This document shows positions 1 to 64,000 of a DNA stretch of 64,000 nucleotides, in pieces. The DNA comes from Candidatus Cloacimonetes bacterium HGW-Cloacimonetes-3 (lineage in GTDB: Bacteria > Cloacimonadota > Cloacimonadia > Cloacimonadales > Cloacimonadaceae), in the NCBI GenBank assembly GCA_002840645.1, contig PHBO01000003.1:248001-312000 (forward strand), given 5' to 3'. Within the stretch, counting starts at the first letter, position 1, and each line of letters starts with the position of its first letter. The position numbers and the translations under genes are program-made. The notes under the pieces were generated by a model, which was not told the origin of the DNA, made no database searches, and saw only the letters and a list, made by a program, of their open reading frames with translations.

Positions 1-581
1 ATCTGATGACTTTGAACCTGCTGGTGGGTAGCGGTGGCGTGCTGTCTCATGCACCTCGCCGTAACCAGACGGTTATGATGCTTATTGATGCTTTCTTACC
101 AGAAGGCATTACCCGCCTTGCTGTGGATAGCATCTTCATGATGCCGCATCTGGGTGTGCTGTCTGAAATTAGTGCCAAGGCTGCAACGGAAGTGTTTCGC
201 AAGGATTGCATGGTTTATCTGGGCACTTGTGTAGCTCCTGTGGGAAAGAGCAAGATTGGCAAACCCGCGCTGCATGCAATACTTGAGTTTGCTGATGGCA
301 GGAAGTTTGATGAGGAAATTCCTTTTGGCGAGGTTCGCCTTATTCCATGTGAAGTAGGACAGGTTGCCAAAGCTACTTTGAAGGCTTTGGGCGGTTTGAT
401 TTTGGATAAAGACAAGAACCGTGAGCTATCAGTAGATTTGCACGGAGGCAAAGTAGGTATAGTTTTAGATACCCGCGGTCGCCAACCCTTTGCTTTGCCA
501 ACCGAGAAAGTAGAGCGCATTGCCTCACTTAAAAAGTGGATGCGCGAGTTCAAAGTTTATCCCGAGCACATCTTGGTATAG
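1..581 (+). CDS. MutL/GlmL-family protein, C-terminal part (5' end outside the window)
   Basis: The reading frame is already open at the window edge, so the N-terminus lies upstream and the ATG at base 6 is internal. About 190 C-terminal residues are visible. They include a glycine-rich GSGGVLSHAP segment near the start, as in the ATPase-like fold of the MutL/GlmL family. These proteins are encoded beside B12-dependent aminomutases (glutamate, ornithine or lysine) and are thought to act as chaperone or reactivating partners. The next gene follows after 9 bp with its own AGGAGG-like ribosome site, so the two are probably co-transcribed. The aminomutase itself is not in view, so its substrate cannot be stated. 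Family assignment is from sequence resemblance; the role is inferred. Confidence 0.72.
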   Translation, partial: LMTLNLLVGSGGVLSHAPRRNQTVMMLIDAFLPEGITRLAVDSIFMMPHLGVLSEISAKAATEVFRKDCMVYLGTCVAPVGKSKIGKPALHAILEFADGRKFDEEIPFGEVRLIPCEVGQVAKATLKALGGLILDKDKNRELSVDLHGGKVGIVLDTRGRQPFALPTEKVERIASLKKWMREFKVYPEHILV

Positions 582-590
582 GAGGATATA

Positions 591-1721
591 ATGGGACAAG
601 CATATTCTGCCGGATTAACCGTAACCGATAGCATAATCTTACGTAAGGAACGAATTCTGCCCCTCAAAGGTCAGGTTTTAGTAAAAAAGGGCGATAAAGT
701 AAAAGCAGAAACTGTGGTAGCAGAAACACTGCTCCCCGGTAAAGTAGTTCCCTTCAATCTTGCTAATAAACTTGGGGTAACACCCTCCCAATTAGTTGGT
801 TACATAAAGATTGAGCCGGGGCAAAAGATAACAAAAGATACTATCCTTGCCGAAAACAAAGGACTCTTTGGTCTTGGTTTCTTCAAGAACGAAGTGCGCT
901 CCCCTGTGGAAGGTGAAGTGGAAAACATTTCATCCGTTACCGGGCAAGTGCTGCTTCGTGAACCCCGTATTCCCGTGCAAGTGAAAGCTTTCATGGACGG
1001 TCTTGTTACCAATGTTATAGAAGGCGAAGGCGTGATTATCGAGAATAAGAGTGCCTATATTCAAGGCATTTTTGGCATAGGTGACGAAACCGTAGGCGAG
1101 CTTAAAATGCTTGCTGTTACCCCGGATGATGAGCTGGACATTGGCAAGATAGATGAATCCTGCCGGGGCAAAGTAATAGTTGCCGGAGCATTTGTACCTT
1201 TGAATACCATCAATGCTGCTGTAAAGCACGGCGTTAAAGCCATCATAACCGGTGGTATAGACGATCAGGATCTTAAGAAGCTACTGGGATATGACATAGG
1301 GGTTGCAATCACCGGACATGAGAAGATTGGGCTTACAATAGTCTGTACCGAAGGCTTTGGCAAGATTACCATGGCGCAGAAGACTTTTGACCTGTTGAAA
1401 GCATTCGATGGTCATAAAACATCCATCCATGGGCGCACCCAAATCCGTGCAGGTGTGATTCGCCCCGAAATCATTATCCCCATGGATTTCGAAGAATCCG
1501 AGCTTGTTAGCAAAGAAGCAAGTTTGCCAATTCTGGAGCCCGGTACCATGATAAGAATAATCCGTCAGCCACACTTTGGACGCATTGCCAAGGTAATCTC
1601 CCTACCTGAAAAGCTTACCAAGGTGGAATCTGAAACTATGGTTCGTATTCTGGAAGGAGAATTTGAGGATGGCACCAGATTCAGCATGCCGCGTGCCAAT
1701 GTGGAAGTGATAGAATCCTGA
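591..1721 (+). CDS. Conserved protein of unknown function with sandwich-hybrid-like N-terminus and KOW-like C-terminus
   Basis: A 376-residue soluble protein with no signal peptide and a strong AGGAGG ribosome site just before the ATG. Residues about 20-150 are rich in short beta-strand/glycine-proline turns (LKGQVLVKKGDKV, RSPVEGEVENI) that resemble biotinyl/lipoyl barrel-sandwich modules, but I see no modified-lysine motif. The middle is alpha/beta, with VIVAGAFVP and AIITGGIDDQD loops. Residues about 315-376 (EPGTMIRIIRQPHFGRIAKV) look like a small KOW/SH3-type barrel. It follows the MutL-like gene closely and ends at a terminator, so it is the last gene of that unit. A role in aminomutase handling is suggested only by position; I do not recognise a characterised function. 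Confidence 0.7.
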   Translation: MGQAYSAGLTVTDSIILRKERILPLKGQVLVKKGDKVKAETVVAETLLPGKVVPFNLANKLGVTPSQLVGYIKIEPGQKITKDTILAENKGLFGLGFFKNEVRSPVEGEVENISSVTGQVLLREPRIPVQVKAFMDGLVTNVIEGEGVIIENKSAYIQGIFGIGDETVGELKMLAVTPDDELDIGKIDESCRGKVIVAGAFVPLNTINAAVKHGVKAIITGGIDDQDLKKLLGYDIGVAITGHEKIGLTIVCTEGFGKITMAQKTFDLLKAFDGHKTSIHGRTQIRAGVIRPEIIIPMDFEESELVSKEASLPILEPGTMIRIIRQPHFGRIAKVISLPEKLTKVESETMVRILEGEFEDGTRFSMPRANVEVIES

Positions 1722-1760
1722 TAACATAATGATGTAACATAGCTTTGTAAGCTGTTGTAT

Positions 1761-1788
1761 GAGCGGGTGTGTAACCCGCTCTTTTTTT
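1761..1788 (+). terminator. Rho-independent terminator after the MutL-associated unit
   Basis: An 8-bp perfect GC-rich stem (GAGCGGGT / ACCCGCTC) with a 5-nt loop is followed directly by seven T residues, 40 bp after the upstream stop codon. Confidence 0.88.
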
Positions 1789-1934
1789 ATCAAGAGGAAA
1801 GGGAGGTGTTAGGTATTAAGTGTGAGGTGTTTGTAGAGCAGGATGCCGATCCTGCTAAAAAAAGCAATACAAATCCCCGGAACCCAAAGCTTGATACCCA
1901 ACATGAAGCTCTATATCCGCGATTCTCTCTGTTC

Positions 1935-1961
1935 TTCCCTTCCCTTCCCTTCCCTTCCCTT
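1935..1961. repeat. Pentanucleotide microsatellite (TTCCC)5
   Basis: Five exact tandem TTCCC units followed by TT sit in the otherwise empty 1789-2108 gap between a plus-strand terminator and the minus-strand terminator of the beta-helix gene. The gap shows no convincing gene: the short open frames across it are low-complexity and lack ribosome sites. Such tracts can vary in length by slippage, but both neighbouring genes end here, so no phase-variation role is evident. Confidence 0.85.
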
Positions 1962-2108
1962 GCTTCAATTACAGTACCATTACGGATTTATTGCAGATTT
2001 TATCCATATTAAACCTGCAATGATACTGCAATGCATGCAGGGAAACAATCATACAAACATATGGTAAGCTGAATTATTGCCTGGATTTGCAGCAAATATC
2101 CAGCTCAC

Positions 2109-2137
2109 AAAAAAAGGTGCCGGACGAATCCGGCACC
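2109..2137 (-). terminator. Rho-independent terminator of the beta-helix secreted protein gene
   Basis: Read on the minus strand, a 9-bp perfect stem (GGTGCCGGA / TCCGGCACC) with a 4-nt loop is followed by seven T residues, 21 bp beyond the stop codon. Confidence 0.9.
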
Positions 2138-2158
2138 TTAGATGATAGATATGTCTTA

Positions 2159-5100
2159 TTACTTAGCCAGAATCATCTTCTTGGCTGCTTTGTATTGTCC
2201 ACTGGTCATTTGGTACATATAAACACCGCTACCGACATTTCTGCCGGAAGCATCACGACCATCCCAAGTCATACTATAGAATCCGGGAGTGGCATGATTT
2301 GCATTCATCTTACGAACTAACTGACCTTTCGTATTGTAGATATCAATCTGAACGTCTCCTGCTTCCTTCATAGAGTAACGTAGGTTGGTGCTTGGATTGA
2401 AGGGATTGGGGAAGGCATTCAGAAGGGCTGTGTACAAGGGAATTACCGGTGTTTCCGGTCCGGTGGTGCCACCAGAAGTAACAGTAAGAGGTCCGAAGAA
2501 CTCAGATACACCCTCAAGACTTACACTTTCCAACCAATAGTAATACTGAGTACTAATCTCGGTATCTGCATCAGTGTAACTGTAGCTGATTTGGCTACCA
2601 TGAGAAGTGCCGCTGCTGATTATGTTTGCATTAATATAAACAGCATTGTTGAGATTATTTTCTGTGGCACGCAAGACGTTGTATCCTGCATGACCGGTTT
2701 CTGTTTCTGCAATCCAGGCAATCTTCACATACATATCAGCCGTAAGGACAGCAGTGAAACTTGAAAGGTTTACAGCAAGTGGTTCATCTCCATCCTTGGG
2801 GAAGGACATACTAATGTCCAGAGGGCCTTTCCCGCCGCCACCAATGGTAACGGTAGCGGTAGTAGTTGTCCAGGTCATGTCGTTCATCACCGTAAACAAT
2901 TCGCCGCTACCAATTTGATATTTTATCCACTGCGGAACGAAACCAAGGTTATGTGTTATAGTCATGGTAACGCCACTAAAGTCCCCGCCGGTAATGTTAA
3001 GAACCATACCTGTGCTCGAATGCGAGCCTACAGGTTGATAGGTTGCCCACACATTAATGATTGGATCACCGGACAAACCGGCAAAGCCAACTTCGGGGCT
3101 TACTTGCCCGGCACCAACTGTAATTGGGGGGACTATAACAGCCGCGGTAGCTCCGCTTGCCACTATTTGGTTTATTTCTGTATTGGTAGGAAGGAATTTG
3201 ATGTTATCGATATACCAGTTATCAAAACCAACAAAATTGCCTTCTATCTCCCAGCAGATGTAGATCAAATTGTGTCCAGCCAGTTCGGAGGAAAGGGTAA
3301 AGACCTTTTCTTCTGACGGATAGGTTGTATTGGCGGCAGATGCTTGGGTCCAGATATCGGTGAAGGAATTATTTGAATATCCATATCTGAGCTTATATGT
3401 GCAACCTGCTGAGTAATCGTCTATTGTCTGACGGTATTTTACAACAAGCGTGCTTAAACCGGCGACGCTAATCGCAGGGCTGATCAACCTTGTAGTGGCA
3501 GGATTGCCGGAAGCATAAGCACATTTCCATTCCGGACTAAGTCCACCGGCGAGATTGGTAGCAGAAACGCTCCAACGATCAGTTACACCTGAACCGATAG
3601 TAACCTGCTGCCAGTATTGAGCCTGGGGAGCTTCACTAAGCGTCTGCAGGTAAGGTAAGTTGTAGATTGTCATATCCACACCAGTACCGGTAAGAGAAGC
3701 ATAGTTAGTTGCCTTGGCAATGTTATCCACTACTTTAAGTGATGCAGTTTTAGCACCTATGGATGTAGGATGGCTAACAACAGATACAACAATTGATTGG
3801 CCTGCACCCAGGTCTTTGGGAATAGCGTTGCCATTTGTAAGGATGAATTGATCTGCATTTACACCGGCAAGACTGATCTCGCTTATTGTGAGGGTTCCGC
3901 CACCGGCATTTTTGATTGTAAAGTCCTGTGAAGCAGAGCTGGAATTAATCTGTGTATCTCCAAAAGCCTTACTGGCTGGAGTGATACTGAATACAGGTGT
4001 AGCACTGACATGTTCAACAATGATGTCGTCTATATCTATATACCAGTCACCTGAGCCCCAGGTAGCTTCAAACTTCAGGACAATGCGGTCGTTGTTGTTT
4101 GCTTTTGAACCGCTGAGCCATACCTGTTTTTCTGCCCAAGTGAGAGAAGTAGCATGGTTTGTGCTGTTAATCTCATCGTATTGTACGAAGTTTAACCCTT
4201 CATCTGTGGAAACCCAGACCTTGATTTTGTCGTCTACACCGGGGGTATAGGCACTACCGGTTGGGTAACCGCTATAGTTTACCAGACGGTAATAGAAGGA
4301 CAAGCGGGTTGAACCGGTGATCGGTCCGATGGGCTGGGTTTGGAACCAACCTACTGTTCCTGCGGTAAAGACGTTCTTGTGTATAGCATTATTGGTCCTG
4401 CCATGTGAAGAAGCTATCGACCATGCAGATGTACTTTGTGTCCAGTTAGTGGGCAATGTAGTTCCTGCACTGAAGTCCTGAGTATAGGGGATGGGCAGGA
4501 TGGGGTCGAACGCTGAGGCTGTTAACGCTACATTCCTGAGGGCTTTTTCACTAAGGTCATCAGTAATTTTAATGTTTCCGGTAAAATCACCTGCTACAGT
4601 AGGATTATAGCGTACAGTAAAAGTAGTGGATGGACTGGAGGGGGTAAGTTCAATAGGCAGTTCCGGAAGTCCTATAAGGGAGAAGCAACCGTCACCTTCA
4701 CGCTCGATAGCGGATATAGTGAGAGTCCCTTGGCCAGCATTGGAAATTGTGAAGAGCTGATCAGTCTGAGTGAATACACCTTTAAGACCGAAAGCTTTGC
4801 TGGTGGGGTTAATAGCAAACATGGGGTTCGTGGGAGTTTCGGCTATTGAAAAATCATCGAAACACATATACCATGGACCGCTTGTTGCGATTACCTGGAA
4901 TCCAACATAGTAAACACCGGATGCCGGAGGTTGCCATGCTGTTCTACTCATTTGGGTATAAGTCGTGTTGGTTGGTCCTGATACAGAAGCAAGTTCTGTT
5001 GTCATTGCCGTACCACTCGCCAATGTACCAATATACATTTTGAATGATGTCCACCCGGCCAATCCATCTGTATTGTACCACATACCAAGATCGTATGTTT

Positions 5101-8100
5101 TAGATGCATCAAGATACATGCCGCGCGAGAATAACCAATCTGTGGTTGTAGAGCTGTATGCGCAAGTGAGATAATCAGTTCCGCCACGAGGTGCTCTGTA
5201 GTATGTACTGGTAGTAGTCATCGAAGTCCACTTACTTCCAGTCTTGCTCCAATACTGGGGTAGACTGCCGGCAGTGGTGATCTCTTCGAAATCCATTGTG
5301 TAGGGGTAACTATAGTTGTTAGGATTTGCCATTGTGGTGAAAGACCATTCAGCACTTTGAATTTCTTGTGCACCGTTAACGGAATACACAGACCAGTATA
5401 ATGGTGTGCTATACGGTAATGGTGTAATAACAGGGTAGGAATTTGTAGCACACGCTACCATATCAAGAACGTCTGTTGCACCTGAAGAAGTTCCACATTT
5501 GATCTTATAGGTGGCACCGGCAACCGCACCCCATGTGAAAGTGGGGTTGGCAGAGATACCTGTTGTAGTATCACCCGGGTAGGTGAGAACTGGAACGCCA
5601 GTAGCAACAGTGAATGACCACACTGATCCTTCAGCATCACCCTGTTCGTTGATAGCCTTCACCTTCCAATAATAGCTCTTGCCAAACTCTCTGGCTGGTG
5701 TAGATGTAGTAACTGCAATAGTTTCTAAATAATCGGGGGGATCAGACTGTCCGAAATACACTTCGTAGCTGGTGGGAGTACCACCTTCGGAATTGGCAGA
5801 CCAAGCAAGGGGTGCATTAACAGAAACTCCAGTTGCAGTATCTAAAGGGCTGCTATAAACCGGTGTTCCGGGGGCAGCTACAACTGCGGTAAAATCACCT
5901 TCGTCTGCACCGATATCGGGGGTAGAGGCATTTCTATCCTGATTATCGAAGTCTATCGCACAGCCTGCAACAACTACACCATTACCTTCCACTCTGGTAG
6001 GAACATCAGAATTGATGTGCAGGTCATAGGGAGCGGACTCGCTTAAGAACATCACATTTTCAGAATATGATGCCTGATCGCGATCCATCAAAGCAGATTT
6101 GTATTCTGCCAGGGTTGGATAGGCAGTAGAACTGAAATATCCAATTGGGTGTGTGGCATCGGGGCTATCTCCTGTCCAGTAGATGTTCTTATTGGAGTTG
6201 TAACCGAAGTTAGTTGTTCCGGAAGCGGTTTTCCATACTGCAACACTGCGACCGCTGGCACCGGGAGTGCACTTATTAACAAAGATGTTGTTACGAATTT
6301 CGTTGGTAGTGCCGCCGTTTATGTACAATCCTGCACTTGCAAAATAAGCATTAGCTCCATCGTAGTTTAGCAGGCAGCTATTGTAGTGTACGTTATTGGT
6401 AGTGCCTCCAGAAATACGGATACCACCAATAGTAGGTGCGGAGGATGAGGAGGTTGATCCCAGGGCACGGATGTTATAGATCAGGTTGTTATGGACATTG
6501 GTTGTTCCACTTCCGCCGCTGATATATATACCCCATGCGCTGCCGCCGGCATTATTGGCAAAAATATCATACACCTCATGCTGGTATATGTTGGTAGTTC
6601 CGCCTGTTGCTGCACCGGCCGTATAGATGCCACAAACTACAGAAGCACCGGTTCCGGTAAGACTGTTCACCGTATTATTATATATTACCATGCCGACAGT
6701 CGATGTGCTGGCAACATTCATCCCATAGAGAGTATTGCCGTTGGTGATATTCGTGACCGTGTTGTTGTACACAGAGCTTCCAATTGCTCCGTAAGTTACA
6801 TTTATTCCAGAGATGGTTCCAGTACCGCCGGTGATATTGGAAACCGTGTTTCCGTAGGCGTTTACCATTTGTGTATTAGTAGTAGTATGCTGAATTCCAA
6901 TAAACGTGGAAGAACCTGTTAAAGTGATATTGGAGAAGTTATTGTTAGCGATTGTGGCTGTTCCTCCTGAGGGGCTGCCATTATCGTAATAGGGGTAAAA
7001 AGCACCCGCACCGGTTTTGGTGATCGGAGAGCTGTTGTAATTTCCGGTTATTGTCATATTCGGAGTAGTATTGCTGCAAGTGATAGCGTAAGAAGCTGTT
7101 GTGGAGGCAAAAGCACCATAGTTCAAGACGTTATTGCTCACACTTACAGAAGTTCCGTTAGGAGCTATATGTATTGCATTGGCGATGGAAGTGCTACCTT
7201 GATTCAGGGTGATAGCATTATTATCAAACACCATTGCGCCACCTGAAGAAGAGGTCGAGAAGAATATGCCATACAGTGTAGAAGTGGCATTGGAACCGCC
7301 ACCGGATGCGTTGGCAATAGTATTGTAACTAACATTAGGGCTTGTCTGATAGATCATGTAAACGCCATAGGTAGTATTTGCGCTTCCGCCAGCGAAGTTC
7401 TGGATGATGTTACCAGCTCCAGCTTGTCCTACCATCATGTTCTGGTCATTTAAATCATAAGGGGAGGATGAATGGTTGTATCCCCGTAGGGCGATACCAG
7501 CATGAACGTTTTGGATAGTATTACCATAGAAAGCCAGTGATTCATTGCGTCCACCTGTGGAAGTGATAGTAACTCCGGTAGCAGATGAAACCAATGAAGC
7601 CGTGTCATTATTGGAACCATAGATACCAACAACATATTGGCTTGTGCCCTTGGTCATGGTAATAGTGCAATTCTTAATAGTGTCAAATTTGTTACCATTG
7701 GTTGTGCTTGCTTTACGGAAGTAGTACCCGTATTCAATACTCTGGTTTTGAGTTGCGAGGTTTATACCGTCTATAGTCAGGTAATCTGTTCCCTGGATAA
7801 TGAACACAGCATCACCTTGTCCCCCGAAGGTCGATGTTGATGACGACCCTGAATCGGTACGGGTTATAATTGGATTCGCACCAGCCGTGGCTTTTTGGAT
7901 GGTTATTGAGAAAGAGGAAGTGCCGGTGGCTGTTAAAATTATTGGTGCAGTTACGGACTCAGTATGGCCAGGTGTAACATCAATAACAAAGTTATCATCG
8001 ATTGTTTGCCCATTTAGCCATGTTACTGCCGCAGCTAAAGTAGTAAAATCTGCTCCTGTTGCAGCAACGGTTTTGGTAACCGTCCCATACATTAGAGTGG

Positions 8101-8155
8101 ACATTGTTCCAAGCATGATAAGCAGGAACATGAACAGGGTGATTTTTTTTTTCAT
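2159..8155 (-). CDS. Very large secreted multidomain beta-helix protein with T9SS-type C-terminal sorting domain
   Basis: A 1998-residue exported protein. Residues 1-24 form a classical signal peptide (MKKK then a hydrophobic run). Residues about 40-745 are Asn/Thr/Gly-rich repeats (YNNTV, NISGG, NNVHYN) typical of a right-handed parallel beta-helix, ending at the common IGADEGDF boundary. Two fibronectin/Ig-like units follow (about 760-945), then three 'choice-of-anchor J' modules (about 950, 1220 and 1500) separated by HYDIN/ASPM-like units (SKAFG.. at about 1115 and 1395). The last 85 residues (NAFPNPFNPSTNLRY ... VYMYQM) match the FlgD-like/type A sorting domain used by T9SS. A GAGGAG ribosome site precedes the ATG. 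It is monocistronic with its own terminator. It is probably surface-attached or released and may bind or cut polysaccharide; no catalytic motif can be named. Confidence 0.9.
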   Translation of the reverse strand: MKKKITLFMFLLIMLGTMSTLMYGTVTKTVAATGADFTTLAAAVTWLNGQTIDDNFVIDVTPGHTESVTAPIILTATGTSSFSITIQKATAGANPIITRTDSGSSSTSTFGGQGDAVFIIQGTDYLTIDGINLATQNQSIEYGYYFRKASTTNGNKFDTIKNCTITMTKGTSQYVVGIYGSNNDTASLVSSATGVTITSTGGRNESLAFYGNTIQNVHAGIALRGYNHSSSPYDLNDQNMMVGQAGAGNIIQNFAGGSANTTYGVYMIYQTSPNVSYNTIANASGGGSNATSTLYGIFFSTSSSGGAMVFDNNAITLNQGSTSIANAIHIAPNGTSVSVSNNVLNYGAFASTTASYAITCSNTTPNMTITGNYNSSPITKTGAGAFYPYYDNGSPSGGTATIANNNFSNITLTGSSTFIGIQHTTTNTQMVNAYGNTVSNITGGTGTISGINVTYGAIGSSVYNNTVTNITNGNTLYGMNVASTSTVGMVIYNNTVNSLTGTGASVVCGIYTAGAATGGTTNIYQHEVYDIFANNAGGSAWGIYISGGSGTTNVHNNLIYNIRALGSTSSSSAPTIGGIRISGGTTNNVHYNSCLLNYDGANAYFASAGLYINGGTTNEIRNNIFVNKCTPGASGRSVAVWKTASGTTNFGYNSNKNIYWTGDSPDATHPIGYFSSTAYPTLAEYKSALMDRDQASYSENVMFLSESAPYDLHINSDVPTRVEGNGVVVAGCAIDFDNQDRNASTPDIGADEGDFTAVVAAPGTPVYSSPLDTATGVSVNAPLAWSANSEGGTPTSYEVYFGQSDPPDYLETIAVTTSTPAREFGKSYYWKVKAINEQGDAEGSVWSFTVATGVPVLTYPGDTTTGISANPTFTWGAVAGATYKIKCGTSSGATDVLDMVACATNSYPVITPLPYSTPLYWSVYSVNGAQEIQSAEWSFTTMANPNNYSYPYTMDFEEITTAGSLPQYWSKTGSKWTSMTTTSTYYRAPRGGTDYLTCAYSSTTTDWLFSRGMYLDASKTYDLGMWYNTDGLAGWTSFKMYIGTLASGTAMTTELASVSGPTNTTYTQMSRTAWQPPASGVYYVGFQVIATSGPWYMCFDDFSIAETPTNPMFAINPTSKAFGLKGVFTQTDQLFTISNAGQGTLTISAIEREGDGCFSLIGLPELPIELTPSSPSTTFTVRYNPTVAGDFTGNIKITDDLSEKALRNVALTASAFDPILPIPYTQDFSAGTTLPTNWTQSTSAWSIASSHGRTNNAIHKNVFTAGTVGWFQTQPIGPITGSTRLSFYYRLVNYSGYPTGSAYTPGVDDKIKVWVSTDEGLNFVQYDEINSTNHATSLTWAEKQVWLSGSKANNNDRIVLKFEATWGSGDWYIDIDDIIVEHVSATPVFSITPASKAFGDTQINSSSASQDFTIKNAGGGTLTISEISLAGVNADQFILTNGNAIPKDLGAGQSIVVSVVSHPTSIGAKTASLKVVDNIAKATNYASLTGTGVDMTIYNLPYLQTLSEAPQAQYWQQVTIGSGVTDRWSVSATNLAGGLSPEWKCAYASGNPATTRLISPAISVAGLSTLVVKYRQTIDDYSAGCTYKLRYGYSNNSFTDIWTQASAANTTYPSEEKVFTLSSELAGHNLIYICWEIEGNFVGFDNWYIDNIKFLPTNTEINQIVASGATAAVIVPPITVGAGQVSPEVGFAGLSGDPIINVWATYQPVGSHSSTGMVLNITGGDFSGVTMTITHNLGFVPQWIKYQIGSGELFTVMNDMTWTTTTATVTIGGGGKGPLDISMSFPKDGDEPLAVNLSSFTAVLTADMYVKIAWIAETETGHAGYNVLRATENNLNNAVYINANIISSGTSHGSQISYSYTDADTEISTQYYYWLESVSLEGVSEFFGPLTVTSGGTTGPETPVIPLYTALLNAFPNPFNPSTNLRYSMKEAGDVQIDIYNTKGQLVRKMNANHATPGFYSMTWDGRDASGRNVGSGVYMYQMTSGQYKAAKKMILAK

Positions 8156-8582
8156 TGATTCTCCTCGAGGCTTATTTATTATAACAAAGTGTGGGTAATA
8201 ATTGGCAATTAGCCCTGAAGGCTAAGCCGTTAAAATACGAAATTACTGCTTTTTCACATAAAAAAAGCCTGTTTTGGCTATGAGACATGCTGCATATCCT
8301 TTTCACAAACATATTACAAACGTTGCACATACGGCAACAGTTCACAGTATCACCTTGCGCGTATTACTATTTATTGGCGCATGATTCCAAGCTTGAATAT
8401 CGTGTCAATCATTAATTATCTTACTCAGCATGGTAGTGTAATATTTGTTGCGTCCCCCACAAAAACGTTAACGTACTGAGATGATTACTAAATATCGATA
8501 TCTATTTGTGATAGTGGCGATTGTAAACATAGGCAGGAAAGCCGGCATCGTTAAGCTTGAAAGTAAGCTAATACATTTGTGA
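8156..8582. other. Divergent intergenic region, no gene seen
   Basis: About 500 bp of AT-rich DNA separates the divergently transcribed beta-helix gene and the class V PLP enzyme gene. No supported open frame, tRNA or large inverted repeat is visible. It should hold the minus-strand promoter, but I could not find a convincing pair of boxes for it. Confidence 0.55.
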
Positions 8583-8610
8583 TTGACAGATTTCAGGCTG
8601 TGACTATGGT
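8583..8610 (+). promoter_or_regulatory. Candidate sigma-70-type promoter for the class V PLP enzyme gene
   Basis: A perfect TTGACA (8583-8588) is followed after 16 bp by TATGGT (8605-8610), placing the start site about 40 bp before the ATG. The -10 box matches only 4 of 6 positions, so this is tentative. Confidence 0.35.
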
Positions 8611-8657
8611 GAAATTAATCAGGATATTGCACCAATAACACCTAAGGATGATAAGTT

Positions 8658-10406
8658 ATGAACACTGTGGATTTGATAAAACAGCTTGAGTGGCTACGGA
8701 AGGACATCATTGGAAAAAATATAAGTATTGATACTCCATTTGGGCAAAGACCCTTAGTGTATGCTGATTATACCGCCAGCGGCAGAGGTCTGCAATCGAT
8801 AGAAAACTATATCCAGCACATGCTTCAGTTCTACGCCAATACTCACACAGAGGATGATTTTACCGGCAAGACAATGACCCATCTATTACATGAAGCGGAA
8901 AAAGTGATTAAGCAAGCTGTGAATGCCGGTGCCAAGGGAAAGATAATTTTTACAGAATCCGGCACTACCGGCGGCATAGCCAAATTACAGCAGATTCTGG
9001 GGGTTTACTGGCCTCCTGCAACCAGAGAACGGGTTAATGGTTTTCTGAATAGCTGTTTGCTGCGAAACCCTGACAGGGACGAATGCAACCTTGCCTTGCG
9101 TGCCTATATGAACGAACATAAACCCATTGTGTTTGTAGGTCCCTATGAGCATCATTCCAACGAATTGATGTGGAGACAGACCTTGTGCGATATTATCGAA
9201 GTTCCCCTTGCGGACGATTCCGGGTTGGATTTGGCTGTGCTCGAAAACATGGTTTCCAATCCGCAATACTCGCATAGATTGAAGATAGGTTCATTCTCGG
9301 CTGCTTCCAATGTAAGCGGCTTACGGACGGATGTATATGAAGTAGCCAGAATACTTCACCGCAACGGTGCTTTGGCGTGTTTTGATTTTGCTGCCTGTGC
9401 GCCTTACGTCAAAATAGATATGAACCTGGATGATGAAGCATATTTTGATGCAATCTTTTTGTCTCCGCACAAGTTCATAGGAGGTCCTGGGTCTTCAGGG
9501 TTACTGATTTTCAATTCCGACATATACCCAACCCATTTAGCCCCCACGGTAGCTGCGGGAGGCACTGTGGATTACGTCTCTCCCGAAAAGCAGGAGTTTA
9601 TAAAAGACATCGAATCCCGAGAAAAGCCCGGAACTCCCGGTATTCTGCAAGCCATAAGAACAGCACTGGTGTTCCAGCTTAAAGATAAAATCGGTTTGGA
9701 TAACATTGAACAGTTGGAAACATACTACTATCAACGTTTTATGGCAGAGTTTACTCACAATGATAAGATTGTATTCTATGGACCCACGGAGACGGAGAGA
9801 AAAATACCGATTATCCCCTTTAACATAGTCCACAAAGACAAGTACTTGCACCCCAAGTTTGTCACCAAGTTGCTAAACGATCTTTTTGGCATTCAATCCC
9901 GGGCAGGATGCTCCTGTGCAGGTCCCTATGGACACTATTTAATGAAGATAGAGCAGAAGTTTTCGGATTATTACCGGTGCATGATCACCAATATCGGCTA
10001 CACTGGCATTAAACCCGGCTGGGTAAGGGTGAATCTGCACTTTGGGATGGAAGAAGCAGAGATAGATTATCTAATGAATGCCATCACTTTTGTAAGTGAA
10101 TATGGCTACAGATTCCTCCCTCTTTATGAATTCAATATCAAAACTGGTGAGTGGCAATATTTTGACTATACAGACATCACCCCACTAAGCCTTGATATCA
10201 ATGCAGCGTTTAACACCGTGAAATTTACAAACAGCCAGCCCGATAACCCGGCAGAGCTTTATACTCTGGCAATAGCAGAGGCGTATAAACTTGCCGAATG
10301 TCTTGATAATGAATACGATACTCTAATCTTCGAACCGGAGATGATGAATCTGATGTATTTCTATGTTTGCAAGGTAAATAATTATCACCCTATAACAGCA
10401 ATCTAA
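8658..10406 (+). CDS. Class V aminotransferase-fold PLP enzyme (cysteine desulfurase-like, long form)
   Basis: A 582-residue cytoplasmic protein of aminotransferase class V/SufS-NifS fold type I. The N-terminal part has the family's YADYTASG opening. TESGTTGGIAK (about 98-110) fits the cofactor phosphate region, and LSPHKFIGGPGS carries the probable Schiff-base lysine, K272. A Cys-rich loop SRAGCSCAGPYGH (about 414-426) lies where cysteine desulfurases hold the mobile catalytic cysteine. The protein is longer than SufS/NifS (about 400-420 residues), with an insertion in the middle and roughly 100 extra C-terminal residues. No iron-sulfur scaffold gene is adjacent, so the substrate is uncertain; it could be a selenocysteine/cysteine lyase or another PLP enzyme. 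AAGGA precedes the ATG. Confidence 0.8.
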   Translation: MNTVDLIKQLEWLRKDIIGKNISIDTPFGQRPLVYADYTASGRGLQSIENYIQHMLQFYANTHTEDDFTGKTMTHLLHEAEKVIKQAVNAGAKGKIIFTESGTTGGIAKLQQILGVYWPPATRERVNGFLNSCLLRNPDRDECNLALRAYMNEHKPIVFVGPYEHHSNELMWRQTLCDIIEVPLADDSGLDLAVLENMVSNPQYSHRLKIGSFSAASNVSGLRTDVYEVARILHRNGALACFDFAACAPYVKIDMNLDDEAYFDAIFLSPHKFIGGPGSSGLLIFNSDIYPTHLAPTVAAGGTVDYVSPEKQEFIKDIESREKPGTPGILQAIRTALVFQLKDKIGLDNIEQLETYYYQRFMAEFTHNDKIVFYGPTETERKIPIIPFNIVHKDKYLHPKFVTKLLNDLFGIQSRAGCSCAGPYGHYLMKIEQKFSDYYRCMITNIGYTGIKPGWVRVNLHFGMEEAEIDYLMNAITFVSEYGYRFLPLYEFNIKTGEWQYFDYTDITPLSLDINAAFNTVKFTNSQPDNPAELYTLAIAEAYKLAECLDNEYDTLIFEPEMMNLMYFYVCKVNNYHPITAI

Positions 10407-10512
10407 ACAAAAGACACTATTTTCACGGACTGATTCTCTAATCCGGGAAGACGCTTAACCATTGTGGTAGAACACGATAGTTGTTTATGTGCGTCCTTGT
10501 TAAATGCCACAT

Positions 10513-10613
10513 CTTCCCTGCTTCTATCTCTAATAACTCCATAACAATTCCCTAACAATTCCCTAACGCCGTTAGGGAATCATTAGAGAATTGTTAGGGC
10601 AATACTAAAGATA
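10513..10613. repeat. 11-bp-periodic palindromic element A
   Basis: A 29-bp imperfect stem pairs 10539-10567 with 10571-10599 (25 of 29 positions identical after complementing) around a GCC loop. TAAY words recur at 10531, 10542, 10553 and 10564, and their complements RYTA at 10571, 10582, 10593 and 10604, each exactly 11 bp apart. The left boundary carries CTTCCCTGCTTC, like the other elements in this window. There is no terminator-like T tract. It lies between the PLP enzyme gene and the tRNA-tuf operon. Confidence 0.85.
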
Positions 10614-10843
10614 GGACAAAGGGCGACTGTACATCCCCATGGGAGGTTACAGATTTGCATGCTTGGTTGAGACCTTGCAGCATTCTCTTTTGTAAAGCGT
10701 ATAAAAAGCTTCAAAAAACTGTTGACAGAAAGGGGGTAGAAAATTTCTTAGCCATCTAAGTGAGAAATCGCGAAGGTTATAGAGTGAGTCCGAAAAAGAT
10801 ATTGACAAAAACAGGCTAATGAAATTGCTTGACAGAACTTGTT
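10614..10843 (+). promoter_or_regulatory. Leader of the tRNA-tuf operon with several TTGACA boxes
   Basis: No gene is visible in the stretch before the first tRNA. TTGACA occurs exactly three times (10722-10727, 10802-10807 and 10829-10834). The first two are placed to serve as -35 boxes for the tRNA-tuf transcript, but neither has a good TATAAT match 16-18 bp downstream. This is therefore a likely promoter zone without a mapped start. Confidence 0.35.
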
Positions 10844-10918
10844 GCCGATGTAGCTCAATGGTAGAGCAATTGATTTGTAATCAATAGGTTGGGGGTTCAA
10901 CTCCCTTCATCGGCTCCA
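10844..10918 (+). tRNA. tRNA-Thr (anticodon TGT)
   Basis: A complete cloverleaf. The acceptor stem is GCCGATG/CATCGGC. The D arm contains AGCTCAATGGTAGAGC, the anticodon loop TTTGTAA sits in a TTGAT/ATCAA stem, and the T loop TTCAACT has a GGGGG/CTCCC-type stem. CCA is encoded (10916-10918). It is the first gene of the tRNA-tuf cluster. Confidence 0.95.
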
Positions 10919-10926
10919 GAAATTGT

Positions 10927-11000
10927 GGAGAGGTTCCCGAGCGGCCAAAGGGAACAGACTGTAAATCTGTCGTCAGACGACTTCGGAGGTTCGAATCCTC
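10927..11000 (+). pseudogene. tRNA-Tyr (anticodon GTA) lacking the 3' acceptor strand
   Basis: The 5' acceptor strand GGAGAGG, D arm, anticodon arm (CAGA-CTGTAAA-TCTG), long variable arm (CGTCAGACG) and T loop (GGAGG-TTCGAAT-CCTC) are all typical of bacterial tRNA-Tyr. The sequence then departs: after CCTC comes AAGATAATGTGG instead of the required CCTCTCC, discriminator and CCA. The acceptor stem therefore cannot form and one T-stem pair is lost. In many bacteria the order here is Thr-Tyr-Gly-Thr-tuf; the Gly gene is also absent, so one deletion could explain both. It is either a natural pseudogene, with another tRNA-Tyr elsewhere, or an assembly collapse. Confidence 0.75.
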
Positions 11001-11018
11001 AAGATAATGTGGATTTAA

Positions 11019-11094
11019 GCTCAAGTAGCTCAGCAGGTAGAGCACCTCCTTGGTAAGGAGGAGGTCATCGGTTCGAATCCGATCTTGAGCTCCA
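11019..11094 (+). tRNA. tRNA-Thr (anticodon GGT)
   Basis: A complete cloverleaf with acceptor GCTCAAG/CTTGAGC, anticodon stem CTCCT/AGGAG around the GGT loop, a GGTTCGAATCC T arm and an encoded CCA at 11092-11094. It lies 168 bp before tuf, as in many tufB operons. Confidence 0.95.
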
Positions 11095-11262
11095 CCTTAG
11101 TTTAAAGGTGGCACATTAAGCAGTTGACCGAGCCGACTCATGCTAAAACGAATTTGATGCGCGCAAGCGAATCGATATAAAGAAACGGGGTTAATTCCCT
11201 TGATTTCTCATTTTACTAAAGCGAAATAAACACGACATGGAATGTGAATTCCAGGAGGAACA

Positions 11263-12447
11263 ATGGCAAAAGAGAAATTCGTACGTAACAAGCCGCACGT
11301 AAACGTGGGTACGATCGGTCATATTGACCATGGCAAAACAACTCTCACCGCAGCGATTACTTTGTATCTCAGTAAGAAGGGCGGCGCTAAATTCCGTTCA
11401 TTCGATAGTATCGATAACGCACCGGAAGAAAAAGCCCGCGGTATAACCATCGCCACAGCACACGTGGAATACGAATCAGACAAGCGTCACTATGCGCACG
11501 TCGATTGTCCCGGCCATGCTGACTACATCAAGAACATGATCACTGGTGCAGCTCAGATGGATGGTGCCATCGTTGTGGTTAGTGCTTATGACGGCCCCAT
11601 GCCTCAGACCCGCGAGCACATCCTGCTTGCCCGTCAGGTTGGTGTACCTGCCATTGTTGTGTTCCTGAACAAATGCGACTTGGTTGAAGACGAGGAACTG
11701 CTTGAGCTCGTGGAAATGGAAGTTCGTGAACTTCTTGACAAGTATGAATTCCCCGGCGACGAGATTCCAGTTATTCGCGGTTCAGCTCTTAAAGCCCTGA
11801 ATGGCGATCCTGAAGGTGAAGCACAGATCCAGGCACTTGTGGATGCAGTTGATAGCTACATTCCGCTGCCAGACCGTGCAACCGACAAACCTTTCCTTAT
11901 GCCCGTGGAAGACGTGTTCTCCATCCCCGGTCGTGGCACTGTTGCCACCGGTCGTGTGGAACGTGGTATAATCAAGATTCAGGACAAAGTTGAACGTGTT
12001 GGTATCCGCGAAACTGTGGAAACTACTTGCACAGGCGTGGAAATGTTCCGCAAGCTGCTCGATCAGGCTGAAGCCGGCGACAACGTTGGTTTGCTGCTTC
12101 GTGGCTTTGCCAAGACAGATATGGAACGCGGTATGGTGCTTGCCAAGCCGAAATCCATCAAACCCCACACCAAGTTCGTGGGTCAAACCTACGTGCTGAC
12201 AAAAGATGAAGGCGGACGCCACAAACCTTTCCAGACCGGCTACCGTCCTCAGTTCTATTTCCGCACCACCGACGTTACCGGCAGCCTCACCCTTCCTGAA
12301 GGCGTGAAGATGGTTATGCCCGGTGACAACGTGGAGATCCAGGCTGAACTTATCACCCCTATCGCCATGGAACAGGGTCTTCGCTTCGCTATCCGCGAAG
12401 GTGGACACACCATCGGTAGTGGCGTTGTTTCTTCAGTTATCGACTAA
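11263..12447 (+). CDS. tuf: Elongation factor Tu
   Basis: A full-length 394-residue EF-Tu, the GTPase that carries aminoacyl-tRNA to the ribosomal A site. The P-loop is [10 protein letters not shown] (about residues 18-27), followed by the switch region with [13 protein letters not shown] for G3 and NKCD for G4. The usual beta-barrel domains 2 and 3 follow and end with a typical SGVVSSVID-like tail. AGGAGGA lies just before the ATG. It follows the tRNA-Thr gene and precedes rpmG, the conserved arrangement. Codon use is strongly biased, as expected for a highly expressed gene. Confidence 0.98.
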
Positions 12448-12465
12448 TAACCGGAAGCTGGAACA

Positions 12466-12612
12466 ATGAGAGATATCATAATCTTAGCTTGCGAAGAATG
12501 CAAGAATCGTAATTATACGACCACCCGCAACAAACGCAAGCATCCGAACAGAATGGAGCTGAAGAAATTCTGCCCCACCTGCAGGAAGCATACAAACCAC
12601 AAACAGCGCTAA
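12466..12612 (+). CDS. rpmG: 50S ribosomal protein L33
   Basis: A 48-residue protein starting [12 protein letters not shown] and ending KHTNHKQR, matching L33 of the large subunit in length and pattern. Two CxxC pairs (C9/C12 and C36/C39) show it is the zinc-binding form. It begins 18 bp after the tuf stop and is followed by tRNA-Trp, secE and nusG, the usual context. Confidence 0.95.
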
Positions 12613-12632
12613 GCGCTTTTGATATGTTGCGC

Positions 12633-12708
12633 AGGACAGTAGTTCAACTGGTAGAGCACCGGTCTCCAAAACCGGGTGTTGCGGGTTCGATTCCTGCCTG
12701 TCCTGCCA
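12633..12708 (+). tRNA. tRNA-Trp (anticodon CCA)
   Basis: Acceptor AGGACAG/CTGTCCT, anticodon arm CCGGT-CTCCAAA-ACCGG, T arm with GGTTCGATTCC, discriminator G and encoded CCA (12706-12708). It lies between rpmG and secE, as in many bacteria. Confidence 0.95.
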
Positions 12709-12796
12709 CATTATTTAGTGAGCCGGATTTCGGTTTGGCTTTAGCGGAGAATCAATATTCTCCAGCCCAGAAATTTTTAAATTGGAAAAAAGAGAA

Positions 12797-12982
12797 ATGA
12801 AGTTCGAGAAAGTAAGTCGTTTTTTCCGCGACGTCCGTTCCGAGATGAAATGCGTAACATGGCCTAATAAGGCCGACTTGAAGGAAGGAACTACCGTAGT
12901 GATAGTGATGTCCGTAATCGTTGCGATATTTTTATCATTGATAGATTTTGGATTCAGCAAGATCATTCAACTTGTATTCTAA
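12797..12982 (+). CDS. secE: Preprotein translocase subunit SecE
   Basis: A 61-residue single-span SecE, the clamp subunit of the SecYEG channel. It has the amphipathic FFRDVRSEMKCVTWP segment, the conserved WP before the membrane helix, then a hydrophobic helix VIVMSVIVAIFLSLIDF. I chose the ATG at 12797, which gives the usual start MKFEKVSRFF with GGAAAA upstream. An in-frame TTG at 12782 would add five residues. nusG follows after 18 bp, the conserved pairing. Confidence 0.93.
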   Translation: MKFEKVSRFFRDVRSEMKCVTWPNKADLKEGTTVVIVMSVIVAIFLSLIDFGFSKIIQLVF

Positions 12983-13000
12983 GAGGATAGGAAGCATAGG

Positions 13001-13534
13001 ATGAAATGGTATGTAATTCATACCTATTCTGGTCATGAAAACAAAGTGAAGACCGCCATCGAAAAGGGTCTGATCAACACTTCTATGGAAGCGGTGGTTG
13101 GCAGATTACTTGTACCGGTGCGAAAATCTTTTATCATCCGTGAAGGCAAGAAGATAGAGCGGGAAAAGAAGTTGTTCACTTCCTATGTTATTATGGAAGC
13201 AGAAATGAGTTCCGAGCTGAAAAGCTATGTCCTCAGTATTGCCGGTGTCACCAGTTTTTTAGGAATCGGTAAAGATCACAAAGAACCTGCAGCTCTATCC
13301 CAGGAAGAGGTAGACAGGCTTCTGGGAATTACAGATCCCGATAGGGATATAAAGACTTTCTCCTTTATGCCGGGAGACATGGTGAAGGTAACCGCAGGTC
13401 CCTTCTCAGATTTTGAAGGCTTGGTGCAGAAATCCACAGAGGATGGCAACAAGCTGATTATAGACGTAACCGTTTTCGGACGCCGTACACCTGTTGAGCT
13501 AAATGCTAACCAGGTAGAACTGATTAAGAAATAA
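13001..13534 (+). CDS. nusG: Transcription termination/antitermination factor NusG
   Basis: A 177-residue protein of standard length. The NGN domain begins MKWYVIHTYSGHENKVK. A linker leads to a C-terminal KOW domain with the MVKVTAGPFSDFEG signature (about residues 127-140). NusG links RNA polymerase to Rho or to the ribosome. It lies between secE and rplK in the classic order. Confidence 0.97.
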   Translation: MKWYVIHTYSGHENKVKTAIEKGLINTSMEAVVGRLLVPVRKSFIIREGKKIEREKKLFTSYVIMEAEMSSELKSYVLSIAGVTSFLGIGKDHKEPAALSQEEVDRLLGITDPDRDIKTFSFMPGDMVKVTAGPFSDFEGLVQKSTEDGNKLIIDVTVFGRRTPVELNANQVELIKK

Positions 13535-13558
13535 GACATAAAGATAGAGGTAATAGAA

Positions 13559-13990
13559 ATGGCAAAACCTAAAGATGCCGTAGCAACCATTAAACTGCAG
13601 CTTCCCGCCGGAAAGGCAACACCAGCTCCGCCCGTGGGTCCCGCCCTGGGTCAGGCAGGTGTGAATATTCCTGAATTTTGCCGTCAGTTTAACGAGAAAA
13701 CCGCCGATCAACCAGGGATGGTTTTTCCTGTTTTGATTTATGTGGCGAAGAATAAATCATTCACTTTTGAAATTAAAACCCCACCTGCCGCTGTGTTGAT
13801 AAAGAAAGAAGCGGGGCTTGCCAAAGGCAGCGCTATTCCCAACAAGAACAAGGTTGGTAAAATCAACAAAGCACAACTTAAGAATATAGCAGAACTAAAA
13901 ATTCAAGACATGAATTGCCATTCCCTTGAATCCGCTATGAGTATGATCGCTGGAACTGCAAGAAGCATGGGCGTCACAATTGAGGACTGA
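13559..13990 (+). CDS. rplK: 50S ribosomal protein L11
   Basis: A 143-residue protein with the L11 N-terminal [21 protein letters not shown] (shown in part) and the C-terminal rRNA-binding domain ending in [13 protein letters not shown]. It is part of the GTPase-associated centre and begins 24 bp after nusG. Confidence 0.97.
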
Positions 13991-14029
13991 TGCTTCCTTT
14001 GCAGGAGATAGTATTCATAAGGAGAGTCA

Positions 14030-14734
14030 ATGAAACATAGTAAAAGGTACAACGTCGCCTATACGATGTTCGACCGCCAGAAGAGATTTGATCTTCCGGA
14101 AGCTCTAAAACTTTTGAAGTCTTTACCGGCTTCTAAGTTCGACGAGACCGTGGAGATGCATTTCAATTTAGGCGTCGATCCTCGTAAAGCCGATCAACAG
14201 ATTCGGAACTCGCTGGTATTACCTCATGGAACAGGTAAGGTCATGCGTGTGCTCGTATTTGCTGAAGGTGACAAAGCAGATGAAGCCAGACAAGCTGGCG
14301 CTGATTACGTAGGCGTGGATGATCTCATGGAAAAAATCACAGCCGGTTGGTTTGATTTTGACGTGGTGGTCTCTACCCCCAATTTAATGGGACGGATCGG
14401 AAAACTGGGACGCGTTTTAGGCCCCAGAGGACTTATGCCAAACCCCAAGGTAGGAACAGTTACCATGGATGTGGCGAAAGCTGTGGAAGAAGCCAAAGGT
14501 GGAAAGGTTACTTATCGCGTAGATAAGTTTGCCAATCTGCATATTCCGGCTGGCAAATTCAGCTTTGAAGAGGTTAAGCTTAGAGAGAATATCAAGGCTA
14601 TCCTCGGAGCCGTAATTAAGGAACGTCCTGCTACATTGAAGGGTGTTTTTATTCGCAGCATAACCCTCTGCACTACAATGGGTCCCGGCATCAAAATTCA
14701 GGTCGCAAGCGCAACCTTGGAAGCAAAGAGCTAA
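14030..14734 (+). CDS. rplA: 50S ribosomal protein L1
   Basis: A 234-residue L1 with the family core GRVLGPRGLMPNPKVGT and the GVDDLMEKI region. It forms the L1 stalk at the E site. An AAGGAGAG ribosome site precedes the ATG. L1 represses its own mRNA in many bacteria; I did not find an obvious L1-binding mimic in the short rplK leader. Confidence 0.97.
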   Translation: MKHSKRYNVAYTMFDRQKRFDLPEALKLLKSLPASKFDETVEMHFNLGVDPRKADQQIRNSLVLPHGTGKVMRVLVFAEGDKADEARQAGADYVGVDDLMEKITAGWFDFDVVVSTPNLMGRIGKLGRVLGPRGLMPNPKVGTVTMDVAKAVEEAKGGKVTYRVDKFANLHIPAGKFSFEEVKLRENIKAILGAVIKERPATLKGVFIRSITLCTTMGPGIKIQVASATLEAKS

Positions 14735-14746
14735 GGGAGTATTAGC

Positions 14747-15283
14747 ATGGTTCAAAATGTTAAGTATGACACAGTAAAAGACTTGACAGCGAGATTAAGT
14801 GGCGCAAAAGCGATTGTACTGGTGGATTATAAGGGAATAAACATCGAACAAGTGAATCAATTGCGCAACCGTTTCAGAGCAAATCAAGTGGATTATTTTG
14901 TCCAAAAGAATACCCTGATTAAAATCGCACTCAATGGTCTGGGTATTACCGAATTGGATTCCGAATTGGTAGGTCCCACAGCCGTAGCAGTTTGTAAACT
15001 GGATGAAGTTTCTCCTGCTCGTGAGCTTATCAAATTCCTTAAAGAAGTGATGGAAGATAAAAAATTCCCCGGCTTCAAGGTTGGTTATGTTGCAGGGCAC
15101 TTATTCAGTGCTGCTGAACTTACAGCTTTGGCGAAGCTTCCGTCCCGCGAAGAACTTCTTGCGAAGGTGTTGAGTGGCATGCAAGCCCCGATAGCGAACT
15201 TCGTAAGTATTAACCAAGGAATCATACGCAAGTTTGTGTATGCTCTTGATGCCATAGTAAAAAAACAAGCTGAAGCCAGCTAA
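14747..15283 (+). CDS. rplJ: 50S ribosomal protein L10
   Basis: A 178-residue L10, base of the L7/L12 stalk, recognised by VLVDYKGINIEQVNQLR and the C-terminal helices that bind L12 dimers. It starts only 12 bp after rplA, leaving no room for the long L10-binding leader that many bacteria place before rplJ. Confidence 0.96.
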   Translation: MVQNVKYDTVKDLTARLSGAKAIVLVDYKGINIEQVNQLRNRFRANQVDYFVQKNTLIKIALNGLGITELDSELVGPTAVAVCKLDEVSPARELIKFLKEVMEDKKFPGFKVGYVAGHLFSAAELTALAKLPSREELLAKVLSGMQAPIANFVSINQGIIRKFVYALDAIVKKQAEAS

Positions 15284-15313
15284 GAAATTATTCATATATC
15301 CGATGGAGGAACA

Positions 15314-15688
15314 ATGTCCGATAAAAAGCAACAAGTAATTGATCTGATTAAAGAGATGACCGTTCTTGATCTCTCTGAATTAGTGAAAGAAATGGAAGAG
15401 ATTTTTGGCGTTTCCGCTGCTGCTCCTGTAGCCGCTTTCGCTGCTCCTGCTGCTGCCGAAGCTGCCAAAGAAGAACAAACAGAGTTCGACGTTATCCTGG
15501 CAAATGCCGGCGATAAGAAAATCAACGTTATTAAGGTTGTTCGCGAAATCACCAAGCTTGGTTTGAAAGAAGCGAAAGACCTCGTTGATGGCGCACCGAA
15601 ACTTGTGTCCGAAAAAGTATCCAAGGAAGAAGCCGATTCAGTTAAGAAGAAACTTGAAGAAGCCGGTGCAACTGTCGAAGTCAAGTAA
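15314..15688 (+). CDS. rplL: 50S ribosomal protein L7/L12
   Basis: A 124-residue L7/L12. The N-terminal dimerisation helices are followed by an Ala-rich hinge ([17 protein letters not shown]) and the conserved C-terminal domain with [20 protein letters not shown]. It ends at a strong symmetric hairpin before rpoB. Confidence 0.97.
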
Positions 15689-15709
15689 GGACTTCACGGT
15701 TTGATAAAT

Positions 15710-15743
15710 GTCCAAAAAAAGTCCGCAGGGACTTTTTTTGGAC
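15710..15743. terminator. Symmetric rplL-rpoB hairpin (terminator or attenuator)
   Basis: A perfect 15-bp inverted repeat, GTCCAAAAAAAGTCC / GGACTTTTTTTGGAC, with a 4-nt GCAG loop. Because the A and T tracts are inside the stem, it can work in both directions. rpoB starts 150 bp further on, so this probably sets the ratio of ribosomal protein to polymerase expression, as the rplL-rpoB attenuator does in enterobacteria (analogy). Confidence 0.8.
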
Positions 15744-15892
15744 TAATTTGAGCATAATAACCAAATATAATTGAAACCCATGAAGAGCTTTATACGTAAC
15801 CATTCATAGCTGTGGCGCACAAAGCGTGAGAAGAATAATTATTAACCCAAGACCCATGATGTTGGTATGAAAAACCGCAAAGGAGAGAGCTT

Positions 15893-18800
15893 TTGAGAAA
15901 GGTCAAAAGTTATTCCCGAATATCCGGAAGATTTGCAGAATTAGGTATCCCAGAAGTTGAAATACCGAATCTTCTGGCAATGCAAGTGGATTCCTTCAAC
16001 GATTTTTTACAGAAGGAAATTCACCCGCAGCGCAGAGAAAAGAGGGGCTTACAAGCCGTGTTCGAATCCATATTCCCGCTTGAGGATTCTAAGGGTAATT
16101 TCCTGCTTGAGTTCATTGAATACAATGTATTGCAAGAGAAGTATGCCATAGAAGAATGCCGCGAGCGCAATTTATCGTATCAAGCGCCTCTGAAAGCCAA
16201 GATGAGGCTTAGTGTATTTGAAAACAATGAAGGCGTAAGAGAGCATAAAGACACACTTGAACAAGATGTATTCTTAGGTGAAATCCCCCTTGTAACTGAG
16301 CAGGGTACGTTTGTTGTTAACGGTGCAGAGCGTGTGATCATTTCTCAGCTTCAACGCTCACCCGGAGTATTCTTCTCTGAAGAAAAGCACCCCAGTGGTA
16401 AAACACTTTATTCCGCCAAGGTTATCCCCTATAACGGTTCCTGGTTGGAATTTGATATTGATATTCACGATGTGATGTATGTACACATTGATAAAAGGCG
16501 CAAGCTGCCCGTTACCACATTGCTGCGTGCTATCGGTATATCTACTAATGACGATTTACGAAAGACATTTTATAAGAGCGAGATGCTTAGCACCAAGGAA
16601 GCAAAAAACCGCCACTTGTATGCAGAGATATTTGAAGAAGGTAATCCTGAACCAATCGCTCATGCTAATGAGCAAGTCACCGATTCACTGATTAAATTCC
16701 TGCAAGACAGGAAAATCAGTAACGTTGAAGTGATAGACTACAATTATGAAATAGCCCGTAAAGTATTGGAAAACACTCTTGCTAAAGACCCCACTTTTAA
16801 TCAGGATGAAGCTCTTAAAAAGATATACAGCTTGATACGTCCCGGAGAGGATGCTCCTGTTGAAGCTGCAAAGCAGCTTGTGGACAGGATGTTCTTTAAT
16901 GAGAAGCGTTATAACCTGGGCGAAGTAGGTCGTTACAAGATCAATTCTCGCCTTGGTTTGGACATTGATCCTAATACCATGACATTGACGGTTGAGGATT
17001 TTGTAAACATCTTTAAAACCCTGATCAATATCTATCACGATGATGATGAGGTGGATGATATAGACAATCTGGCGAACCGCAGAGTAAGAACTGTGGGCGA
17101 ACTACTGCAAGAGCAGTATACATCCGGTTTGGGAATGGTTGCCAGAATTATTCAAGAGAGAATGGCAATCTCCAATATCGATGAGATAACTGTGCACGAT
17201 CTGGTGAACAGCAATGCCCTGATATCTGTAGTTCAATCCTTTTTCCTTACCGGTCAGTTATCCCAATTCATGGAACAAACTAATCCATTGGCTGCCTTGC
17301 GTCACAAACGTGCCTTTTCCGCGTTGGGACCAGGTGGTTTAGCTCGTGACAGAGCAGGTTTTGAGGTGCGCGACGTTCATTCATCACATTATGGACGTGT
17401 ATGCCCGATTGAAACCCCGGAAGGACCTAACATTGGTTTGATAGTTTCTCCAGCGATTTACTCCAAGATTAATCACCTTGGATTTATAGAAACTCCCTAC
17501 CGTAAGGTGGTGGACGGTTATGTAACTGACGATTATGAATACTTCGATGCAGCTCAGGAAGAAAAGTGTATTATAGCCCAATCGGATGTTCGACTTGATG
17601 ATAACCGACGCATAATGGACGAGATTATCTTTGCCCGTGAGCGTGGTGATTTTATCCAGGTTGACCCCAAACAAGTGCAATACATGGACGTATCTCCTCA
17701 GCAGATGGTTTCTGTCTCTGCAGCAATGATTCCTTTCCTCGAGCATGACGATGCGAACCGTGCCTTGATGGGCTCGAATATGCAGCGTCAGGCTGTGCCG
17801 TTGATAAACCCACAGGCACCTCTTGTGGGAACAGGCATGGAAAAGATTGCAGCGATGGATACATCTTGTATAGCAGTTGCACCTTACGATGGAATAGTTA
17901 GCAATGTAACATCCTCTTACATAGAACTGAAGCCGGTGAATGAAAAGGATGAAGCTTTCTACCTAAGTACAGGTAACCGGATTCAACTAAAGAAGTTCGT
18001 GCGTACCAATCAGGATACTTGCAGTAATCAGCGTCCTGTTGTGCGCATAGGTGATACGGTTAAAAAAGGGCAACCCATCTCTGATGGTGCATGCGTGGAA
18101 GATAACCGCCTTGCTTTGGGTACCAACATGCTGGTGGCATTTATGCCCTGGTATGGCTATAACTATGAAGATGCTATTATCCTAAGCGAGAAAGTAGCTC
18201 GCGAGGATACATTAACATCTATATATATTGAAGAAATGGAAGTGCTGGTACGTAACGTAAAGAATGGACGCGAAGAACTGGCGTATGATATTCCTAACGT
18301 CCCTGCTCAAGCCTTGCGTAATTTGGACAAAACCGGTATTATCCGTGTGGGTAGTGTTATACATGCCGGCGACGTTATCGTTGGTAAGGTAACCCCCAAG
18401 AGCATAGAGATTGATCCTTCCCCGGAAGAAAACCTGATGCGAGCCCTATTTGGTGATCGTGCAGGTGATTTCACCAATAGTTCATTGAAAGCCAAGCCCG
18501 GTATGGAAGGTGTAGTTATCGATGTAAAGGTTTTCAGCCGCCTCGAAGAAGGTAGTGATCTGGACGAAGAAAACGATGATAAAATACAGATACTAAAAGC
18601 TGAGCTTACTTATCGCCGGAAAAAGGTGGACGAGTTCAAAGAAGAGAAACTTACTGAAATGCTTTTAGGGCAGATAGCAAAAACTATTTGGGATGAAAAG
18701 ACCAATACTCCTTTCATCGCACCCGGAAAAAAGATTAGTAAGGATGATATAAAGCGAATTAACTTCAAGAAGCTTGATCTGGATGTTGAACTGGTTGAAG

Positions 18801-19672
18801 ACGCTGAAGTAAACAACCAAATATATGCGCAGATAGCTCTAAAGATAAAGCAATCTTTGGAACAAAGTGACAACGAATACAAGAAATCACGCGAGCGTAT
18901 CAAACATGGTGATGAACTTCAGTATGGCGTTCGTAAAATGGTGAAAGTATATGTTGCCAAGAAACGGAAAATTGAAGTTGGAGACAAGATGGCAGGTCGC
19001 CATGGTAACAAAGGTGTGATATCCATTGTTGCTCCAATAGAAGATATGCCATTCCTTGAGGACGGATCTCCAGTTGATATAGTGCTGAATCCCCTTGGCG
19101 TGCCTTCACGTATGAACATAGGTCAGATTATGGAAACTCATCTGGGTATGGCTGCCAGAGCCCTTGGATTCGAAGTTGAAACCCCTATCTTCGATGGTGC
19201 TACTATCGAAGACATCTGCGGTGAGCTACGTAATGCGGGGTTACCGGAAGACGGTAAGAGCGTTTTATATGACGGTAAGTCCGGCGAGCCCTTCAAAGAA
19301 AGAGTAACTGTTGGTGTTATCTATATGATGAAACTGAATCACTTGGTAGCCGACAAAATGCATGCCCGCTCCACTGGTCCTTATTCTCTGATTACCCAAC
19401 AACCCCTGGGTGGTAAAGCCCAGCATGGTGGTCAACGTTTGGGAGAAATGGAAGTTTGGGCTTTGGAAGCTTACGGTGCTGCTCACCTTTTGGAAGAAAT
19501 GCTTACTATTAAGAGTGATGATGTGGATGGGCGTAATAACGCCTTCAAAGCCATCACAAGGGGTGAGAATCCGCCCGCTCCCGGTGTGCCGGAATCTTTC
19601 AATGTGTTAACAAGTGAACTTAAATCCCTCGGCTTTGATATTGAATTTATCAAAGACGATGGTGACCGGTAA
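15893..19672 (+). CDS. rpoB: DNA-directed RNA polymerase subunit beta
   Basis: A 1259-residue beta subunit. The start is TTG at 15893, chosen because AAGGAG lies 8-13 bp upstream and the protein then begins RKVKSYSRISGRFAELG. The rifampicin-pocket region is intact and wild-type-like (QLSQFMEQTN at 455-464; H471 and S476 match the positions equivalent to E. coli H526 and S531). The conserved GDKMAGRHGNKG and the C-terminal GGKAQHGGQRLGEMEVWALEA (in part) are present. A Lys/Glu-rich insertion of about 100 residues lies near 885-1000. rpoC follows after 12 bp. Confidence 0.98.
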   Translation: MRKVKSYSRISGRFAELGIPEVEIPNLLAMQVDSFNDFLQKEIHPQRREKRGLQAVFESIFPLEDSKGNFLLEFIEYNVLQEKYAIEECRERNLSYQAPLKAKMRLSVFENNEGVREHKDTLEQDVFLGEIPLVTEQGTFVVNGAERVIISQLQRSPGVFFSEEKHPSGKTLYSAKVIPYNGSWLEFDIDIHDVMYVHIDKRRKLPVTTLLRAIGISTNDDLRKTFYKSEMLSTKEAKNRHLYAEIFEEGNPEPIAHANEQVTDSLIKFLQDRKISNVEVIDYNYEIARKVLENTLAKDPTFNQDEALKKIYSLIRPGEDAPVEAAKQLVDRMFFNEKRYNLGEVGRYKINSRLGLDIDPNTMTLTVEDFVNIFKTLINIYHDDDEVDDIDNLANRRVRTVGELLQEQYTSGLGMVARIIQERMAISNIDEITVHDLVNSNALISVVQSFFLTGQLSQFMEQTNPLAALRHKRAFSALGPGGLARDRAGFEVRDVHSSHYGRVCPIETPEGPNIGLIVSPAIYSKINHLGFIETPYRKVVDGYVTDDYEYFDAAQEEKCIIAQSDVRLDDNRRIMDEIIFARERGDFIQVDPKQVQYMDVSPQQMVSVSAAMIPFLEHDDANRALMGSNMQRQAVPLINPQAPLVGTGMEKIAAMDTSCIAVAPYDGIVSNVTSSYIELKPVNEKDEAFYLSTGNRIQLKKFVRTNQDTCSNQRPVVRIGDTVKKGQPISDGACVEDNRLALGTNMLVAFMPWYGYNYEDAIILSEKVAREDTLTSIYIEEMEVLVRNVKNGREELAYDIPNVPAQALRNLDKTGIIRVGSVIHAGDVIVGKVTPKSIEIDPSPEENLMRALFGDRAGDFTNSSLKAKPGMEGVVIDVKVFSRLEEGSDLDEENDDKIQILKAELTYRRKKVDEFKEEKLTEMLLGQIAKTIWDEKTNTPFIAPGKKISKDDIKRINFKKLDLDVELVEDAEVNNQIYAQIALKIKQSLEQSDNEYKKSRERIKHGDELQYGVRKMVKVYVAKKRKIEVGDKMAGRHGNKGVISIVAPIEDMPFLEDGSPVDIVLNPLGVPSRMNIGQIMETHLGMAARALGFEVETPIFDGATIEDICGELRNAGLPEDGKSVLYDGKSGEPFKERVTVGVIYMMKLNHLVADKMHARSTGPYSLITQQPLGGKAQHGGQRLGEMEVWALEAYGAAHLLEEMLTIKSDDVDGRNNAFKAITRGENPPAPGVPESFNVLTSELKSLGFDIEFIKDDGDR

Positions 19673-19684
19673 GAGGAGACAATC

Positions 19685-22600
19685 GTGTTAAAAGATACCA
19701 GACGTGAAATAAGACCCAATGAATACGATGCAGTTCGCATCAAGATTGCCTCTCCGGATACTATTGTAAATGAATGGTCTCATGGCGAGGTTACCAAGCC
19801 GGATACCTTGAACTACCGCACCCTGAAGCCCGAAAAAGACGGATTATTTTGTGAACGTATCTTTGGTCCGGAAAGGGATTATGAATGTGCCTGCGGTAAG
19901 TACAAAAAGAAACGGTTTCAAAACACCGTTTGTGACAGATGTAATGTATTGGTCACCACTTCCCGTGTGCGTAGAACCCGTATGGGGCATATTGATCTTG
20001 CAGTTCCGATTGCCCATATATGGTTCGTGAAAAGTGCACCCAGCAAGATTGGGACTATTTTGGATATGACGGTTAAAGACCTCGAAAGAGTGCTTTACTA
20101 CGAATCCTATATTGTTATAGATCCCGGTGACAGCCCCTATGAGAAGATGGAGCTGTTGGAAGTGGATGAGTATTACGAGATTAAGGACAAAGTAGGAGAC
20201 AACTTCATAGCCCTTATGGGTGCTGAAGCTGTTAGAGAATTGCTCTCCCGCATTAATCTTAAGAATGATGCTCTGGACCTTAGAACCCGCCTAAAATTTG
20301 AAGAATCCGCCCTTCGTAAGCAGAAGCTGATAAACAAGCTAAAGATAGTGGATGCCTTCATTAAAAGCGGTAACCTTCCGGAGCATATGATTATGGAAGC
20401 CCTTCCTGTGCTTCCACCCACGCTTAGACCCCTTGTGCCTCTTGAAGGCGGACGCTTTGCTACTGCGGATTTCAATGATTTGTACCGCAGAGTTATTACC
20501 CGTAATAACCGTCTTAAAGGTTTGCTGGAAATCCGAGCACCTGAAGTTATTCTCCGCAATGAGAAACGTATGCTGCAGGAAGCTGTGGATGCGCTGATAG
20601 ATAACAGCCGTAAGGCACGCCCAGTTCGTGGCAGAGGTAATCGCCCCCTGAAGTCCTTAACTGATCAGCTTAAGGGAAAACAGGGACGTTTCCGCCAAAA
20701 CCTTTTGGGTAAACGTGTGGACTATTCCGGTCGTTCAGTTATTACTGTAGGACCAGAGCTGAAGCTTTACCAATGCGGGCTCCCCAAAGAGATGGCAGTT
20801 GAGCTGTTTAAGCCCTATTTGATTGAGAAGCTTCAAAAAATGGGTGAAGTGGACAAGGTAAAAAATGCTAAGAAGCTTATCGAGAAGAAACAACCTGAAA
20901 TATGGTCTATCCTCGAAGAAGTGATAAAAGATTATCCTGTCCTGCTGAACCGTGCGCCCACCCTTCACCGTCTCGGTATTCAGGCATTTATGCCTGTGTT
21001 AACGGATAATAAAGCCATTCAGCTTCATCCCATGGTTTGCGTTCCTTTCAATGCGGACTTTGATGGCGATCAGATGGGTGTGTATGTACCTCTTTCCCTG
21101 GAAGCGCAGATAGAAGCAAGAGTTCTGATGCTTTCCACGCGTAATCTGTTGTTACCTGCTAATGGCCGTTTAGCCATGGCTGCTAACCAGGATATTGTGC
21201 TGGGTTGCTATTATCTGACTATGGAAGAAGCTCCGGCTCCTGATGATCTGAACAAACTTCGCCATTTCTATGGTGTTGATGATGTTATTGCAGCCTATGA
21301 ATCCGAGGAAATGTTCTGCTGTGTAAAGGGTGAAGCTGTTATTGAGCGTAGCCTTGATTTACATACCTGGATTCGGGTAAAGCTCGATTCCGAGTTAGTT
21401 ACCACCACAGTTGGAAGAGTTATCTTTAACCAGATTATCCCTCAGGAAGTTGGATTCCAGAACATTACTTATGATAAAGGCAAACTGAATGACCTTGCCA
21501 TGCTGTGTTTTGATGCAGTGGGGCAGTGGCGTACAGCCGTGATATTGGACGACCTGAAAGCCATGGGCTTCCGTTATGCTACACGTGCTGGCGTTACCTT
21601 CAGTTTTGGTGACATTGTAGTTCCCAAGCGTAAGGCTGAGATTATTGCCCAATCCGAAGAGGAAGTAAAAAAGATTACCGATCTACACCAAAAGGGTGGT
21701 ATTACCGAGAACGAGCGTTTCGGACGCGTTGTTGACCAATGGAAGAAAACCACAGTGCGCGTAACTGACGAGATGATGGAAGAACTGTCGCATACCAGAA
21801 ACGGATTGAACTCTATATATATGATGTACAAATCCGGTGCTCGCGGTAGCAAAGACCAGATTAAGCAGTTAGGCGGAATGCGTGGTTTGATGGATAAGCC
21901 TACCAAGATTAGTATCGGTGGTGGTGCAGACGTTATTGAAACCCCCATCAAGTCTAACTTCAAAGAAGGCTTAACCGTGCTTGAATACTTTGTATCCACT
22001 CACGGAGCCAGAAAAGGTTTGGCTGATACTGCGCTTAAAACTGCCGATGCAGGTTACCTTACCCGCCGTTTGGTTGATGTGGCTCAGAATGCCATCATCA
22101 CCGTAGAGGATTGCGGAACCGCTCGTGGTGTACACATGACTGTTCTGAAAGAGGGCAACGAAATTGTGCAGACTCTTGCAGAACGTATTCAGGGACGCAC
22201 CGTGGTGGATGATATCATTAGCCCGATAACCGGAAAAGTACTGGTTGCTCTTGGTGATGAAATCTCCAATAAAATGGCTAAGACTTTGCAGAACCATGGT
22301 CTGATATCTGTTCATGTTCGCAGTGCTTTAACCTGCGAAGCAGATAGAGGTATTTGTGCCAAATGTTACGGACGTAATCTCTCTACCCAGAAACCTGCCA
22401 CTATTGGCGATCCTGTTGGTATCGTTGCAGCTCAGAGCATTGGTGAGCCGGGAACACAGCTTACCCTGCGTACTTTCCACATTGGTGGAGCAGCATCTAC
22501 AGCTACAGACCTGGCAGAATTGGTTTCCGGTTATGATGGTCTGGTTAAGTTTGACCGTATGAATACTGTTACTAACCCCGAAAATCAGCTAATCTCAGTA

Positions 22601-24166
22601 AGTCACTTAGGCAGATTGCTGGTGATTGATGAAGCTGATGAAACAAAGATACTGGAAGAGTTCAAAGTAGAATATGCCGCCACAGTACACGTTCAGGACG
22701 GACAAAAGATAGCCACTAACACTAAGCTATTATCCTGGGATCAGTTTAACAATCCGTTAATATCAACCGCCAAAGGTGTGCTTCACTACGAAAACTTCCA
22801 GAAAGACATTACTTATAAAGAAGAATACAACGACATTACTTTCACAAGGGATATCACCATTATCGAATCCAAAGACCGCAAGAAACAACCTCAGTTCCGC
22901 GTGGTGGGTGAAGATGGCACAGTTCGCTTGATTCCTCTGCCCACGGGTTTAGTTATTCGTGTGGAAGATGGTAGCTTTGTGCATACGGGTGATATTTTGG
23001 GACAAACATCTCGTATGACCATCAAGCAACGTGATATCACTGGTGGTTTGCCACGTGTGCAAGACCTCTTTGAAGCCCGCGTTCCGAAGGATAAAGCTAA
23101 GATATCCGATATCGACGGCATCGTCACTATCGGTGGTCTTAAGAAGACTGGTCGCGATATCTTCGTGACACCTTCCAACGGCTTATTCTCTCCCTGCGAT
23201 GGTAAGGTTGTGGTGCTGCTGGATGATGCCAAGAAGCAATCTATAGTTGTGCTTTCCGACAAAGCTGTTTATTCCGAAAATGACGGAAAAGTAACCATTA
23301 TAGAAGAGAATCGCAAGAAATACGTGCAAGTAGCCAAACGTAACCAAAAACCTATGCAATACGAGATTCCCAAAGGCTTGCAGATAATTGTGAAGAATGA
23401 TGAATCCGTAAAAGCAAATATGCCTCTTTGTGGTAAAGTGTACGAGGTTCCTGCCGAGCAGGAGAGTATCGTAGTTACTGGTGATACTGTTTCTCTAAAA
23501 CAGCCTATTGCCGGGCGTAAATACATGATACCTTCCGGTAAGAGAATCATAGTTCACCAAGGTGACTATGTGGAAAGTGGAGATGCATTATCCGATGGAC
23601 CTTTCGATCCGCATGATATGCTGGTGAAGGGTGTTATCGAGGCACAATTGCTTATCCTGAATGAAGTGCAGGAAATTTATCGCAAACAGGGCGTGAAGAT
23701 AGATGATAAGCACGTCAGCGTGATTATCCGCCAAATGTTCAAGAAAGTGCGTATCACCGAAAGCGGAAGCACCAGCTTCCTGCAGGGCGATATTGTGGAT
23801 AAGATTCTGGTGGAGAAAGAAAACCGGGAAGCTTTGGAGTATGATAAAACCCCTGCGCAGTTCGAACAATTGCTGTTGGGTATTACCAAAACTTCACTCT
23901 TAACCGAAAGCTGGCTTTCTGCCGCATCTTTCCAGGAAACAACCAAAGTGCTTACCAGAGCAGCTATCGAGGGTAGGGTAGACCACCTTGAAGGCTTGAA
24001 AGAAAGCATTATTCTCGGACATCGTATCCCTGTGGGTACAGGAACTAAAGCTTATAACGCCATGATTAAAGATGCTGTCGGCTCGGGTAAAACCGTTGCG
24101 CAGATCGTTACCGAATTTGGGCATCCGACTGTTCAGGAAGATAGCGGGGATTACCTCGATTTTTAG
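19685..24166 (+). CDS. rpoC: DNA-directed RNA polymerase subunit beta'
   Basis: A 1493-residue beta' subunit starting with GTG, 12 bp after rpoB with GAGGAG upstream. The N-terminal zinc site is C68/C70/C83/C86. The catalytic Mg2+ loop NADFDGD places the three Asp at 458, 460 and 462. The second zinc cluster is in ALTCEADRGICAKCYG. The bridge/trigger-helix region IGEPGTQLTLRTFH is present. It is longer than E. coli beta' (1407), and much of the excess lies in a repetitive hybrid-barrel stretch at about 1140-1310. Confidence 0.98.
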   Translation: MLKDTRREIRPNEYDAVRIKIASPDTIVNEWSHGEVTKPDTLNYRTLKPEKDGLFCERIFGPERDYECACGKYKKKRFQNTVCDRCNVLVTTSRVRRTRMGHIDLAVPIAHIWFVKSAPSKIGTILDMTVKDLERVLYYESYIVIDPGDSPYEKMELLEVDEYYEIKDKVGDNFIALMGAEAVRELLSRINLKNDALDLRTRLKFEESALRKQKLINKLKIVDAFIKSGNLPEHMIMEALPVLPPTLRPLVPLEGGRFATADFNDLYRRVITRNNRLKGLLEIRAPEVILRNEKRMLQEAVDALIDNSRKARPVRGRGNRPLKSLTDQLKGKQGRFRQNLLGKRVDYSGRSVITVGPELKLYQCGLPKEMAVELFKPYLIEKLQKMGEVDKVKNAKKLIEKKQPEIWSILEEVIKDYPVLLNRAPTLHRLGIQAFMPVLTDNKAIQLHPMVCVPFNADFDGDQMGVYVPLSLEAQIEARVLMLSTRNLLLPANGRLAMAANQDIVLGCYYLTMEEAPAPDDLNKLRHFYGVDDVIAAYESEEMFCCVKGEAVIERSLDLHTWIRVKLDSELVTTTVGRVIFNQIIPQEVGFQNITYDKGKLNDLAMLCFDAVGQWRTAVILDDLKAMGFRYATRAGVTFSFGDIVVPKRKAEIIAQSEEEVKKITDLHQKGGITENERFGRVVDQWKKTTVRVTDEMMEELSHTRNGLNSIYMMYKSGARGSKDQIKQLGGMRGLMDKPTKISIGGGADVIETPIKSNFKEGLTVLEYFVSTHGARKGLADTALKTADAGYLTRRLVDVAQNAIITVEDCGTARGVHMTVLKEGNEIVQTLAERIQGRTVVDDIISPITGKVLVALGDEISNKMAKTLQNHGLISVHVRSALTCEADRGICAKCYGRNLSTQKPATIGDPVGIVAAQSIGEPGTQLTLRTFHIGGAASTATDLAELVSGYDGLVKFDRMNTVTNPENQLISVSHLGRLLVIDEADETKILEEFKVEYAATVHVQDGQKIATNTKLLSWDQFNNPLISTAKGVLHYENFQKDITYKEEYNDITFTRDITIIESKDRKKQPQFRVVGEDGTVRLIPLPTGLVIRVEDGSFVHTGDILGQTSRMTIKQRDITGGLPRVQDLFEARVPKDKAKISDIDGIVTIGGLKKTGRDIFVTPSNGLFSPCDGKVVVLLDDAKKQSIVVLSDKAVYSENDGKVTIIEENRKKYVQVAKRNQKPMQYEIPKGLQIIVKNDESVKANMPLCGKVYEVPAEQESIVVTGDTVSLKQPIAGRKYMIPSGKRIIVHQGDYVESGDALSDGPFDPHDMLVKGVIEAQLLILNEVQEIYRKQGVKIDDKHVSVIIRQMFKKVRITESGSTSFLQGDIVDKILVEKENREALEYDKTPAQFEQLLLGITKTSLLTESWLSAASFQETTKVLTRAAIEGRVDHLEGLKESIILGHRIPVGTGTKAYNAMIKDAVGSGKTVAQIVTEFGHPTVQEDSGDYLDF

Positions 24167-24208
24167 AAGTTTAAAACTTCACTCAATAGATAGAAAAGGA
24201 GAAAATCA

Positions 24209-24601
24209 GTGCCAACCATTAACCAACTGATCCGAAAAGGCAGAACCGAAGTTGAGAAGAAAAAGAAAAACAGGGCGCTCATGGAATGTCCGCAAAGGCG
24301 CGGAGTATGCACACGTGTTTACACGACTACGCCCAAAAAACCCAACTCGGCTCTCAGAAAAGTCGCTCGTGTCCGTCTCGTGAACGGATTTGAAATTACT
24401 GCTTATATCCCCGGTGAAGGGCATAACCTGCAAGAACACTCTATCGTGTTAGTTCGCGGTGGTCGTGTAAAAGACCTTCCCGGTGTTCGTTATCACATCG
24501 TCCGCGGTGCTCTCGACTCCGCCGGCGTGGAAAAACGCGAAAACTCCCGTTCCAAATATGGAACCAAACGTCCCAAAGCCAAAACAGCGGCTAAGAAATA
24601 G
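24209..24601 (+). CDS. rpsL: 30S ribosomal protein S12
   Basis: A 130-residue S12 starting with GTG ([12 protein letters not shown]), with AAGGAG upstream. The conserved decoding loops [11 protein letters not shown] and [12 protein letters not shown] are intact and wild type at the usual streptomycin-contact lysines. It follows rpoC by 42 bp, giving a fused rpoBC-rpsLG order. Confidence 0.97.
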
Positions 24602-24615
24602 GGAGGAGATGACTT

Positions 24616-25086
24616 ATGCCAAGAAAACGTAAAGCCGTCGTCCGCGAAGTATTGCCGGATCCCAAGTATAACGATGTAGTTCTTACCAAGTTCATGAATT
24701 GCCTCATGAAACAAGGCAAGAAAAGTATTGCTGAAAAGATAGTTTATGGCGCATTCGATATCATTGCTGCCAAAACTAAACAAGAGCCGCTTGAGGTTTT
24801 CAAGTCTGCCCTCGAAAACGTTCGCCCGTTAGTGAAAGTAGTTTCCCGCCGTGTTGGTGGTTCAAACTACCAAATCCCAACTGAAGTGAACGAAAAGAAC
24901 GGACGTGCAATAGCATTCCGTTGGCTGATCAGCTATGCCCGTAACCGCAGCGAGAAGACCATGATTGAGAAGCTTGCTGCCGAGCTTATGGCTGCCCACA
25001 AGAAAGAAGGTGCTTCCATCAAGAAACGTGAAGACACTCACAAGATGGCGGATGCCAACAAGGCTTTTGCCCATCTCAGATGGTAG
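24616..25086 (+). CDS. rpsG: 30S ribosomal protein S7
   Basis: A 156-residue S7, an initiator of 30S head assembly, starting MPRKRKAVVREVLPDPKYND. GGGAGGAG precedes the ATG. In many bacteria fusA and tuf follow here. In this genome a terminator follows immediately, with tuf placed 13 kb upstream and fusA not in the window. Confidence 0.97.
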   Translation: MPRKRKAVVREVLPDPKYNDVVLTKFMNCLMKQGKKSIAEKIVYGAFDIIAAKTKQEPLEVFKSALENVRPLVKVVSRRVGGSNYQIPTEVNEKNGRAIAFRWLISYARNRSEKTMIEKLAAELMAAHKKEGASIKKREDTHKMADANKAFAHLRW

Positions 25087-25120
25087 TAACAGCCACATAA
25101 CATTAGCAACAATATTCAAT

Positions 25121-25155
25121 AATAAGGGAGAGACTTCGGTCTCTCCCTTATTTCT
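25121..25155 (+). terminator. Rho-independent terminator of the rpoBC-rpsLG operon
   Basis: A 14-bp perfect stem AATAAGGGAGAGAC / GTCTCTCCCTTATT is closed by the extra-stable TTCG tetraloop and followed by TTCT. It lies 35 bp after the rpsG stop. The inner A/T ends also allow activity on the other strand. Confidence 0.88.
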
Positions 25156-25324
25156 ATACAAATCGTGACTTTTGCTATAAGCTTGGGAAGCGTGGATGCG
25201 GTTAGGTTCGTGAGAGATTGATAGTTTACAAGGTTCTCTTTCAAACTTGGTGGGCAGCTTAGGTTATCAACAATATCATTTATTCATAAACCCAATAAAA
25301 TAGCATAGCAAACTCTATCTTTAG

Positions 25325-25393
25325 CCTTGCTTGCAGGTCATATCCTTCCCATAACCCTCCCGTATCGGATATGGGAGGGTTATGGGAATCTTT
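25325..25393. repeat. 11-bp-periodic palindromic element B
   Basis: A 16-bp perfect inverted repeat (TTCCCATAACCCTCCC with its complement ending at 25388) extends towards the centre with one G-T pair. Units start CATAT 25339, CATAA 25350 and CGTAT 25361; TATGGG recurs at 25370 and 25381, all on an 11-bp grid. The left boundary CCTTGCTTGCAGG matches the other elements. No T tract follows. Confidence 0.8.
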
Positions 25394-26190
25394 ACAGTAA
25401 TAAGTCGCCTAAATCTATGTTGGTAGTCACGCGGTAATACCATGCTTGAAATGCAGGGCTGGGGGCATAATCCTGGTTTTGCCACCTTTAATACCAACCC
25501 ACATAATTTGAATGAGAGCTGTATACATGCTGAGGTCTGCGTTGATATTTAGTGATATCACCACTTGCTCAAACCACAATTAAAGCGAATATTTACGCGA
25601 AGGGAAAAAAAGCTTGACGCAGATACAGGCTTTTCGAATGATGCGCCCTGCTCAAAACACAATAACAGTAGAGCCGAGTAATTACCTCTGTTTGTTGAGG
25701 TTAGTTTCAGAGTTCAGAAGTTGAGCAAAAACTATTCATAATGTTGTATAGCGGATTCACATGTTCTGCTATCCCAAGGAGTTTGGATGTCTTTTTGCGA
25801 ACGTGCAAACAAGATTAGCACTCTCAGAGGATGCTCTCCGGCTCCTGATGGCGAAAAGCGACAGATAGCAGGTGTCGGCAGTTATGAATCCATATTAGGC
25901 AACCTTATTAAACAATTCTTCAATTCTACTTACGGTGAATCAAACAGCTCTTCTTTTCTACACTCTTTGTCTAATAATCATCGCACATTATTACCATGTC
26001 GAGTGTCACTGAAGACCTGCTGCTTCCCACCTTTCATCAATCGTCAAAATCAAACCGGTTTAGCCTTAGACCTCCTAATTAAAACACCCTTCCGGAGTCA
26101 TATGTAAATAGTATGAACCGTTAGGTTTGCTGAGGAGGGGGCAATTAGACCCCCAAAAATTAACCCTATAAAACACTTAAGGAAGTCATT
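25394..26190. other. Long intergenic region before the C10 peptidase gene, no supported gene
   Basis: About 800 bp without a convincing coding sequence. The one open frame with a ribosome site (AAGGAG before an ATG at 25787, 106 codons) has composition unlike the neighbouring genes and no recognisable fold, so I do not call it. The stretch before 26191 probably contains the promoter and a long leader; AAGGAAG precedes the peptidase ATG. Confidence 0.5.
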
Positions 26191-29100
26191 ATGAAAAGAC
26201 TCTATTTTCTAATGCTGATGCTGCTGCTTGCAGTTACCTGTGTTTATGGAACTGCGGTAAACTCTACAACAGCAGAGAGAGTTGCCGGTAATTTCGCACT
26301 CGAACGCTTGGGTGCAAATTATACCGTTGCATCTTCCAAACTCTTTGAATCCAGTGATAAGGATTCATATATTCACGTAATTAACCTAAATCCTACCGGT
26401 TTTATACTGGTAGCAGCCGACGATGCTGCCCTGCCAATTATTGGCTACAGCACAAGTAACAAATGGAACGAATATGACATTCCCCCACAGATGCAGAACA
26501 TGCTGAAAAGTTGGAATGACCAAATGCGTGCTATCGTTACCCAGAGAATGGCTAAGACCACAGAAATCACACGAGAATGGAACAAATACAATGTATCAGT
26601 TACCAGCTTTAGCCCCAGCCGCGATTTCCGTGATGTAAGCCCACTTATTACTTCCCTATGGGGTCAGGGTACTTATTACAATGCTCAGTGCCCTTCGGGA
26701 ACTCCGGTTGGTTGCGTTGCCACAGCTATGGCACAAATAATGAGATACTGGAGATTCCCCACAGTTGGACAAGGATCCAAAAGTTATACTTGTAATCCAT
26801 ATGGAACTCAATCAGCAGATTTTGGATCTACCACATACAACTGGGCTGCGATGCCCAATTCGGTTACCAGTGCCAATGTATCCGTTGCAACTATTGGCCG
26901 CCACGCAGGTGTAGCTGTAAGCATGCAGTATGCTCCCAGTGGTTCAGGTGCTTATAGTGAGGACGTACCAGGAGCTTTAATCAGCTATTTCCGTTATAGC
27001 AACACCGCCCAGTTGTACAACAAATCTTCATATAACACCACTACCTGGGATACGATGATGCGGGGAGAACTGGATAATGGTCGCCCGATTTATTACTCCG
27101 GCTCCGGCTCTGCAGGCGGACACGCCTTTATAGTAGATGGATATACGGGAACAAACTCTTTCCATCTAAACTGGGGTTGGAATGGCTCTTACAATGGGTA
27201 TTTCACTCTTGCTGCCCTGAATCCCGGTGGGGATACTTTCAACAGTGGGCAACAGGCTGTAATAGGTATCAAGCCAAGCACAGCGATATTCAATCTTAGC
27301 GAAGGCTTCGAAGGCACTACCTTCCCGCCTACCGGGTGGACACTTCCCAACACCGGTTTTGCCCGTTCTGCCACTAACTTTATAACCGGTGCATATTCCG
27401 CAAGATACAATGCTACAGGTACCGGTGCAGCGACCAGCGGTAAGCAGATTCGCACTACCAAGCTTACCATCAATGCTTCTTCTCCGGCACTTACCTTCAA
27501 AGCAAGAGCCGGGACAACATCCGGTAGAGGCGAGCAATTTAAAGTTGGTTATTCAACTACCGGCTCTGCTCCATTTACCTATTTTGCCACAAATGCTGTT
27601 CTAACTACCAGCGCAACGACATTTACATATGCTGTAAACGGTCTGACGCCTGGTGATTATTACTTCGTTTTTGAAACATACTCCGCAATAACTACCAGCA
27701 ACTCCAAAACATGGATAATTGATGATGTTGCCGGTCCTGCTTTATGGATAGATCCAAACCCAATTGCGGCTATTAACGTGACTACCTGGGCAGCAGGCTC
27801 ATTGCTTCCCGGTAATGCTGCATACTCAGGTGATACTTTCCAATTGTCCAATACCGGACAGGGGACATTAACTGTTTCCAGTATAACTAATCTATCCGCT
27901 ACCGAGTTTAAAACTAATTTTCCCTCCTCAGGTGTATCTTTAGTAAACGGACAGGTCCTGGAATTTGGCTTTAGTTACGAACCCCTGAACTATGGTACCG
28001 ATAACCAATCGTTCGTAATAACCACAAATGCCGGAACGATTACTGTCAATCTATCAGGAAGTGCAACTTCTGCAATCTTCTCCGATAGTTTTGAGACCTA
28101 TACCGATTTCACACTAACTTTCGCACCTTGGACACAGTATGATGGTGATCTCAAGACCACTTACACAGTTACAGGTATTACCTTTACTAATCAAGGTTAT
28201 ACAGGCAGCTATATCATATTTAATCCTTCTGCAACTACACCTGCACTCAGTTCGGCGGAAGCCCATACAGGAGCAAAATATGCAGCCTGTATGAATGCAA
28301 CATCCACACCCTGGAATAATGACTGGTTGATTTCTCCGATTTTAACAATAACCGGAAGTGGAACATTAAAGTTCTGGGCTAAATCCTACACCGACACATA
28401 CGGCTTGGAACGCTTTAAAGTTCTTTACTCCACCACAACTAATACCTACACATCTTTCACCACCTATCTGGCAGGCTCTGCCTCTACTTATGTAGAAGCC
28501 CCAACCACCTGGACAGAATACACCTACACTCTGCCCTCAACTGCCAGGTATTTTGCCATTCAGTGCGTTTCAGCTGATGCATTCTTCTTAATGTTGGATG
28601 ATGTGGTAGTATCAGATGGTTCCACACCGCCCCCTCCCACGTTTGGCAATGTGAGCGGAAACGTATATCGTTACGGAACCTCTACTCCAATAGTTAATGC
28701 AATGGTAACGGCTGGCACAAAGATTGCCTATACCGACGTTAACGGCTTCTACCAGATAAATAATCTGCTAACCGGAACGCAAAGTGTTACTTGCAGCGCT
28801 ACCGGGCAGTTTTATTTCAACGAATCCGTAAGTGGCGTGGCTATCACCAATGGTGCTACAACCACCCAAAACTTCGGTTTGAAATGGGGAGAACTGACCG
28901 CATCACCGGCAAGTGTTACCGCTGCTTTGTACCAAGGTGAAACCGGTTCAGCTACAGTTACTCTCTCCAATCCCGGCGGAACAGCCAGTACCACTTATGC
29001 CGGTTACTTTGCCTCTGCTGCTGCTTCTGCGAAAGGATCATCAAGACGCCCTCTTATTACCACAGAAAAGAAACCCTCTCCAGAATTTGCAGCAACAAGA

Positions 29101-32061
29101 ATTCCCAAGATAAACGCTCCGGCTCTGGATCGTTCATCAAGCTGGTTCAGTTATGCATCTATAGCCGAAGCGAATCTATATTCAGGTGCGTTGAACGAAC
29201 GCGGAAACTACTTCCTGCTTAACGATTTCGCACTTATGGATGGTGCTGTAACCATCTCTCAGCTTAGGGGTTATTTCTATAATCCTTCTGCGGCAGCTTG
29301 GACAACTACTACCCACAGAACATTTGCTTGGAAAGTCTATTCAGTTAGTTCTACCGGTACGGTAACCTTGTTGCATACATCTGCCAGCATTCTGCTTCCA
29401 TCGATTACTGCAGGAACCTACACCTTGAATGAATATACTTTGCCGACGGCTGTTACTATTCCGGCGGGTTATGATTTCATCGTTACTGCCAAACCTTCCA
29501 GCACGTCTGATACAAGTGGCAGACCCCAATCCCTTGCCACAGATGCTTCTACTGACAACGGTGTAACCTACAGTAGCACGAGCGTTTGGGCTTCATCCGG
29601 GACGGATTACTTAGTGGATGCTTATGTGAACGGAACAGAATGGCTATCGGCATTTAACTTCTCCGGCAGCATCACTCCCGCTGGAACAGTCGATATTCCG
29701 GTTAATTTCAATACCGTTGGTGTTACAGCCGGAACCAAATTAGCCAATATGTATGTTTACAACAACTCCAATTATGTAGCCCCAAGTGCTAACAATCGTG
29801 GTGACGTTCTGGTTGTCCCCATTTCTCTTACCGTTACCGTTCCCACAACTCCCATAGCGGTACTATCCGGAACAAGCTGGACTACCAATGCTAATGTTGG
29901 CACTCCTTCTACCTCTGGTAATGTACATAGCATTACGAATGTCGGTACAAACGGATTGGATATTACTTCAATCACAGGTCTTACCGGCACTCCCTTCACA
30001 ACTAACTTAACCACCGTCACCGGTATGGCGCAGAATGTAAGCCAGAGCTTCGGGTTCACCTTCACTCCGACAGCCAGCGGCATCTATACCGCCACCTGCA
30101 CCATTTCCTTCAACGTTGGCACACCCAAGACAGTAACCCTTAAAGGTTACGCCAATTACATCTCAGAAGGTTTCGAAGGTGCTACCTTCCCGCCTGATGG
30201 CTGGAGCATGGTGGATAGTGATGCTGATACCTATAACTGGATGCAATACACTGCCACAGGTGCAGCGCACACCGGAACATACTGTGCCGGTAGCGAATCC
30301 TACAGAAACGATGCAAAAAGCGACAGGCACCAATCGTCCAGCCGTCTTGTGTTAACTCCCAATAACTGGCTTATCACCCCCCGTCTTGCCATTTCTTCGG
30401 GTGATGTTCTTAGCTACTGGATTGCTGCTCAAGATGCTGCATGGCCTGCAGAAAACTATTCTGTGAAGATATCCACAACCAACAATCAGGTTGCTTCTTT
30501 CACCACAACTCTGTTTACCGAGACCTTAACCAATGGCACCTGGTATAACAGAACTGTTAACCTAAACGCCTATGCCGGGCAGAGCGTTTACCTTGCCTTC
30601 CAGCATCATTCCTGCTCAGATCAGTTCGTACTGAAGCTGGATGACGTGCTTATGCCTGGGCTCGCTGCACCGCTGGTGTATGGTAACATATCCGGCGTGG
30701 TTTACAAGTCCGGCACATCTACCCCGATTGTGGGTGCGACAGTTTCTGTTGCCGGTAGGAATGTCACTTCGGATGAAAATGGTGCTTATACCATCAGCAA
30801 CATTGTAGTGGATACTTATTCTCTTACCGCTTCCGCAACCGGATACATCAACTATAGTGATACTGTAACTATTCCTGCGAACAGCACCCTAAGTTACAAC
30901 ATTTATCTAAACTATGCTGCTGTATATACTGCTAACACCACCTTCAACACAACTGTAAGTGTGGGTGGATCTACTGCTATTAACGTCCAGATGACGAATA
31001 CCGGTAACAGCGCTCTCACATATACTACCGATAGCGGAGTCTGGGGTGGAAACACCTACCCGCAAGGCAACATGAACGAAACCTGGGAAACAGGTGATCT
31101 CACAGGTTGGGCTGGCTCGGTAGGAGCAAACTCTGATATCTATGGTTCGGTAGCACAACCCTATGGCTACTTAAGTGATATGACCTGGGTATTTGCTTCC
31201 ACCGGAGAAACCACTGTTCAATACCTCATCACTCCCAAGCTGAGAGTAACAACCGGTAACACTCTTGCTTTCTGGTACAAACAGTTCAATGCCAGTAGCG
31301 AATCATTCGAAGTAAGAATCTCCACCACAGATACGAACTTCGCATCATTCACCTCCACTCTTGCCAGCGTCGGTCCATTGGCAGATACAAACTGGACTAA
31401 TTTCAGCCAGTCTCTCAATGCCTACGCCGGACAGGACATCTATGTGATGTTCTATTATCCCAGAGTTGATGCATACGAATACGGCTATGTGATGATAGAC
31501 AATATCACGGGACCTATCAAGATTGCTGCTCCCACCGGATGGCTTTCTTGCGCACCCACAAGTGGCACCCTCGCTGCCGGTAACAGCAGCATGCTGAACC
31601 TGAATATCAATGCTGCAACCTTGCCGGTTGGAACATATACTGCCCAAACATGGGTGTTCTCAAACGGTTTAGTAAGCCCTTACAAACTGTATGTAACACT
31701 TAATGTCCAAGCAGCAACAGCTCCTGCTGCACCTGTAGTATCAGGGATAGAAGCTTACCCCGGCGGTATCGGTATCGCTTGGGAAGAATCAGATAATGCA
31801 GTAGCTTACAAAGTATATGGTTGTAATACACCCTATGGAACATTCACTGTTCTGGGTACTACTGAAGCAACCTATATGGAACTGACAGATGCAGAACTCG
31901 CTGGCTTTGGCTTAACCGCCAAAGGCTTCTTCAAAGTAACGGCAGATTCTGAAGCCCTCAGAACGTCCGGGATTAGTGTTCAAAGTAAAACATCATCGCC
32001 ATTACTCCAGAACTATATCCGTCCGGATAAAACCAAAAAACTAAACGTCCTGAGAAAGTAA
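26191..32061 (+). CDS. Giant secreted C10-family (streptopain-like) cysteine peptidase with adhesion modules
   Basis: A 1956-residue exported protein. Residues 1-20 form a signal peptide. Residues about 25-130 resemble the Spi/propeptide domain that keeps C10 peptidases inactive. The catalytic domain (about 145-370) has C175 in PVGCVATAMAQIMRYW and H311 in GGHAFIVDGY, plus the LNWGWNG motif. Downstream come a 'choice-of-anchor J' module (about 370), a HYDIN-like unit, a second J module (about 632), a carboxypeptidase-regulatory-like unit (about 815), a linker with a dibasic SSRRP site, J modules at about 1320 and 1620, another regulatory-like unit (about 1498) and an FN3-like domain (about 1850-1930). 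Unlike the beta-helix protein it lacks a T9SS tail and ends in a basic KKLNVLRK stretch. Probably digests external protein. Confidence 0.9.
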   Translation: MKRLYFLMLMLLLAVTCVYGTAVNSTTAERVAGNFALERLGANYTVASSKLFESSDKDSYIHVINLNPTGFILVAADDAALPIIGYSTSNKWNEYDIPPQMQNMLKSWNDQMRAIVTQRMAKTTEITREWNKYNVSVTSFSPSRDFRDVSPLITSLWGQGTYYNAQCPSGTPVGCVATAMAQIMRYWRFPTVGQGSKSYTCNPYGTQSADFGSTTYNWAAMPNSVTSANVSVATIGRHAGVAVSMQYAPSGSGAYSEDVPGALISYFRYSNTAQLYNKSSYNTTTWDTMMRGELDNGRPIYYSGSGSAGGHAFIVDGYTGTNSFHLNWGWNGSYNGYFTLAALNPGGDTFNSGQQAVIGIKPSTAIFNLSEGFEGTTFPPTGWTLPNTGFARSATNFITGAYSARYNATGTGAATSGKQIRTTKLTINASSPALTFKARAGTTSGRGEQFKVGYSTTGSAPFTYFATNAVLTTSATTFTYAVNGLTPGDYYFVFETYSAITTSNSKTWIIDDVAGPALWIDPNPIAAINVTTWAAGSLLPGNAAYSGDTFQLSNTGQGTLTVSSITNLSATEFKTNFPSSGVSLVNGQVLEFGFSYEPLNYGTDNQSFVITTNAGTITVNLSGSATSAIFSDSFETYTDFTLTFAPWTQYDGDLKTTYTVTGITFTNQGYTGSYIIFNPSATTPALSSAEAHTGAKYAACMNATSTPWNNDWLISPILTITGSGTLKFWAKSYTDTYGLERFKVLYSTTTNTYTSFTTYLAGSASTYVEAPTTWTEYTYTLPSTARYFAIQCVSADAFFLMLDDVVVSDGSTPPPPTFGNVSGNVYRYGTSTPIVNAMVTAGTKIAYTDVNGFYQINNLLTGTQSVTCSATGQFYFNESVSGVAITNGATTTQNFGLKWGELTASPASVTAALYQGETGSATVTLSNPGGTASTTYAGYFASAAASAKGSSRRPLITTEKKPSPEFAATRIPKINAPALDRSSSWFSYASIAEANLYSGALNERGNYFLLNDFALMDGAVTISQLRGYFYNPSAAAWTTTTHRTFAWKVYSVSSTGTVTLLHTSASILLPSITAGTYTLNEYTLPTAVTIPAGYDFIVTAKPSSTSDTSGRPQSLATDASTDNGVTYSSTSVWASSGTDYLVDAYVNGTEWLSAFNFSGSITPAGTVDIPVNFNTVGVTAGTKLANMYVYNNSNYVAPSANNRGDVLVVPISLTVTVPTTPIAVLSGTSWTTNANVGTPSTSGNVHSITNVGTNGLDITSITGLTGTPFTTNLTTVTGMAQNVSQSFGFTFTPTASGIYTATCTISFNVGTPKTVTLKGYANYISEGFEGATFPPDGWSMVDSDADTYNWMQYTATGAAHTGTYCAGSESYRNDAKSDRHQSSSRLVLTPNNWLITPRLAISSGDVLSYWIAAQDAAWPAENYSVKISTTNNQVASFTTTLFTETLTNGTWYNRTVNLNAYAGQSVYLAFQHHSCSDQFVLKLDDVLMPGLAAPLVYGNISGVVYKSGTSTPIVGATVSVAGRNVTSDENGAYTISNIVVDTYSLTASATGYINYSDTVTIPANSTLSYNIYLNYAAVYTANTTFNTTVSVGGSTAINVQMTNTGNSALTYTTDSGVWGGNTYPQGNMNETWETGDLTGWAGSVGANSDIYGSVAQPYGYLSDMTWVFASTGETTVQYLITPKLRVTTGNTLAFWYKQFNASSESFEVRISTTDTNFASFTSTLASVGPLADTNWTNFSQSLNAYAGQDIYVMFYYPRVDAYEYGYVMIDNITGPIKIAAPTGWLSCAPTSGTLAAGNSSMLNLNINAATLPVGTYTAQTWVFSNGLVSPYKLYVTLNVQAATAPAAPVVSGIEAYPGGIGIAWEESDNAVAYKVYGCNTPYGTFTVLGTTEATYMELTDAELAGFGLTAKGFFKVTADSEALRTSGISVQSKTSSPLLQNYIRPDKTKKLNVLRK

Positions 32062-32142
32062 CAGATATGCCATAATAACCCCTGTGCTGATATTGTCCGG
32101 GAGCTTTAATTCCGGGCATACAGATGGGATTTAACCCTTAAT

Positions 32143-32184
32143 AACAACGACCTGCCTTTTACGTGGCAGGTCGTTGTTTTTTTT
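32143..32184 (+). terminator. Rho-independent terminator of the C10 peptidase gene
   Basis: A 14-bp perfect stem AACAACGACCTGCC / GGCAGGTCGTTGTT with an 8-nt loop runs into six further T residues, 80 bp after the stop codon. Confidence 0.92.
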
Positions 32185-32249
32185 ATCTCAACTGCAAGGT
32201 AGTCAAGCTGTTTCAGCTCTATTGAAAAGGTAAATAACTCCTGTCGTTT

Positions 32250-32420
32250 CTGCGGAGGAGGCTGTAAAAAAAACCACAGGGATGAAAGAAAAGACAGTTT
32301 AATAACCCTGAACGCTGATTTCAGAGGCTGAAAATAAACCCACAGGGATGAAAGAAAAGACAGTTGAATAATCCGGAACGCTGACTTCAGAGGCTGTGAA
32401 AATCCCGCAGGGATGAAAGA
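32250..32420. repeat. 66-bp tandem repeat (about 2.5 copies)
   Basis: The block starting CCACAGGGATGAAAGAAAAG at 32274 recurs at 32340 and, degenerate, at 32405 (CCGCAGGGATGAAAGA). The spacing is 66 and 65 bp, and the first two units are nearly identical across their length. The unit contains CTGA(T/C)TTCAGAGGCTG. It is non-coding. Such CAGGGATGAAAG repeats are seen between genes in several environmental lineages (my recollection); their function is unknown. Confidence 0.8.
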
Positions 32421-32426
32421 TTATAG

Positions 32427-32456
32427 CCCAGGGTGAAGCTTTAGCGAAACCCTGGG
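32427..32456. repeat. Intergenic hairpin CCCAGGGT...ACCCTGGG
   Basis: An 8-bp perfect inverted repeat with a 14-nt loop containing AGCTTTAGCGAA, directly after the tandem repeat. A similar hairpin with GGTAGCGAAACCCC occurs near 61470. No T tract follows, so it is not an obvious terminator. The rest of the 32.46-32.79 kb gap shows no gene. Confidence 0.65.
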
Positions 32457-32788
32457 TTAGGTTGCACCAGCTTAGCAAACCCCTTGGGGGTGACACATAA
32501 TAGCGTGTCCTGCAATTACTTGTGTCGCCTATAATGTGCTTTTATGTTAATATCATATCCCTTGGGGCTCACGCCCCATGCAATGCTCTCTCGCCATACC
32601 ATGGCTTTTTCACAGCCTTGAGCAGGTATAACAGGAGTGGTTTGCATTTAAGGTATTTTTCCTAAGACACTTTCCCATAAGTGGCTTATATCTTCAATTA
32701 CTCTCTTCAATATTACAATAATCATCCTGCTAAGCTGGAAATAATATAATCAATTCCAACACAATTAGTTACAGCATCCGCCACAGTT

Positions 32789-32901
32789 CTTCCTTGCTTG
32801 AGGGCGTTTATCAATTCTTAATCCCCTCTTAATCAAGCGTTAATTATTAACGCTTGATTAAGAGGGGATTAAGAATTGATTAAGGCTCTGGAGTAAGGAA
32901 G
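32789..32901. repeat. 11-bp-periodic palindromic element C
   Basis: A 35-bp perfect stem pairs 32810-32844 with 32846-32880 around one central base. Seven 11-bp units span 32807-32883. The left constant words are TTTAT (32807) and TTAAT (32818, 32829, 32840); the right ATTAA words are at 32846, 32857, 32868 and 32879. Variable 6-mers between them are complementary across the arms. Outside lies a weaker stem: CTTCCTTGCTTGAGGGC on the left against the complement CTTCCTTACTCCAGAGC on the right. It lies between the C10 peptidase terminator and hutH. Confidence 0.92.
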
Positions 32902-33000
32902 AAGCATCGCTTGACAAAAAAACCTGCTTTTGGGAAGGTGCTTCAAACCATTGATTTTTGTATTCATATCACCCCAAGATTATTGTAGATAGAGGAAAGC

Positions 33001-34518
33001 ATGCAAGATATCATCATAGATGGCAGCAGCTTATGTTTGGAAGAAGTGGCAAGTGTTGCCTTAGATGCCACACCCGTAGTATTAGACAAAATCAGCAGGC
33101 AAAAAGTTATAAAATGCCGTGCTTATGTGGATAAGGTGATTGCCAATGGAGACGTAGTGTACGGTTTAACCACCGGTTTTGGCAAGTTTAGCACAGTAAG
33201 TATTCCACCGGAGAACATTGCCGAGCTTCAGCTAAACCTTATTCGCAGCCATGCCACCAGTATTGGTGAGCCATATTCGGAAGAGCAGACCCGTGCCATC
33301 ATGTTATTACGCATTGCCGTGCTTGCCAAAGGGCACTCCGGGATTCGGATAGAAACTCTGGACACACTGATTAGTATGCTAAATAGCGGGGTTCATCCGC
33401 TGATTCCCAAACGTGGTTCTGTTGGCGCAAGTGGAGATCTTTCCCCGCTCTCACACCTGGCATTGGTGCTTATTGGTGAAGGTGAAGCTATCTATCAGGG
33501 CGAAAAGATGAGCGGTAAACAAGCCATGGAAATGGCGGGGATCACACCCGTGAAGCTTGCTGCCAAAGAAGGTTTGGCTCTTAATAATGGTACTCAGGTG
33601 ATGGCAGCTTTAGGGGTGCTTAGCCTGTTGGAAGCCGAACGCTTAACCCGCTATGCGGATGTGATTGCCAGCATGAGTATTGATGCGCTGAAGGGAACAC
33701 CCCGTGCTTTTGATGAGCTTATCCACAACCTGCGTCCTCATCCCGGGCAGCTAAAATCCGCCTCTAATATACGTAACCTGCTTGCCGGTAGTTTGCTTAG
33801 GGAATCACACCGGAATTGCGGTAACATTCAGGATGCTTACAGTCTGCGTTGTACTCCGCAAGTGCATGGTGCGGTGCGTGATGCCATCGCTTACGTGCGC
33901 GGCGTGTTGCAGATAGAAATAAACGCTGCCACAGATAATCCCTTGATTTTTGCAGATGAAGAGAAGGTGATCTCGGGGGGGAACTTCCACGGCGAGCCTT
34001 TGGCTATTGCGCTGGATACTCTTGCTATTGCAGTTAGCGAGCTTGCTTCCATTTCTGAACGCAGAATTGAACAGATGTTGAACTCATCATTGTCACGGGG
34101 TTTATCTCCTTTTCTGGCAAAGCGACCGGGGATAGATTCCGGCTTTATGATTGCCCAACTTACGGCTGCCTCGCTGGTTTCCGAGAACAAGGTGCTGGCG
34201 CATCCGGCATCGGTGGATTCCATCCCTACTTCTGCCAATCAGGAAGATCACGTGTCCATGGGCTCTGTATCGGCAATTAAGCTGTTGCAGGTGGTGGAAA
34301 ACGTTGCCTCTGCACTTGGCATCGAACTGCTGATTGCAGCTGCTGCTTTGGACGAAAGAGGGCAGCAAAGCTCTCCTCCTCTGGAGAGGGTAAAAGCACT
34401 GGTTCGGGAAAGCATACCTGCGATGCAGGAAGACAGGACAATGTACCCGGACATTAATAATGCCATTGCCTTGGTTAGAAACGGCAAGATAGATGCTGCC
34501 GTGGGAAAAATAGATTGA
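33001..34518 (+). CDS. hutH: Histidine ammonia-lyase
   Basis: A 505-residue protein of normal length that converts L-histidine to urocanate and ammonia, the first step of histidine degradation. The Ala-Ser-Gly triad (143-145, in GSVGASGDLSPLSH) forms the self-made MIO electrophile. The tyrosine loop YGLTTGFGKF (54-63) and the EINAATDNPL and ISGGNFHGEP loops are all present. GAGGAAAG precedes the ATG. No other hut genes are adjacent; the next gene is an unrelated lipoprotein 31 bp away. Taken with the MutL-like gene it fits an amino-acid-fermenting lifestyle (inference). Confidence 0.96.
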   Translation: MQDIIIDGSSLCLEEVASVALDATPVVLDKISRQKVIKCRAYVDKVIANGDVVYGLTTGFGKFSTVSIPPENIAELQLNLIRSHATSIGEPYSEEQTRAIMLLRIAVLAKGHSGIRIETLDTLISMLNSGVHPLIPKRGSVGASGDLSPLSHLALVLIGEGEAIYQGEKMSGKQAMEMAGITPVKLAAKEGLALNNGTQVMAALGVLSLLEAERLTRYADVIASMSIDALKGTPRAFDELIHNLRPHPGQLKSASNIRNLLAGSLLRESHRNCGNIQDAYSLRCTPQVHGAVRDAIAYVRGVLQIEINAATDNPLIFADEEKVISGGNFHGEPLAIALDTLAIAVSELASISERRIEQMLNSSLSRGLSPFLAKRPGIDSGFMIAQLTAASLVSENKVLAHPASVDSIPTSANQEDHVSMGSVSAIKLLQVVENVASALGIELLIAAAALDERGQQSSPPLERVKALVRESIPAMQEDRTMYPDINNAIALVRNGKIDAAVGKID

Positions 34519-34549
34519 CAGAAAATGCCATGATGTAAGCCTATATCCT

Positions 34550-36961
34550 ATGAGAATTATTCGGATTGGATTAACCCTCTTGTGTCTTGCAAGCCTTATG
34601 GCTTGCACGATTAACACAATGTATAATGCGCGGAAGTATTACAATTCCGCTAAGAACAGACCTCTGAACACAAATGGAAGACCCAATAACCAAGCTATCG
34701 AGGAATATACCAAAACCATCAAGAAATGCGGGATAATAATTACTGAACGTAAGAAAAGTGCGCAGATGGATGATGCGTTGTTCCTGATGGCAAAAGCTTT
34801 GTATTATAAAGGGAACAGTGCATTTCAGGCAAAAGACCAGTTCGAAAACCTTATCCTTGGATTTCCGAAAAGCCCGTTTGTAGCAGAATCACATATCTTC
34901 GTAGCTAAGATTCTGTGGGAGATTAATCAGCCCAAGGATGCAAGAAAACGTTTGGACGAATTTGTGCGCAATCCCCGTTTTCTTAAAGATCACCCCCAAG
35001 CGTTGCTGCTGTTAACCGATTTTGCCATTCGGGATAAGGATTATACCCGCGCACAATACTGGCTGGGAAAGATAATTAAGGATTACCCGAAAACAAAGGA
35101 ATTCAGCGCAGCTTACTTCCTTTTTGGGAAGAATTACTACGAGCAGAAGGATTACAATGCTTCTCTGGAAGCCTTTGAGAAGATGCAGGGAAATAGGGGA
35201 ATAGACAAAACCCTGAAGCTGGATACTAAGTATTACATCGGCTTGAACGAGCTGGAATTGGGTAAGCTGGATCAGGCTTATCGGACTACTTCCAGCTTGC
35301 TGCGTGCTGAAACCAGACCCGAAAAAATCCCGCCCCTCAAGCTGCTAAAAGCCAGAATACTCTTTGCAAAGGGCGAGAACACCGAGGCAATCAAAGAGAT
35401 AGAAGATATCAACAAGACCTATGCCCGCACCGAAAGCTCTGCCTCTGCCCTCTATTATCTTGCTGAATATCAGTACTATAAGGCTGGGAATCCCACCACA
35501 GCTATTGCAAATTACAATCGTGTACGCTCGGAATTCCCCGCTTCACTTTTTGGTACAATTGCCCAGAACAAAGCTACTGCGATTGGGAAAGTTATGCCCA
35601 ACGTGAATTTGAATATCGAAACGGGGCTAAAGGCATATCTGGATTATCATTACCTGGCTTCCGAAAGCTATCTTAGCCAATTGGCACTGCCGGATTCGGC
35701 TATCATAACATACCGTAAAGTTATCTCCCAGCGTGATGTTATGGCAGCTAAAAGGGATTCATTACAAATTGTGATAGAAGGGCTTACTGCGACCTTAGAT
35801 AGCCTAAGGATTGCAAGCTTAGCATATAAACCGGATCCTGTCGTAGAGGCGGATGCCGATTCGCTTATTATTACTCAGCCTGACACTATTGGGAATAATG
35901 AGGCTATTATATTGGACTCACTGGTAACCGAGATCGATAGCTTGAGTGTGCCGCCGGTGGAGCCAAAAGAAGAATACAATATAGCAGAGCAAGAGGAATT
36001 TGCCATCTCTGATGTACCGGACAGTTTGAGCGCTATCGCATATGTATCAACCGAGGTTGACACAGTGTTTGCAGAAGCGGATAGCTTACAGTTTGCTAAT
36101 GAGGACAGCCCCGATACGCTTGAGCCACCGGAGCTTGACATAGAAGATAGTACCGACGAACCGAAAGATATCAAACCCGCCATTGATCCCATAATAGCCG
36201 GGCAAATTGCGCAGCAGGAAGCATTGCTTAAGCGTATAGAAAGCCAAAAAGGCAAATTGGATGAGATAGTAAAGCAATTTGATACCGAGATCGTGCCATT
36301 CTGCCTGTTTGCAGTGGGGAATGTGTTGTATGAGAACTATCCCGACAGCGGGGAGAATGCTGAGACATATACCTATATGCAGGCAAACTATGCCAATAAC
36401 AAGTACACCAATGCTCTGAAAGCCGTGCAAATGGGGCAGCCGGTACGGCTGATAGACCCTTTTGAGGAGAGCCAGGAAGCAAGGCTTGATTCTCTTTTTG
36501 GGATGATAGAGACGCAGCCTGATTCTGCTGTTGCAGGTTTGGAAGCAATGCGTGAATCGCCTTTTTCCCGCTTAAAGCTGGCTGCAAACTTCCGTCTGGG
36601 ATGGTATTATTGCTTTGAAGCCCCTGATACCACCTATGCCAAACAATACCTTAAGGCGGTTCTGGAAGATACAAATGCCGGAGAGTATGCCACGCTCACA
36701 CGCAGGTTTTTCGATGGACGCAAGTATCTTTTATGGGACAAAGTGGTGATAGATTCGCTGGCTATCGCCGATAGCCTGATTGTAGCCGATTCTTTGGGGC
36801 TGGCAGAACCCACAACGGTACTACCAGATACTTTGTTAATCCAAAGCCCCGAACCTGAGGAAGCAGATATTCCCATAGCCCAGCCAGACATAGATATTCC
36901 CGAACCTGTAATCCCGGAGCCTTCTCCCATTATAAAGGAAGAGGACACTCCGCTTGAATGA
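34550..36961 (+). CDS. Large TPR lipoprotein, PorW/SprE-like (possible T9SS component)
   Basis: An 803-residue lipoprotein. The signal peptide ends in the lipobox LASLMAC, so C19 is the probable lipidated residue. Residues about 70-360 are tetratricopeptide-like helical repeats (ALFLMAKALYYKGN, AESHIFVAKILWE, AAYFLFGKNYYEQKDYNASLEAF in part). An acidic, Ser/Asp-rich low-complexity stretch (about 420-540) and further helical repeats (about 590-710) follow, then a Pro/Glu-rich tail. Size, lipobox and layout recall PorW/SprE, a lipoprotein needed for T9SS, but also BamD-like and other TPR lipoproteins. The presence of a T9SS-tailed protein in the window makes PorW attractive; this remains an inference. 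Its stop overlaps the next start (ATGA). Confidence 0.7.
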   Translation: MRIIRIGLTLLCLASLMACTINTMYNARKYYNSAKNRPLNTNGRPNNQAIEEYTKTIKKCGIIITERKKSAQMDDALFLMAKALYYKGNSAFQAKDQFENLILGFPKSPFVAESHIFVAKILWEINQPKDARKRLDEFVRNPRFLKDHPQALLLLTDFAIRDKDYTRAQYWLGKIIKDYPKTKEFSAAYFLFGKNYYEQKDYNASLEAFEKMQGNRGIDKTLKLDTKYYIGLNELELGKLDQAYRTTSSLLRAETRPEKIPPLKLLKARILFAKGENTEAIKEIEDINKTYARTESSASALYYLAEYQYYKAGNPTTAIANYNRVRSEFPASLFGTIAQNKATAIGKVMPNVNLNIETGLKAYLDYHYLASESYLSQLALPDSAIITYRKVISQRDVMAAKRDSLQIVIEGLTATLDSLRIASLAYKPDPVVEADADSLIITQPDTIGNNEAIILDSLVTEIDSLSVPPVEPKEEYNIAEQEEFAISDVPDSLSAIAYVSTEVDTVFAEADSLQFANEDSPDTLEPPELDIEDSTDEPKDIKPAIDPIIAGQIAQQEALLKRIESQKGKLDEIVKQFDTEIVPFCLFAVGNVLYENYPDSGENAETYTYMQANYANNKYTNALKAVQMGQPVRLIDPFEESQEARLDSLFGMIETQPDSAVAGLEAMRESPFSRLKLAANFRLGWYYCFEAPDTTYAKQYLKAVLEDTNAGEYATLTRRFFDGRKYLLWDKVVIDSLAIADSLIVADSLGLAEPTTVLPDTLLIQSPEPEEADIPIAQPDIDIPEPVIPEPSPIIKEEDTPLE

Positions 36962-37596
36962 AATGGATGAAAGAGGCAATCTCCGGGCAGAACCTATATC
37001 TGAAACTGGCGATATTCATCACGGGAATTGCAACTGGGTTTGATTCTTCGCTGCGGCAACTGCTTGCACAGATAGCCTTGTTTATGGTATTTCTGCTTTT
37101 AGAGCCAAAGCTCTATTGCCGGCTCTTATCTGCTTTTAGGCGGATTCTCCCCTTTTTTGCCGGATACTGGGTGTTTGCCACTCTATTTGCGCAGAGTTTT
37201 CCCGCCTCAATTCTGTTCAGCGTTCAGATAATCTATCTGCTGTTAGTCACTGTGGCTGTATTTGGAGAGCTAAAGATGAACTTTGTTGCCTCGGACAGCC
37301 AGTCTTTACGCCGCTACAGCTGGATAAATTCGCTGTTCTTTTTCTCCTTTGCCACATGGTTATACGTTCAAAGTTTTTTTCATCATTATCGCCTTTGCCA
37401 TGCTGCTTATGCCTCAGAGCCACTTTCCAGGGTGATTGAAGAGGTGGTAAGTGCTGTGTCGGCAGAAACAGAAGCAATACGCCTACAGGTGCGTGAGCTT
37501 TTGGAATACCGGAAGGTGGATTCACATTTGCTTAGCTCTGCTAACGTAACCGGCTTGCTGTTCTTGGTTCTGCTGACCGTGGTAAACGGGGTGTAG
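36958..37596 (+). CDS. Integral membrane protein of unknown function
   Basis: A 212-residue protein with about five hydrophobic segments: residues 15-35, 38-55, 62-80, 84-102 and 120-140, with a last one at the C-terminus (about 195-212). A soluble helical segment at 150-190 (RVIEEVVSAVSAETEAIRLQ) could form a coiled coil. It overlaps the TPR lipoprotein gene by 4 bp and lies 8 bp before truA, so it is translationally coupled. The layout recalls CbiQ/EcfT-like transmembrane proteins, but I see no diagnostic motif. Confidence 0.75.
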   Translation: MKWMKEAISGQNLYLKLAIFITGIATGFDSSLRQLLAQIALFMVFLLLEPKLYCRLLSAFRRILPFFAGYWVFATLFAQSFPASILFSVQIIYLLLVTVAVFGELKMNFVASDSQSLRRYSWINSLFFFSFATWLYVQSFFHHYRLCHAAYASEPLSRVIEEVVSAVSAETEAIRLQVRELLEYRKVDSHLLSSANVTGLLFLVLLTVVNGV

Positions 37597-37604
37597 GAGA
37601 GAGA

Positions 37605-38387
37605 GTGGCACGTTACCTGATGAAGCTATGTTACGACGGCACCGGCTATCACGGCTGGCAAAAGCAGCACAATGGCATTAGTGTTCAAGCAGTGCTGGAA
37701 AGTGCAGTGGAAGCTTTTGCTACTGCGCATACTCCTGTCATCGCTGCGGGAAGGACGGATGCGGGTGTTCATGCCATGGCGCAGTTCGCTCATTTTGATT
37801 ACGAGGGCAGCATGCAGCCCTATCAGATGCTCCTTGCCCTTCGCCGACATTTGCCTACAGACATCAAAGTGCTGGAGATACAAAAGGTTAGCCCTATGCT
37901 TAGCGCACGCTATCAGGCTTACGAACGCAGCTACCGCTATATTCTGGCGAAGTACCGCACTCCCTTCAATCGCAACTATAGCGGCTATTTTCCTTCGCTG
38001 AAGCTAAGCCTGGCTCCGATGCAGGCAGCAGCAGAACGGCTGTTGGGCAGCCACGATTTCTCTTCCTTCGGGCGTGCCAATCCGGAGATACCTAATCGTA
38101 TATGCGAGATAAAGATACTGAAGATTACTGAAAGCGAGGATAGCTTCCAGTTCATCATCACCGCCGATCGCTTTCTGCATAACATGGTGCGCCGCATTGT
38201 GGGAACTCTGGCAAACATATCGCATTTCTCCTTAGCCCCTGATATCATCGATGCCATCCTCAGCGATGCCTGCCCCAGGCAGAACCTGGTTACCACCGCT
38301 CCCGCATCGGGACTGTATCTTATTGATGTGAAATATCCTGCACATCTGCTTGACGAAACTTCCACACCTGAAATACTGGACACATAA
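37605..38387 (+). CDS. truA: tRNA pseudouridine(38-40) synthase
   Basis: A 260-residue TruA that isomerises uridines 38-40 in the anticodon arm of tRNAs. The start is GTG at 37605 with AGGAGAGA upstream. The catalytic Asp sits in AAGRTDAGVHAM (about residues 44-55). Other family signatures are CYDGTGYHGWQKQ, the FHNMVRRIVGTL-like ending (here FLHNMVRRIVGTL) and YLIDVKY. hisS follows after 12 bp. Confidence 0.96.
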   Translation: MARYLMKLCYDGTGYHGWQKQHNGISVQAVLESAVEAFATAHTPVIAAGRTDAGVHAMAQFAHFDYEGSMQPYQMLLALRRHLPTDIKVLEIQKVSPMLSARYQAYERSYRYILAKYRTPFNRNYSGYFPSLKLSLAPMQAAAERLLGSHDFSSFGRANPEIPNRICEIKILKITESEDSFQFIITADRFLHNMVRRIVGTLANISHFSLAPDIIDAILSDACPRQNLVTTAPASGLYLIDVKYPAHLLDETSTPEILDT

Positions 38388-38399
38388 GAGGTTAACTAC

Positions 38400-39662
38400 A
38401 TGAAGTATAATATCCCCCGCGGGACTTTTGACATCCTGCCCAAAGACAGCTATAAATGGCAATTCGTGATGGATAGCTTCCGTAAGGTCGCTTCCCGCTT
38501 TGGTTATGAAGAGATTACCACTCCCATATTTGAGGTGGCGGAGCTCTTTGAACGCAGCTCCGGCGAAAGCTCGGACGTGGTGCAAAAAGAAATGTACCGC
38601 TTCTCAGACCGCAAAGAGCGCACTTTTGCCCTGCGTCCCGAAGGCACTGCGCCTGTAGTGCGCAGCTATGTGGAAAACCACCTGGATGTGCTATCCAGCC
38701 GTACAAAGCTGTTCTATATTGGTCCCATGTTCCGTTATGACCGCCCTCAGGCAGGCAGATACCGCCAGTTTTACCAATATGGCATAGAGTTCATCGGCAG
38801 TGACAATCCCTATTATGATGCAGAAGTGATTGCCATTGAAATGCTATGGCTAAAGGAACTGGGGCTTAAGAACCTGCGTCTGGAGCTAAACAGCGTGGGC
38901 TGTGCCACTTGTGCCGCAGATTATGAAGCTGCGTTGCGGGAGTTCTTCCGTCCCAATCTGGATAAATTATGCCCGGATTGTGCTAAGCGATTCGATATAA
39001 AGCCACGCCGACTGTTGGATTGCAAAGTGCCGTCCTGCAAGCCCTTCCGTTCCGGTGCACCTGCTCAACTGGACTACCTTGATGCTCACTGCAAAGAGCA
39101 TTTTGCCAAGGTGTGTGACACTTTAACCGCTATGGATATTGCCTACACCATTAATCCCTCCATTGTGCGCGGCTTGGATTATTACACCAACACTGCCTTC
39201 GAAGTAATCTACGACGGGCTGGGTGCGCAGAATTCCCTTGCCGGTGGCGGCAGGTACAACGGCTTAATTGAACAGATTGGCGGTAAGAGTATTCCTGCGA
39301 TTGGCTTTGCCGGTGGCTTTGAACGCTTGCTAATAGCCCTGGAGCAAGAAGGTATTCAGCTTGGTACACGTCCGGTTCCAGATGCTTACCTTATTTGTCT
39401 GGGTGATAAAGCCCGTGCCGGGATAATGCCATACCTCAATGCGCTGCGTCAGAAGGATGTTTATGTGGATTACGATCCCGATAAAAGCTCTCTAAAAGCC
39501 CTATTTAAGGCAGCTGATACCAGCGGAGCACGCTTTGCCCTCATCGTGGGGGACAGCGAGCTTGAAGCCAAACAGGTGAACCTGAAAAACCTGCAAACCG
39601 GTGAGCAGGTTTCTCTTCCATTGGATGGGGGAGAGGCTGTTGTGCAGGTGTTAAAAAGTTAG
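38400..39662 (+). CDS. hisS: Histidyl-tRNA synthetase
   Basis: A 420-residue class II synthetase charging tRNA-His. Motif 1 lies in the GTFDILP/TPIFEVAELF region. Motif 2 is YIGPMFRYDRPQAGRYRQF. The histidine-specific loop VRGLDYYTNTAFEV and motif 3 (GFAGGFERLL) are present. The C-terminal anticodon-binding domain ends in LDGGEAVVQVLKS. A terminator follows at 39698. Confidence 0.97.
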   Translation: MKYNIPRGTFDILPKDSYKWQFVMDSFRKVASRFGYEEITTPIFEVAELFERSSGESSDVVQKEMYRFSDRKERTFALRPEGTAPVVRSYVENHLDVLSSRTKLFYIGPMFRYDRPQAGRYRQFYQYGIEFIGSDNPYYDAEVIAIEMLWLKELGLKNLRLELNSVGCATCAADYEAALREFFRPNLDKLCPDCAKRFDIKPRRLLDCKVPSCKPFRSGAPAQLDYLDAHCKEHFAKVCDTLTAMDIAYTINPSIVRGLDYYTNTAFEVIYDGLGAQNSLAGGGRYNGLIEQIGGKSIPAIGFAGGFERLLIALEQEGIQLGTRPVPDAYLICLGDKARAGIMPYLNALRQKDVYVDYDPDKSSLKALFKAADTSGARFALIVGDSELEAKQVNLKNLQTGEQVSLPLDGGEAVVQVLKS

Positions 39663-39697
39663 CCACCACGGATTTAACACTTATTTTATTCTATCTG

Positions 39698-39723
39698 CCG
39701 GAAGCTTTGCCTTCCGGTTTTTC
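39698..39723 (+). terminator. Rho-independent terminator after hisS
   Basis: A 7-bp perfect stem CCGGAAG / CTTCCGG with a 6-nt loop, followed by TTTTTCTT, 35 bp after the hisS stop. Confidence 0.87.
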
Positions 39724-39729
39724 TTATAG

Positions 39730-39820
39730 CTTCCTTGCAGGAATAACGGATGCATTACGCATGCAATACGCATCACATCCGTAATGCATGCGTATTGCAT
39801 CCGTTATTCAAGCAAGAAAG
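39730..39820. repeat. 11-bp-periodic palindromic element D
   Basis: A 29-bp stem pairs 39741-39769 with 39781-39809 with two mismatches (an A-A and a T-T) around an 11-nt loop. CG dinucleotides fall at 39747, 39758, 39769, 39780, 39791 and 39802, exactly 11 bp apart. The outer ends CTTCCTTGCAG and AAGCAAGAAAG are themselves partly complementary. It lies between convergent hisS and the phosphomannomutase gene, right after the hisS terminator. The remaining gap to 39960 shows nothing. Confidence 0.88.
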
Positions 39821-39960
39821 AATAGGCGTACAAAGAATGAAGCACGAAACGTTTATCCAACAAGAACAGTAATTTAACCATTCTCGCAAACTATACGTTC
39901 CGTGCTACAAAGCTATAAGTGACAGGCAGAAATCTAACGTCTAACTTCTAACGCTTAACC

Positions 39961-41313
39961 TTAAACGTATTTAGCTATCTTTCCTTCCACCAGAGCTTGT
40001 ATCTCAAGCATGCGGCCTTCGGTGATGGCTTCGTAACGTGTAACCAACACCGGTGTGGTATTGGAGGCGCGAATTAAGCCCCAGCCGTCCGGGAAGGTGA
40101 TGCGAGCGCCATCGATATCATTAACATCATAGCCCTCGGCTTTGAATTCGTTGCATACCTTGGCTACCAGCTCGAACTTCTTGTCATCCGCGCAAGTGGT
40201 GTGCATCTCGGGTGTGTTGTACATTTTGGGCTGATCCGCCAGATAAGTACTAACAGCGGCAGAAGTTTTGGATGCAATCTCAATGAAACGGCAGCTTACA
40301 TAAATAGCATCGTCGAATCCCAGATAGCGATCGCCCAGGAACACGTGCCCGCTCATTTCACCGGCGAATTCAACCCCTACTTCCTTCATATACATCTTGA
40401 TGTTAGCATGTCCGGTTTTGTACATAATCGGGATGCCACCATACTTCTTGATGTCATCGAACAGGTTTTTGGAGCATTTTACGTCAGCGATAACTTTCTT
40501 GCCGGGATTGGCTTTCAGGTAGTCCCGCGCCAGGATGTTAAGGATTTGGTCACCAAACAGCATTTTGCCTTTCTCGTCCACAACGCCTATGCGGTCAGCA
40601 TCTCCATCCAAACCTATACCAAGCTCGTATTCAGAGGCAACCACATCGCGGGCAAGATCCACCATGTTCTTTTCCACGGTGGGATCAGGGTGGTGATTGG
40701 GAAAATCGCCGTCGGGATCGCAGTACATTTCTATAACTTCGCAGCCTAAACGGCGTAGTATCTCCGGCAAATATGGCCCGCCCATGCCGTTTCCGCCATC
40801 AACGATAACTTTTACGGGACGTTCCAGCTTAACGCTATCTACGATGTAATCCATATACTCGCTATCCATGGTGGAGTAGTGATGAAGAACGCCCTTTCCT
40901 GAAGCGAAGTTACCGGATTGGATTATCTTAAGCACAGCCTGCAGCTCTTCGGCATACACGCTGCCCAAACCGAGGTTCAGTTTGCAGCCGTTATATTGGG
41001 ACGGGTTGTGGCTGGCGGTAATCATCGCACCACCATCTTTGCCAAGCCTCCAGATAGCGAAATACAAAACGGGAGTGGCGACAATACCGATGTTATATAT
41101 ATCACAGCCGGTTTCAAGCGCACCGCGGCTGAAGGCATCCATGAAGCTGCTGGTGCTGTGACGAGCGTCACCACCGATCACGATGCTATTAAGGTCTTTA
41201 TTGCGCAGATAGGTGCCGAAGCCCTTACCAATCTGGTAATAGGATTCTTCGTTCAATTCTTCATTTACTATGCCTCGGATATCATACTGGCGAAATACTT
41301 GTGCTTTAATCAT
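39961..41313 (-). CDS. Phosphomannomutase/phosphoglucomutase
   Basis: A 450-residue alpha-D-phosphohexomutase (AlgC/ManB type) that interconverts hexose 1- and 6-phosphates for nucleotide-sugar synthesis. The phosphoserine is S101 in TASHNPSQYNG. The Mg2+ loop is GLDGDADRIG (about 236-245). The sugar loop GEMSGHVFLGDR (containing GEMSGH) and the phosphate-binding C-terminal RASNTTPVLVTR are present. The GEMSGH loop supports mannose/glucose rather than glucosamine as substrate. It probably supplies precursors for surface sugars such as those of the 52-57 kb cluster (inference). Confidence 0.93.
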   Translation of the reverse strand: MIKAQVFRQYDIRGIVNEELNEESYYQIGKGFGTYLRNKDLNSIVIGGDARHSTSSFMDAFSRGALETGCDIYNIGIVATPVLYFAIWRLGKDGGAMITASHNPSQYNGCKLNLGLGSVYAEELQAVLKIIQSGNFASGKGVLHHYSTMDSEYMDYIVDSVKLERPVKVIVDGGNGMGGPYLPEILRRLGCEVIEMYCDPDGDFPNHHPDPTVEKNMVDLARDVVASEYELGIGLDGDADRIGVVDEKGKMLFGDQILNILARDYLKANPGKKVIADVKCSKNLFDDIKKYGGIPIMYKTGHANIKMYMKEVGVEFAGEMSGHVFLGDRYLGFDDAIYVSCRFIEIASKTSAAVSTYLADQPKMYNTPEMHTTCADDKKFELVAKVCNEFKAEGYDVNDIDGARITFPDGWGLIRASNTTPVLVTRYEAITEGRMLEIQALVEGKIAKYV

Positions 41314-41333
41314 TTATTCTCCTTTGTGATTTA

Positions 41334-41461
41334 GAATAGGAACACGGATTGAGCGGATAGAACGGATGGGCTTAGATGGGATTCACCAACAAAGTGGAGC
41401 TTATTTTTCCACATTATAATCGGTGGAAATCTGCTAAATCCGCCAATTCCGTGTTCCTATT
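41334..41461. repeat. Inverted pair of (CGGATNNNN)n repeats
   Basis: AATAGGAACACGGATTGAGCGGA (in two parts, 41335-41357) is mirrored by TCCGCCAATTCCGTGTTCCTATT (41438-41460). Within the left arm CGGAT recurs every 9 bp three times; the right arm shows the same 9-bp spacing on the other strand. About 75 bp separates the arms. The right arm touches the 3' end of rdgB. A third copy of the motif occurs at 57450. Confidence 0.75.
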
Positions 41462-42050
41462 CCCCAATCACCAGTTTCTCAATAATTGGTATTATTGCTT
41501 TTATAGCTTCTGCGCGGTGAGAACAGCTATTCTTGGTAGCTGCATCCATTTCTGCATAGGTAATGCCATTAATAGCAAATATGTTATCGTAACCGAAGCC
41601 GGAATCGCCCCTTTCGCTATCGGTGATGATGCCTTCCACCTTACCTTCCACCACGGCGATAATGCCTTCCGGGGAAGCCAATGCCGCTGCTGTGCGGAAA
41701 CTTGCCTTGCGGTTGGGATTGCCTTTCAGCATTTCCAGGGCTTTCCTGCGGTTATCTGCGTAGCTGCAATTCTCTCCTGCAAAACGGGCAGCATATACTC
41801 CCGGCTCGCCATTAAGTGCATCTATGAACAAACCGGTATCATCAGAGATAGCTATCATACCGCTATGCTGTGCAGCTTCCAGAGCTTTCTTCATGGCATT
41901 GCCGGCAATGGTATCCTGATCTTCGATTGTAGGAGGCAAATCCGGGAACTCTTTCAAACTGTGTAGATTAAGGGGGATATCTGCCATTAGAGCTTCCAGC
42001 TCGATTAGCTTGTCAGGATTATTGGAGGCGATTAGAATGTCACACTTCAT
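41457..42050 (-). CDS. rdgB: XTP/dITP diphosphatase (RdgB/HAM1 family)
   Basis: A 197-residue house-cleaning nucleotide pyrophosphatase that hydrolyses dITP/XTP to monophosphates. Family motifs are IASNNPDKLIE at the N-terminus, SDDTGLFIDALNGEPGVYAARF in the active site (given in part: SDDTGL), and GDSGFGYDNIF. The C-terminal SHRAEAI motif is present. Its ATG directly abuts the stop codon of the upstream YkvA-like gene (TAGATG), so translation is coupled. Confidence 0.94.
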   Translation of the reverse strand: MKCDILIASNNPDKLIELEALMADIPLNLHSLKEFPDLPPTIEDQDTIAGNAMKKALEAAQHSGMIAISDDTGLFIDALNGEPGVYAARFAGENCSYADNRRKALEMLKGNPNRKASFRTAAALASPEGIIAVVEGKVEGIITDSERGDSGFGYDNIFAINGITYAEMDAATKNSCSHRAEAIKAIIPIIEKLVIGE

Positions 42051-42572
42051 CTATTTCCTGTGCAACCAATTCTTGATGCGTTGCAGGATATTCTTGTCCA
42101 AAAATGCTTCGGCACTGGCAGTTATCTTCTTCAATTGGTCTAACACTTCACCTTCTCCGCTCCAGTTATCAGCTAACACTTTGGGATCAATCTCGTTTAG
42201 GATCATATTCAAGCCCATCACCACTAAAACCAGATCGTCCACCTGCCCGATAAGCGGGATAAAATCCGGAATGATATCAATCGGCATTATCACATAAGCT
42301 ATTATTCCACCAGCCATTAGCTTCTGCTTCTTGGGGACGCGCTTATCAATTGCCAATCTACAAACAAGGATGAAGAAATCCGGCAACAGGAACAAATACT
42401 TTCCCAATTTACCGGCAATAGAACCACTTTTTGTCTGAGTCCAACCCTTAGCTTTGCGCCTAAGGTCTTCGTAAAACTTAAGTTTGTCGGCATCAACATC
42501 AATGATTCTGTCTTCTAACTGCTCCTGCTCTTCGGCAGGGATTTCACGACCGTTAAGTATATCTTCATTCAT
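42051..42572 (-). CDS. YkvA-like (DUF1232) membrane protein
   Basis: A 173-residue protein with the DUF1232 core: a hydrophobic helix (LMAGGIIAYVIMPIDIIPD), then the signature DIIPDFIPLIGQVDDLVLV at about residues 97-115. A charged N-terminal region (1-45) precedes it. The family is widespread and functionally undefined. It is coupled to rdgB, with no clear mechanistic link. Confidence 0.85.
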   Translation of the reverse strand: MNEDILNGREIPAEEQEQLEDRIIDVDADKLKFYEDLRRKAKGWTQTKSGSIAGKLGKYLFLLPDFFILVCRLAIDKRVPKKQKLMAGGIIAYVIMPIDIIPDFIPLIGQVDDLVLVVMGLNMILNEIDPKVLADNWSGEGEVLDQLKKITASAEAFLDKNILQRIKNWLHRK

Positions 42573-42651
42573 AATATACCTCCGTTTGCCATAGTTTTGG
42601 GGGTTTGTTTGAAAGTCAAGGAAATTGTTATGCTTGTTGCTTATCCGGGAA

Positions 42652-42682
42652 TAAAAAGAACGCCGGAGGATATCCGGCGTTC
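42652..42682 (-). terminator. Rho-independent terminator of ppdK
   Basis: On the minus strand, a 10-bp perfect stem GAACGCCGGA / TCCGGCGTTC with a 5-nt loop is followed by TTTTTAT, 25 bp after the ppdK stop. Confidence 0.88.
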
Positions 42683-42707
42683 ATGTCTCTATTAGGTTTG
42701 TTAAATC

Positions 42708-45431
42708 TTATTCGCTGATTGCAGCAATAGCAGCAGCCAAGCGGGCAATCGGCACACGGTAGGGGGAGCAGCTGACGTAGTTCATGCCAACCTGATGGCA
42801 GAATTCCACACTGCTTGGCTCACCGCCATGCTCGCCACAAATACCAACCTTCAGGTCAGGACGTGTGATGCGTCCGCGTTCGGTACCCATTTTTACTAAC
42901 TGGCCAACGCCTTCTCTATCCAGAATCTGGAAGGGATCGCTCTTCAGCAGGTTTTTATTGATGTAGATAGGTAAGAAGGTTCCTGCATCATCACGGGAGT
43001 AACCAAAGGTCATCTGAGTGAGATCGTTTGTGCCAAAGCTGAAGAACTCCGCACGTACAGCAATCTTATCTGCTACCAGGGCAGCACGGGGGATCTCGAT
43101 CATGGTTCCAACCAAGTATTCTACCCGTTCGTTCTTTTCAGCAAACACTTTTTCTGCCACGCTACGGATGATATCTTCCTGCATTTCAAATTCGGCAGGG
43201 GTGCCGATGAGGGGAACCATAATCTCCGGCAGCACGCTAATGCCACGGGATTTAACTGCTAAGGCAGCTTCTATAATAGCTCTTGCCTGCATCTCGGTGA
43301 TTTCGGGATAGGTGTTACCAAGACGGCAACCGCGGTGACCCAGCATGGGATTGAACTCGTGCAGGGAGGCAACGCGTTGTTGCACTTTTTGTAAGGTCAT
43401 GCCAAGTTCGTCGGCTATTTCCTGCTGGGCTTCTTCCTCGTGAGGGACAAACTCGTGCAAGGGCGGGTCTAAGAGACGTACCGTTACTGGGAAGCCGTTC
43501 ATAGCAGTGAAGATGCCTTCAAAATCTGCGCGTTGAATAGGCAGAAGCTTATCCAGAGCCAGTCTGCGACCCTTCTCGTCATCCGCAAGAATCATCTCAC
43601 GCATGGCTTTGATGCGGTCACCTTCGAAGAACATGTGTTCCGTACGGCACAGACCTATGCCCTGAGCACCAAAGTTGCGGGCAACAGCAGCATCCTTAGG
43701 AGTATCTGCATTGGTACGCACATTCATGCGGGTATATTTATTGGCAAGCTCCATGATGGCACCAAAATCACCGCTTAACTCGGGATCCTGAGTCTCTATC
43801 TTGCCTTCCAATATCTTACCGGTGCTGCCGTTCAAGGAAATCCAGTCTCCTTCTTTGTAAACGGTTTCGCCCACGGTCATGGTTCTGGTTTTGTAATCTA
43901 TTAAGAGTGCACCTGCACCGGATACGCAGCATTTGCCCATACCGCGGGCAACCACTGCAGCGTGGGAAGTCATTCCGCCACGTGCGGTAAGAATACCCTT
44001 GGCGACGTTCATGCCGCGCAGGTCTTCCGGGGAAGTCTCGATGCGTACAAGGATAACTTTCTTGCTATCGGCAGCCCATGCTTCGGCATCATCTGCGAAG
44101 AACACAATCTGTCCGGTTGCAGCACCGGGGGAAGCCGGTAAACCGGAAGCGATTATCTTAGCTCCGGCAAGGCCTTCCTTGGTGAATACGGGATGTAAAA
44201 GCTCGTCCAGTTTACCCGGTTCCAGGCGTTTAAGAGCGGTCTTTTCGTCTAACATGCCTTCACGCAGCATATCCATGGCTATCTTCACCATGGCAGCTCC
44301 GGTGCGCTTACCATTACGGGTTTGCAGCATCCACAGCTTGTTGTCCTGAATGGTGAATTCCATATCCTGCATGTCCTTGGAATGCTGTTCCAGCTTCTGC
44401 TGAATGACAAACAATTCCTGATATACAACAGGCATAGCTTCTTCAAGGCTGGGGTAGTTTGCCGCACGGTCTTCTTCTGTCACTTTAGCAAGGGTAGCCC
44501 AACGCTGGGAACCGATTTTGGTGATTTGTTGAGGAGTACGGATACCGGCAACCACGTCTTCGCCCTGGGCGTTGATGAGGTATTCGCCGTTAAAGAGGTT
44601 TTCGCCTGTGCCTGCATCGCGGGAGAAAGCAACGCCGGTAGCGCTGGTTATGCCCATGTTGCCAAAGACCATAGCTTGCACGTTCACGGCTGTACCCCAT
44701 TCATCCGGGATGTTGTTCAACTGACGATAGAACACTGCACGGTCGTTATTCCAGCTATCGAATACGGCAAACACTGAGCCCCAAAGCTGATCCCAGGGGT
44801 TTTCAGGGAAGTCGTGTCCGGTGTTGTCCTTCACTGCTTTTTTAAACCGGCTTACCAGTGTCTTAAGGTCATCTGCGCTAAGCTGAAGGTCGTTTTCCAC
44901 GCCCTTCTCTTTCTTCATTTGGTGTATTATTACTTCAAAAGGATCTTCTTCCTCTTTGCTGGTGGGCTTCAAGCCAAGTACAACGTCACCGTACATCTGC
45001 ACGAAACGGCGATAGCTGTCCCATGCAAAGCGTTCGTTACCGGTCTTTTTGATAATGCCCTGTACAGCGGAATCGTTCATTCCCAGGTTCAGAATGGTAT
45101 CCATCATACCCGGCATGGAAGCGCGGGAGCCGGAACGTACTGATACCAGAAGGGGATTCTCGTTGGAACCGAATTCCATGCCCATGATTTCTTCCACATA
45201 TTTAACTGCGGCTTTCACATCTTCTACCAATAACTCGCGTAATTTGGTGGCACCCAATTCGTTGTATTCTGTGCATGCTTCTGTGGTAATGGTAAATCCG
45301 GGGGGTACCGGCACACCAATAAGGTTCATCTCGGCAAGGTTGGCACCTTTTCCACCGAGCAAGTTCTTCATATCTGCTTTACCTTCGGCTTTGCCATTAC
45401 CGAATAGATAAACACGTTTAATTGCAGTCAT
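42708..45431 (-). CDS. ppdK: Pyruvate, phosphate dikinase
   Basis: A 907-residue enzyme that reversibly converts pyruvate, ATP and phosphate to PEP, AMP and PPi; in fermenters it often runs in the glycolytic direction. The N-terminal ATP-grasp part starts with LLGGKGANLAEM. The swivelling phosphohistidine domain has GGMTSHAAVVARGMGK, with catalytic H490. The C-terminal TIM barrel contains GTNDLTQMTFGYSRDD and the catalytic-cysteine loop VGICGEHGGEP. Length and order are standard. It is monocistronic with its own promoter and terminator. Confidence 0.97.
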   Translation of the reverse strand: MTAIKRVYLFGNGKAEGKADMKNLLGGKGANLAEMNLIGVPVPPGFTITTEACTEYNELGATKLRELLVEDVKAAVKYVEEIMGMEFGSNENPLLVSVRSGSRASMPGMMDTILNLGMNDSAVQGIIKKTGNERFAWDSYRRFVQMYGDVVLGLKPTSKEEEDPFEVIIHQMKKEKGVENDLQLSADDLKTLVSRFKKAVKDNTGHDFPENPWDQLWGSVFAVFDSWNNDRAVFYRQLNNIPDEWGTAVNVQAMVFGNMGITSATGVAFSRDAGTGENLFNGEYLINAQGEDVVAGIRTPQQITKIGSQRWATLAKVTEEDRAANYPSLEEAMPVVYQELFVIQQKLEQHSKDMQDMEFTIQDNKLWMLQTRNGKRTGAAMVKIAMDMLREGMLDEKTALKRLEPGKLDELLHPVFTKEGLAGAKIIASGLPASPGAATGQIVFFADDAEAWAADSKKVILVRIETSPEDLRGMNVAKGILTARGGMTSHAAVVARGMGKCCVSGAGALLIDYKTRTMTVGETVYKEGDWISLNGSTGKILEGKIETQDPELSGDFGAIMELANKYTRMNVRTNADTPKDAAVARNFGAQGIGLCRTEHMFFEGDRIKAMREMILADDEKGRRLALDKLLPIQRADFEGIFTAMNGFPVTVRLLDPPLHEFVPHEEEAQQEIADELGMTLQKVQQRVASLHEFNPMLGHRGCRLGNTYPEITEMQARAIIEAALAVKSRGISVLPEIMVPLIGTPAEFEMQEDIIRSVAEKVFAEKNERVEYLVGTMIEIPRAALVADKIAVRAEFFSFGTNDLTQMTFGYSRDDAGTFLPIYINKNLLKSDPFQILDREGVGQLVKMGTERGRITRPDLKVGICGEHGGEPSSVEFCHQVGMNYVSCSPYRVPIARLAAAIAAISE

Positions 45432-45478
45432 TTATCCTCCATGATTGTGCAATGTGTTGATACTGTTATTTATAAGCC

Positions 45479-45506
45479 ATTATCTTAAAGAAGGCTTATT
45501 TGTCAA
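45479..45506 (-). promoter_or_regulatory. Candidate sigma-70-type promoter for ppdK
   Basis: On the minus strand, a perfect TTGACA (45501-45506) is separated by 16 bp from GATAAT (45479-45484), giving a leader of roughly 40 nt before the ppdK ATG. This is the best promoter match I saw in the window. Confidence 0.5.
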
Positions 45507-45537
45507 CTGCTTTCTTGTTATCAGAAGCGTTTTCCCT

Positions 45538-45660
45538 CTTTCCCTGCTTGTCTCCGGTATTCCGCTGGATTTCCGATAACGCATTAACCATGGGCAGGCC
45601 ATGATAAATCATGGTGAAATCATGGTCAGATCATGGGCAGTATTCTTCCGGCTTGCAAGG
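45538..45660. repeat. 11-bp-periodic element E (tandem CATGG form)
   Basis: CATG(G) words start at 45589, 45600, 45610, 45621 and 45632 (spacing 11, 10, 11, 11). A short palindrome, CCATGAT/ATCATGG, lies at the centre. The arms are less symmetric than in the other elements. Boundary words CCCTGCTTG (left) and GCTTGCAAGG (right) agree with the family. It sits between the divergent ppdK and helix-hairpin-helix genes. Confidence 0.65.
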
Positions 45661-45827
45661 TTAGTGCCTAAGGAGGATAACGCTTGAAGCAAATGTGTAT
45701 TTTGAGAAGAGAGTAATTGTTTAGACACGTGAAAAAATAGCTTTACAGATTTGGTGCTATCTGTAGCTTGTCAATTCGTGTAAATATCGAGATGATAAGA
45801 AATGATAAAATACCATAAGGAAAAGCT

Positions 45828-48560
45828 ATGAAGAAGTTTTTGCTCTTGCTCTTAGCCCTGATATGCATGGGGCTTCTGGCGGCGAAGGTCGATCTGAACA
45901 CGGCAACGCTTGCTGAGCTTCAGCAGTTGCCCATATCGGCAGAACAAGCCAAAGATATCTTTGAATATCGCGAATACGTGAAGATATTCAGCAGTATTTT
46001 TGAGCTACGGGATATCCCCTCCATAGATCAGAAGACCCTCTTGCGGATACGTCCGCTGGTGGTTGTTTCTCTGTATCAGGAAAATAACGACGTTACGTTG
46101 CGTAGGGAAGTGGTTAGAGATTTATTGGAACGCCTGGACAGCAATGAAGGCTCTATGGAAGGTATGGCGGATGTTTGGGAAGATTACCTGATGACACCCC
46201 AAAACCTTAACCGTATGCACTTTGATGATTTTATGGGCTTACCCAACGTATCCGGTGTGGATGCTGTGGGGATTTTGAGGCGTGTAGCTCAGGGCGACAC
46301 CATTGCTGATGCACGGGATTTGCGTGGATCACCCGGTTTATCCTACTACGGCTATACAAATCTGCGCAGTTACGTTTACTATAACGAACCGCCGGTAAAG
46401 AATCGCCTGATGTGGGACGCTAAAATCAGCTATAATACCCGCTACTTCGAAGAAGGGCAACGTGATATGTTGCGCGAGGACTTTACCCGGGATTATACCA
46501 CCGGTGTGGTTCCTCAGCTAAAGGGGCTTTCCTATTGGGGTTATTTTGGCTTGGATAAGATTGATCCGGATATAATGCTTAAAATGCGAATGCGTTACGG
46601 TAATAACTTCAAGATGGGGATCATGAACTATTCCGGCAAGGGCGAAAGCGGATTAATGACCACCAACACCAAGGATTTTATTGAGGATTCCAAATGGTTT
46701 GCCGGCTATGAAAACACGCAAATGCCAGGGCTGGACAACACCCGCCTGAAAGTGTATCTGGGTAATTACCGGGTAACTTATGGTGAAGGCTTGGTGATGG
46801 AAAACACAGATTACTATAGTGCCCGTAAAACCGGATTCGGTTTTAGTAAACGTATTCTGGGGATTACACCAGACCTATCCAAAACCCAGGAATTTGCCCT
46901 TAAGGGTGGAGCAATGGAATACACTCACCCCTTGTTTGGATTTGCAGCATTTGTTTCTCAGGACGATAAAGATGCCTTGGTATATATAAACAAAGATGGC
47001 AGCCCCGTAAAACGTGATGAATTTGGTAATGATGTTTTTACCGAAACAGACGGGCGTCAGTACTATAAAGAAGGCATAAACAAGGTGTATAACTACGATA
47101 ATGGCGCACCGGTTTACGCCACTAAGAATAAAGTATTCAACTACATTAACTCCACCATCCGCTGGGACAATGACGAGCTTATGGAAGCTGAGTCCCGGTT
47201 TAATACCGAACTGGGTGCTGCCGGAGCTTTCGCTGTACCTTACATCAATCTTGCTGCCCGCAAAGATGTGTTAAGGGAAAAGCTGTGGGGAACCCATGTG
47301 CAGATTAACCCGTTTATCGGGACAAAGATTGGGATGACCACTTATACTGCATTATATGACAATGCTCATTTCGTGGTTCCCGGATACGATGAAATGCTTA
47401 GAACTCTGCTCCGTACCTCAAGTGATCAGGAAAAACTTCGCAAGGCTATGAACGGAGAAATCAGCACTCTATACAGCACTCAAACGGATAGTTATTCCAG
47501 AGATTACCGCCGCGTGGTGGGTTTTGATGGGCAGACAGTTATTGGTAACACATCTATCCAGGGTGAATATGCAGAGCTATCTGTTTTGGGAGATGATATC
47601 AAGATTGGTGATGATCCCAAGGCATATCTTGCATCTGCCTACACTCAGTTTGATAATCTGTATTTCCTTACCTTGTTTAGGCACTACGATGTGGATTTCG
47701 ACAATCCTTACAGTAACAGCTTTTCGGAGCATGAACGCTTTGATGGCACGATGTTTGATGGGAATATGTATTCGTTAACTAATTCATCCATAGCTGATCT
47801 TTACCTTAACGGAAACCAATCTCAGCCGGAACAAGGTGTGTATTTCGAAACACGCTATAAGTTCAATAACTATTTCACCGTGGGCAGAAGCTATATAGAC
47901 ATCCTGGAACGGCTTACAGATCACAGACGCACAGTTCGCTTCCAGAGTGAACTGGAATTCAGACCCCTGTTTCAGGTTAGTTTGCGCTTGCGTTATAAGA
48001 ACCAGGTGAACCGCTTTGATGACATGGCAGACAGAGGCATTTCCAAGACAAACGAATATACTCTTGCTGCCCGTACCTTCCTTTCCAACCGGGATTTTCT
48101 GGAGCTGGAATACCGCTATAACACGGTGTATGCGCCTCCTTACCTTTCCATAACCAATACCGCAGCGGAAGGGAATAATAATGGATTGGCAGCAATGACC
48201 CTAATGAGTGGCGATTATATTGCTGCAAACTACACCCATAACTTCAGCCAGTCCCTAAAGATTCAAGGCTCTTTCCTTTATTGGTTTGCGCATGGTATCT
48301 CGCACTGGGATTGGGAAGATATGGAAATAGATTTCATGGGTGAAAGAGGTTCCAAAGCGTGGGTAGCAATAACCAGCCGGATATCGCAAAACCTGTATAT
48401 GAACATCAAGTTTAGAAACAAAACATACCAAGATAAAGAAATACAAATTCGTAGATATAACGTATCCAATGATCCTATACTATATGGTGATCCGATATAT
48501 TTACAGAGAGTAGAACACAGCGAAAACACCATTCGCTTCAGCCTTGATTATCGCTTCTAA
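45828..48560 (+). CDS. Helix-hairpin-helix protein with predicted outer-membrane beta-barrel
   Basis: A 910-residue exported protein. The signal peptide ends at about residue 18. A ComEA-like helix-hairpin-helix unit follows (VDLNTATLAELQQLP, about 21-80), and a second helical segment continues to about 185. From about 195 to the end, alternating aromatic/polar strands (RLMWDAKISYNTRYF, NTIRFSLDYRF) and a final Phe suggest a large outer-membrane barrel. Proteins of this layout occur in Bacteroidetes-like lineages, with roles that are not established; DNA uptake is only one possibility suggested by the HhH unit. AAGGAAAAG precedes the ATG. The next gene starts 13 bp later. Confidence 0.78.
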   Translation: MKKFLLLLLALICMGLLAAKVDLNTATLAELQQLPISAEQAKDIFEYREYVKIFSSIFELRDIPSIDQKTLLRIRPLVVVSLYQENNDVTLRREVVRDLLERLDSNEGSMEGMADVWEDYLMTPQNLNRMHFDDFMGLPNVSGVDAVGILRRVAQGDTIADARDLRGSPGLSYYGYTNLRSYVYYNEPPVKNRLMWDAKISYNTRYFEEGQRDMLREDFTRDYTTGVVPQLKGLSYWGYFGLDKIDPDIMLKMRMRYGNNFKMGIMNYSGKGESGLMTTNTKDFIEDSKWFAGYENTQMPGLDNTRLKVYLGNYRVTYGEGLVMENTDYYSARKTGFGFSKRILGITPDLSKTQEFALKGGAMEYTHPLFGFAAFVSQDDKDALVYINKDGSPVKRDEFGNDVFTETDGRQYYKEGINKVYNYDNGAPVYATKNKVFNYINSTIRWDNDELMEAESRFNTELGAAGAFAVPYINLAARKDVLREKLWGTHVQINPFIGTKIGMTTYTALYDNAHFVVPGYDEMLRTLLRTSSDQEKLRKAMNGEISTLYSTQTDSYSRDYRRVVGFDGQTVIGNTSIQGEYAELSVLGDDIKIGDDPKAYLASAYTQFDNLYFLTLFRHYDVDFDNPYSNSFSEHERFDGTMFDGNMYSLTNSSIADLYLNGNQSQPEQGVYFETRYKFNNYFTVGRSYIDILERLTDHRRTVRFQSELEFRPLFQVSLRLRYKNQVNRFDDMADRGISKTNEYTLAARTFLSNRDFLELEYRYNTVYAPPYLSITNTAAEGNNNGLAAMTLMSGDYIAANYTHNFSQSLKIQGSFLYWFAHGISHWDWEDMEIDFMGERGSKAWVAITSRISQNLYMNIKFRNKTYQDKEIQIRRYNVSNDPILYGDPIYLQRVEHSENTIRFSLDYRF

Positions 48561-48573
48561 CGTGGAGGAAAAC

Positions 48574-50010
48574 ATGTTATCAAATAAATCACTACTACTA
48601 TTAATCCTGCTTATTGTTGCTTCAGCTTTGTCTGCGTGGAGCGTTACAGACCAGTATTTCGGTAATCGCCTAAGCTCTCTCGATGCTCGCATCTATGGCA
48701 TGGGTAGCGCAGGAACCTTTAATGACAGAGGTGTTTTCGGCATAGCCGATAATCCTGCTAACCTTACCTTAATGAAGAGAAACTTTGGCTTCGCAGCGAA
48801 TTCATTCATCGACCGTAACGAAGATAATCGGGCAGTACCTTTCTGGAGCCAGTTCGATTATTACCTGGATGATGCAGTGTACAGCTCCAATATCAGGATC
48901 TATGATAACTTTGCCGGTTCAGGCTTTGCAGCCCACCGCTTTAATAATTTGGGTCTGGGCTTGGGCTTGTATCACAAACCCCTGATGAACTTCGATGCAG
49001 GTTATACTGAGGATGTCCGCAACAACAGGAATACTAACGATGACGTGTATGCCGAGCGGATTGCCCTAAATGAAATTGATGGCAGTGGCTCTGTGTACAA
49101 AAGCAGCTTGGTAGCATCTATAGGTTACAAGCTGGGTGATTATACAGACTTTAACTTGGGCGTGGACTATGCCATGTTGGATGGTGACATAACCAGAGAA
49201 AAGACCATTCGCTGGACTGATTTTGCCCAGAACGCCATTCCTACTTTCCACTTGCCGGATTTAACCCAAACGGAAGATTATACTATTAGCGGTTCTCAGA
49301 TGAAGATAGGTGCCTCCGTGCAGCTTAACACCCGCTTTGGTATTGCCGGTACATATACCCCTAAAGCTACTCTCGAAAAGGAAGGCACCTACTACTACAA
49401 ACGTGATGCCTATCGCAATACGCTGGTGGATAGCACAAACGTAAGCTTTAAAGAAGATTACATTATGCCCACCGAAGTCCGTTTCGGCTTTTCTTACATG
49501 CCCCGCAACGTTATGCGCACCGTGTTCAACATGGATGTGGAATACGTGATGTACAGCGATGTGTGCGACATGTACGATGATGCTGTTAACATTTATGCAG
49601 GCGTGGAACACCATGTGGCAAACCGGATACCTTTCCGCATCGGCTTCCAGGCTGTAAATAACCAATTCTTTACCACTGAAGCCGCAGTGGACATTAATAA
49701 TGATCCTATCACCGTGTATCGTGTAGAAAAGGTGTTGAATCCCATGATTACTGCCGGCAGCAGTGTTACTCTTGCTAAGAACGTGGTTCTTGATCTGGGC
49801 TTTGGCTACACCTGGCGCGAATACGAAGCAATCGATATGTTTGGTGATGCATATTACAACGACAAAACTTACACCGGTGCGAGTACAAATAGTGCTGCAA
49901 TATGGACTAATCCCCAGTACGTTAACCTGATTACCCGTGGTTGGGAAAACCCGGACAACGTACGTGAGAACAGCATTTCCCTCAATGCCGGAATATCTGT
50001 GACCTGGTAA
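48574..50010 (+). CDS. PorV/FadL-like outer-membrane beta-barrel protein
   Basis: A 478-residue protein. I chose the ATG at 48574 (MLSNKSLLLL) because GGAGG lies 7 bp upstream and a signal peptide follows. The open frame extends to 48544, but that start would overlap the upstream gene. After cleavage near SAWS comes SLDARIYGMGSAGT...GIADNPANL, the opening shared by PorV, UPF0164 and FadL-like barrels. The rest is beta-strand rich and ends ISLNAGISVTW with a terminal aromatic. PorV carries T9SS cargo in Bacteroidota. Whether this is PorV or a general transporter cannot be decided from the sequence alone. Confidence 0.72.
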   Translation: MLSNKSLLLLILLIVASALSAWSVTDQYFGNRLSSLDARIYGMGSAGTFNDRGVFGIADNPANLTLMKRNFGFAANSFIDRNEDNRAVPFWSQFDYYLDDAVYSSNIRIYDNFAGSGFAAHRFNNLGLGLGLYHKPLMNFDAGYTEDVRNNRNTNDDVYAERIALNEIDGSGSVYKSSLVASIGYKLGDYTDFNLGVDYAMLDGDITREKTIRWTDFAQNAIPTFHLPDLTQTEDYTISGSQMKIGASVQLNTRFGIAGTYTPKATLEKEGTYYYKRDAYRNTLVDSTNVSFKEDYIMPTEVRFGFSYMPRNVMRTVFNMDVEYVMYSDVCDMYDDAVNIYAGVEHHVANRIPFRIGFQAVNNQFFTTEAAVDINNDPITVYRVEKVLNPMITAGSSVTLAKNVVLDLGFGYTWREYEAIDMFGDAYYNDKTYTGASTNSAAIWTNPQYVNLITRGWENPDNVRENSISLNAGISVTW

Positions 50011-50015
50011 TAATT

Positions 50016-51674
50016 ATGAAACGAATAATCCTAATACTTGGGGCAGGACTTTGGCTTTTCAGCCTCTGTTATGCCTCCGACTTGAGGCTGGACATCATGT
50101 TCTCTAATGATGTTCATGGCGGCATAGACCGCTCTCAGGCAACCTTCATGAATCCGGAGTTTCCGCCCCAGCTTGGCGGTGGAGGCTCAGCTGCTACACT
50201 GATCAAACAGGTTCGCGCCCTTGGTGGGAAGAAGCGTGCCAGTATCCTGCTGGATGCCGGTGATTTCTTCCAGGGTCGTCCTGTTGGCACAGTTACTCAA
50301 GGCAGAGCTGTGATAGAATATATGAATGCCATCGGCTATGATGCCATGACCATCGGTAACCACGAATTCGATATCAAGCAGGAAGATCTTATCCCAACGC
50401 TGCAAATGGCAAACTTCCCAATTATAACCTGTAATGTGATAGAGCGTAAAACCGGTAAGATACCCTGGTATGCCTTTCCATATCAAATCATCTCCCGTAT
50501 GGGGCTTAAGATTGGTATAGTAGGTTTCACTACTACAGATACAGAAAAGATGAGCTTTCCCGATAACATCAAGGAAGTGCAGTTTCTTTCCGAAAAGGAA
50601 GAAGTGGCAAAATACGTAAAAATCCTGCGTGAAGAAGAGAAAGTGGATATCGTAATCGTCCTCGGGCACGCCGGCTTACCCTACGATGTAATCCCTACTT
50701 ACCTAAGCCGATATGAAGCAAGTGGCAAGCCAATCGCCCAACAGCGCTATGCAGCCTGGGGTTATGATGCTCAGGAAATAGCCCGTGAAGTGGAAGGTAT
50801 CGATCTTTTCATCGGTGGACATATGCACCGTGGAGTAGCCAAACCCTGGATAGACCCTGTTACCCAGACTATGGTGATTCAAGGCTATGCCTATGGTTCT
50901 AACCTGGGCTGGATTACTTTGACTATAGATGAAGAAACCAAGACTATCAGCGGTTACGAAAGCCCTGCCATGCGCGAAGGCAGTATGATTACCCTCTTTG
51001 AAGATCAATTCATCCCAGACCCAGTGATAGGGGAAACTATTGCCGCCCAGGTGGCAATTGCCGAAAAGGGGATGGACGAAATTGTCGGAACAGCCGGAGT
51101 ATATTTATCACGCACCAATGTTGATGCTCAATCCCTGATGGGTAACACCATCGTGGATGCCATGCGCTTCGAAGTGAAATCCGATTTTGCTTTTATGAAC
51201 CTCGGTGGCGTGCGTGCCGATATCAAGAGCGGACCGGTTACTTATCGCAGTGTGTTTGATGTGATGCCTTTTGATAACATGGTGGTAAGTTTCAAGTGCA
51301 CGGGAGAATTCCTGCGTAAAGTTATCGAAACACGTATTGAAGGCGGCAGGCATGGTTTAATTGTCTCCGGTGGAAACGTGATATACTCCAAGAAGCAGAA
51401 GAACTTTGAACGGGTTACCAGCTTCAAGATAGGTGGCAAACCATACGATCCCAAGAAGATATATACTGTTACCACCACAGACTTCCTGATGCAGGGTAAT
51501 GCAGGTTTAAGCCTGCTAACTCAGGTGCCCGAAAGCGATATCACCTACCACCAGATTAACCTGCGTGATGCCATCGTGAACTACTTCAAGAAAAACAGCC
51601 CGGTAAAAACAAAGATAGACGACCGCTGGAAACGTGATGATAATGCCGAGCATACAGCGGAGATGAAGCAGTGA
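50016..51674 (+). CDS. Exported 5'-nucleotidase/UshA-like metallophosphatase
   Basis: A 552-residue protein with a signal peptide (about 1-20). The calcineurin-like metal site comprises FSNDVHGG, LLDAGDFFQG, IGNHEFD, VLGHAG and GGHMHRG. A C-terminal 5'-nucleotidase domain (about 350-530) has MNLGGVRADI and FDVMPFDNMVV for substrate binding. It should release phosphate and nucleoside from nucleotides in the periplasm or at the surface. It starts 5 bp after the barrel gene and overlaps the flavodoxin-like gene, so the four genes from 45828 form one operon. Confidence 0.92.
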   Translation: MKRIILILGAGLWLFSLCYASDLRLDIMFSNDVHGGIDRSQATFMNPEFPPQLGGGGSAATLIKQVRALGGKKRASILLDAGDFFQGRPVGTVTQGRAVIEYMNAIGYDAMTIGNHEFDIKQEDLIPTLQMANFPIITCNVIERKTGKIPWYAFPYQIISRMGLKIGIVGFTTTDTEKMSFPDNIKEVQFLSEKEEVAKYVKILREEEKVDIVIVLGHAGLPYDVIPTYLSRYEASGKPIAQQRYAAWGYDAQEIAREVEGIDLFIGGHMHRGVAKPWIDPVTQTMVIQGYAYGSNLGWITLTIDEETKTISGYESPAMREGSMITLFEDQFIPDPVIGETIAAQVAIAEKGMDEIVGTAGVYLSRTNVDAQSLMGNTIVDAMRFEVKSDFAFMNLGGVRADIKSGPVTYRSVFDVMPFDNMVVSFKCTGEFLRKVIETRIEGGRHGLIVSGGNVIYSKKQKNFERVTSFKIGGKPYDPKKIYTVTTTDFLMQGNAGLSLLTQVPESDITYHQINLRDAIVNYFKKNSPVKTKIDDRWKRDDNAEHTAEMKQ

Positions 51675-52150
51675 AAGTAGCAATTATAGTCCACTCCCAA
51701 AGCGGTAATACCCGCAAGTTTGCGGATAGCCTGTTTAACCGTTTTACCGGTAATGGACACATAGTGAATCTTACCCAATTAGAAACTACGGTGCCCATTA
51801 AAGGTGGAAGTGCACGGCAGAATATGGATATAAGCTTCACAAATCTGCCTAATGTTGTGGATGCTGAGCTTATCCTGGTTGGTGGTCCGGTGTGGGCTTT
51901 TGGTCCTTCCCCGGTGATCATTGCCGCTATCAAACAACTGGGAAACCTAAAGGGTAAAAAGGTTATACCGTTTATCTGCATGGGCTTTCCTTTCAAAGGC
52001 ATGGGTGGCAAGTCTGCCATAGCATGGATGAGCCGCACCGCCGGAACCCTTGGAGCCAAGGTTCTTCCCGGAGGTATTTGCTGTCAGATGCTGCATAACC
52101 TTGATAACGAGATTGCCCAGCAGACCGAGCTGATAGCCAAACAAATCTAA
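51671..52150 (+). CDS. Flavodoxin-like protein
   Basis: A 159-residue cytoplasmic protein starting with GTG, overlapping the upstream stop by 4 bp. The FMN phosphate loop HSQSGNTRKFAD (about 8-19) and the GGPVWAFGPSP loop (about 75-85) are those of the flavodoxin/NAD(P)H-oxidoreductase fold. A CMGFPFKGMGGK stretch and two adjacent cysteines (GGICCQM) are notable. The electron partner is unknown; it is the last gene of its operon and is followed by a terminator. Confidence 0.88.
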   Translation: MKVAIIVHSQSGNTRKFADSLFNRFTGNGHIVNLTQLETTVPIKGGSARQNMDISFTNLPNVVDAELILVGGPVWAFGPSPVIIAAIKQLGNLKGKKVIPFICMGFPFKGMGGKSAIAWMSRTAGTLGAKVLPGGICCQMLHNLDNEIAQQTELIAKQI

Positions 52151-52175
52151 GAATAAAACGCAAACACATAAATAT

Positions 52176-52208
52176 GGGGCGAAGAGTTTATCTTCGCCCC
52201 TTTAGTTT
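52176..52208 (+). terminator. Rho-independent terminator after the flavodoxin-like gene
   Basis: A 10-bp perfect stem GGGGCGAAGA / TCTTCGCCCC with a 5-nt loop followed by TTTAGTTT, 26 bp after the stop. Confidence 0.9.
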
Positions 52209-52237
52209 ATCCTATAAAAGGTATTGATTGCGGTTCT

Positions 52238-53266
52238 TTACAGTGGCAGGGATACTCTTTTGCCTGTCTTGGCAGAGCGGTATATAGCCTGGATGATCTC
52301 CACGGATTTACGCCCGTCGCGCCCGTCTGTAGCAGGTACACCCTTACTAAGAAGGACATCCACCACATTGCGATAATAGGGGTTGTGTCCAAAGCCATAC
52401 ACGTTGGGGGGGGAATAATTGCTGTCTATAGCGATGCGATCATCATCATCGTATTCTTCAAATTCCCATTTCTCGATCTTATTTACTGCCATTCCGCCAA
52501 CCTTCACTGTTCCCTTTTCGCCCATAATCGTGATAGAACCTTCAAAGTTCTTGGGGTAGGTAAGCATGGTTACATTTATCGTGGCGATTATCCCACTACG
52601 GAAATGCAGGATGGCACAGCCGGTATCCTCAGCTTCAATTTGCCGGGCTTGAGTGGCAGTGTATGCCATCACGCTATCCACATTGCCCAGAAGCCAGTAC
52701 ATGGCATCCACATAGTGGCTGGCTTGGTTCATGAAGGCACCACCATCGAATTCCCAGGTTCCACGCCATTTTTCGGCGTCGTAATAAGCTTGGGGGCGTT
52801 GCCAGAACACATTGGATTGAGCGATAAATATCTTACCGAAACGTCCTTTGTCCACTGCCCGTTTCAGCATTTGCATGGTTGCATTCAGGCGGTTTTGTTT
52901 TACCACAAACAGCTTAACCTTATTAGCATCACAAGCATGGATTAGCTTGTCTGCGCCTTCGATGTTAATTGCCATCGGCTTTTCGGTAAGCACGTTAATT
53001 TTATGATTGGCAACATCAATCCCCATTTGGGGATGCATACCGCTGGGGGTGCAGATAGATACCGCATCCAGATTTTCTTTTTCCAGCATCTCCATGTAAT
53101 CCGTGTAAAGGCTTTTTATGCCATATTGTTCGGATACCGCTTGCAGCTTTTCCGGCAGAATATCTGCCGCTGCCACAAAATCAGCTTCCGGTATTTGGGA
53201 TACGGCATCCAAGTGGTTTTTGGATATCCTACCGCAGCCGATGATTCCAAGACGAACTTTTTTCAT
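52238..53266 (-). CDS. Gfo/Idh/MocA-family sugar dehydrogenase
   Basis: A 342-residue NAD(P)-dependent oxidoreductase. The N-terminal Rossmann loop is LGIIGCGRISKNH (about 5-17). The substrate-domain entry LTEKPMAI (about 93-100) carries the conserved Lys of the EKP motif. The C-terminal alpha/beta domain holds GGAFMNQASHYVD, with the usual histidine. It is the most downstream gene of a four-gene minus-strand cluster with an epimerase, a GT2 and an asparagine-synthase-like protein, so it probably oxidises a nucleotide sugar or sugar intermediate. The substrate is not identifiable. Confidence 0.9.
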   Translation of the reverse strand: MKKVRLGIIGCGRISKNHLDAVSQIPEADFVAAADILPEKLQAVSEQYGIKSLYTDYMEMLEKENLDAVSICTPSGMHPQMGIDVANHKINVLTEKPMAINIEGADKLIHACDANKVKLFVVKQNRLNATMQMLKRAVDKGRFGKIFIAQSNVFWQRPQAYYDAEKWRGTWEFDGGAFMNQASHYVDAMYWLLGNVDSVMAYTATQARQIEAEDTGCAILHFRSGIIATINVTMLTYPKNFEGSITIMGEKGTVKVGGMAVNKIEKWEFEEYDDDDRIAIDSNYSPPNVYGFGHNPYYRNVVDVLLSKGVPATDGRDGRKSVEIIQAIYRSAKTGKRVSLPL

Positions 53267-53282
53267 AATGTATATGCTCCTA

Positions 53283-54281
53283 TCATGAATTCTTTTGTTT
53301 TGCTATATACCATGCGCACATTTCTGCCACGCTTTCTTGAATACTCCGGGTTTGGACGTAACCGGCCTGGCGAATTTTGCTGGCGCAGAAGTGTGTAGCT
53401 GTAGCAAATTTGCGCATGCGATCGCTGTTAACAGGTAGATCGATGGACAAAAGCTTGGCTGGAACGTCGAAAATCAACCCGATACCAATCGCCAGCCTAA
53501 TAGGAATCGTAAATTTTGGCATTTTGAATCCTGGATTGTTAGCCACAATTTGCATCAGCTCATGTAAACTTATATAGGGCTCGTCCACGCAATTAAAGTG
53601 CTGATAGCCGGGTTTTAACATTGGTATGGCAAAGCTGATCATTTCAAGCATAGTATTTAGTGAAACGATACTCTTAATATGATCGCCTCTGCCTATTGTA
53701 AGCAAAGCTCGGCGGTGCAGCATATCGATCAAGTTGTAAACATTGGCAAAATTGTTCGGACCATAGATAACAGTGGGACGCAGAACAATCAGCTCTCTAT
53801 CAGAATCCATTTTTTGCCAATCGATAGACAAAATTTCTCCCGCCAGTTTTGATTCACCATAAGGATGATCTGGATTATATGGTGTTTCTTCGTTAGATTT
53901 TCCTTTGGGATGGCCAAAAACAGACACAGTGCTGATGTATATTAGCTTGTTAATCTGGTGCTGTTGGGCAAACTCAAGCAGCGTCTTAGTGCCATTTTCA
54001 TTATGGCTGAAGTATTCTTCACGCTTGATACCAAAATCGTGCTTAGCTGCTGCACAGTGAATGATAAGTTCTATATTACTTAGGTATTGCATATGGAAAG
54101 CAGAGAATGTCTTGTCTAAATCGGAAGCATTGCGAATATCACCGGATTGCGTATTAGGATGTTTGATCGCATCACAATGATCGCTAATATCCACACCGAT
54201 TACTTTGTGCCCATTGCTTTCCAGTTCCCACATCAGTTTGGAGCCCACGAAGCCGTTACTGCCGGTAATCAGAATGTTCAT
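53283..54281 (-). CDS. NAD-dependent epimerase/dehydratase (extended SDR)
   Basis: A 332-residue protein with the NAD-binding GSNGFVGSKL (about 7-16). The STVSVFGHP region comes before the catalytic YGESKLAGE (about 140-148), giving the Tyr-x3-Lys pair. It resembles UDP-glucose 4-epimerase-type enzymes. It lies 16 bp upstream of the Gfo/Idh gene and 17 bp downstream of the glycosyltransferase, so all are likely co-transcribed. Substrate uncertain. Confidence 0.9.
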   Translation of the reverse strand: MNILITGSNGFVGSKLMWELESNGHKVIGVDISDHCDAIKHPNTQSGDIRNASDLDKTFSAFHMQYLSNIELIIHCAAAKHDFGIKREEYFSHNENGTKTLLEFAQQHQINKLIYISTVSVFGHPKGKSNEETPYNPDHPYGESKLAGEILSIDWQKMDSDRELIVLRPTVIYGPNNFANVYNLIDMLHRRALLTIGRGDHIKSIVSLNTMLEMISFAIPMLKPGYQHFNCVDEPYISLHELMQIVANNPGFKMPKFTIPIRLAIGIGLIFDVPAKLLSIDLPVNSDRMRKFATATHFCASKIRQAGYVQTRSIQESVAEMCAWYIAKQKNS

Positions 54282-54298
54282 GAATTTAATCTATCTCC

Positions 54299-55441
54299 TT
54301 AGCGGATGGGTTCCCAAACGCCGAAGTTCTTATGTATTATGAAGTTCTTAAACGCAATGGCTGAAGAATATATCATTGATACAAAATATGCAGCAATGCC
54401 AGAAAGAGGGATGTGTATCCCACTATTTTGTAGTTTCAGACCTATAAGTCCAAGACTGTAAAAAGCAATCTGCATTATCAATACAACTTTGTAAAACCAT
54501 AGGTAAGACAGCAGAACTGAACTGATGAATCCTGTCAACACAAAAACGAAAAACAGCCAGCGGATAAGCTTGTGTGATGTTAGCAGAAAGCTGAAGGCAG
54601 GGTAGCGGAGTGGATTTAGTAAGGTAATATTGCGTTGCATGGCAAACCATTCCTGGGTGATGATTCTAATCTTGCGGGAGATTTCTTGGCTGGCTCTTTC
54701 TGTTTCTTCTTCACTTACTATAGCTCGAGGTTCGTAAGCAGCTAAATACCCTTTTTTTAGTACGATAAGGGTACGCTCAAAATCATCTACGGATTGGGGA
54801 TCTATTTCTGTAAAAAGCTCTCTTTTAATCAGGAAAATAGAGCCATTTGCCCCAACGATGCTTTTGAAATCACTATCCGCTTTTTTCAGGTAGGTTTCAT
54901 AATGCCAGTACAATCCTTCGCCCGATTGCTTGCCACCTTTGGAGATCAGCCGCAATTCACCGGATACCATGCCTAAGCGATCATCGGAGAGCATTCGCTT
55001 TACCAAAAGGCTTACTGCATCGGCAGCAAAGATGGAATTGGCATCGGTGGACAGCACGTAATCGCAATCCAGCAAAGGCATTACCAGGTTATGAGCAGAT
55101 TGTTTACCACGGCGGGGTTTCTGAATAATCAGCTCCACATTCTGATCTTTGTATTTATTCACAATATCATTGGTGGCGTCGGTGGAGTCATCAGACACAA
55201 TCAGCATCCTGATCATGTCTTTTGGGTAATCCAAAGCAAGGAATGAGAGTATTTTATCCTCTATAACCTTCTCTTCGTTGTAAGCTGCGCAGAGAACTAT
55301 CACGCTTGGTGTACCGGTTAGCTGTGTTGCTGGTTTTCTTCGTTTGAACCTGTTTAAAATGGACAATAGAAGTCCGTATCCAAGCAGATGATAAGCTAGT
55401 ACCAGCCAGGAAGCCCAGAAAATAAGCATTGCTGCGTTCAT
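54299..55441 (-). CDS. Family 2 glycosyltransferase, membrane-bound
   Basis: A 380-residue protein. One N-terminal membrane helix (about 5-25) is followed by a GT-A domain with SVIVLCAAYNEEKVIEDK, IVSDDSTDAT and the metal/nucleotide loop LSTDANSIF. ED and QEW-like acceptor motifs follow (DDFERTL and ITQEWFAMQRN, the latter close to the QxxRW signature). Three or four membrane helices (about 285-365) close the protein. The layout is that of processive or polyprenyl-linked polysaccharide synthases. It is probably part of a surface glycan pathway. Confidence 0.9.
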   Translation of the reverse strand: MNAAMLIFWASWLVLAYHLLGYGLLLSILNRFKRRKPATQLTGTPSVIVLCAAYNEEKVIEDKILSFLALDYPKDMIRMLIVSDDSTDATNDIVNKYKDQNVELIIQKPRRGKQSAHNLVMPLLDCDYVLSTDANSIFAADAVSLLVKRMLSDDRLGMVSGELRLISKGGKQSGEGLYWHYETYLKKADSDFKSIVGANGSIFLIKRELFTEIDPQSVDDFERTLIVLKKGYLAAYEPRAIVSEEETERASQEISRKIRIITQEWFAMQRNITLLNPLRYPAFSFLLTSHKLIRWLFFVFVLTGFISSVLLSYLWFYKVVLIMQIAFYSLGLIGLKLQNSGIHIPLSGIAAYFVSMIYSSAIAFKNFIIHKNFGVWEPIR

Positions 55442-55541
55442 AGTATTATATTCCTTAATAACAAGTATTTATTTACCTGCAAAGCGAAGTGGGATAATAT
55501 TTCTGCTGCTGAGCATAGATTTCTTTGTGTTTGCCGCATTA

Positions 55542-57320
55542 TTACTTCCATTTGGCATCACCTCCGTTAACAATCGTGATTACCGTGTACAAACTGTTCA
55601 GTTGCGTACGGTTAAGCTGCCTTAACCATGCTTCATTAATGCTTAGCTCTGCCTTGGGCAGGTATTTTAGCACAGATTCCATTGTTATCATATCCCGGAT
55701 TCTGGACATAATCCAATCCTGTGATACAAAGCTGATTTGCCGATTCTGCTTTTTATCCCGGTATACCCGCCACCATTTCATCCTTCTGGCAAGAGCAATG
55801 AGGTTTTGCAAGGTGTTGTACCCCGGCTGAGAAGGCATCAGGATGCTATTTGCAAGCCGGATATTGCTAAGCGCGGGTGCAATCGCAGCTAGGAACTGCC
55901 GGTAAAACAGCCTGTTTTGTTTCCATTCATCCGGGATTTGCATTGCTTTCCGGTAAAAGCGGTAGTCGTAGAACGGCGTTTCGGAGTTCAGGTAAGCCCG
56001 GTTGCGGTCTTCCCCCTCAAACAGCCAGCGTCCGCCCCGTTCCGCCAGAATGAAGCACTTGTACTTTGTGCTATAATCCTTGCCGGGGTATGCCTCTGCC
56101 AGTTTAAGCAGGTAATCATCTATATCAGCGGTCTTTAGCCCAAAGAGATCAGCGGCAGTTTGCACGGGGATAATGGCATTATTGGCATACAGGTAGTCCA
56201 GAAACATCCTGCCGGAGCTTAGCCTTTGCTTGGGAAGCAGGCTGGGCATCACTTTATCGCCGCCATCACCCGTAATCATGTTAATTCCCTCGGGGTATTG
56301 CTTATGTACAGTTTCCAGAAATTGCAGAAAGAAAGCCACCCCAAGGTAGTTTATCCCGGCTTTTATCGCAAACAGCTTGTGATAATGATTCACGCTTTCC
56401 ATCGGCATGGTTATTATCCGGTGTTTGCATTTTACAGCCTGGGCTATTTTTGTAGCAATTGTAACATCATCACTGGCAGTGTTTTCTGCATCCTTATAGG
56501 TAACGGCTTCATAGGGGATATTTTGCATTTGCAGCGACGCAATCACGGCTCTGGAATCAAAGCCACCGCTTAGGGCGAGGATATTTTCATCTTTGCTGCT
56601 TATGTGCTGCGTGGCTTCATGAAAGCTATCTGTTAGTTCTTCCAAGCGCTCTTTGCGCTTACCGGAATAATCAATTTCAGGAAAGCGCAGATTGGGCTCA
56701 TTGGTGATGCTCAGTTTATCTGATGCGATATCGTAAACACCCAATGTGCCGCACTTTAACGTGTCTATCTCATCATAGAAACTGCCCCTTCCGGGTACAT
56801 ATGCAAAGATGAGGTTCAGCGCAAGATACAGCGGGTTAAGATTCAGTGCCGGAGCAGCAGATTTAACAATGGAAATATCTCTCCCCAGCGCAAATGTACC
56901 CTGTGTGTGCAGCACATAAACAGGCAATCTTGCCAGAGAATCGTTTGCAAAAGCAACATGTTGGGTTTTACGGTTTATTGCAACCAGCAAAAATGCGCCC
57001 TGCAGCCCCTCTAAATGGGTTTTGCGGAGCTGCTGCAAGCCTTCTGCAGAGATTGGTTTTTCGCCAAGCCCGTTCAGCAATGCTGCAATACCAGCAGGCA
57101 AGGCGTTTTCATGCTGATTTTCATACAGAATGTGCCAATCTCCGGTTTGGTGTGTGTGTACCCTGTAACCCGCATGGGTGGTGGTGATTGTGTGTATTTG
57201 CGGGGTGATGCTATTCTGCTCGCAGGTGATATGTGGAAAGGCTGTCATGCTGCTTTCGGTCAGTTTTACCAATGCTTCGCTCACTTCGCCTTTGCAGGAT
57301 AGCAGATTGATTCCCGGCAT
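55542..57320 (-). CDS. Asparagine-synthase-like ATP-dependent amidotransferase without the glutaminase cysteine
   Basis: I take ATG at 57320 (MPGINLLSCKG), preceded by AGGGGG; an upstream in-frame ATG at 57401 lacks a site. This gives 592 residues. The N-terminal 200 residues resemble the Ntn-type glutaminase half of AsnB, but the residue after Met is Pro, not the obligatory Cys, so glutamine cannot be used in the normal way. The C-terminal synthetase half has the PP-loop ALSGGFDSRAVIA (about 266-278) and a TGDGGDK loop. Such proteins occur in polysaccharide and peptide-modifying clusters. Here it is grouped with a GT2, epimerase and Gfo/Idh gene, suggesting amidation of a sugar acid (inference). 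Confidence 0.82.
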   Translation of the reverse strand: MPGINLLSCKGEVSEALVKLTESSMTAFPHITCEQNSITPQIHTITTTHAGYRVHTHQTGDWHILYENQHENALPAGIAALLNGLGEKPISAEGLQQLRKTHLEGLQGAFLLVAINRKTQHVAFANDSLARLPVYVLHTQGTFALGRDISIVKSAAPALNLNPLYLALNLIFAYVPGRGSFYDEIDTLKCGTLGVYDIASDKLSITNEPNLRFPEIDYSGKRKERLEELTDSFHEATQHISSKDENILALSGGFDSRAVIASLQMQNIPYEAVTYKDAENTASDDVTIATKIAQAVKCKHRIITMPMESVNHYHKLFAIKAGINYLGVAFFLQFLETVHKQYPEGINMITGDGGDKVMPSLLPKQRLSSGRMFLDYLYANNAIIPVQTAADLFGLKTADIDDYLLKLAEAYPGKDYSTKYKCFILAERGGRWLFEGEDRNRAYLNSETPFYDYRFYRKAMQIPDEWKQNRLFYRQFLAAIAPALSNIRLANSILMPSQPGYNTLQNLIALARRMKWWRVYRDKKQNRQISFVSQDWIMSRIRDMITMESVLKYLPKAELSINEAWLRQLNRTQLNSLYTVITIVNGGDAKWK

Positions 57321-57710
57321 GGAAACCCCCTTTTTTAGTTTCTTTTTGCAACATATACCAATATTGATGTCGCTATTGTGCATTGAGTGCTTATATGTCA
57401 AGAAATATGCACTTAGGCTGGGAGGCGAGTGTTACTAAAGCAAATAGTAACACGGATTTATCGGATACTACGGATTAGCAAGGATACACTTTTTTCAATG
57501 CACAACAGCGGAACAGCAAACGTCCTGTCTGTAAAAGCCCATGGAGTTTTGTGTAACCCAAGAGACTTGCATAAACGGGAGGGGTATACTTCCCTCCAAC
57601 ATTCCAAAAAGAGCTTGACTTGGCGTTCAGTATTTTGTTTTTGCTCCCAAAACAGTAAGTATTAGGCAGGAGTAGTTTTATCAACTTTCCTTCTCCAAAC
57701 CGAGGTAGCA
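57321..57710. other. Divergent intergenic region with one (CGGATNNNN)3 repeat at 57450-57480
   Basis: About 390 bp between the asparagine-synthase-like gene and the kinase gene. AACACGGATTTATCGGATACTACGGATTAG (in parts) shows CGGAT every 9 bp, matching the arm at 41341-41370. No supported gene. TTGACT near 57614 could be a weak -35 box for the kinase gene, but no good -10 box follows. Confidence 0.6.
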
Positions 57711-58694
57711 ATGCTGAAGCTAAAGAACTTATTTGATAACCGTGATTTAGCACTGGAGCTAATCCATTGCTGGAATTATGATCCCGAGCGCTTAGATGTG
57801 TTGGATCAATACCGCATATCCTCCAATGCTATATACCCCTTTTTTCAGGATGGTAAAGTTTGTTTTCTTCGCTTTGCCCCCACAGAGGAGAAATCTGTGC
57901 AATCGGTGCAAGCCGAGTTAGACTTTATGGCATACATACACCAAAAGGGGCTCCATGTTCCCCAACCCATTCTCTCTAACAGCGGTAAGGAACTACAAAT
58001 AGTCAACACGCAGTGGGGAGAATACCTTGCGGTGGTATTCACCCGCGCCCTGGGGCAAAAAGCAGAAGGAATGGTGCAAGACGATAGCTTCTTTGTGCAA
58101 TATGGCAAAACTCTTGGGCATTTACATCAGCTTAGCAGGGTTTACACCCCCACGGGAAACAATAGGGCAAGCTGGGAACAACAATTAACATGGGCAGAAG
58201 TCTGCCTGGCAGATTGCAAAGCACCGCATAAAGCCCATATAGAGCTGCAAATAGTTCGTGAAGCCCTAAATGCTTTACCTGTAACCCAAAGCAATTATGG
58301 CTTGATACACTACGATTACGAGCTGGATAACGTGTTTTATGACGCAGAAACAGGCATTGTATCCACAATAGATTTTGACGATTCCGTGTATCACTGGTAT
58401 GCCATGGATGTAGAACGGAGCTTGCATAACTTGCAGGAAGAGCTGGATGACGACAGGGTTGAAGCAGCTATAGATGGCTTTCTACAAGGCTACACCTCGG
58501 TTATGGATTTACCCCGCGAGATGCTTGCTGCCTTTCCCGTCTTTTCCCGCTACGCCGGGCTACACCAATATGCACGCTGTTTAAGAGCAACTTACGAGCA
58601 TTGCCCAAACGAACCCGACTGGATGATTGGCTTGCGGAAGCATATGGCAAGCATAATGCAAAACAACGCAAGTGTGTTTGGCATCAAGTTATGA
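57711..58694 (+). CDS. APH-family phosphotransferase (small-molecule kinase)
   Basis: A 327-residue protein kinase-like-fold enzyme. The catalytic loop is IHYDYELDNVFYD (about 204-216), giving the His-x-Asp-x4-Asn pattern. The metal-binding Asp is in STIDFDDSVYHW (about 222-233). The N-lobe (about 40-110) has the usual beta strands. These kinases act on aminoglycosides, choline, homoserine, sugars and similar substrates; the exact one is not readable. GAGGT precedes the ATG. The next gene starts inside its stop codon (ATGA). Confidence 0.86.
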   Translation: MLKLKNLFDNRDLALELIHCWNYDPERLDVLDQYRISSNAIYPFFQDGKVCFLRFAPTEEKSVQSVQAELDFMAYIHQKGLHVPQPILSNSGKELQIVNTQWGEYLAVVFTRALGQKAEGMVQDDSFFVQYGKTLGHLHQLSRVYTPTGNNRASWEQQLTWAEVCLADCKAPHKAHIELQIVREALNALPVTQSNYGLIHYDYELDNVFYDAETGIVSTIDFDDSVYHWYAMDVERSLHNLQEELDDDRVEAAIDGFLQGYTSVMDLPREMLAAFPVFSRYAGLHQYARCLRATYEHCPNEPDWMIGLRKHMASIMQNNASVFGIKL

Positions 58695-59275
58695 AGTATA
58701 ACCAAAACAAGGATATCGCTGTGATCAAAACTACCCAAATGCAGTTGAAGCTGCTGGTTGCCCTCCTTCTCCTTAGCTCTCTGGCTGTGCTTAATGCTGA
58801 AGCATGCAAGCCTTTAGAGCTTAGAACCGGTGTTTCTGCCCTTCTCTATCAACACATCTATTCCTTCCAATCCTCATTGGCGTGGGAGGCATCAGTGGCA
58901 AAACCGCTGGTGCACAATATCTGTGCGGAAGCAGGGCTGCGCTTGGGTGCAGATCCCGTATTACCCGAAGCATATCTCCGGTTCGGTGCGCAACATCGCT
59001 TCAAGCTATGGAATCCGGAAGCGGGTATCGAACTGGGCATTTCCAACCGTGCCAGATTCCAGCATGATAAACTGCTGCTAAGCGAGATGCAGCAAGCCAC
59101 AGATTCCGATATATCGCCTGTTTACTTCGCCTTCTATGCTTCTCCATTAAGCTTTTGTTTAAAGGACAAATACCTGCTATGCATAGCCGATCTCCAAATA
59201 GGCAGCCACATCAGCCATCTGGGGCGTACTGCCAGAATTCAGCTAAGCCTGATTAACCTGGGGGTATTGCTATGA
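58691..59275 (+). CDS. Small exported protein of unknown function
   Basis: I take ATG at 58691, overlapping the kinase stop (ATGA). This gives 194 residues, with a hydrophobic signal (LKLLVALLLLSSLAVLNAEA) at about 19-38. An alternative ATG at 58739 gives a more typical signal peptide starting MQLKLLV. The mature part (about 150 residues) has alternating strands (ELRTGVSALLYQHIY, AEAGLRLGADP, YLRFGAQHRF) like a small outer-membrane barrel. It is paired with another such protein at 60279 on the far side of the M28 peptidase gene. No family recognised. Confidence 0.68.
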   Translation: MKYNQNKDIAVIKTTQMQLKLLVALLLLSSLAVLNAEACKPLELRTGVSALLYQHIYSFQSSLAWEASVAKPLVHNICAEAGLRLGADPVLPEAYLRFGAQHRFKLWNPEAGIELGISNRARFQHDKLLLSEMQQATDSDISPVYFAFYASPLSFCLKDKYLLCIADLQIGSHISHLGRTARIQLSLINLGVLL

Positions 59276-60282
59276 ATAAGTATATCCTATTCTTCTTCTC
59301 CTTGTTTCTATGCGTGGGATTATGCCTGATGAGCTGTGCCCCAACCGCACCTGATACAGCTGGTTTCGAAGCTGCAGCAAGCGTTGCCGGAGATATAATC
59401 GCCACCAATCTAATGCCCATTGTTACAGAGCTTTCCGCCTTAAGGGCTACAGATACCCCGGTGGACAACACCGGCTTCGAAGAAACCGATATGTTCCCCT
59501 CCTCCCACTTAACGCGCGATGCAGCTAAGACATATATCATGAATGCCTTCACTGCTATGGGCTACGCACCTTACATCGTGCAGCTTGGACAGGGAGCTCT
59601 CACCACCTACAACGTTGTGGCAGAACTATCCGGTAGCACCAATCCGAATGAGTATATCCTTATCGGTAGCCACCTCGATGCCTTTTATGCAGGGGCTGAT
59701 GATAACGGCTCTGCTGTGGCAGCCATGCTGGAAACCGCCAGAGCACTCAAATCACACAGCTTCAAGCGCAGTATCCGCTTTGTTGCTTTCGATCTGGAAG
59801 AATTCGGTTCTATAGGCAGCACCCGTTATGTGGAAGCCGGCTATGCCAATGATGTGACTGCTGCAATTGTGATGGACATGGTGGGTTATGCTTCCACCGA
59901 AGCAAACAGCCAGGATGATGTTATGGGTATTAAACTGCCAAACACAGGGGATTTTATCTTTATCGCCGGCAACAACGATTCTGCGGAGATGGTACAGAAA
60001 ATGACCGCACTTAACTCCCGCTACGGTTTAACAAAATCACTGGGGGCTATTGCCTCCGGCGATGGAACTTCTTTTCTTGGCTCTATGTTCATGCGCAGCG
60101 ACCACGGTTTGCTGTGGTACAAGGGTATTCCTGCGGTGTTTCTTACCGATACGGCTAATTTCCGTAACAAGCATTACCACCAAACCACCGATGTTCCCTC
60201 CACGCTAAACCCACAATTTTTGTATGCCAACACCCGTGCCCTGGCAGCAGCCACAGCCTTGTTTGCGGGAGTAATACAGTGA
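59272..60282 (+). CDS. M28-family zinc aminopeptidase, lipoprotein
   Basis: A 336-residue exported peptidase. The signal peptide ends in LCLMSCAPT, a lipobox with C22 as the likely lipid site. Co-catalytic zinc ligands are visible in IGSHLDAFYAGADDNGS (His and Asp), DLEEFGS (the Glu pair), VMDMVGY (Asp) and the C-terminal KHYHQTTD (His). It should remove N-terminal residues from external peptides, complementing the C10 endopeptidase in protein use (inference). It overlaps its neighbours by 4 bp on both sides. Confidence 0.92.
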   Translation: MNKYILFFFSLFLCVGLCLMSCAPTAPDTAGFEAAASVAGDIIATNLMPIVTELSALRATDTPVDNTGFEETDMFPSSHLTRDAAKTYIMNAFTAMGYAPYIVQLGQGALTTYNVVAELSGSTNPNEYILIGSHLDAFYAGADDNGSAVAAMLETARALKSHSFKRSIRFVAFDLEEFGSIGSTRYVEAGYANDVTAAIVMDMVGYASTEANSQDDVMGIKLPNTGDFIFIAGNNDSAEMVQKMTALNSRYGLTKSLGAIASGDGTSFLGSMFMRSDHGLLWYKGIPAVFLTDTANFRNKHYHQTTDVPSTLNPQFLYANTRALAAATALFAGVIQ

Positions 60283-60773
60283 AGAAGCTATTACTGCTAA
60301 TGGCTTTCATGCCATGTTTCCTGCATTGCCTTAAGGCAAAGGATATAAAGCCATATGTGCAGCAGAATCTAATGTTTTACCAATCCGACCGCATCACCAT
60401 GGGTGGCTTTGGCGGGAGTATTGGCGCAAAAGCAGAGTTGGGCGAGCATGTGTTCTCTTCAGCAGAAATCGGTATCCTGTGGGCTAATGGCAATGCCATC
60501 CCCACAACGTTCAGTATTGGTTACCACAAGTCAGGGGTGTGGCAGCCTGCTGTAATCGGAAACATTACCTTACTTTGGGGACAGCGAACCGAGATTTTGA
60601 ACGATGCCGGCGAAAGACCCATCATCCCCTTATACACTGCCGGACTCAAGCTCGCACCATTGCGCTATAATATCAAAGGCTCGGTTTTCAGCACCCTGGA
60701 GTTAGGCTATGGCATTGGACCATACAAGGGCAGTTGTTACAGCCTAACGGTTCTTTCCGCCAATCTGTGGTGA
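60279..60773 (+). CDS. Small exported beta-rich protein of unknown function
   Basis: A 164-residue protein starting with GTG (gtgaagaag) in a 4-bp overlap with the M28 gene. The signal peptide runs to about residue 20 (KKLLLLMAFMPCFLHCLKA). The mature part has amphipathic strands (GGFGGSIGAKAEL, FSSAEIGILWANG, FSTLELGYGIG) and ends LSANLW with a terminal aromatic, so it may be a small outer-membrane barrel like the 58691 product. Function unknown. Confidence 0.7.
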   Translation: MKKLLLLMAFMPCFLHCLKAKDIKPYVQQNLMFYQSDRITMGGFGGSIGAKAELGEHVFSSAEIGILWANGNAIPTTFSIGYHKSGVWQPAVIGNITLLWGQRTEILNDAGERPIIPLYTAGLKLAPLRYNIKGSVFSTLELGYGIGPYKGSCYSLTVLSANLW

Positions 60774-60775
60774 GC

Positions 60776-60961
60776 CTAAGCAAAGAACTCTTCTTTTTGT
60801 CTGCGGATATAGCTTTCACCGCTTAAAAGTTCGTTCTTCATTATCTCCATATACTGCGGGGCGTTTTCTTTTATCTGGTTGTAGAACACTGCAAACATCA
60901 GAAAGTGGCGATAATGGATGAAGCGTCCCACATTCTCAGTTCTGCTATATCCAAGGTGTAT
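60776..60961 (-). pseudogene. 3' remnant of an unidentified gene (61 codons, no start)
   Basis: On the minus strand an open frame of 61 codons ends in TAG at 60776-60778. It reads GRFIHYRHFLMFAVFYNQI, then KENAPQYMEIMKNELLSG and RRQKEEFFA. The amphipathic, charge-balanced composition is that of a real protein C-terminus. An in-frame stop lies at 60962-60964 and no ATG or ribosome site is present. The remnant ends about 40 bp from element F. The parent gene was not recognised. Confidence 0.55.
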
Positions 60962-61000
60962 TCATCTGTACCGCAACAATATACCTGCTCTCCCCATGCT

Positions 61001-61117
61001 TCTTCCTTGCTCCACAGCGTTAATCACTTCTTAATCCCCCCTTAATCAAGCGTTAATTATTAACGCTTGATTAAGGGGGGATTAAGAAGTGATTAACACC
61101 CTCAAGCAAGGAGGGAG
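61001..61117. repeat. 11-bp-periodic palindromic element F
   Basis: A perfect 39-bp stem pairs 61019-61057 with 61059-61097 around one base. Seven exact 11-bp units span 61020-61096. TTAAT starts at 61020, 61031, 61042 and 61053; ATTAA at 61059, 61070, 61081 and 61092; complementary 6-mers lie between. The outer ends are CTTCCTTGCTCCACAGC (left) and CCCTCAAGCAAGGAGG (right). These are element C's ends in the reverse orientation, so the two are copies of one asymmetric element. Confidence 0.95.
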
Positions 61118-61174
61118 TTAGATAAAATTAACAGATTTTCAGGATAGTGCTTATTGAGGTGTCCGGAAAAAGAT

Positions 61175-61433
61175 GGACTAATATATAGGACGAAAACATG
61201 CGCAGGCAGTTTACAAAGCACGCGGGGCGGCATTTCATAGCGAGGGTGTGATGCGCATGCGGCTGTGAACTGGATATGGAAGGGCTCAGAGATTTAACAG
61301 AGAGTTAAAGAGAAAAAGAGAGTATGGATTCCTGAAAAATGGGGACTAAAATATTGGGATTAAACAAGCGCAGGCAATATAGGTGCAGACAGATGATAAA
61401 GCCCGGAGGGCGAAATAGCATAGCGAGGGTGTG
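61175..61433. repeat. Diverged direct repeat with CATAGCGAGGGTGTG ends
   Basis: GGACTAATATATAGGA ... GCGCAGGCA ... CATAGCGAGGGTGTG (61175-61250) recurs as GGACTAAAATATTGGG ... GCGCAGGCA ... CATAGCGAGGGTGTG (61343-61433). The second copy carries the fuller AAGCCCGGAGGGCGAAATAG segment. It is non-coding. Confidence 0.7.
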
Positions 61434-61840
61434 CAGCTACGTGAGCCACATAAATGAGCATTGCGAGTTAATGGGGTGAGGTAGCGAAACCCCTCGTAAC
61501 AATCCGCACATTGCATTTAGCCCTTCATGGGCGATACTTCACAGAGTGCAGGGTAGTTCCAATGCTAACGATGAAGTCCAATCGGCTATTGAAGATAGCA
61601 GGTATCTATGAAGTTAGGATAAGCCGCTTGAACTCCATCTGCACAAGATTTGATGTTAATCCCCTTCGCTTTTACACCAAGTAACTCTCTGCTTTTCTCC
61701 GCTCTACTCTGCTTTTCTCTGTGTTGAAAGGAAATCTTTACACCTATTCCCCGTTTTGCTAATAAGCTCCCCAAATATAATCCTTGACCAAAACCCAAGG
61801 CTGAAAAATGATATAATAAAGATAAATAGTCTGAGGGATT
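61434..61840. other. Intergenic region with one hairpin, no gene seen
   Basis: A hairpin at about 61467-61500 pairs GTTA..GGGGT with ACCCC..TAAC around GAGGTAGCGAA, resembling the 32427-32456 hairpin. No open frame with a ribosome site is apparent up to the truncated methylase gene. Confidence 0.55.
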
Positions 61841-62206
61841 ATGAGCGATATAGCTATTCAACGCTTCCTGAGCGAACTGGAAGTTTTAAAGCACCGTAGC
61901 GGCAAACCCAATGAATCCTCTATCTGCATTGCCTTTATAAAGCTGTTGGGCGAATACGCCAAAGCCAAAGACCTGCGTCTGGTGCCGGAAGTACCCGTTA
62001 AGGGCAAGCTGGGCAAAACCGTTACACCCGATGGCACCCTAAATGATACTCTGGTGCTGGATTGGGGCTATTGGGAAAGCAAGGACGAATTTGACGATCT
62101 GGAAAAGGAAATTGTAGGTAAGTTCGCCAAAGGCTATCCTGACGATAACATCCTATTCGAGGATAGCATCCATGCGGAAGGGTGCTTTGAATCGCAGTGT
62201 AATTAA
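61841..62206 (+). pseudogene. Truncated N-terminus of a large restriction-modification methylase (type ISP/IIG-like)
   Basis: The 121 codons begin MSDIAIQRFLSELEVL and continue through DGTLNDTLVLDWGYWE and FAKGYPDDNILFEDS. This resembles the N-terminal region of very large (about 1000+ residue) N6-adenine methylase/restriction fusions. Homology appears to stop right after FEDS; the last ten codons (IHAEGCFESQCN) do not fit, and a stop follows. The methylase domain is therefore missing. A complete type II restriction pair lies just downstream, and an open frame resumes at 63914, suggesting that the pair was inserted into the gene. Confidence 0.65.
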
Positions 62207-62348
62207 TTAGATATTTTTGGAGTATCAGTAAAACACACACGTGATTTATAAATGATAGATTGGATTGGATTCTACGTAAATCCCTCAATGATTATCTTGA
62301 CAAAAAACAGTGATATTTAAAGACTTGCCTCAATTAAATGGAGAGAAC

Positions 62349-62990
62349 ATGGATAAAAGTGTGAAAGACTTATTCACTGACCCAGAAATTACGGCAAAGA
62401 TACAGACAAAATTTCCCATACTCTTTCATATGGCGGAAGAGGAAACTAAGAGAGATGGCAGAATAGGTATGGAGGTCGGAACTATGAGGGAAAGAATAGT
62501 TGTTTCTCTACTTATCTATTATTTTGGAGAGCAGCGAGTTAATACTCATGTTCCAACAACAGAAGCCGAGAAAGACGTGATTCTTGATAATATTCCAATA
62601 TCTATCAAGACTATCACCTCAAAATCAAACTACAATTATGGTGGCGTAAAAGTTTCGTGGACAGTAGATGCAGCAAAAGCCAAGGAATTCGCAGACAACT
62701 ACACACCTACTTGTGACATATTATTTGTGCAAATAAGCTGGGCAAATATCGGTGCTTTCTATTATATACCCAAGAAAGTACAGCAAGATGTTTTATTAAC
62801 ATTGGGCAGTGAGAGTTTTATCAAACTACCTAAAGCAGGCACAAACCCCCGAGGTATAGAGTTTAGTAATACTGCTTTCAGATTGCTCTGTGAAAATAAA
62901 GAGACTTTCAAGTTAGCAATTGATTGGAAGAAACCAGATGTACAGATTGATGTTTATCAAAAATGGATAGAGCTATGGCAACAAGATTAG
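62349..62990 (+). CDS. Type II restriction endonuclease, possibly ThaI-like
   Basis: I take ATG at 62349 (MDKSVKDLF), preceded by GGAGAG; an upstream GTG at 62310 would add 13 residues. This gives 213 residues. A PD-(D/E)XK-type core is visible: an E in MEVGTMRERIVVS (about residue 45), then D-x9-SIK in EKDVILDNIPISIKTIT (about 84-100). An adjacent DNA methyltransferase gene overlaps its 3' end, the normal arrangement of a type II system. Resemblance to the ThaI family is from memory of that family's SIKT motif and is tentative. The cut site is not readable. Confidence 0.75.
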   Translation: MDKSVKDLFTDPEITAKIQTKFPILFHMAEEETKRDGRIGMEVGTMRERIVVSLLIYYFGEQRVNTHVPTTEAEKDVILDNIPISIKTITSKSNYNYGGVKVSWTVDAAKAKEFADNYTPTCDILFVQISWANIGAFYYIPKKVQQDVLLTLGSESFIKLPKAGTNPRGIEFSNTAFRLLCENKETFKLAIDWKKPDVQIDVYQKWIELWQQD

Positions 62991-63883
62991 ATAAAAAACA
63001 GGGTACTAGCACCAGTTCTTTTGGTAGCCCGGGAAGAATTAATCATGATTCATCATCATTTTACAATTCCCGCCTTTATGAAGGTTTAGCTTCTGACGTT
63101 ACTAAAATAAGAGCTGAGAACCTTATGCCAGAGTGTTATTTAAACAAGCATTTCTGCCAATCAAGCGAAAACATGGTTCAATTACCAGACCGATCCGTAC
63201 ATCTGATGATAACTTCACCTCCGTATAATGTTACTAAAGCTTACGATAATAACCTAAACTTGGATGAGTACAGAAGTTTGCTGAAAAGTATCTGGAAAGA
63301 AACACATCGAGTATTGGTAGATGGAGGAAGGGTTTGTATTAATGTTGCTAACTTGGGAAGAAAACCCTACATCCCCTTGCATAGTTACATTATAGAGGAT
63401 ATGCAGAAACTGGGTTTCTTTATGCGGGGAGAGATTATTTGGAATAAAGGTACCAGTGCAAGCCCTTCAACTGCATGGGGTACTTGGCTTTCGGCTAAAA
63501 ATCCTGTTCTTAGGGATATTCACGAGTATATCCTTATATTTTGTAAGGGGAGCTACACAAGAGAAAAAAGTGATAAAGTAAGTGATATAACAAGAGATGA
63601 GTTTTTGGAATACACAAAAAGTGTTTGGGATTTTTCAGCAGTATCTGCAAAGAAAATTGGGCATCCTGCTCCTTTTCCAGAAGAGTTACCTAAACGCCTT
63701 ATAAAGCTTTATTCCTTTGTTGGTGATGTAGTTTTAGATCCCTTCTTAGGAAGTGGGACTACCAGCTTAGCAGCAGTAAAAACTAACAGAAACTACGTGG
63801 GTTACGATTTAAACCAAGATTACATTGATCTTGCTGATAGAAGAGTAAGCACATATTTGGATGTTACTGAGATTGATATTTGA
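62963..63883 (+). CDS. DNA methyltransferase of the type II restriction-modification pair
   Basis: A 306-residue N4-cytosine/N6-adenine amino-methyltransferase. The catalytic motif IV is TSPPYN (SPPY at 85-88). The AdoMet-binding motif I, DPFLGSGTT (259-267), comes after it, so the order is that of the beta group. The target-recognition region lies between (about 130-250). The start at 62963 overlaps the endonuclease gene by 28 bp; an alternative ATG at 62975 would lose four residues. Base composition is more AT-rich than the surrounding genes, as expected for an acquired cassette. Confidence 0.93.
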   Translation: MDRAMATRLDKKQGTSTSSFGSPGRINHDSSSFYNSRLYEGLASDVTKIRAENLMPECYLNKHFCQSSENMVQLPDRSVHLMITSPPYNVTKAYDNNLNLDEYRSLLKSIWKETHRVLVDGGRVCINVANLGRKPYIPLHSYIIEDMQKLGFFMRGEIIWNKGTSASPSTAWGTWLSAKNPVLRDIHEYILIFCKGSYTREKSDKVSDITRDEFLEYTKSVWDFSAVSAKKIGHPAPFPEELPKRLIKLYSFVGDVVLDPFLGSGTTSLAAVKTNRNYVGYDLNQDYIDLADRRVSTYLDVTEIDI

Positions 63884-63913
63884 TTACTGTTTTACTTGGA
63901 AGCAGTGCGCTAA

Positions 63914-64000
63914 ATTTCTTTTCTCTATTTGTTGCCGCAGCATATTAACTGCATAGATACAGAACTGGACATTATCGGCAGCCCCAAAGCCAAGCTGAAA
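63914..64000 (+). pseudogene. Open frame running off the window, possible continuation of the interrupted methylase gene
   Basis: The frame is open from 63914 to the last base (29 codons). It contains HINCIDTELDIIGSPKAKLK at the end and no ATG. The composition is protein-like. It could be the remainder of the gene truncated at 62206, but the short view does not prove it. Confidence 0.35.

Follow-up and report, generated by a model that had tools for sequence, protein, structure and literature searches.

Intergenic gaps of Candidatus Cloacimonetes bacterium HGW-Cloacimonetes-3 carry palindromes whose arms are built of words repeated every 11 bp, and one recurrent protein of ~150 amino acids is encoded near them. 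The 11-bp grid is real, and its extent is much larger than first noted. We put at roughly 55% the probability that these elements are dispersed palindromic binding arrays, each family of words being served by its own paralogue of this undescribed protein family.

The window, which is the whole 64,000-nucleotide stretch analyzed, sits in contig 28 of a 2.68-Mb genome of 32 contigs. At 61000..61116 (dyad 61058, arms of 58 bp, end boxes TCCTTGCT and AGCAAGGA), three units of TTAAT plus a 6-mer lead to the centre TTAATTATTAA and are followed by their exact complement, just as the preliminary description had stated. A second palindrome of this family (family A), which had not been singled out there, occupies 32787..32903 (dyad 32845) and is 91% identical to the 61-kb copy. 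The other gaps that had been named (10.55, 39.77 and 45.61 kb) are also on the grid, as are two more near 1.99 and 25.37 kb. These hold a family D palindrome of CCTAACRATTC words (10513..10625, dyad 10569), a 91-bp family B palindrome of NATTACGSATG words (39730..39820, dyad 39775), a family C palindrome of CCATAACCCTC words (25320..25414, dyad 25367), a decayed family-B-like grid element (1958..2045, ATTACAGTACCATTACGGATT... / ...CTGCAATGATACTGCAATG) and the CATGG element (45540..45661), in which direct words at 11-bp spacing lie between CCTGCTTG and GCTTGCAAGG boxes and the symmetry of the arms is poor.

Some neighbors of the family A copies were recorded separately. The gap of the 32.8-kb copy also contains tandem CCACAGGGATGAAAGAAAAGACAGTT repeats and an Acido-Lenti-1 RNA (RF01687) that scores above the gathering threshold at 32401-32456 on the minus strand. 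Positions 62310-63883, some 1.2 kb away from the element at 61 kb, encode a restriction endonuclease of the ThaI type (PF15514, E 2.5e-73) and, after it, an N6/N4 DNA methylase, likely a complete restriction-modification pair.

To measure the extent of the grid, we scanned the window and further stretches (844 kb, about a third of the genome) for imperfect palindromes. The best arm period was 11 bp in 56 of the 57 tight palindromes (loop ≤ 6, arm ≥ 18). Symmetric shuffling of the arms gave a period-11 count of 5.1 ± 2.1 with a maximum of 13. Neither of the two tight palindromes in a 200-kb E. coli control had this best period. For single elements, with the best period allowed anywhere in 6-16, the shuffle P values were 0.006 (61.0 kb), 0.017 (32.8 kb), 0.078 (25.4 kb) and 0.001 (1.99 kb), and none of 2000 shuffles was as good as the elements at 10.55, 39.77 and 45.61 kb.

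Further members were found both in the host genome and in its relatives. Host word families comprise TTAAT (A), NATTACGSATG (B), CCATAACCCTC (C), CCTAACRATTC (D), CATTGCCCACC, GGTTCATCGGG, GATTCCCGGAG, CCTGCCACGAC (F), GATTAAAGAAT and CATGG, while relatives have CATTGCTTACC, ATTCCCATATC, TATACAGAAAC, CAATACGGATT and CCTTAGTATAA. The occurrence of so many word families on the same grid supports the earlier claim of one construction with changing words. In a second species (G008, 400 kb), all seven palindromes had a best period of 11 and their words differ from those of the host; the same period was found for three of four palindromes in G016. The 180 kb of G011 that were scanned contained no palindrome and hence no grid element (this genome has one copy of the linked protein described below), and 387 kb from three genomes of other families of the order (G039, G041 and G044) yielded no palindrome with a best period of 11. 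When named genomes were searched with an exact pattern of the family-A core, almost all matches were in Candidatus Cloacimonadota. Exact cores also occur in two contigs of metagenome-assembled genomes, L278 and L318, labelled Atribacteria (JPAS_maxbin.136) and Firmicutes (ADurb.Bin080), which are likely misbinned Cloacimonadota. Two other kinds of repeat were seen alongside these elements: a grid family with a unit near ACACGGTAGCTG (L036:2117-2169 and L044:10038-10080), for which we found neither a recognised end box nor a cognate gene, and an abundant intergenic inverted repeat without the 11-bp period (GTCATTCCCGCGGAGGCGGGAATCC...; host genome, L044, L046, L049 and L050).

The elements are 91-137 bp long, with up to six units per arm. 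Family A has 16 copies in the host genome and, across 110 copies, spans d = -58 to +58 about a 1-nt centre at which identity peaks; similarity ends at d=58, and the number of units is constant. The shared end box GCAAGG is found 48 bp from the dyad (d=48) in families A and D; in families B and C the distance is 37 bp (d=37). Both positions equal 4 mod 11, in register with the grid, so element lengths differ by whole 11-bp units. The preliminary description had given all members a boundary resembling CYTGCTT(G). The shared box is real in families A, B, C and D, but family F is bounded differently. Individual words can occupy different slots (GATTAACGCTT, GATTAAGAGGG). Across families, word and dyad keep a fixed phase, with P ≤ 0.0006 when 15-19 families are included, 0.007 for 10 and 0.13 for 5. 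Conservation within family A has no significant helical period by permutation test. One could imagine that hairpin-templated repair or slippage makes palindromes and 11-bp units without any function, and the shifting of words between slots and the joint change of the two arms would be expected of such a process. We nevertheless regard a mutational by-product as very improbable, given an end box in register, a constant unit number in family A, the fixed phase between words and dyad and the linkage to a cognate gene.

Intergenic gaps, delimited with a home-made gene caller, hold 63 of the 65 scored palindromes; one, which is not on the grid, lies inside an ORF. The gaps are tandem (36), divergent (16) or convergent (11) and follow the share of base pairs in each class without preference, so there is no enrichment at gene 3' ends of the kind expected of an intrinsic terminator or 3' UTR element. 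Comparison with same-genus relatives, whose flanking genes are roughly 70-83% identical, showed that orthologous gaps are mostly empty or occupied by another grid family. The family B element at 39730..39820 is missing from the orthologous hisS/pgm gap of G003, G006, G008 and G017, and G003, G006 and G010 lack the CATGG element in the corresponding gaps. For instance, the PPDK/comEA gap contains CATGG in the host, nothing in G003 and a CATTGCTTACC grid element in G008. One other gap contains three different grid families in three species.

We looked for the signatures of known mobile machinery. The 110 family-A copies have no excess of target-site duplications of 3-9 bp and only a weak signal at 1-2 bp, and joining the flanks in search of exact empty sites returned tangled repeats with no clean junction. 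The 844 kb searched, about a third of the genome, yielded neither a related autonomous element nor a transposase with matching ends. An insertion sequence with a transposase that recognises CTTCCTTGCTT might have given rise to the elements as its ordinary MITEs, the grid and the linked gene being incidental. Common ends, length classes and dispersal are what such repeats would show, but the 110 copies have no target-site duplication, the 844 kb contain no TIR-flanked and no multicopy transposase gene, the centre is more conserved than the ends, and the linkage to a protein is strong. We therefore give this explanation very little weight.

Other partners were considered and rejected. Reverse transcriptase is missing from G014 (74% complete), G015 and G016, all of which have grid elements. 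The presence of Y1/RAYT genes is inconsistent (G010 and G030 have family A without Y1, PF01797), and Y1 genes have their own non-grid repeats. Those of the RAYT-like Y1 genes in L372, L374, L375, L362 and L041 are palindromic, with 2-6 flanking copies, and are apparently further REP families. Phage carriage was dismissed, as viral contigs contain no element core and a single homologue of the linked protein lies by a Mu-like prophage, without an element. In this viral contig (L382, 996-5447), genes for a Mu-like transposase, an ATPase and a repressor adjoin the homologue, and no grid palindrome lies upstream of it. The linked protein is absent from the phage collection searched.

The preliminary description had proposed looking for a linked protein family, and one was found. 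Clustering of the ORFs near elements yielded one recurrent real protein, of ~150 amino acids. Among the 22 of its genes with upstream sequence, 16 have a grid (period-11) palindrome within 450 bp upstream, compared with 22 of 400 control ORFs (P = 3e-14). By profile search, all 50 listed genomes of the Cloacimonadaceae, the family of the host, have the protein, the host itself with 28 matches; elsewhere in the phylum it occurs in 10 of 75 genomes, at 1-4 copies each. It has no match in Pfam, NCBIfam, PHROGs or PDB, and a domain search recognised no DNA-binding, catalytic or response-regulator domain. A structure model built from four sequences (pLDDT 75) predicts an N-terminal beta hairpin followed by helices and has no fold match. 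The invariant residues (G14, R33, S60, Y70, W86 and P121) fit no nuclease pattern known to us.

Different paralogues carry different words. Family A lies beside eight close homologues, and at L072, the ninth of these close homologues, the words of the element are altered. Independent genome hits agree, for in eight other genomes (G002, G004, G009, G010, G014, G015, G017 and G023) the closest homologue of the A-linked protein adjoins a family A hit. Family C lies beside L341 and GATTAAAGAAT beside L087, and the words are GGTTCATCGGG for L036, GATCAAGAGCA for L372, GATTCCC for L352, ATTCCCATATC for L107, CATTGCTTACC for L103 and two TATACAG-like words for L347 and L348. For L098, BLAST and a lowered threshold revealed a family B element. 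The A-linked proteins have a mean identity of 70% among themselves and 37% to the others, and related words occur in the protein pairs C/L107, B/L103 and L347/L348. Protein identity tracks word similarity when all 18 pairs are used (Mantel rho 0.42, P 0.0004), and the correlation is weak when a single A protein is kept (rho 0.21, P 0.08). Across 37 genomes, 14 have both the A-type protein and A elements, 3 the protein only, 7 the element only and 13 neither (hypergeometric P 0.0045). No cognate gene was identified for families D, CATGG and F of the window, as the reading covered only about a third of the genome.

The position of the element relative to the linked gene is informative for family A. 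There a few tens of bp separate the end of the element from the start codon, and the gene-side arm has GATTGACA where solitary copies mostly have GATTAACG. TTGAC occurs in 7 of 8 gene-linked arms versus 8 of 226 other arms (P 7e-9), and one of these 8 adjoins a homologue with a premature stop. TTGAC(A) thus forms a -35-like hexamer within the gene-side arm of the array. In the non-A families the element lies about 40-340 bp upstream of the gene, and no -35-like box was seen in it. A second shared motif, (A)TCTGTCCCAAAA...TGTCCCCCACACTACTATRGAGGG or CCCNTATATATAGA, lies near the start codons of L036, L098, L341, L107, L352, L034 and L225 and is missing from the A-linked genes; it is probably the promoter of those paralogue genes. 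Its TCTGTCCC form also follows the Y1 gene in L041, near 18080.

We favor a model in which each paralogue would bind its own words cooperatively, with one subunit per 11-bp unit, in the manner of the 11-bp direct repeats of ArcA (PMC3798270) and the opposed arrays of DnaA (PMC6070618). Binding to the promoter copy would regulate the protein's own gene, the copy before the gene being its operator. Solitary copies may have spread from symmetric source copies, possibly with the involvement of the same protein, and we favor autoregulation at the gene-linked copy combined with dispersal of solitary copies in the fashion of REP/RAYT. Words and protein would diverge together, which would explain a fixed construction with changing sequence.

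The linked protein could instead be primarily a mobilising enzyme, that is, a new REP/RAYT-like domesticated transposase or recombinase for which the palindrome is a folded or duplex substrate, with regulation secondary. This would fit the dispersal of the copies and their turnover between species, the lack of target-site duplication, the symmetric source copies with decaying progeny, the presence of one gene per family with an upstream element and the failure to find other mobile machinery. On the other hand, no catalytic motif was recognised and the invariant residues match no familiar nuclease pattern, no gene was seen with grid elements on both sides, and the promoter hexamer points to regulation. 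We consider an enzyme of this kind possible but somewhat unlikely.

The symmetry of the arms bears on whether DNA or RNA is recognised. The preliminary description held that pairing is kept while words change, and this is correct, with a reservation, between lineages: the family A arms change together (97 haplotypes, z 9.2 versus shuffled partners), with 12 distinct words identical on both arms in one slot, a covariation that is seen with 110 copies and absent with 23. It does not extend to individual copies, as the family A arms do not covary inside the host genome (0.748 vs 0.786 shuffled) and family B has fixed same-base mismatches between its arms. The joint change of the family A arms across lineages indicates that each new subfamily restores the symmetry. 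Most simply read, an element needs its symmetry at copying or new binding and not as a resident copy.

These mismatches and the lack of covariation within the genome, together with the absence of any excess of G.U over A.C among mismatches on the gene-sense strand (32 vs 35), give no support to the selection of an RNA hairpin that had been suggested. The arm data speak against such a hairpin; they favor a protein on duplex DNA or a need for symmetry confined to copying. An RNA device, in which the palindrome is transcribed and its hairpin bound by the protein, could draw on the 11 bp per turn of A-form helix: a period that stays at exactly 11 through as many as six units of an arm suits this form better than 10.5-bp B-DNA. 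The element also lies close upstream of the A-linked start codons, and the arms covary between lineages. Besides the mismatch data, however, the -35-like box in the downstream arm suggests that transcription starts beyond the element, convergent and divergent gaps are also occupied, and no element of the window has a match in Rfam. An RNA device is thus quite unlikely in our judgement.

The preliminary description knew of no element of this construction, and our literature searches did not find a description either. The closest parallels are the REP/REPIN elements and their RAYT (TnpA-REP) proteins, which are likewise dispersed extragenic palindromes in many copies, with no target-site duplication seen and with one copy adjoining the gene of a cognate protein. 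The spread of REPs is ascribed to TnpA-REP proteins. The grid elements differ in their length of 91-137 bp, in the 11-bp grid and in the absence of a GTAG/CGTC tag (the family-A consensus from 110 copies ends in GCAAGGAAGA and the family-B consensus from 20-21 copies in GCAAGGAAG), and their protein is not Y1/HUH (no PF01797, no Pfam match). REPs are 20-40 bp long, with GTAG/CGTC tags and stems of 5-13 bp (PMC3733652). MITE, ERIC, RUP and Correia-type repeats are also intergenic palindromic repeats of about 100 bp with a patchy distribution. Several of these are tied to insertion sequences and have terminal inverted repeats and a TA duplication, neither of which was found for the grid elements.

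Other parallels concern the spacing. DnaA boxes are 9 bp long and, with a separation of 2 bp, the oriC arrays make an 11-bp grid. The low-affinity DnaA sites of E. coli oriC form two oppositely oriented arrays with 2 bp between sites, according to the part of PMC6070618 that cites Rozgaja 2011. These arrays form a single locus with one word bound by DnaA, whereas the grid elements comprise dozens of loci, many words and an unrelated protein. Sites of the OmpR-family regulators ArcA and PhoB consist of two to five direct repeats, mostly 11 bp centre-to-centre (PMC3798270). The grid elements are also direct repeats at this centre-to-centre distance, but ArcA and PhoB sites are not inverted about a dyad and are not dispersed as mobile units, and the protein linked to the grid elements has neither a response-regulator domain nor the winged-helix domain of the OmpR/PhoB family.

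The protein family beside the grid palindromes is new, and the pair looks like an undescribed system of a protein and its DNA site. More tentatively, and with somewhat less than even odds, we propose a class of genetic system not previously described, with up to ~28 orphan paralogues per genome, each co-evolving with its own grid palindrome, which would be promoter and operator at the gene and a mobile dispersed copy elsewhere. It would be a third, HUH-independent solution beside the REP/RAYT and MITE/insertion-sequence pairs. If this is true, the geometry of this new protein-DNA pair (11-bp grid, dyad and phased end box) is fixed while its words diversify together with the cognate protein, and this diversification has been repeated many times within one genome. 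The cognate protein-word pairs are directly testable in vitro and would provide a natural series for reading a protein-DNA recognition code. The system would also account for a good part of the intergenic repeats in a phylum known from anaerobic digesters.
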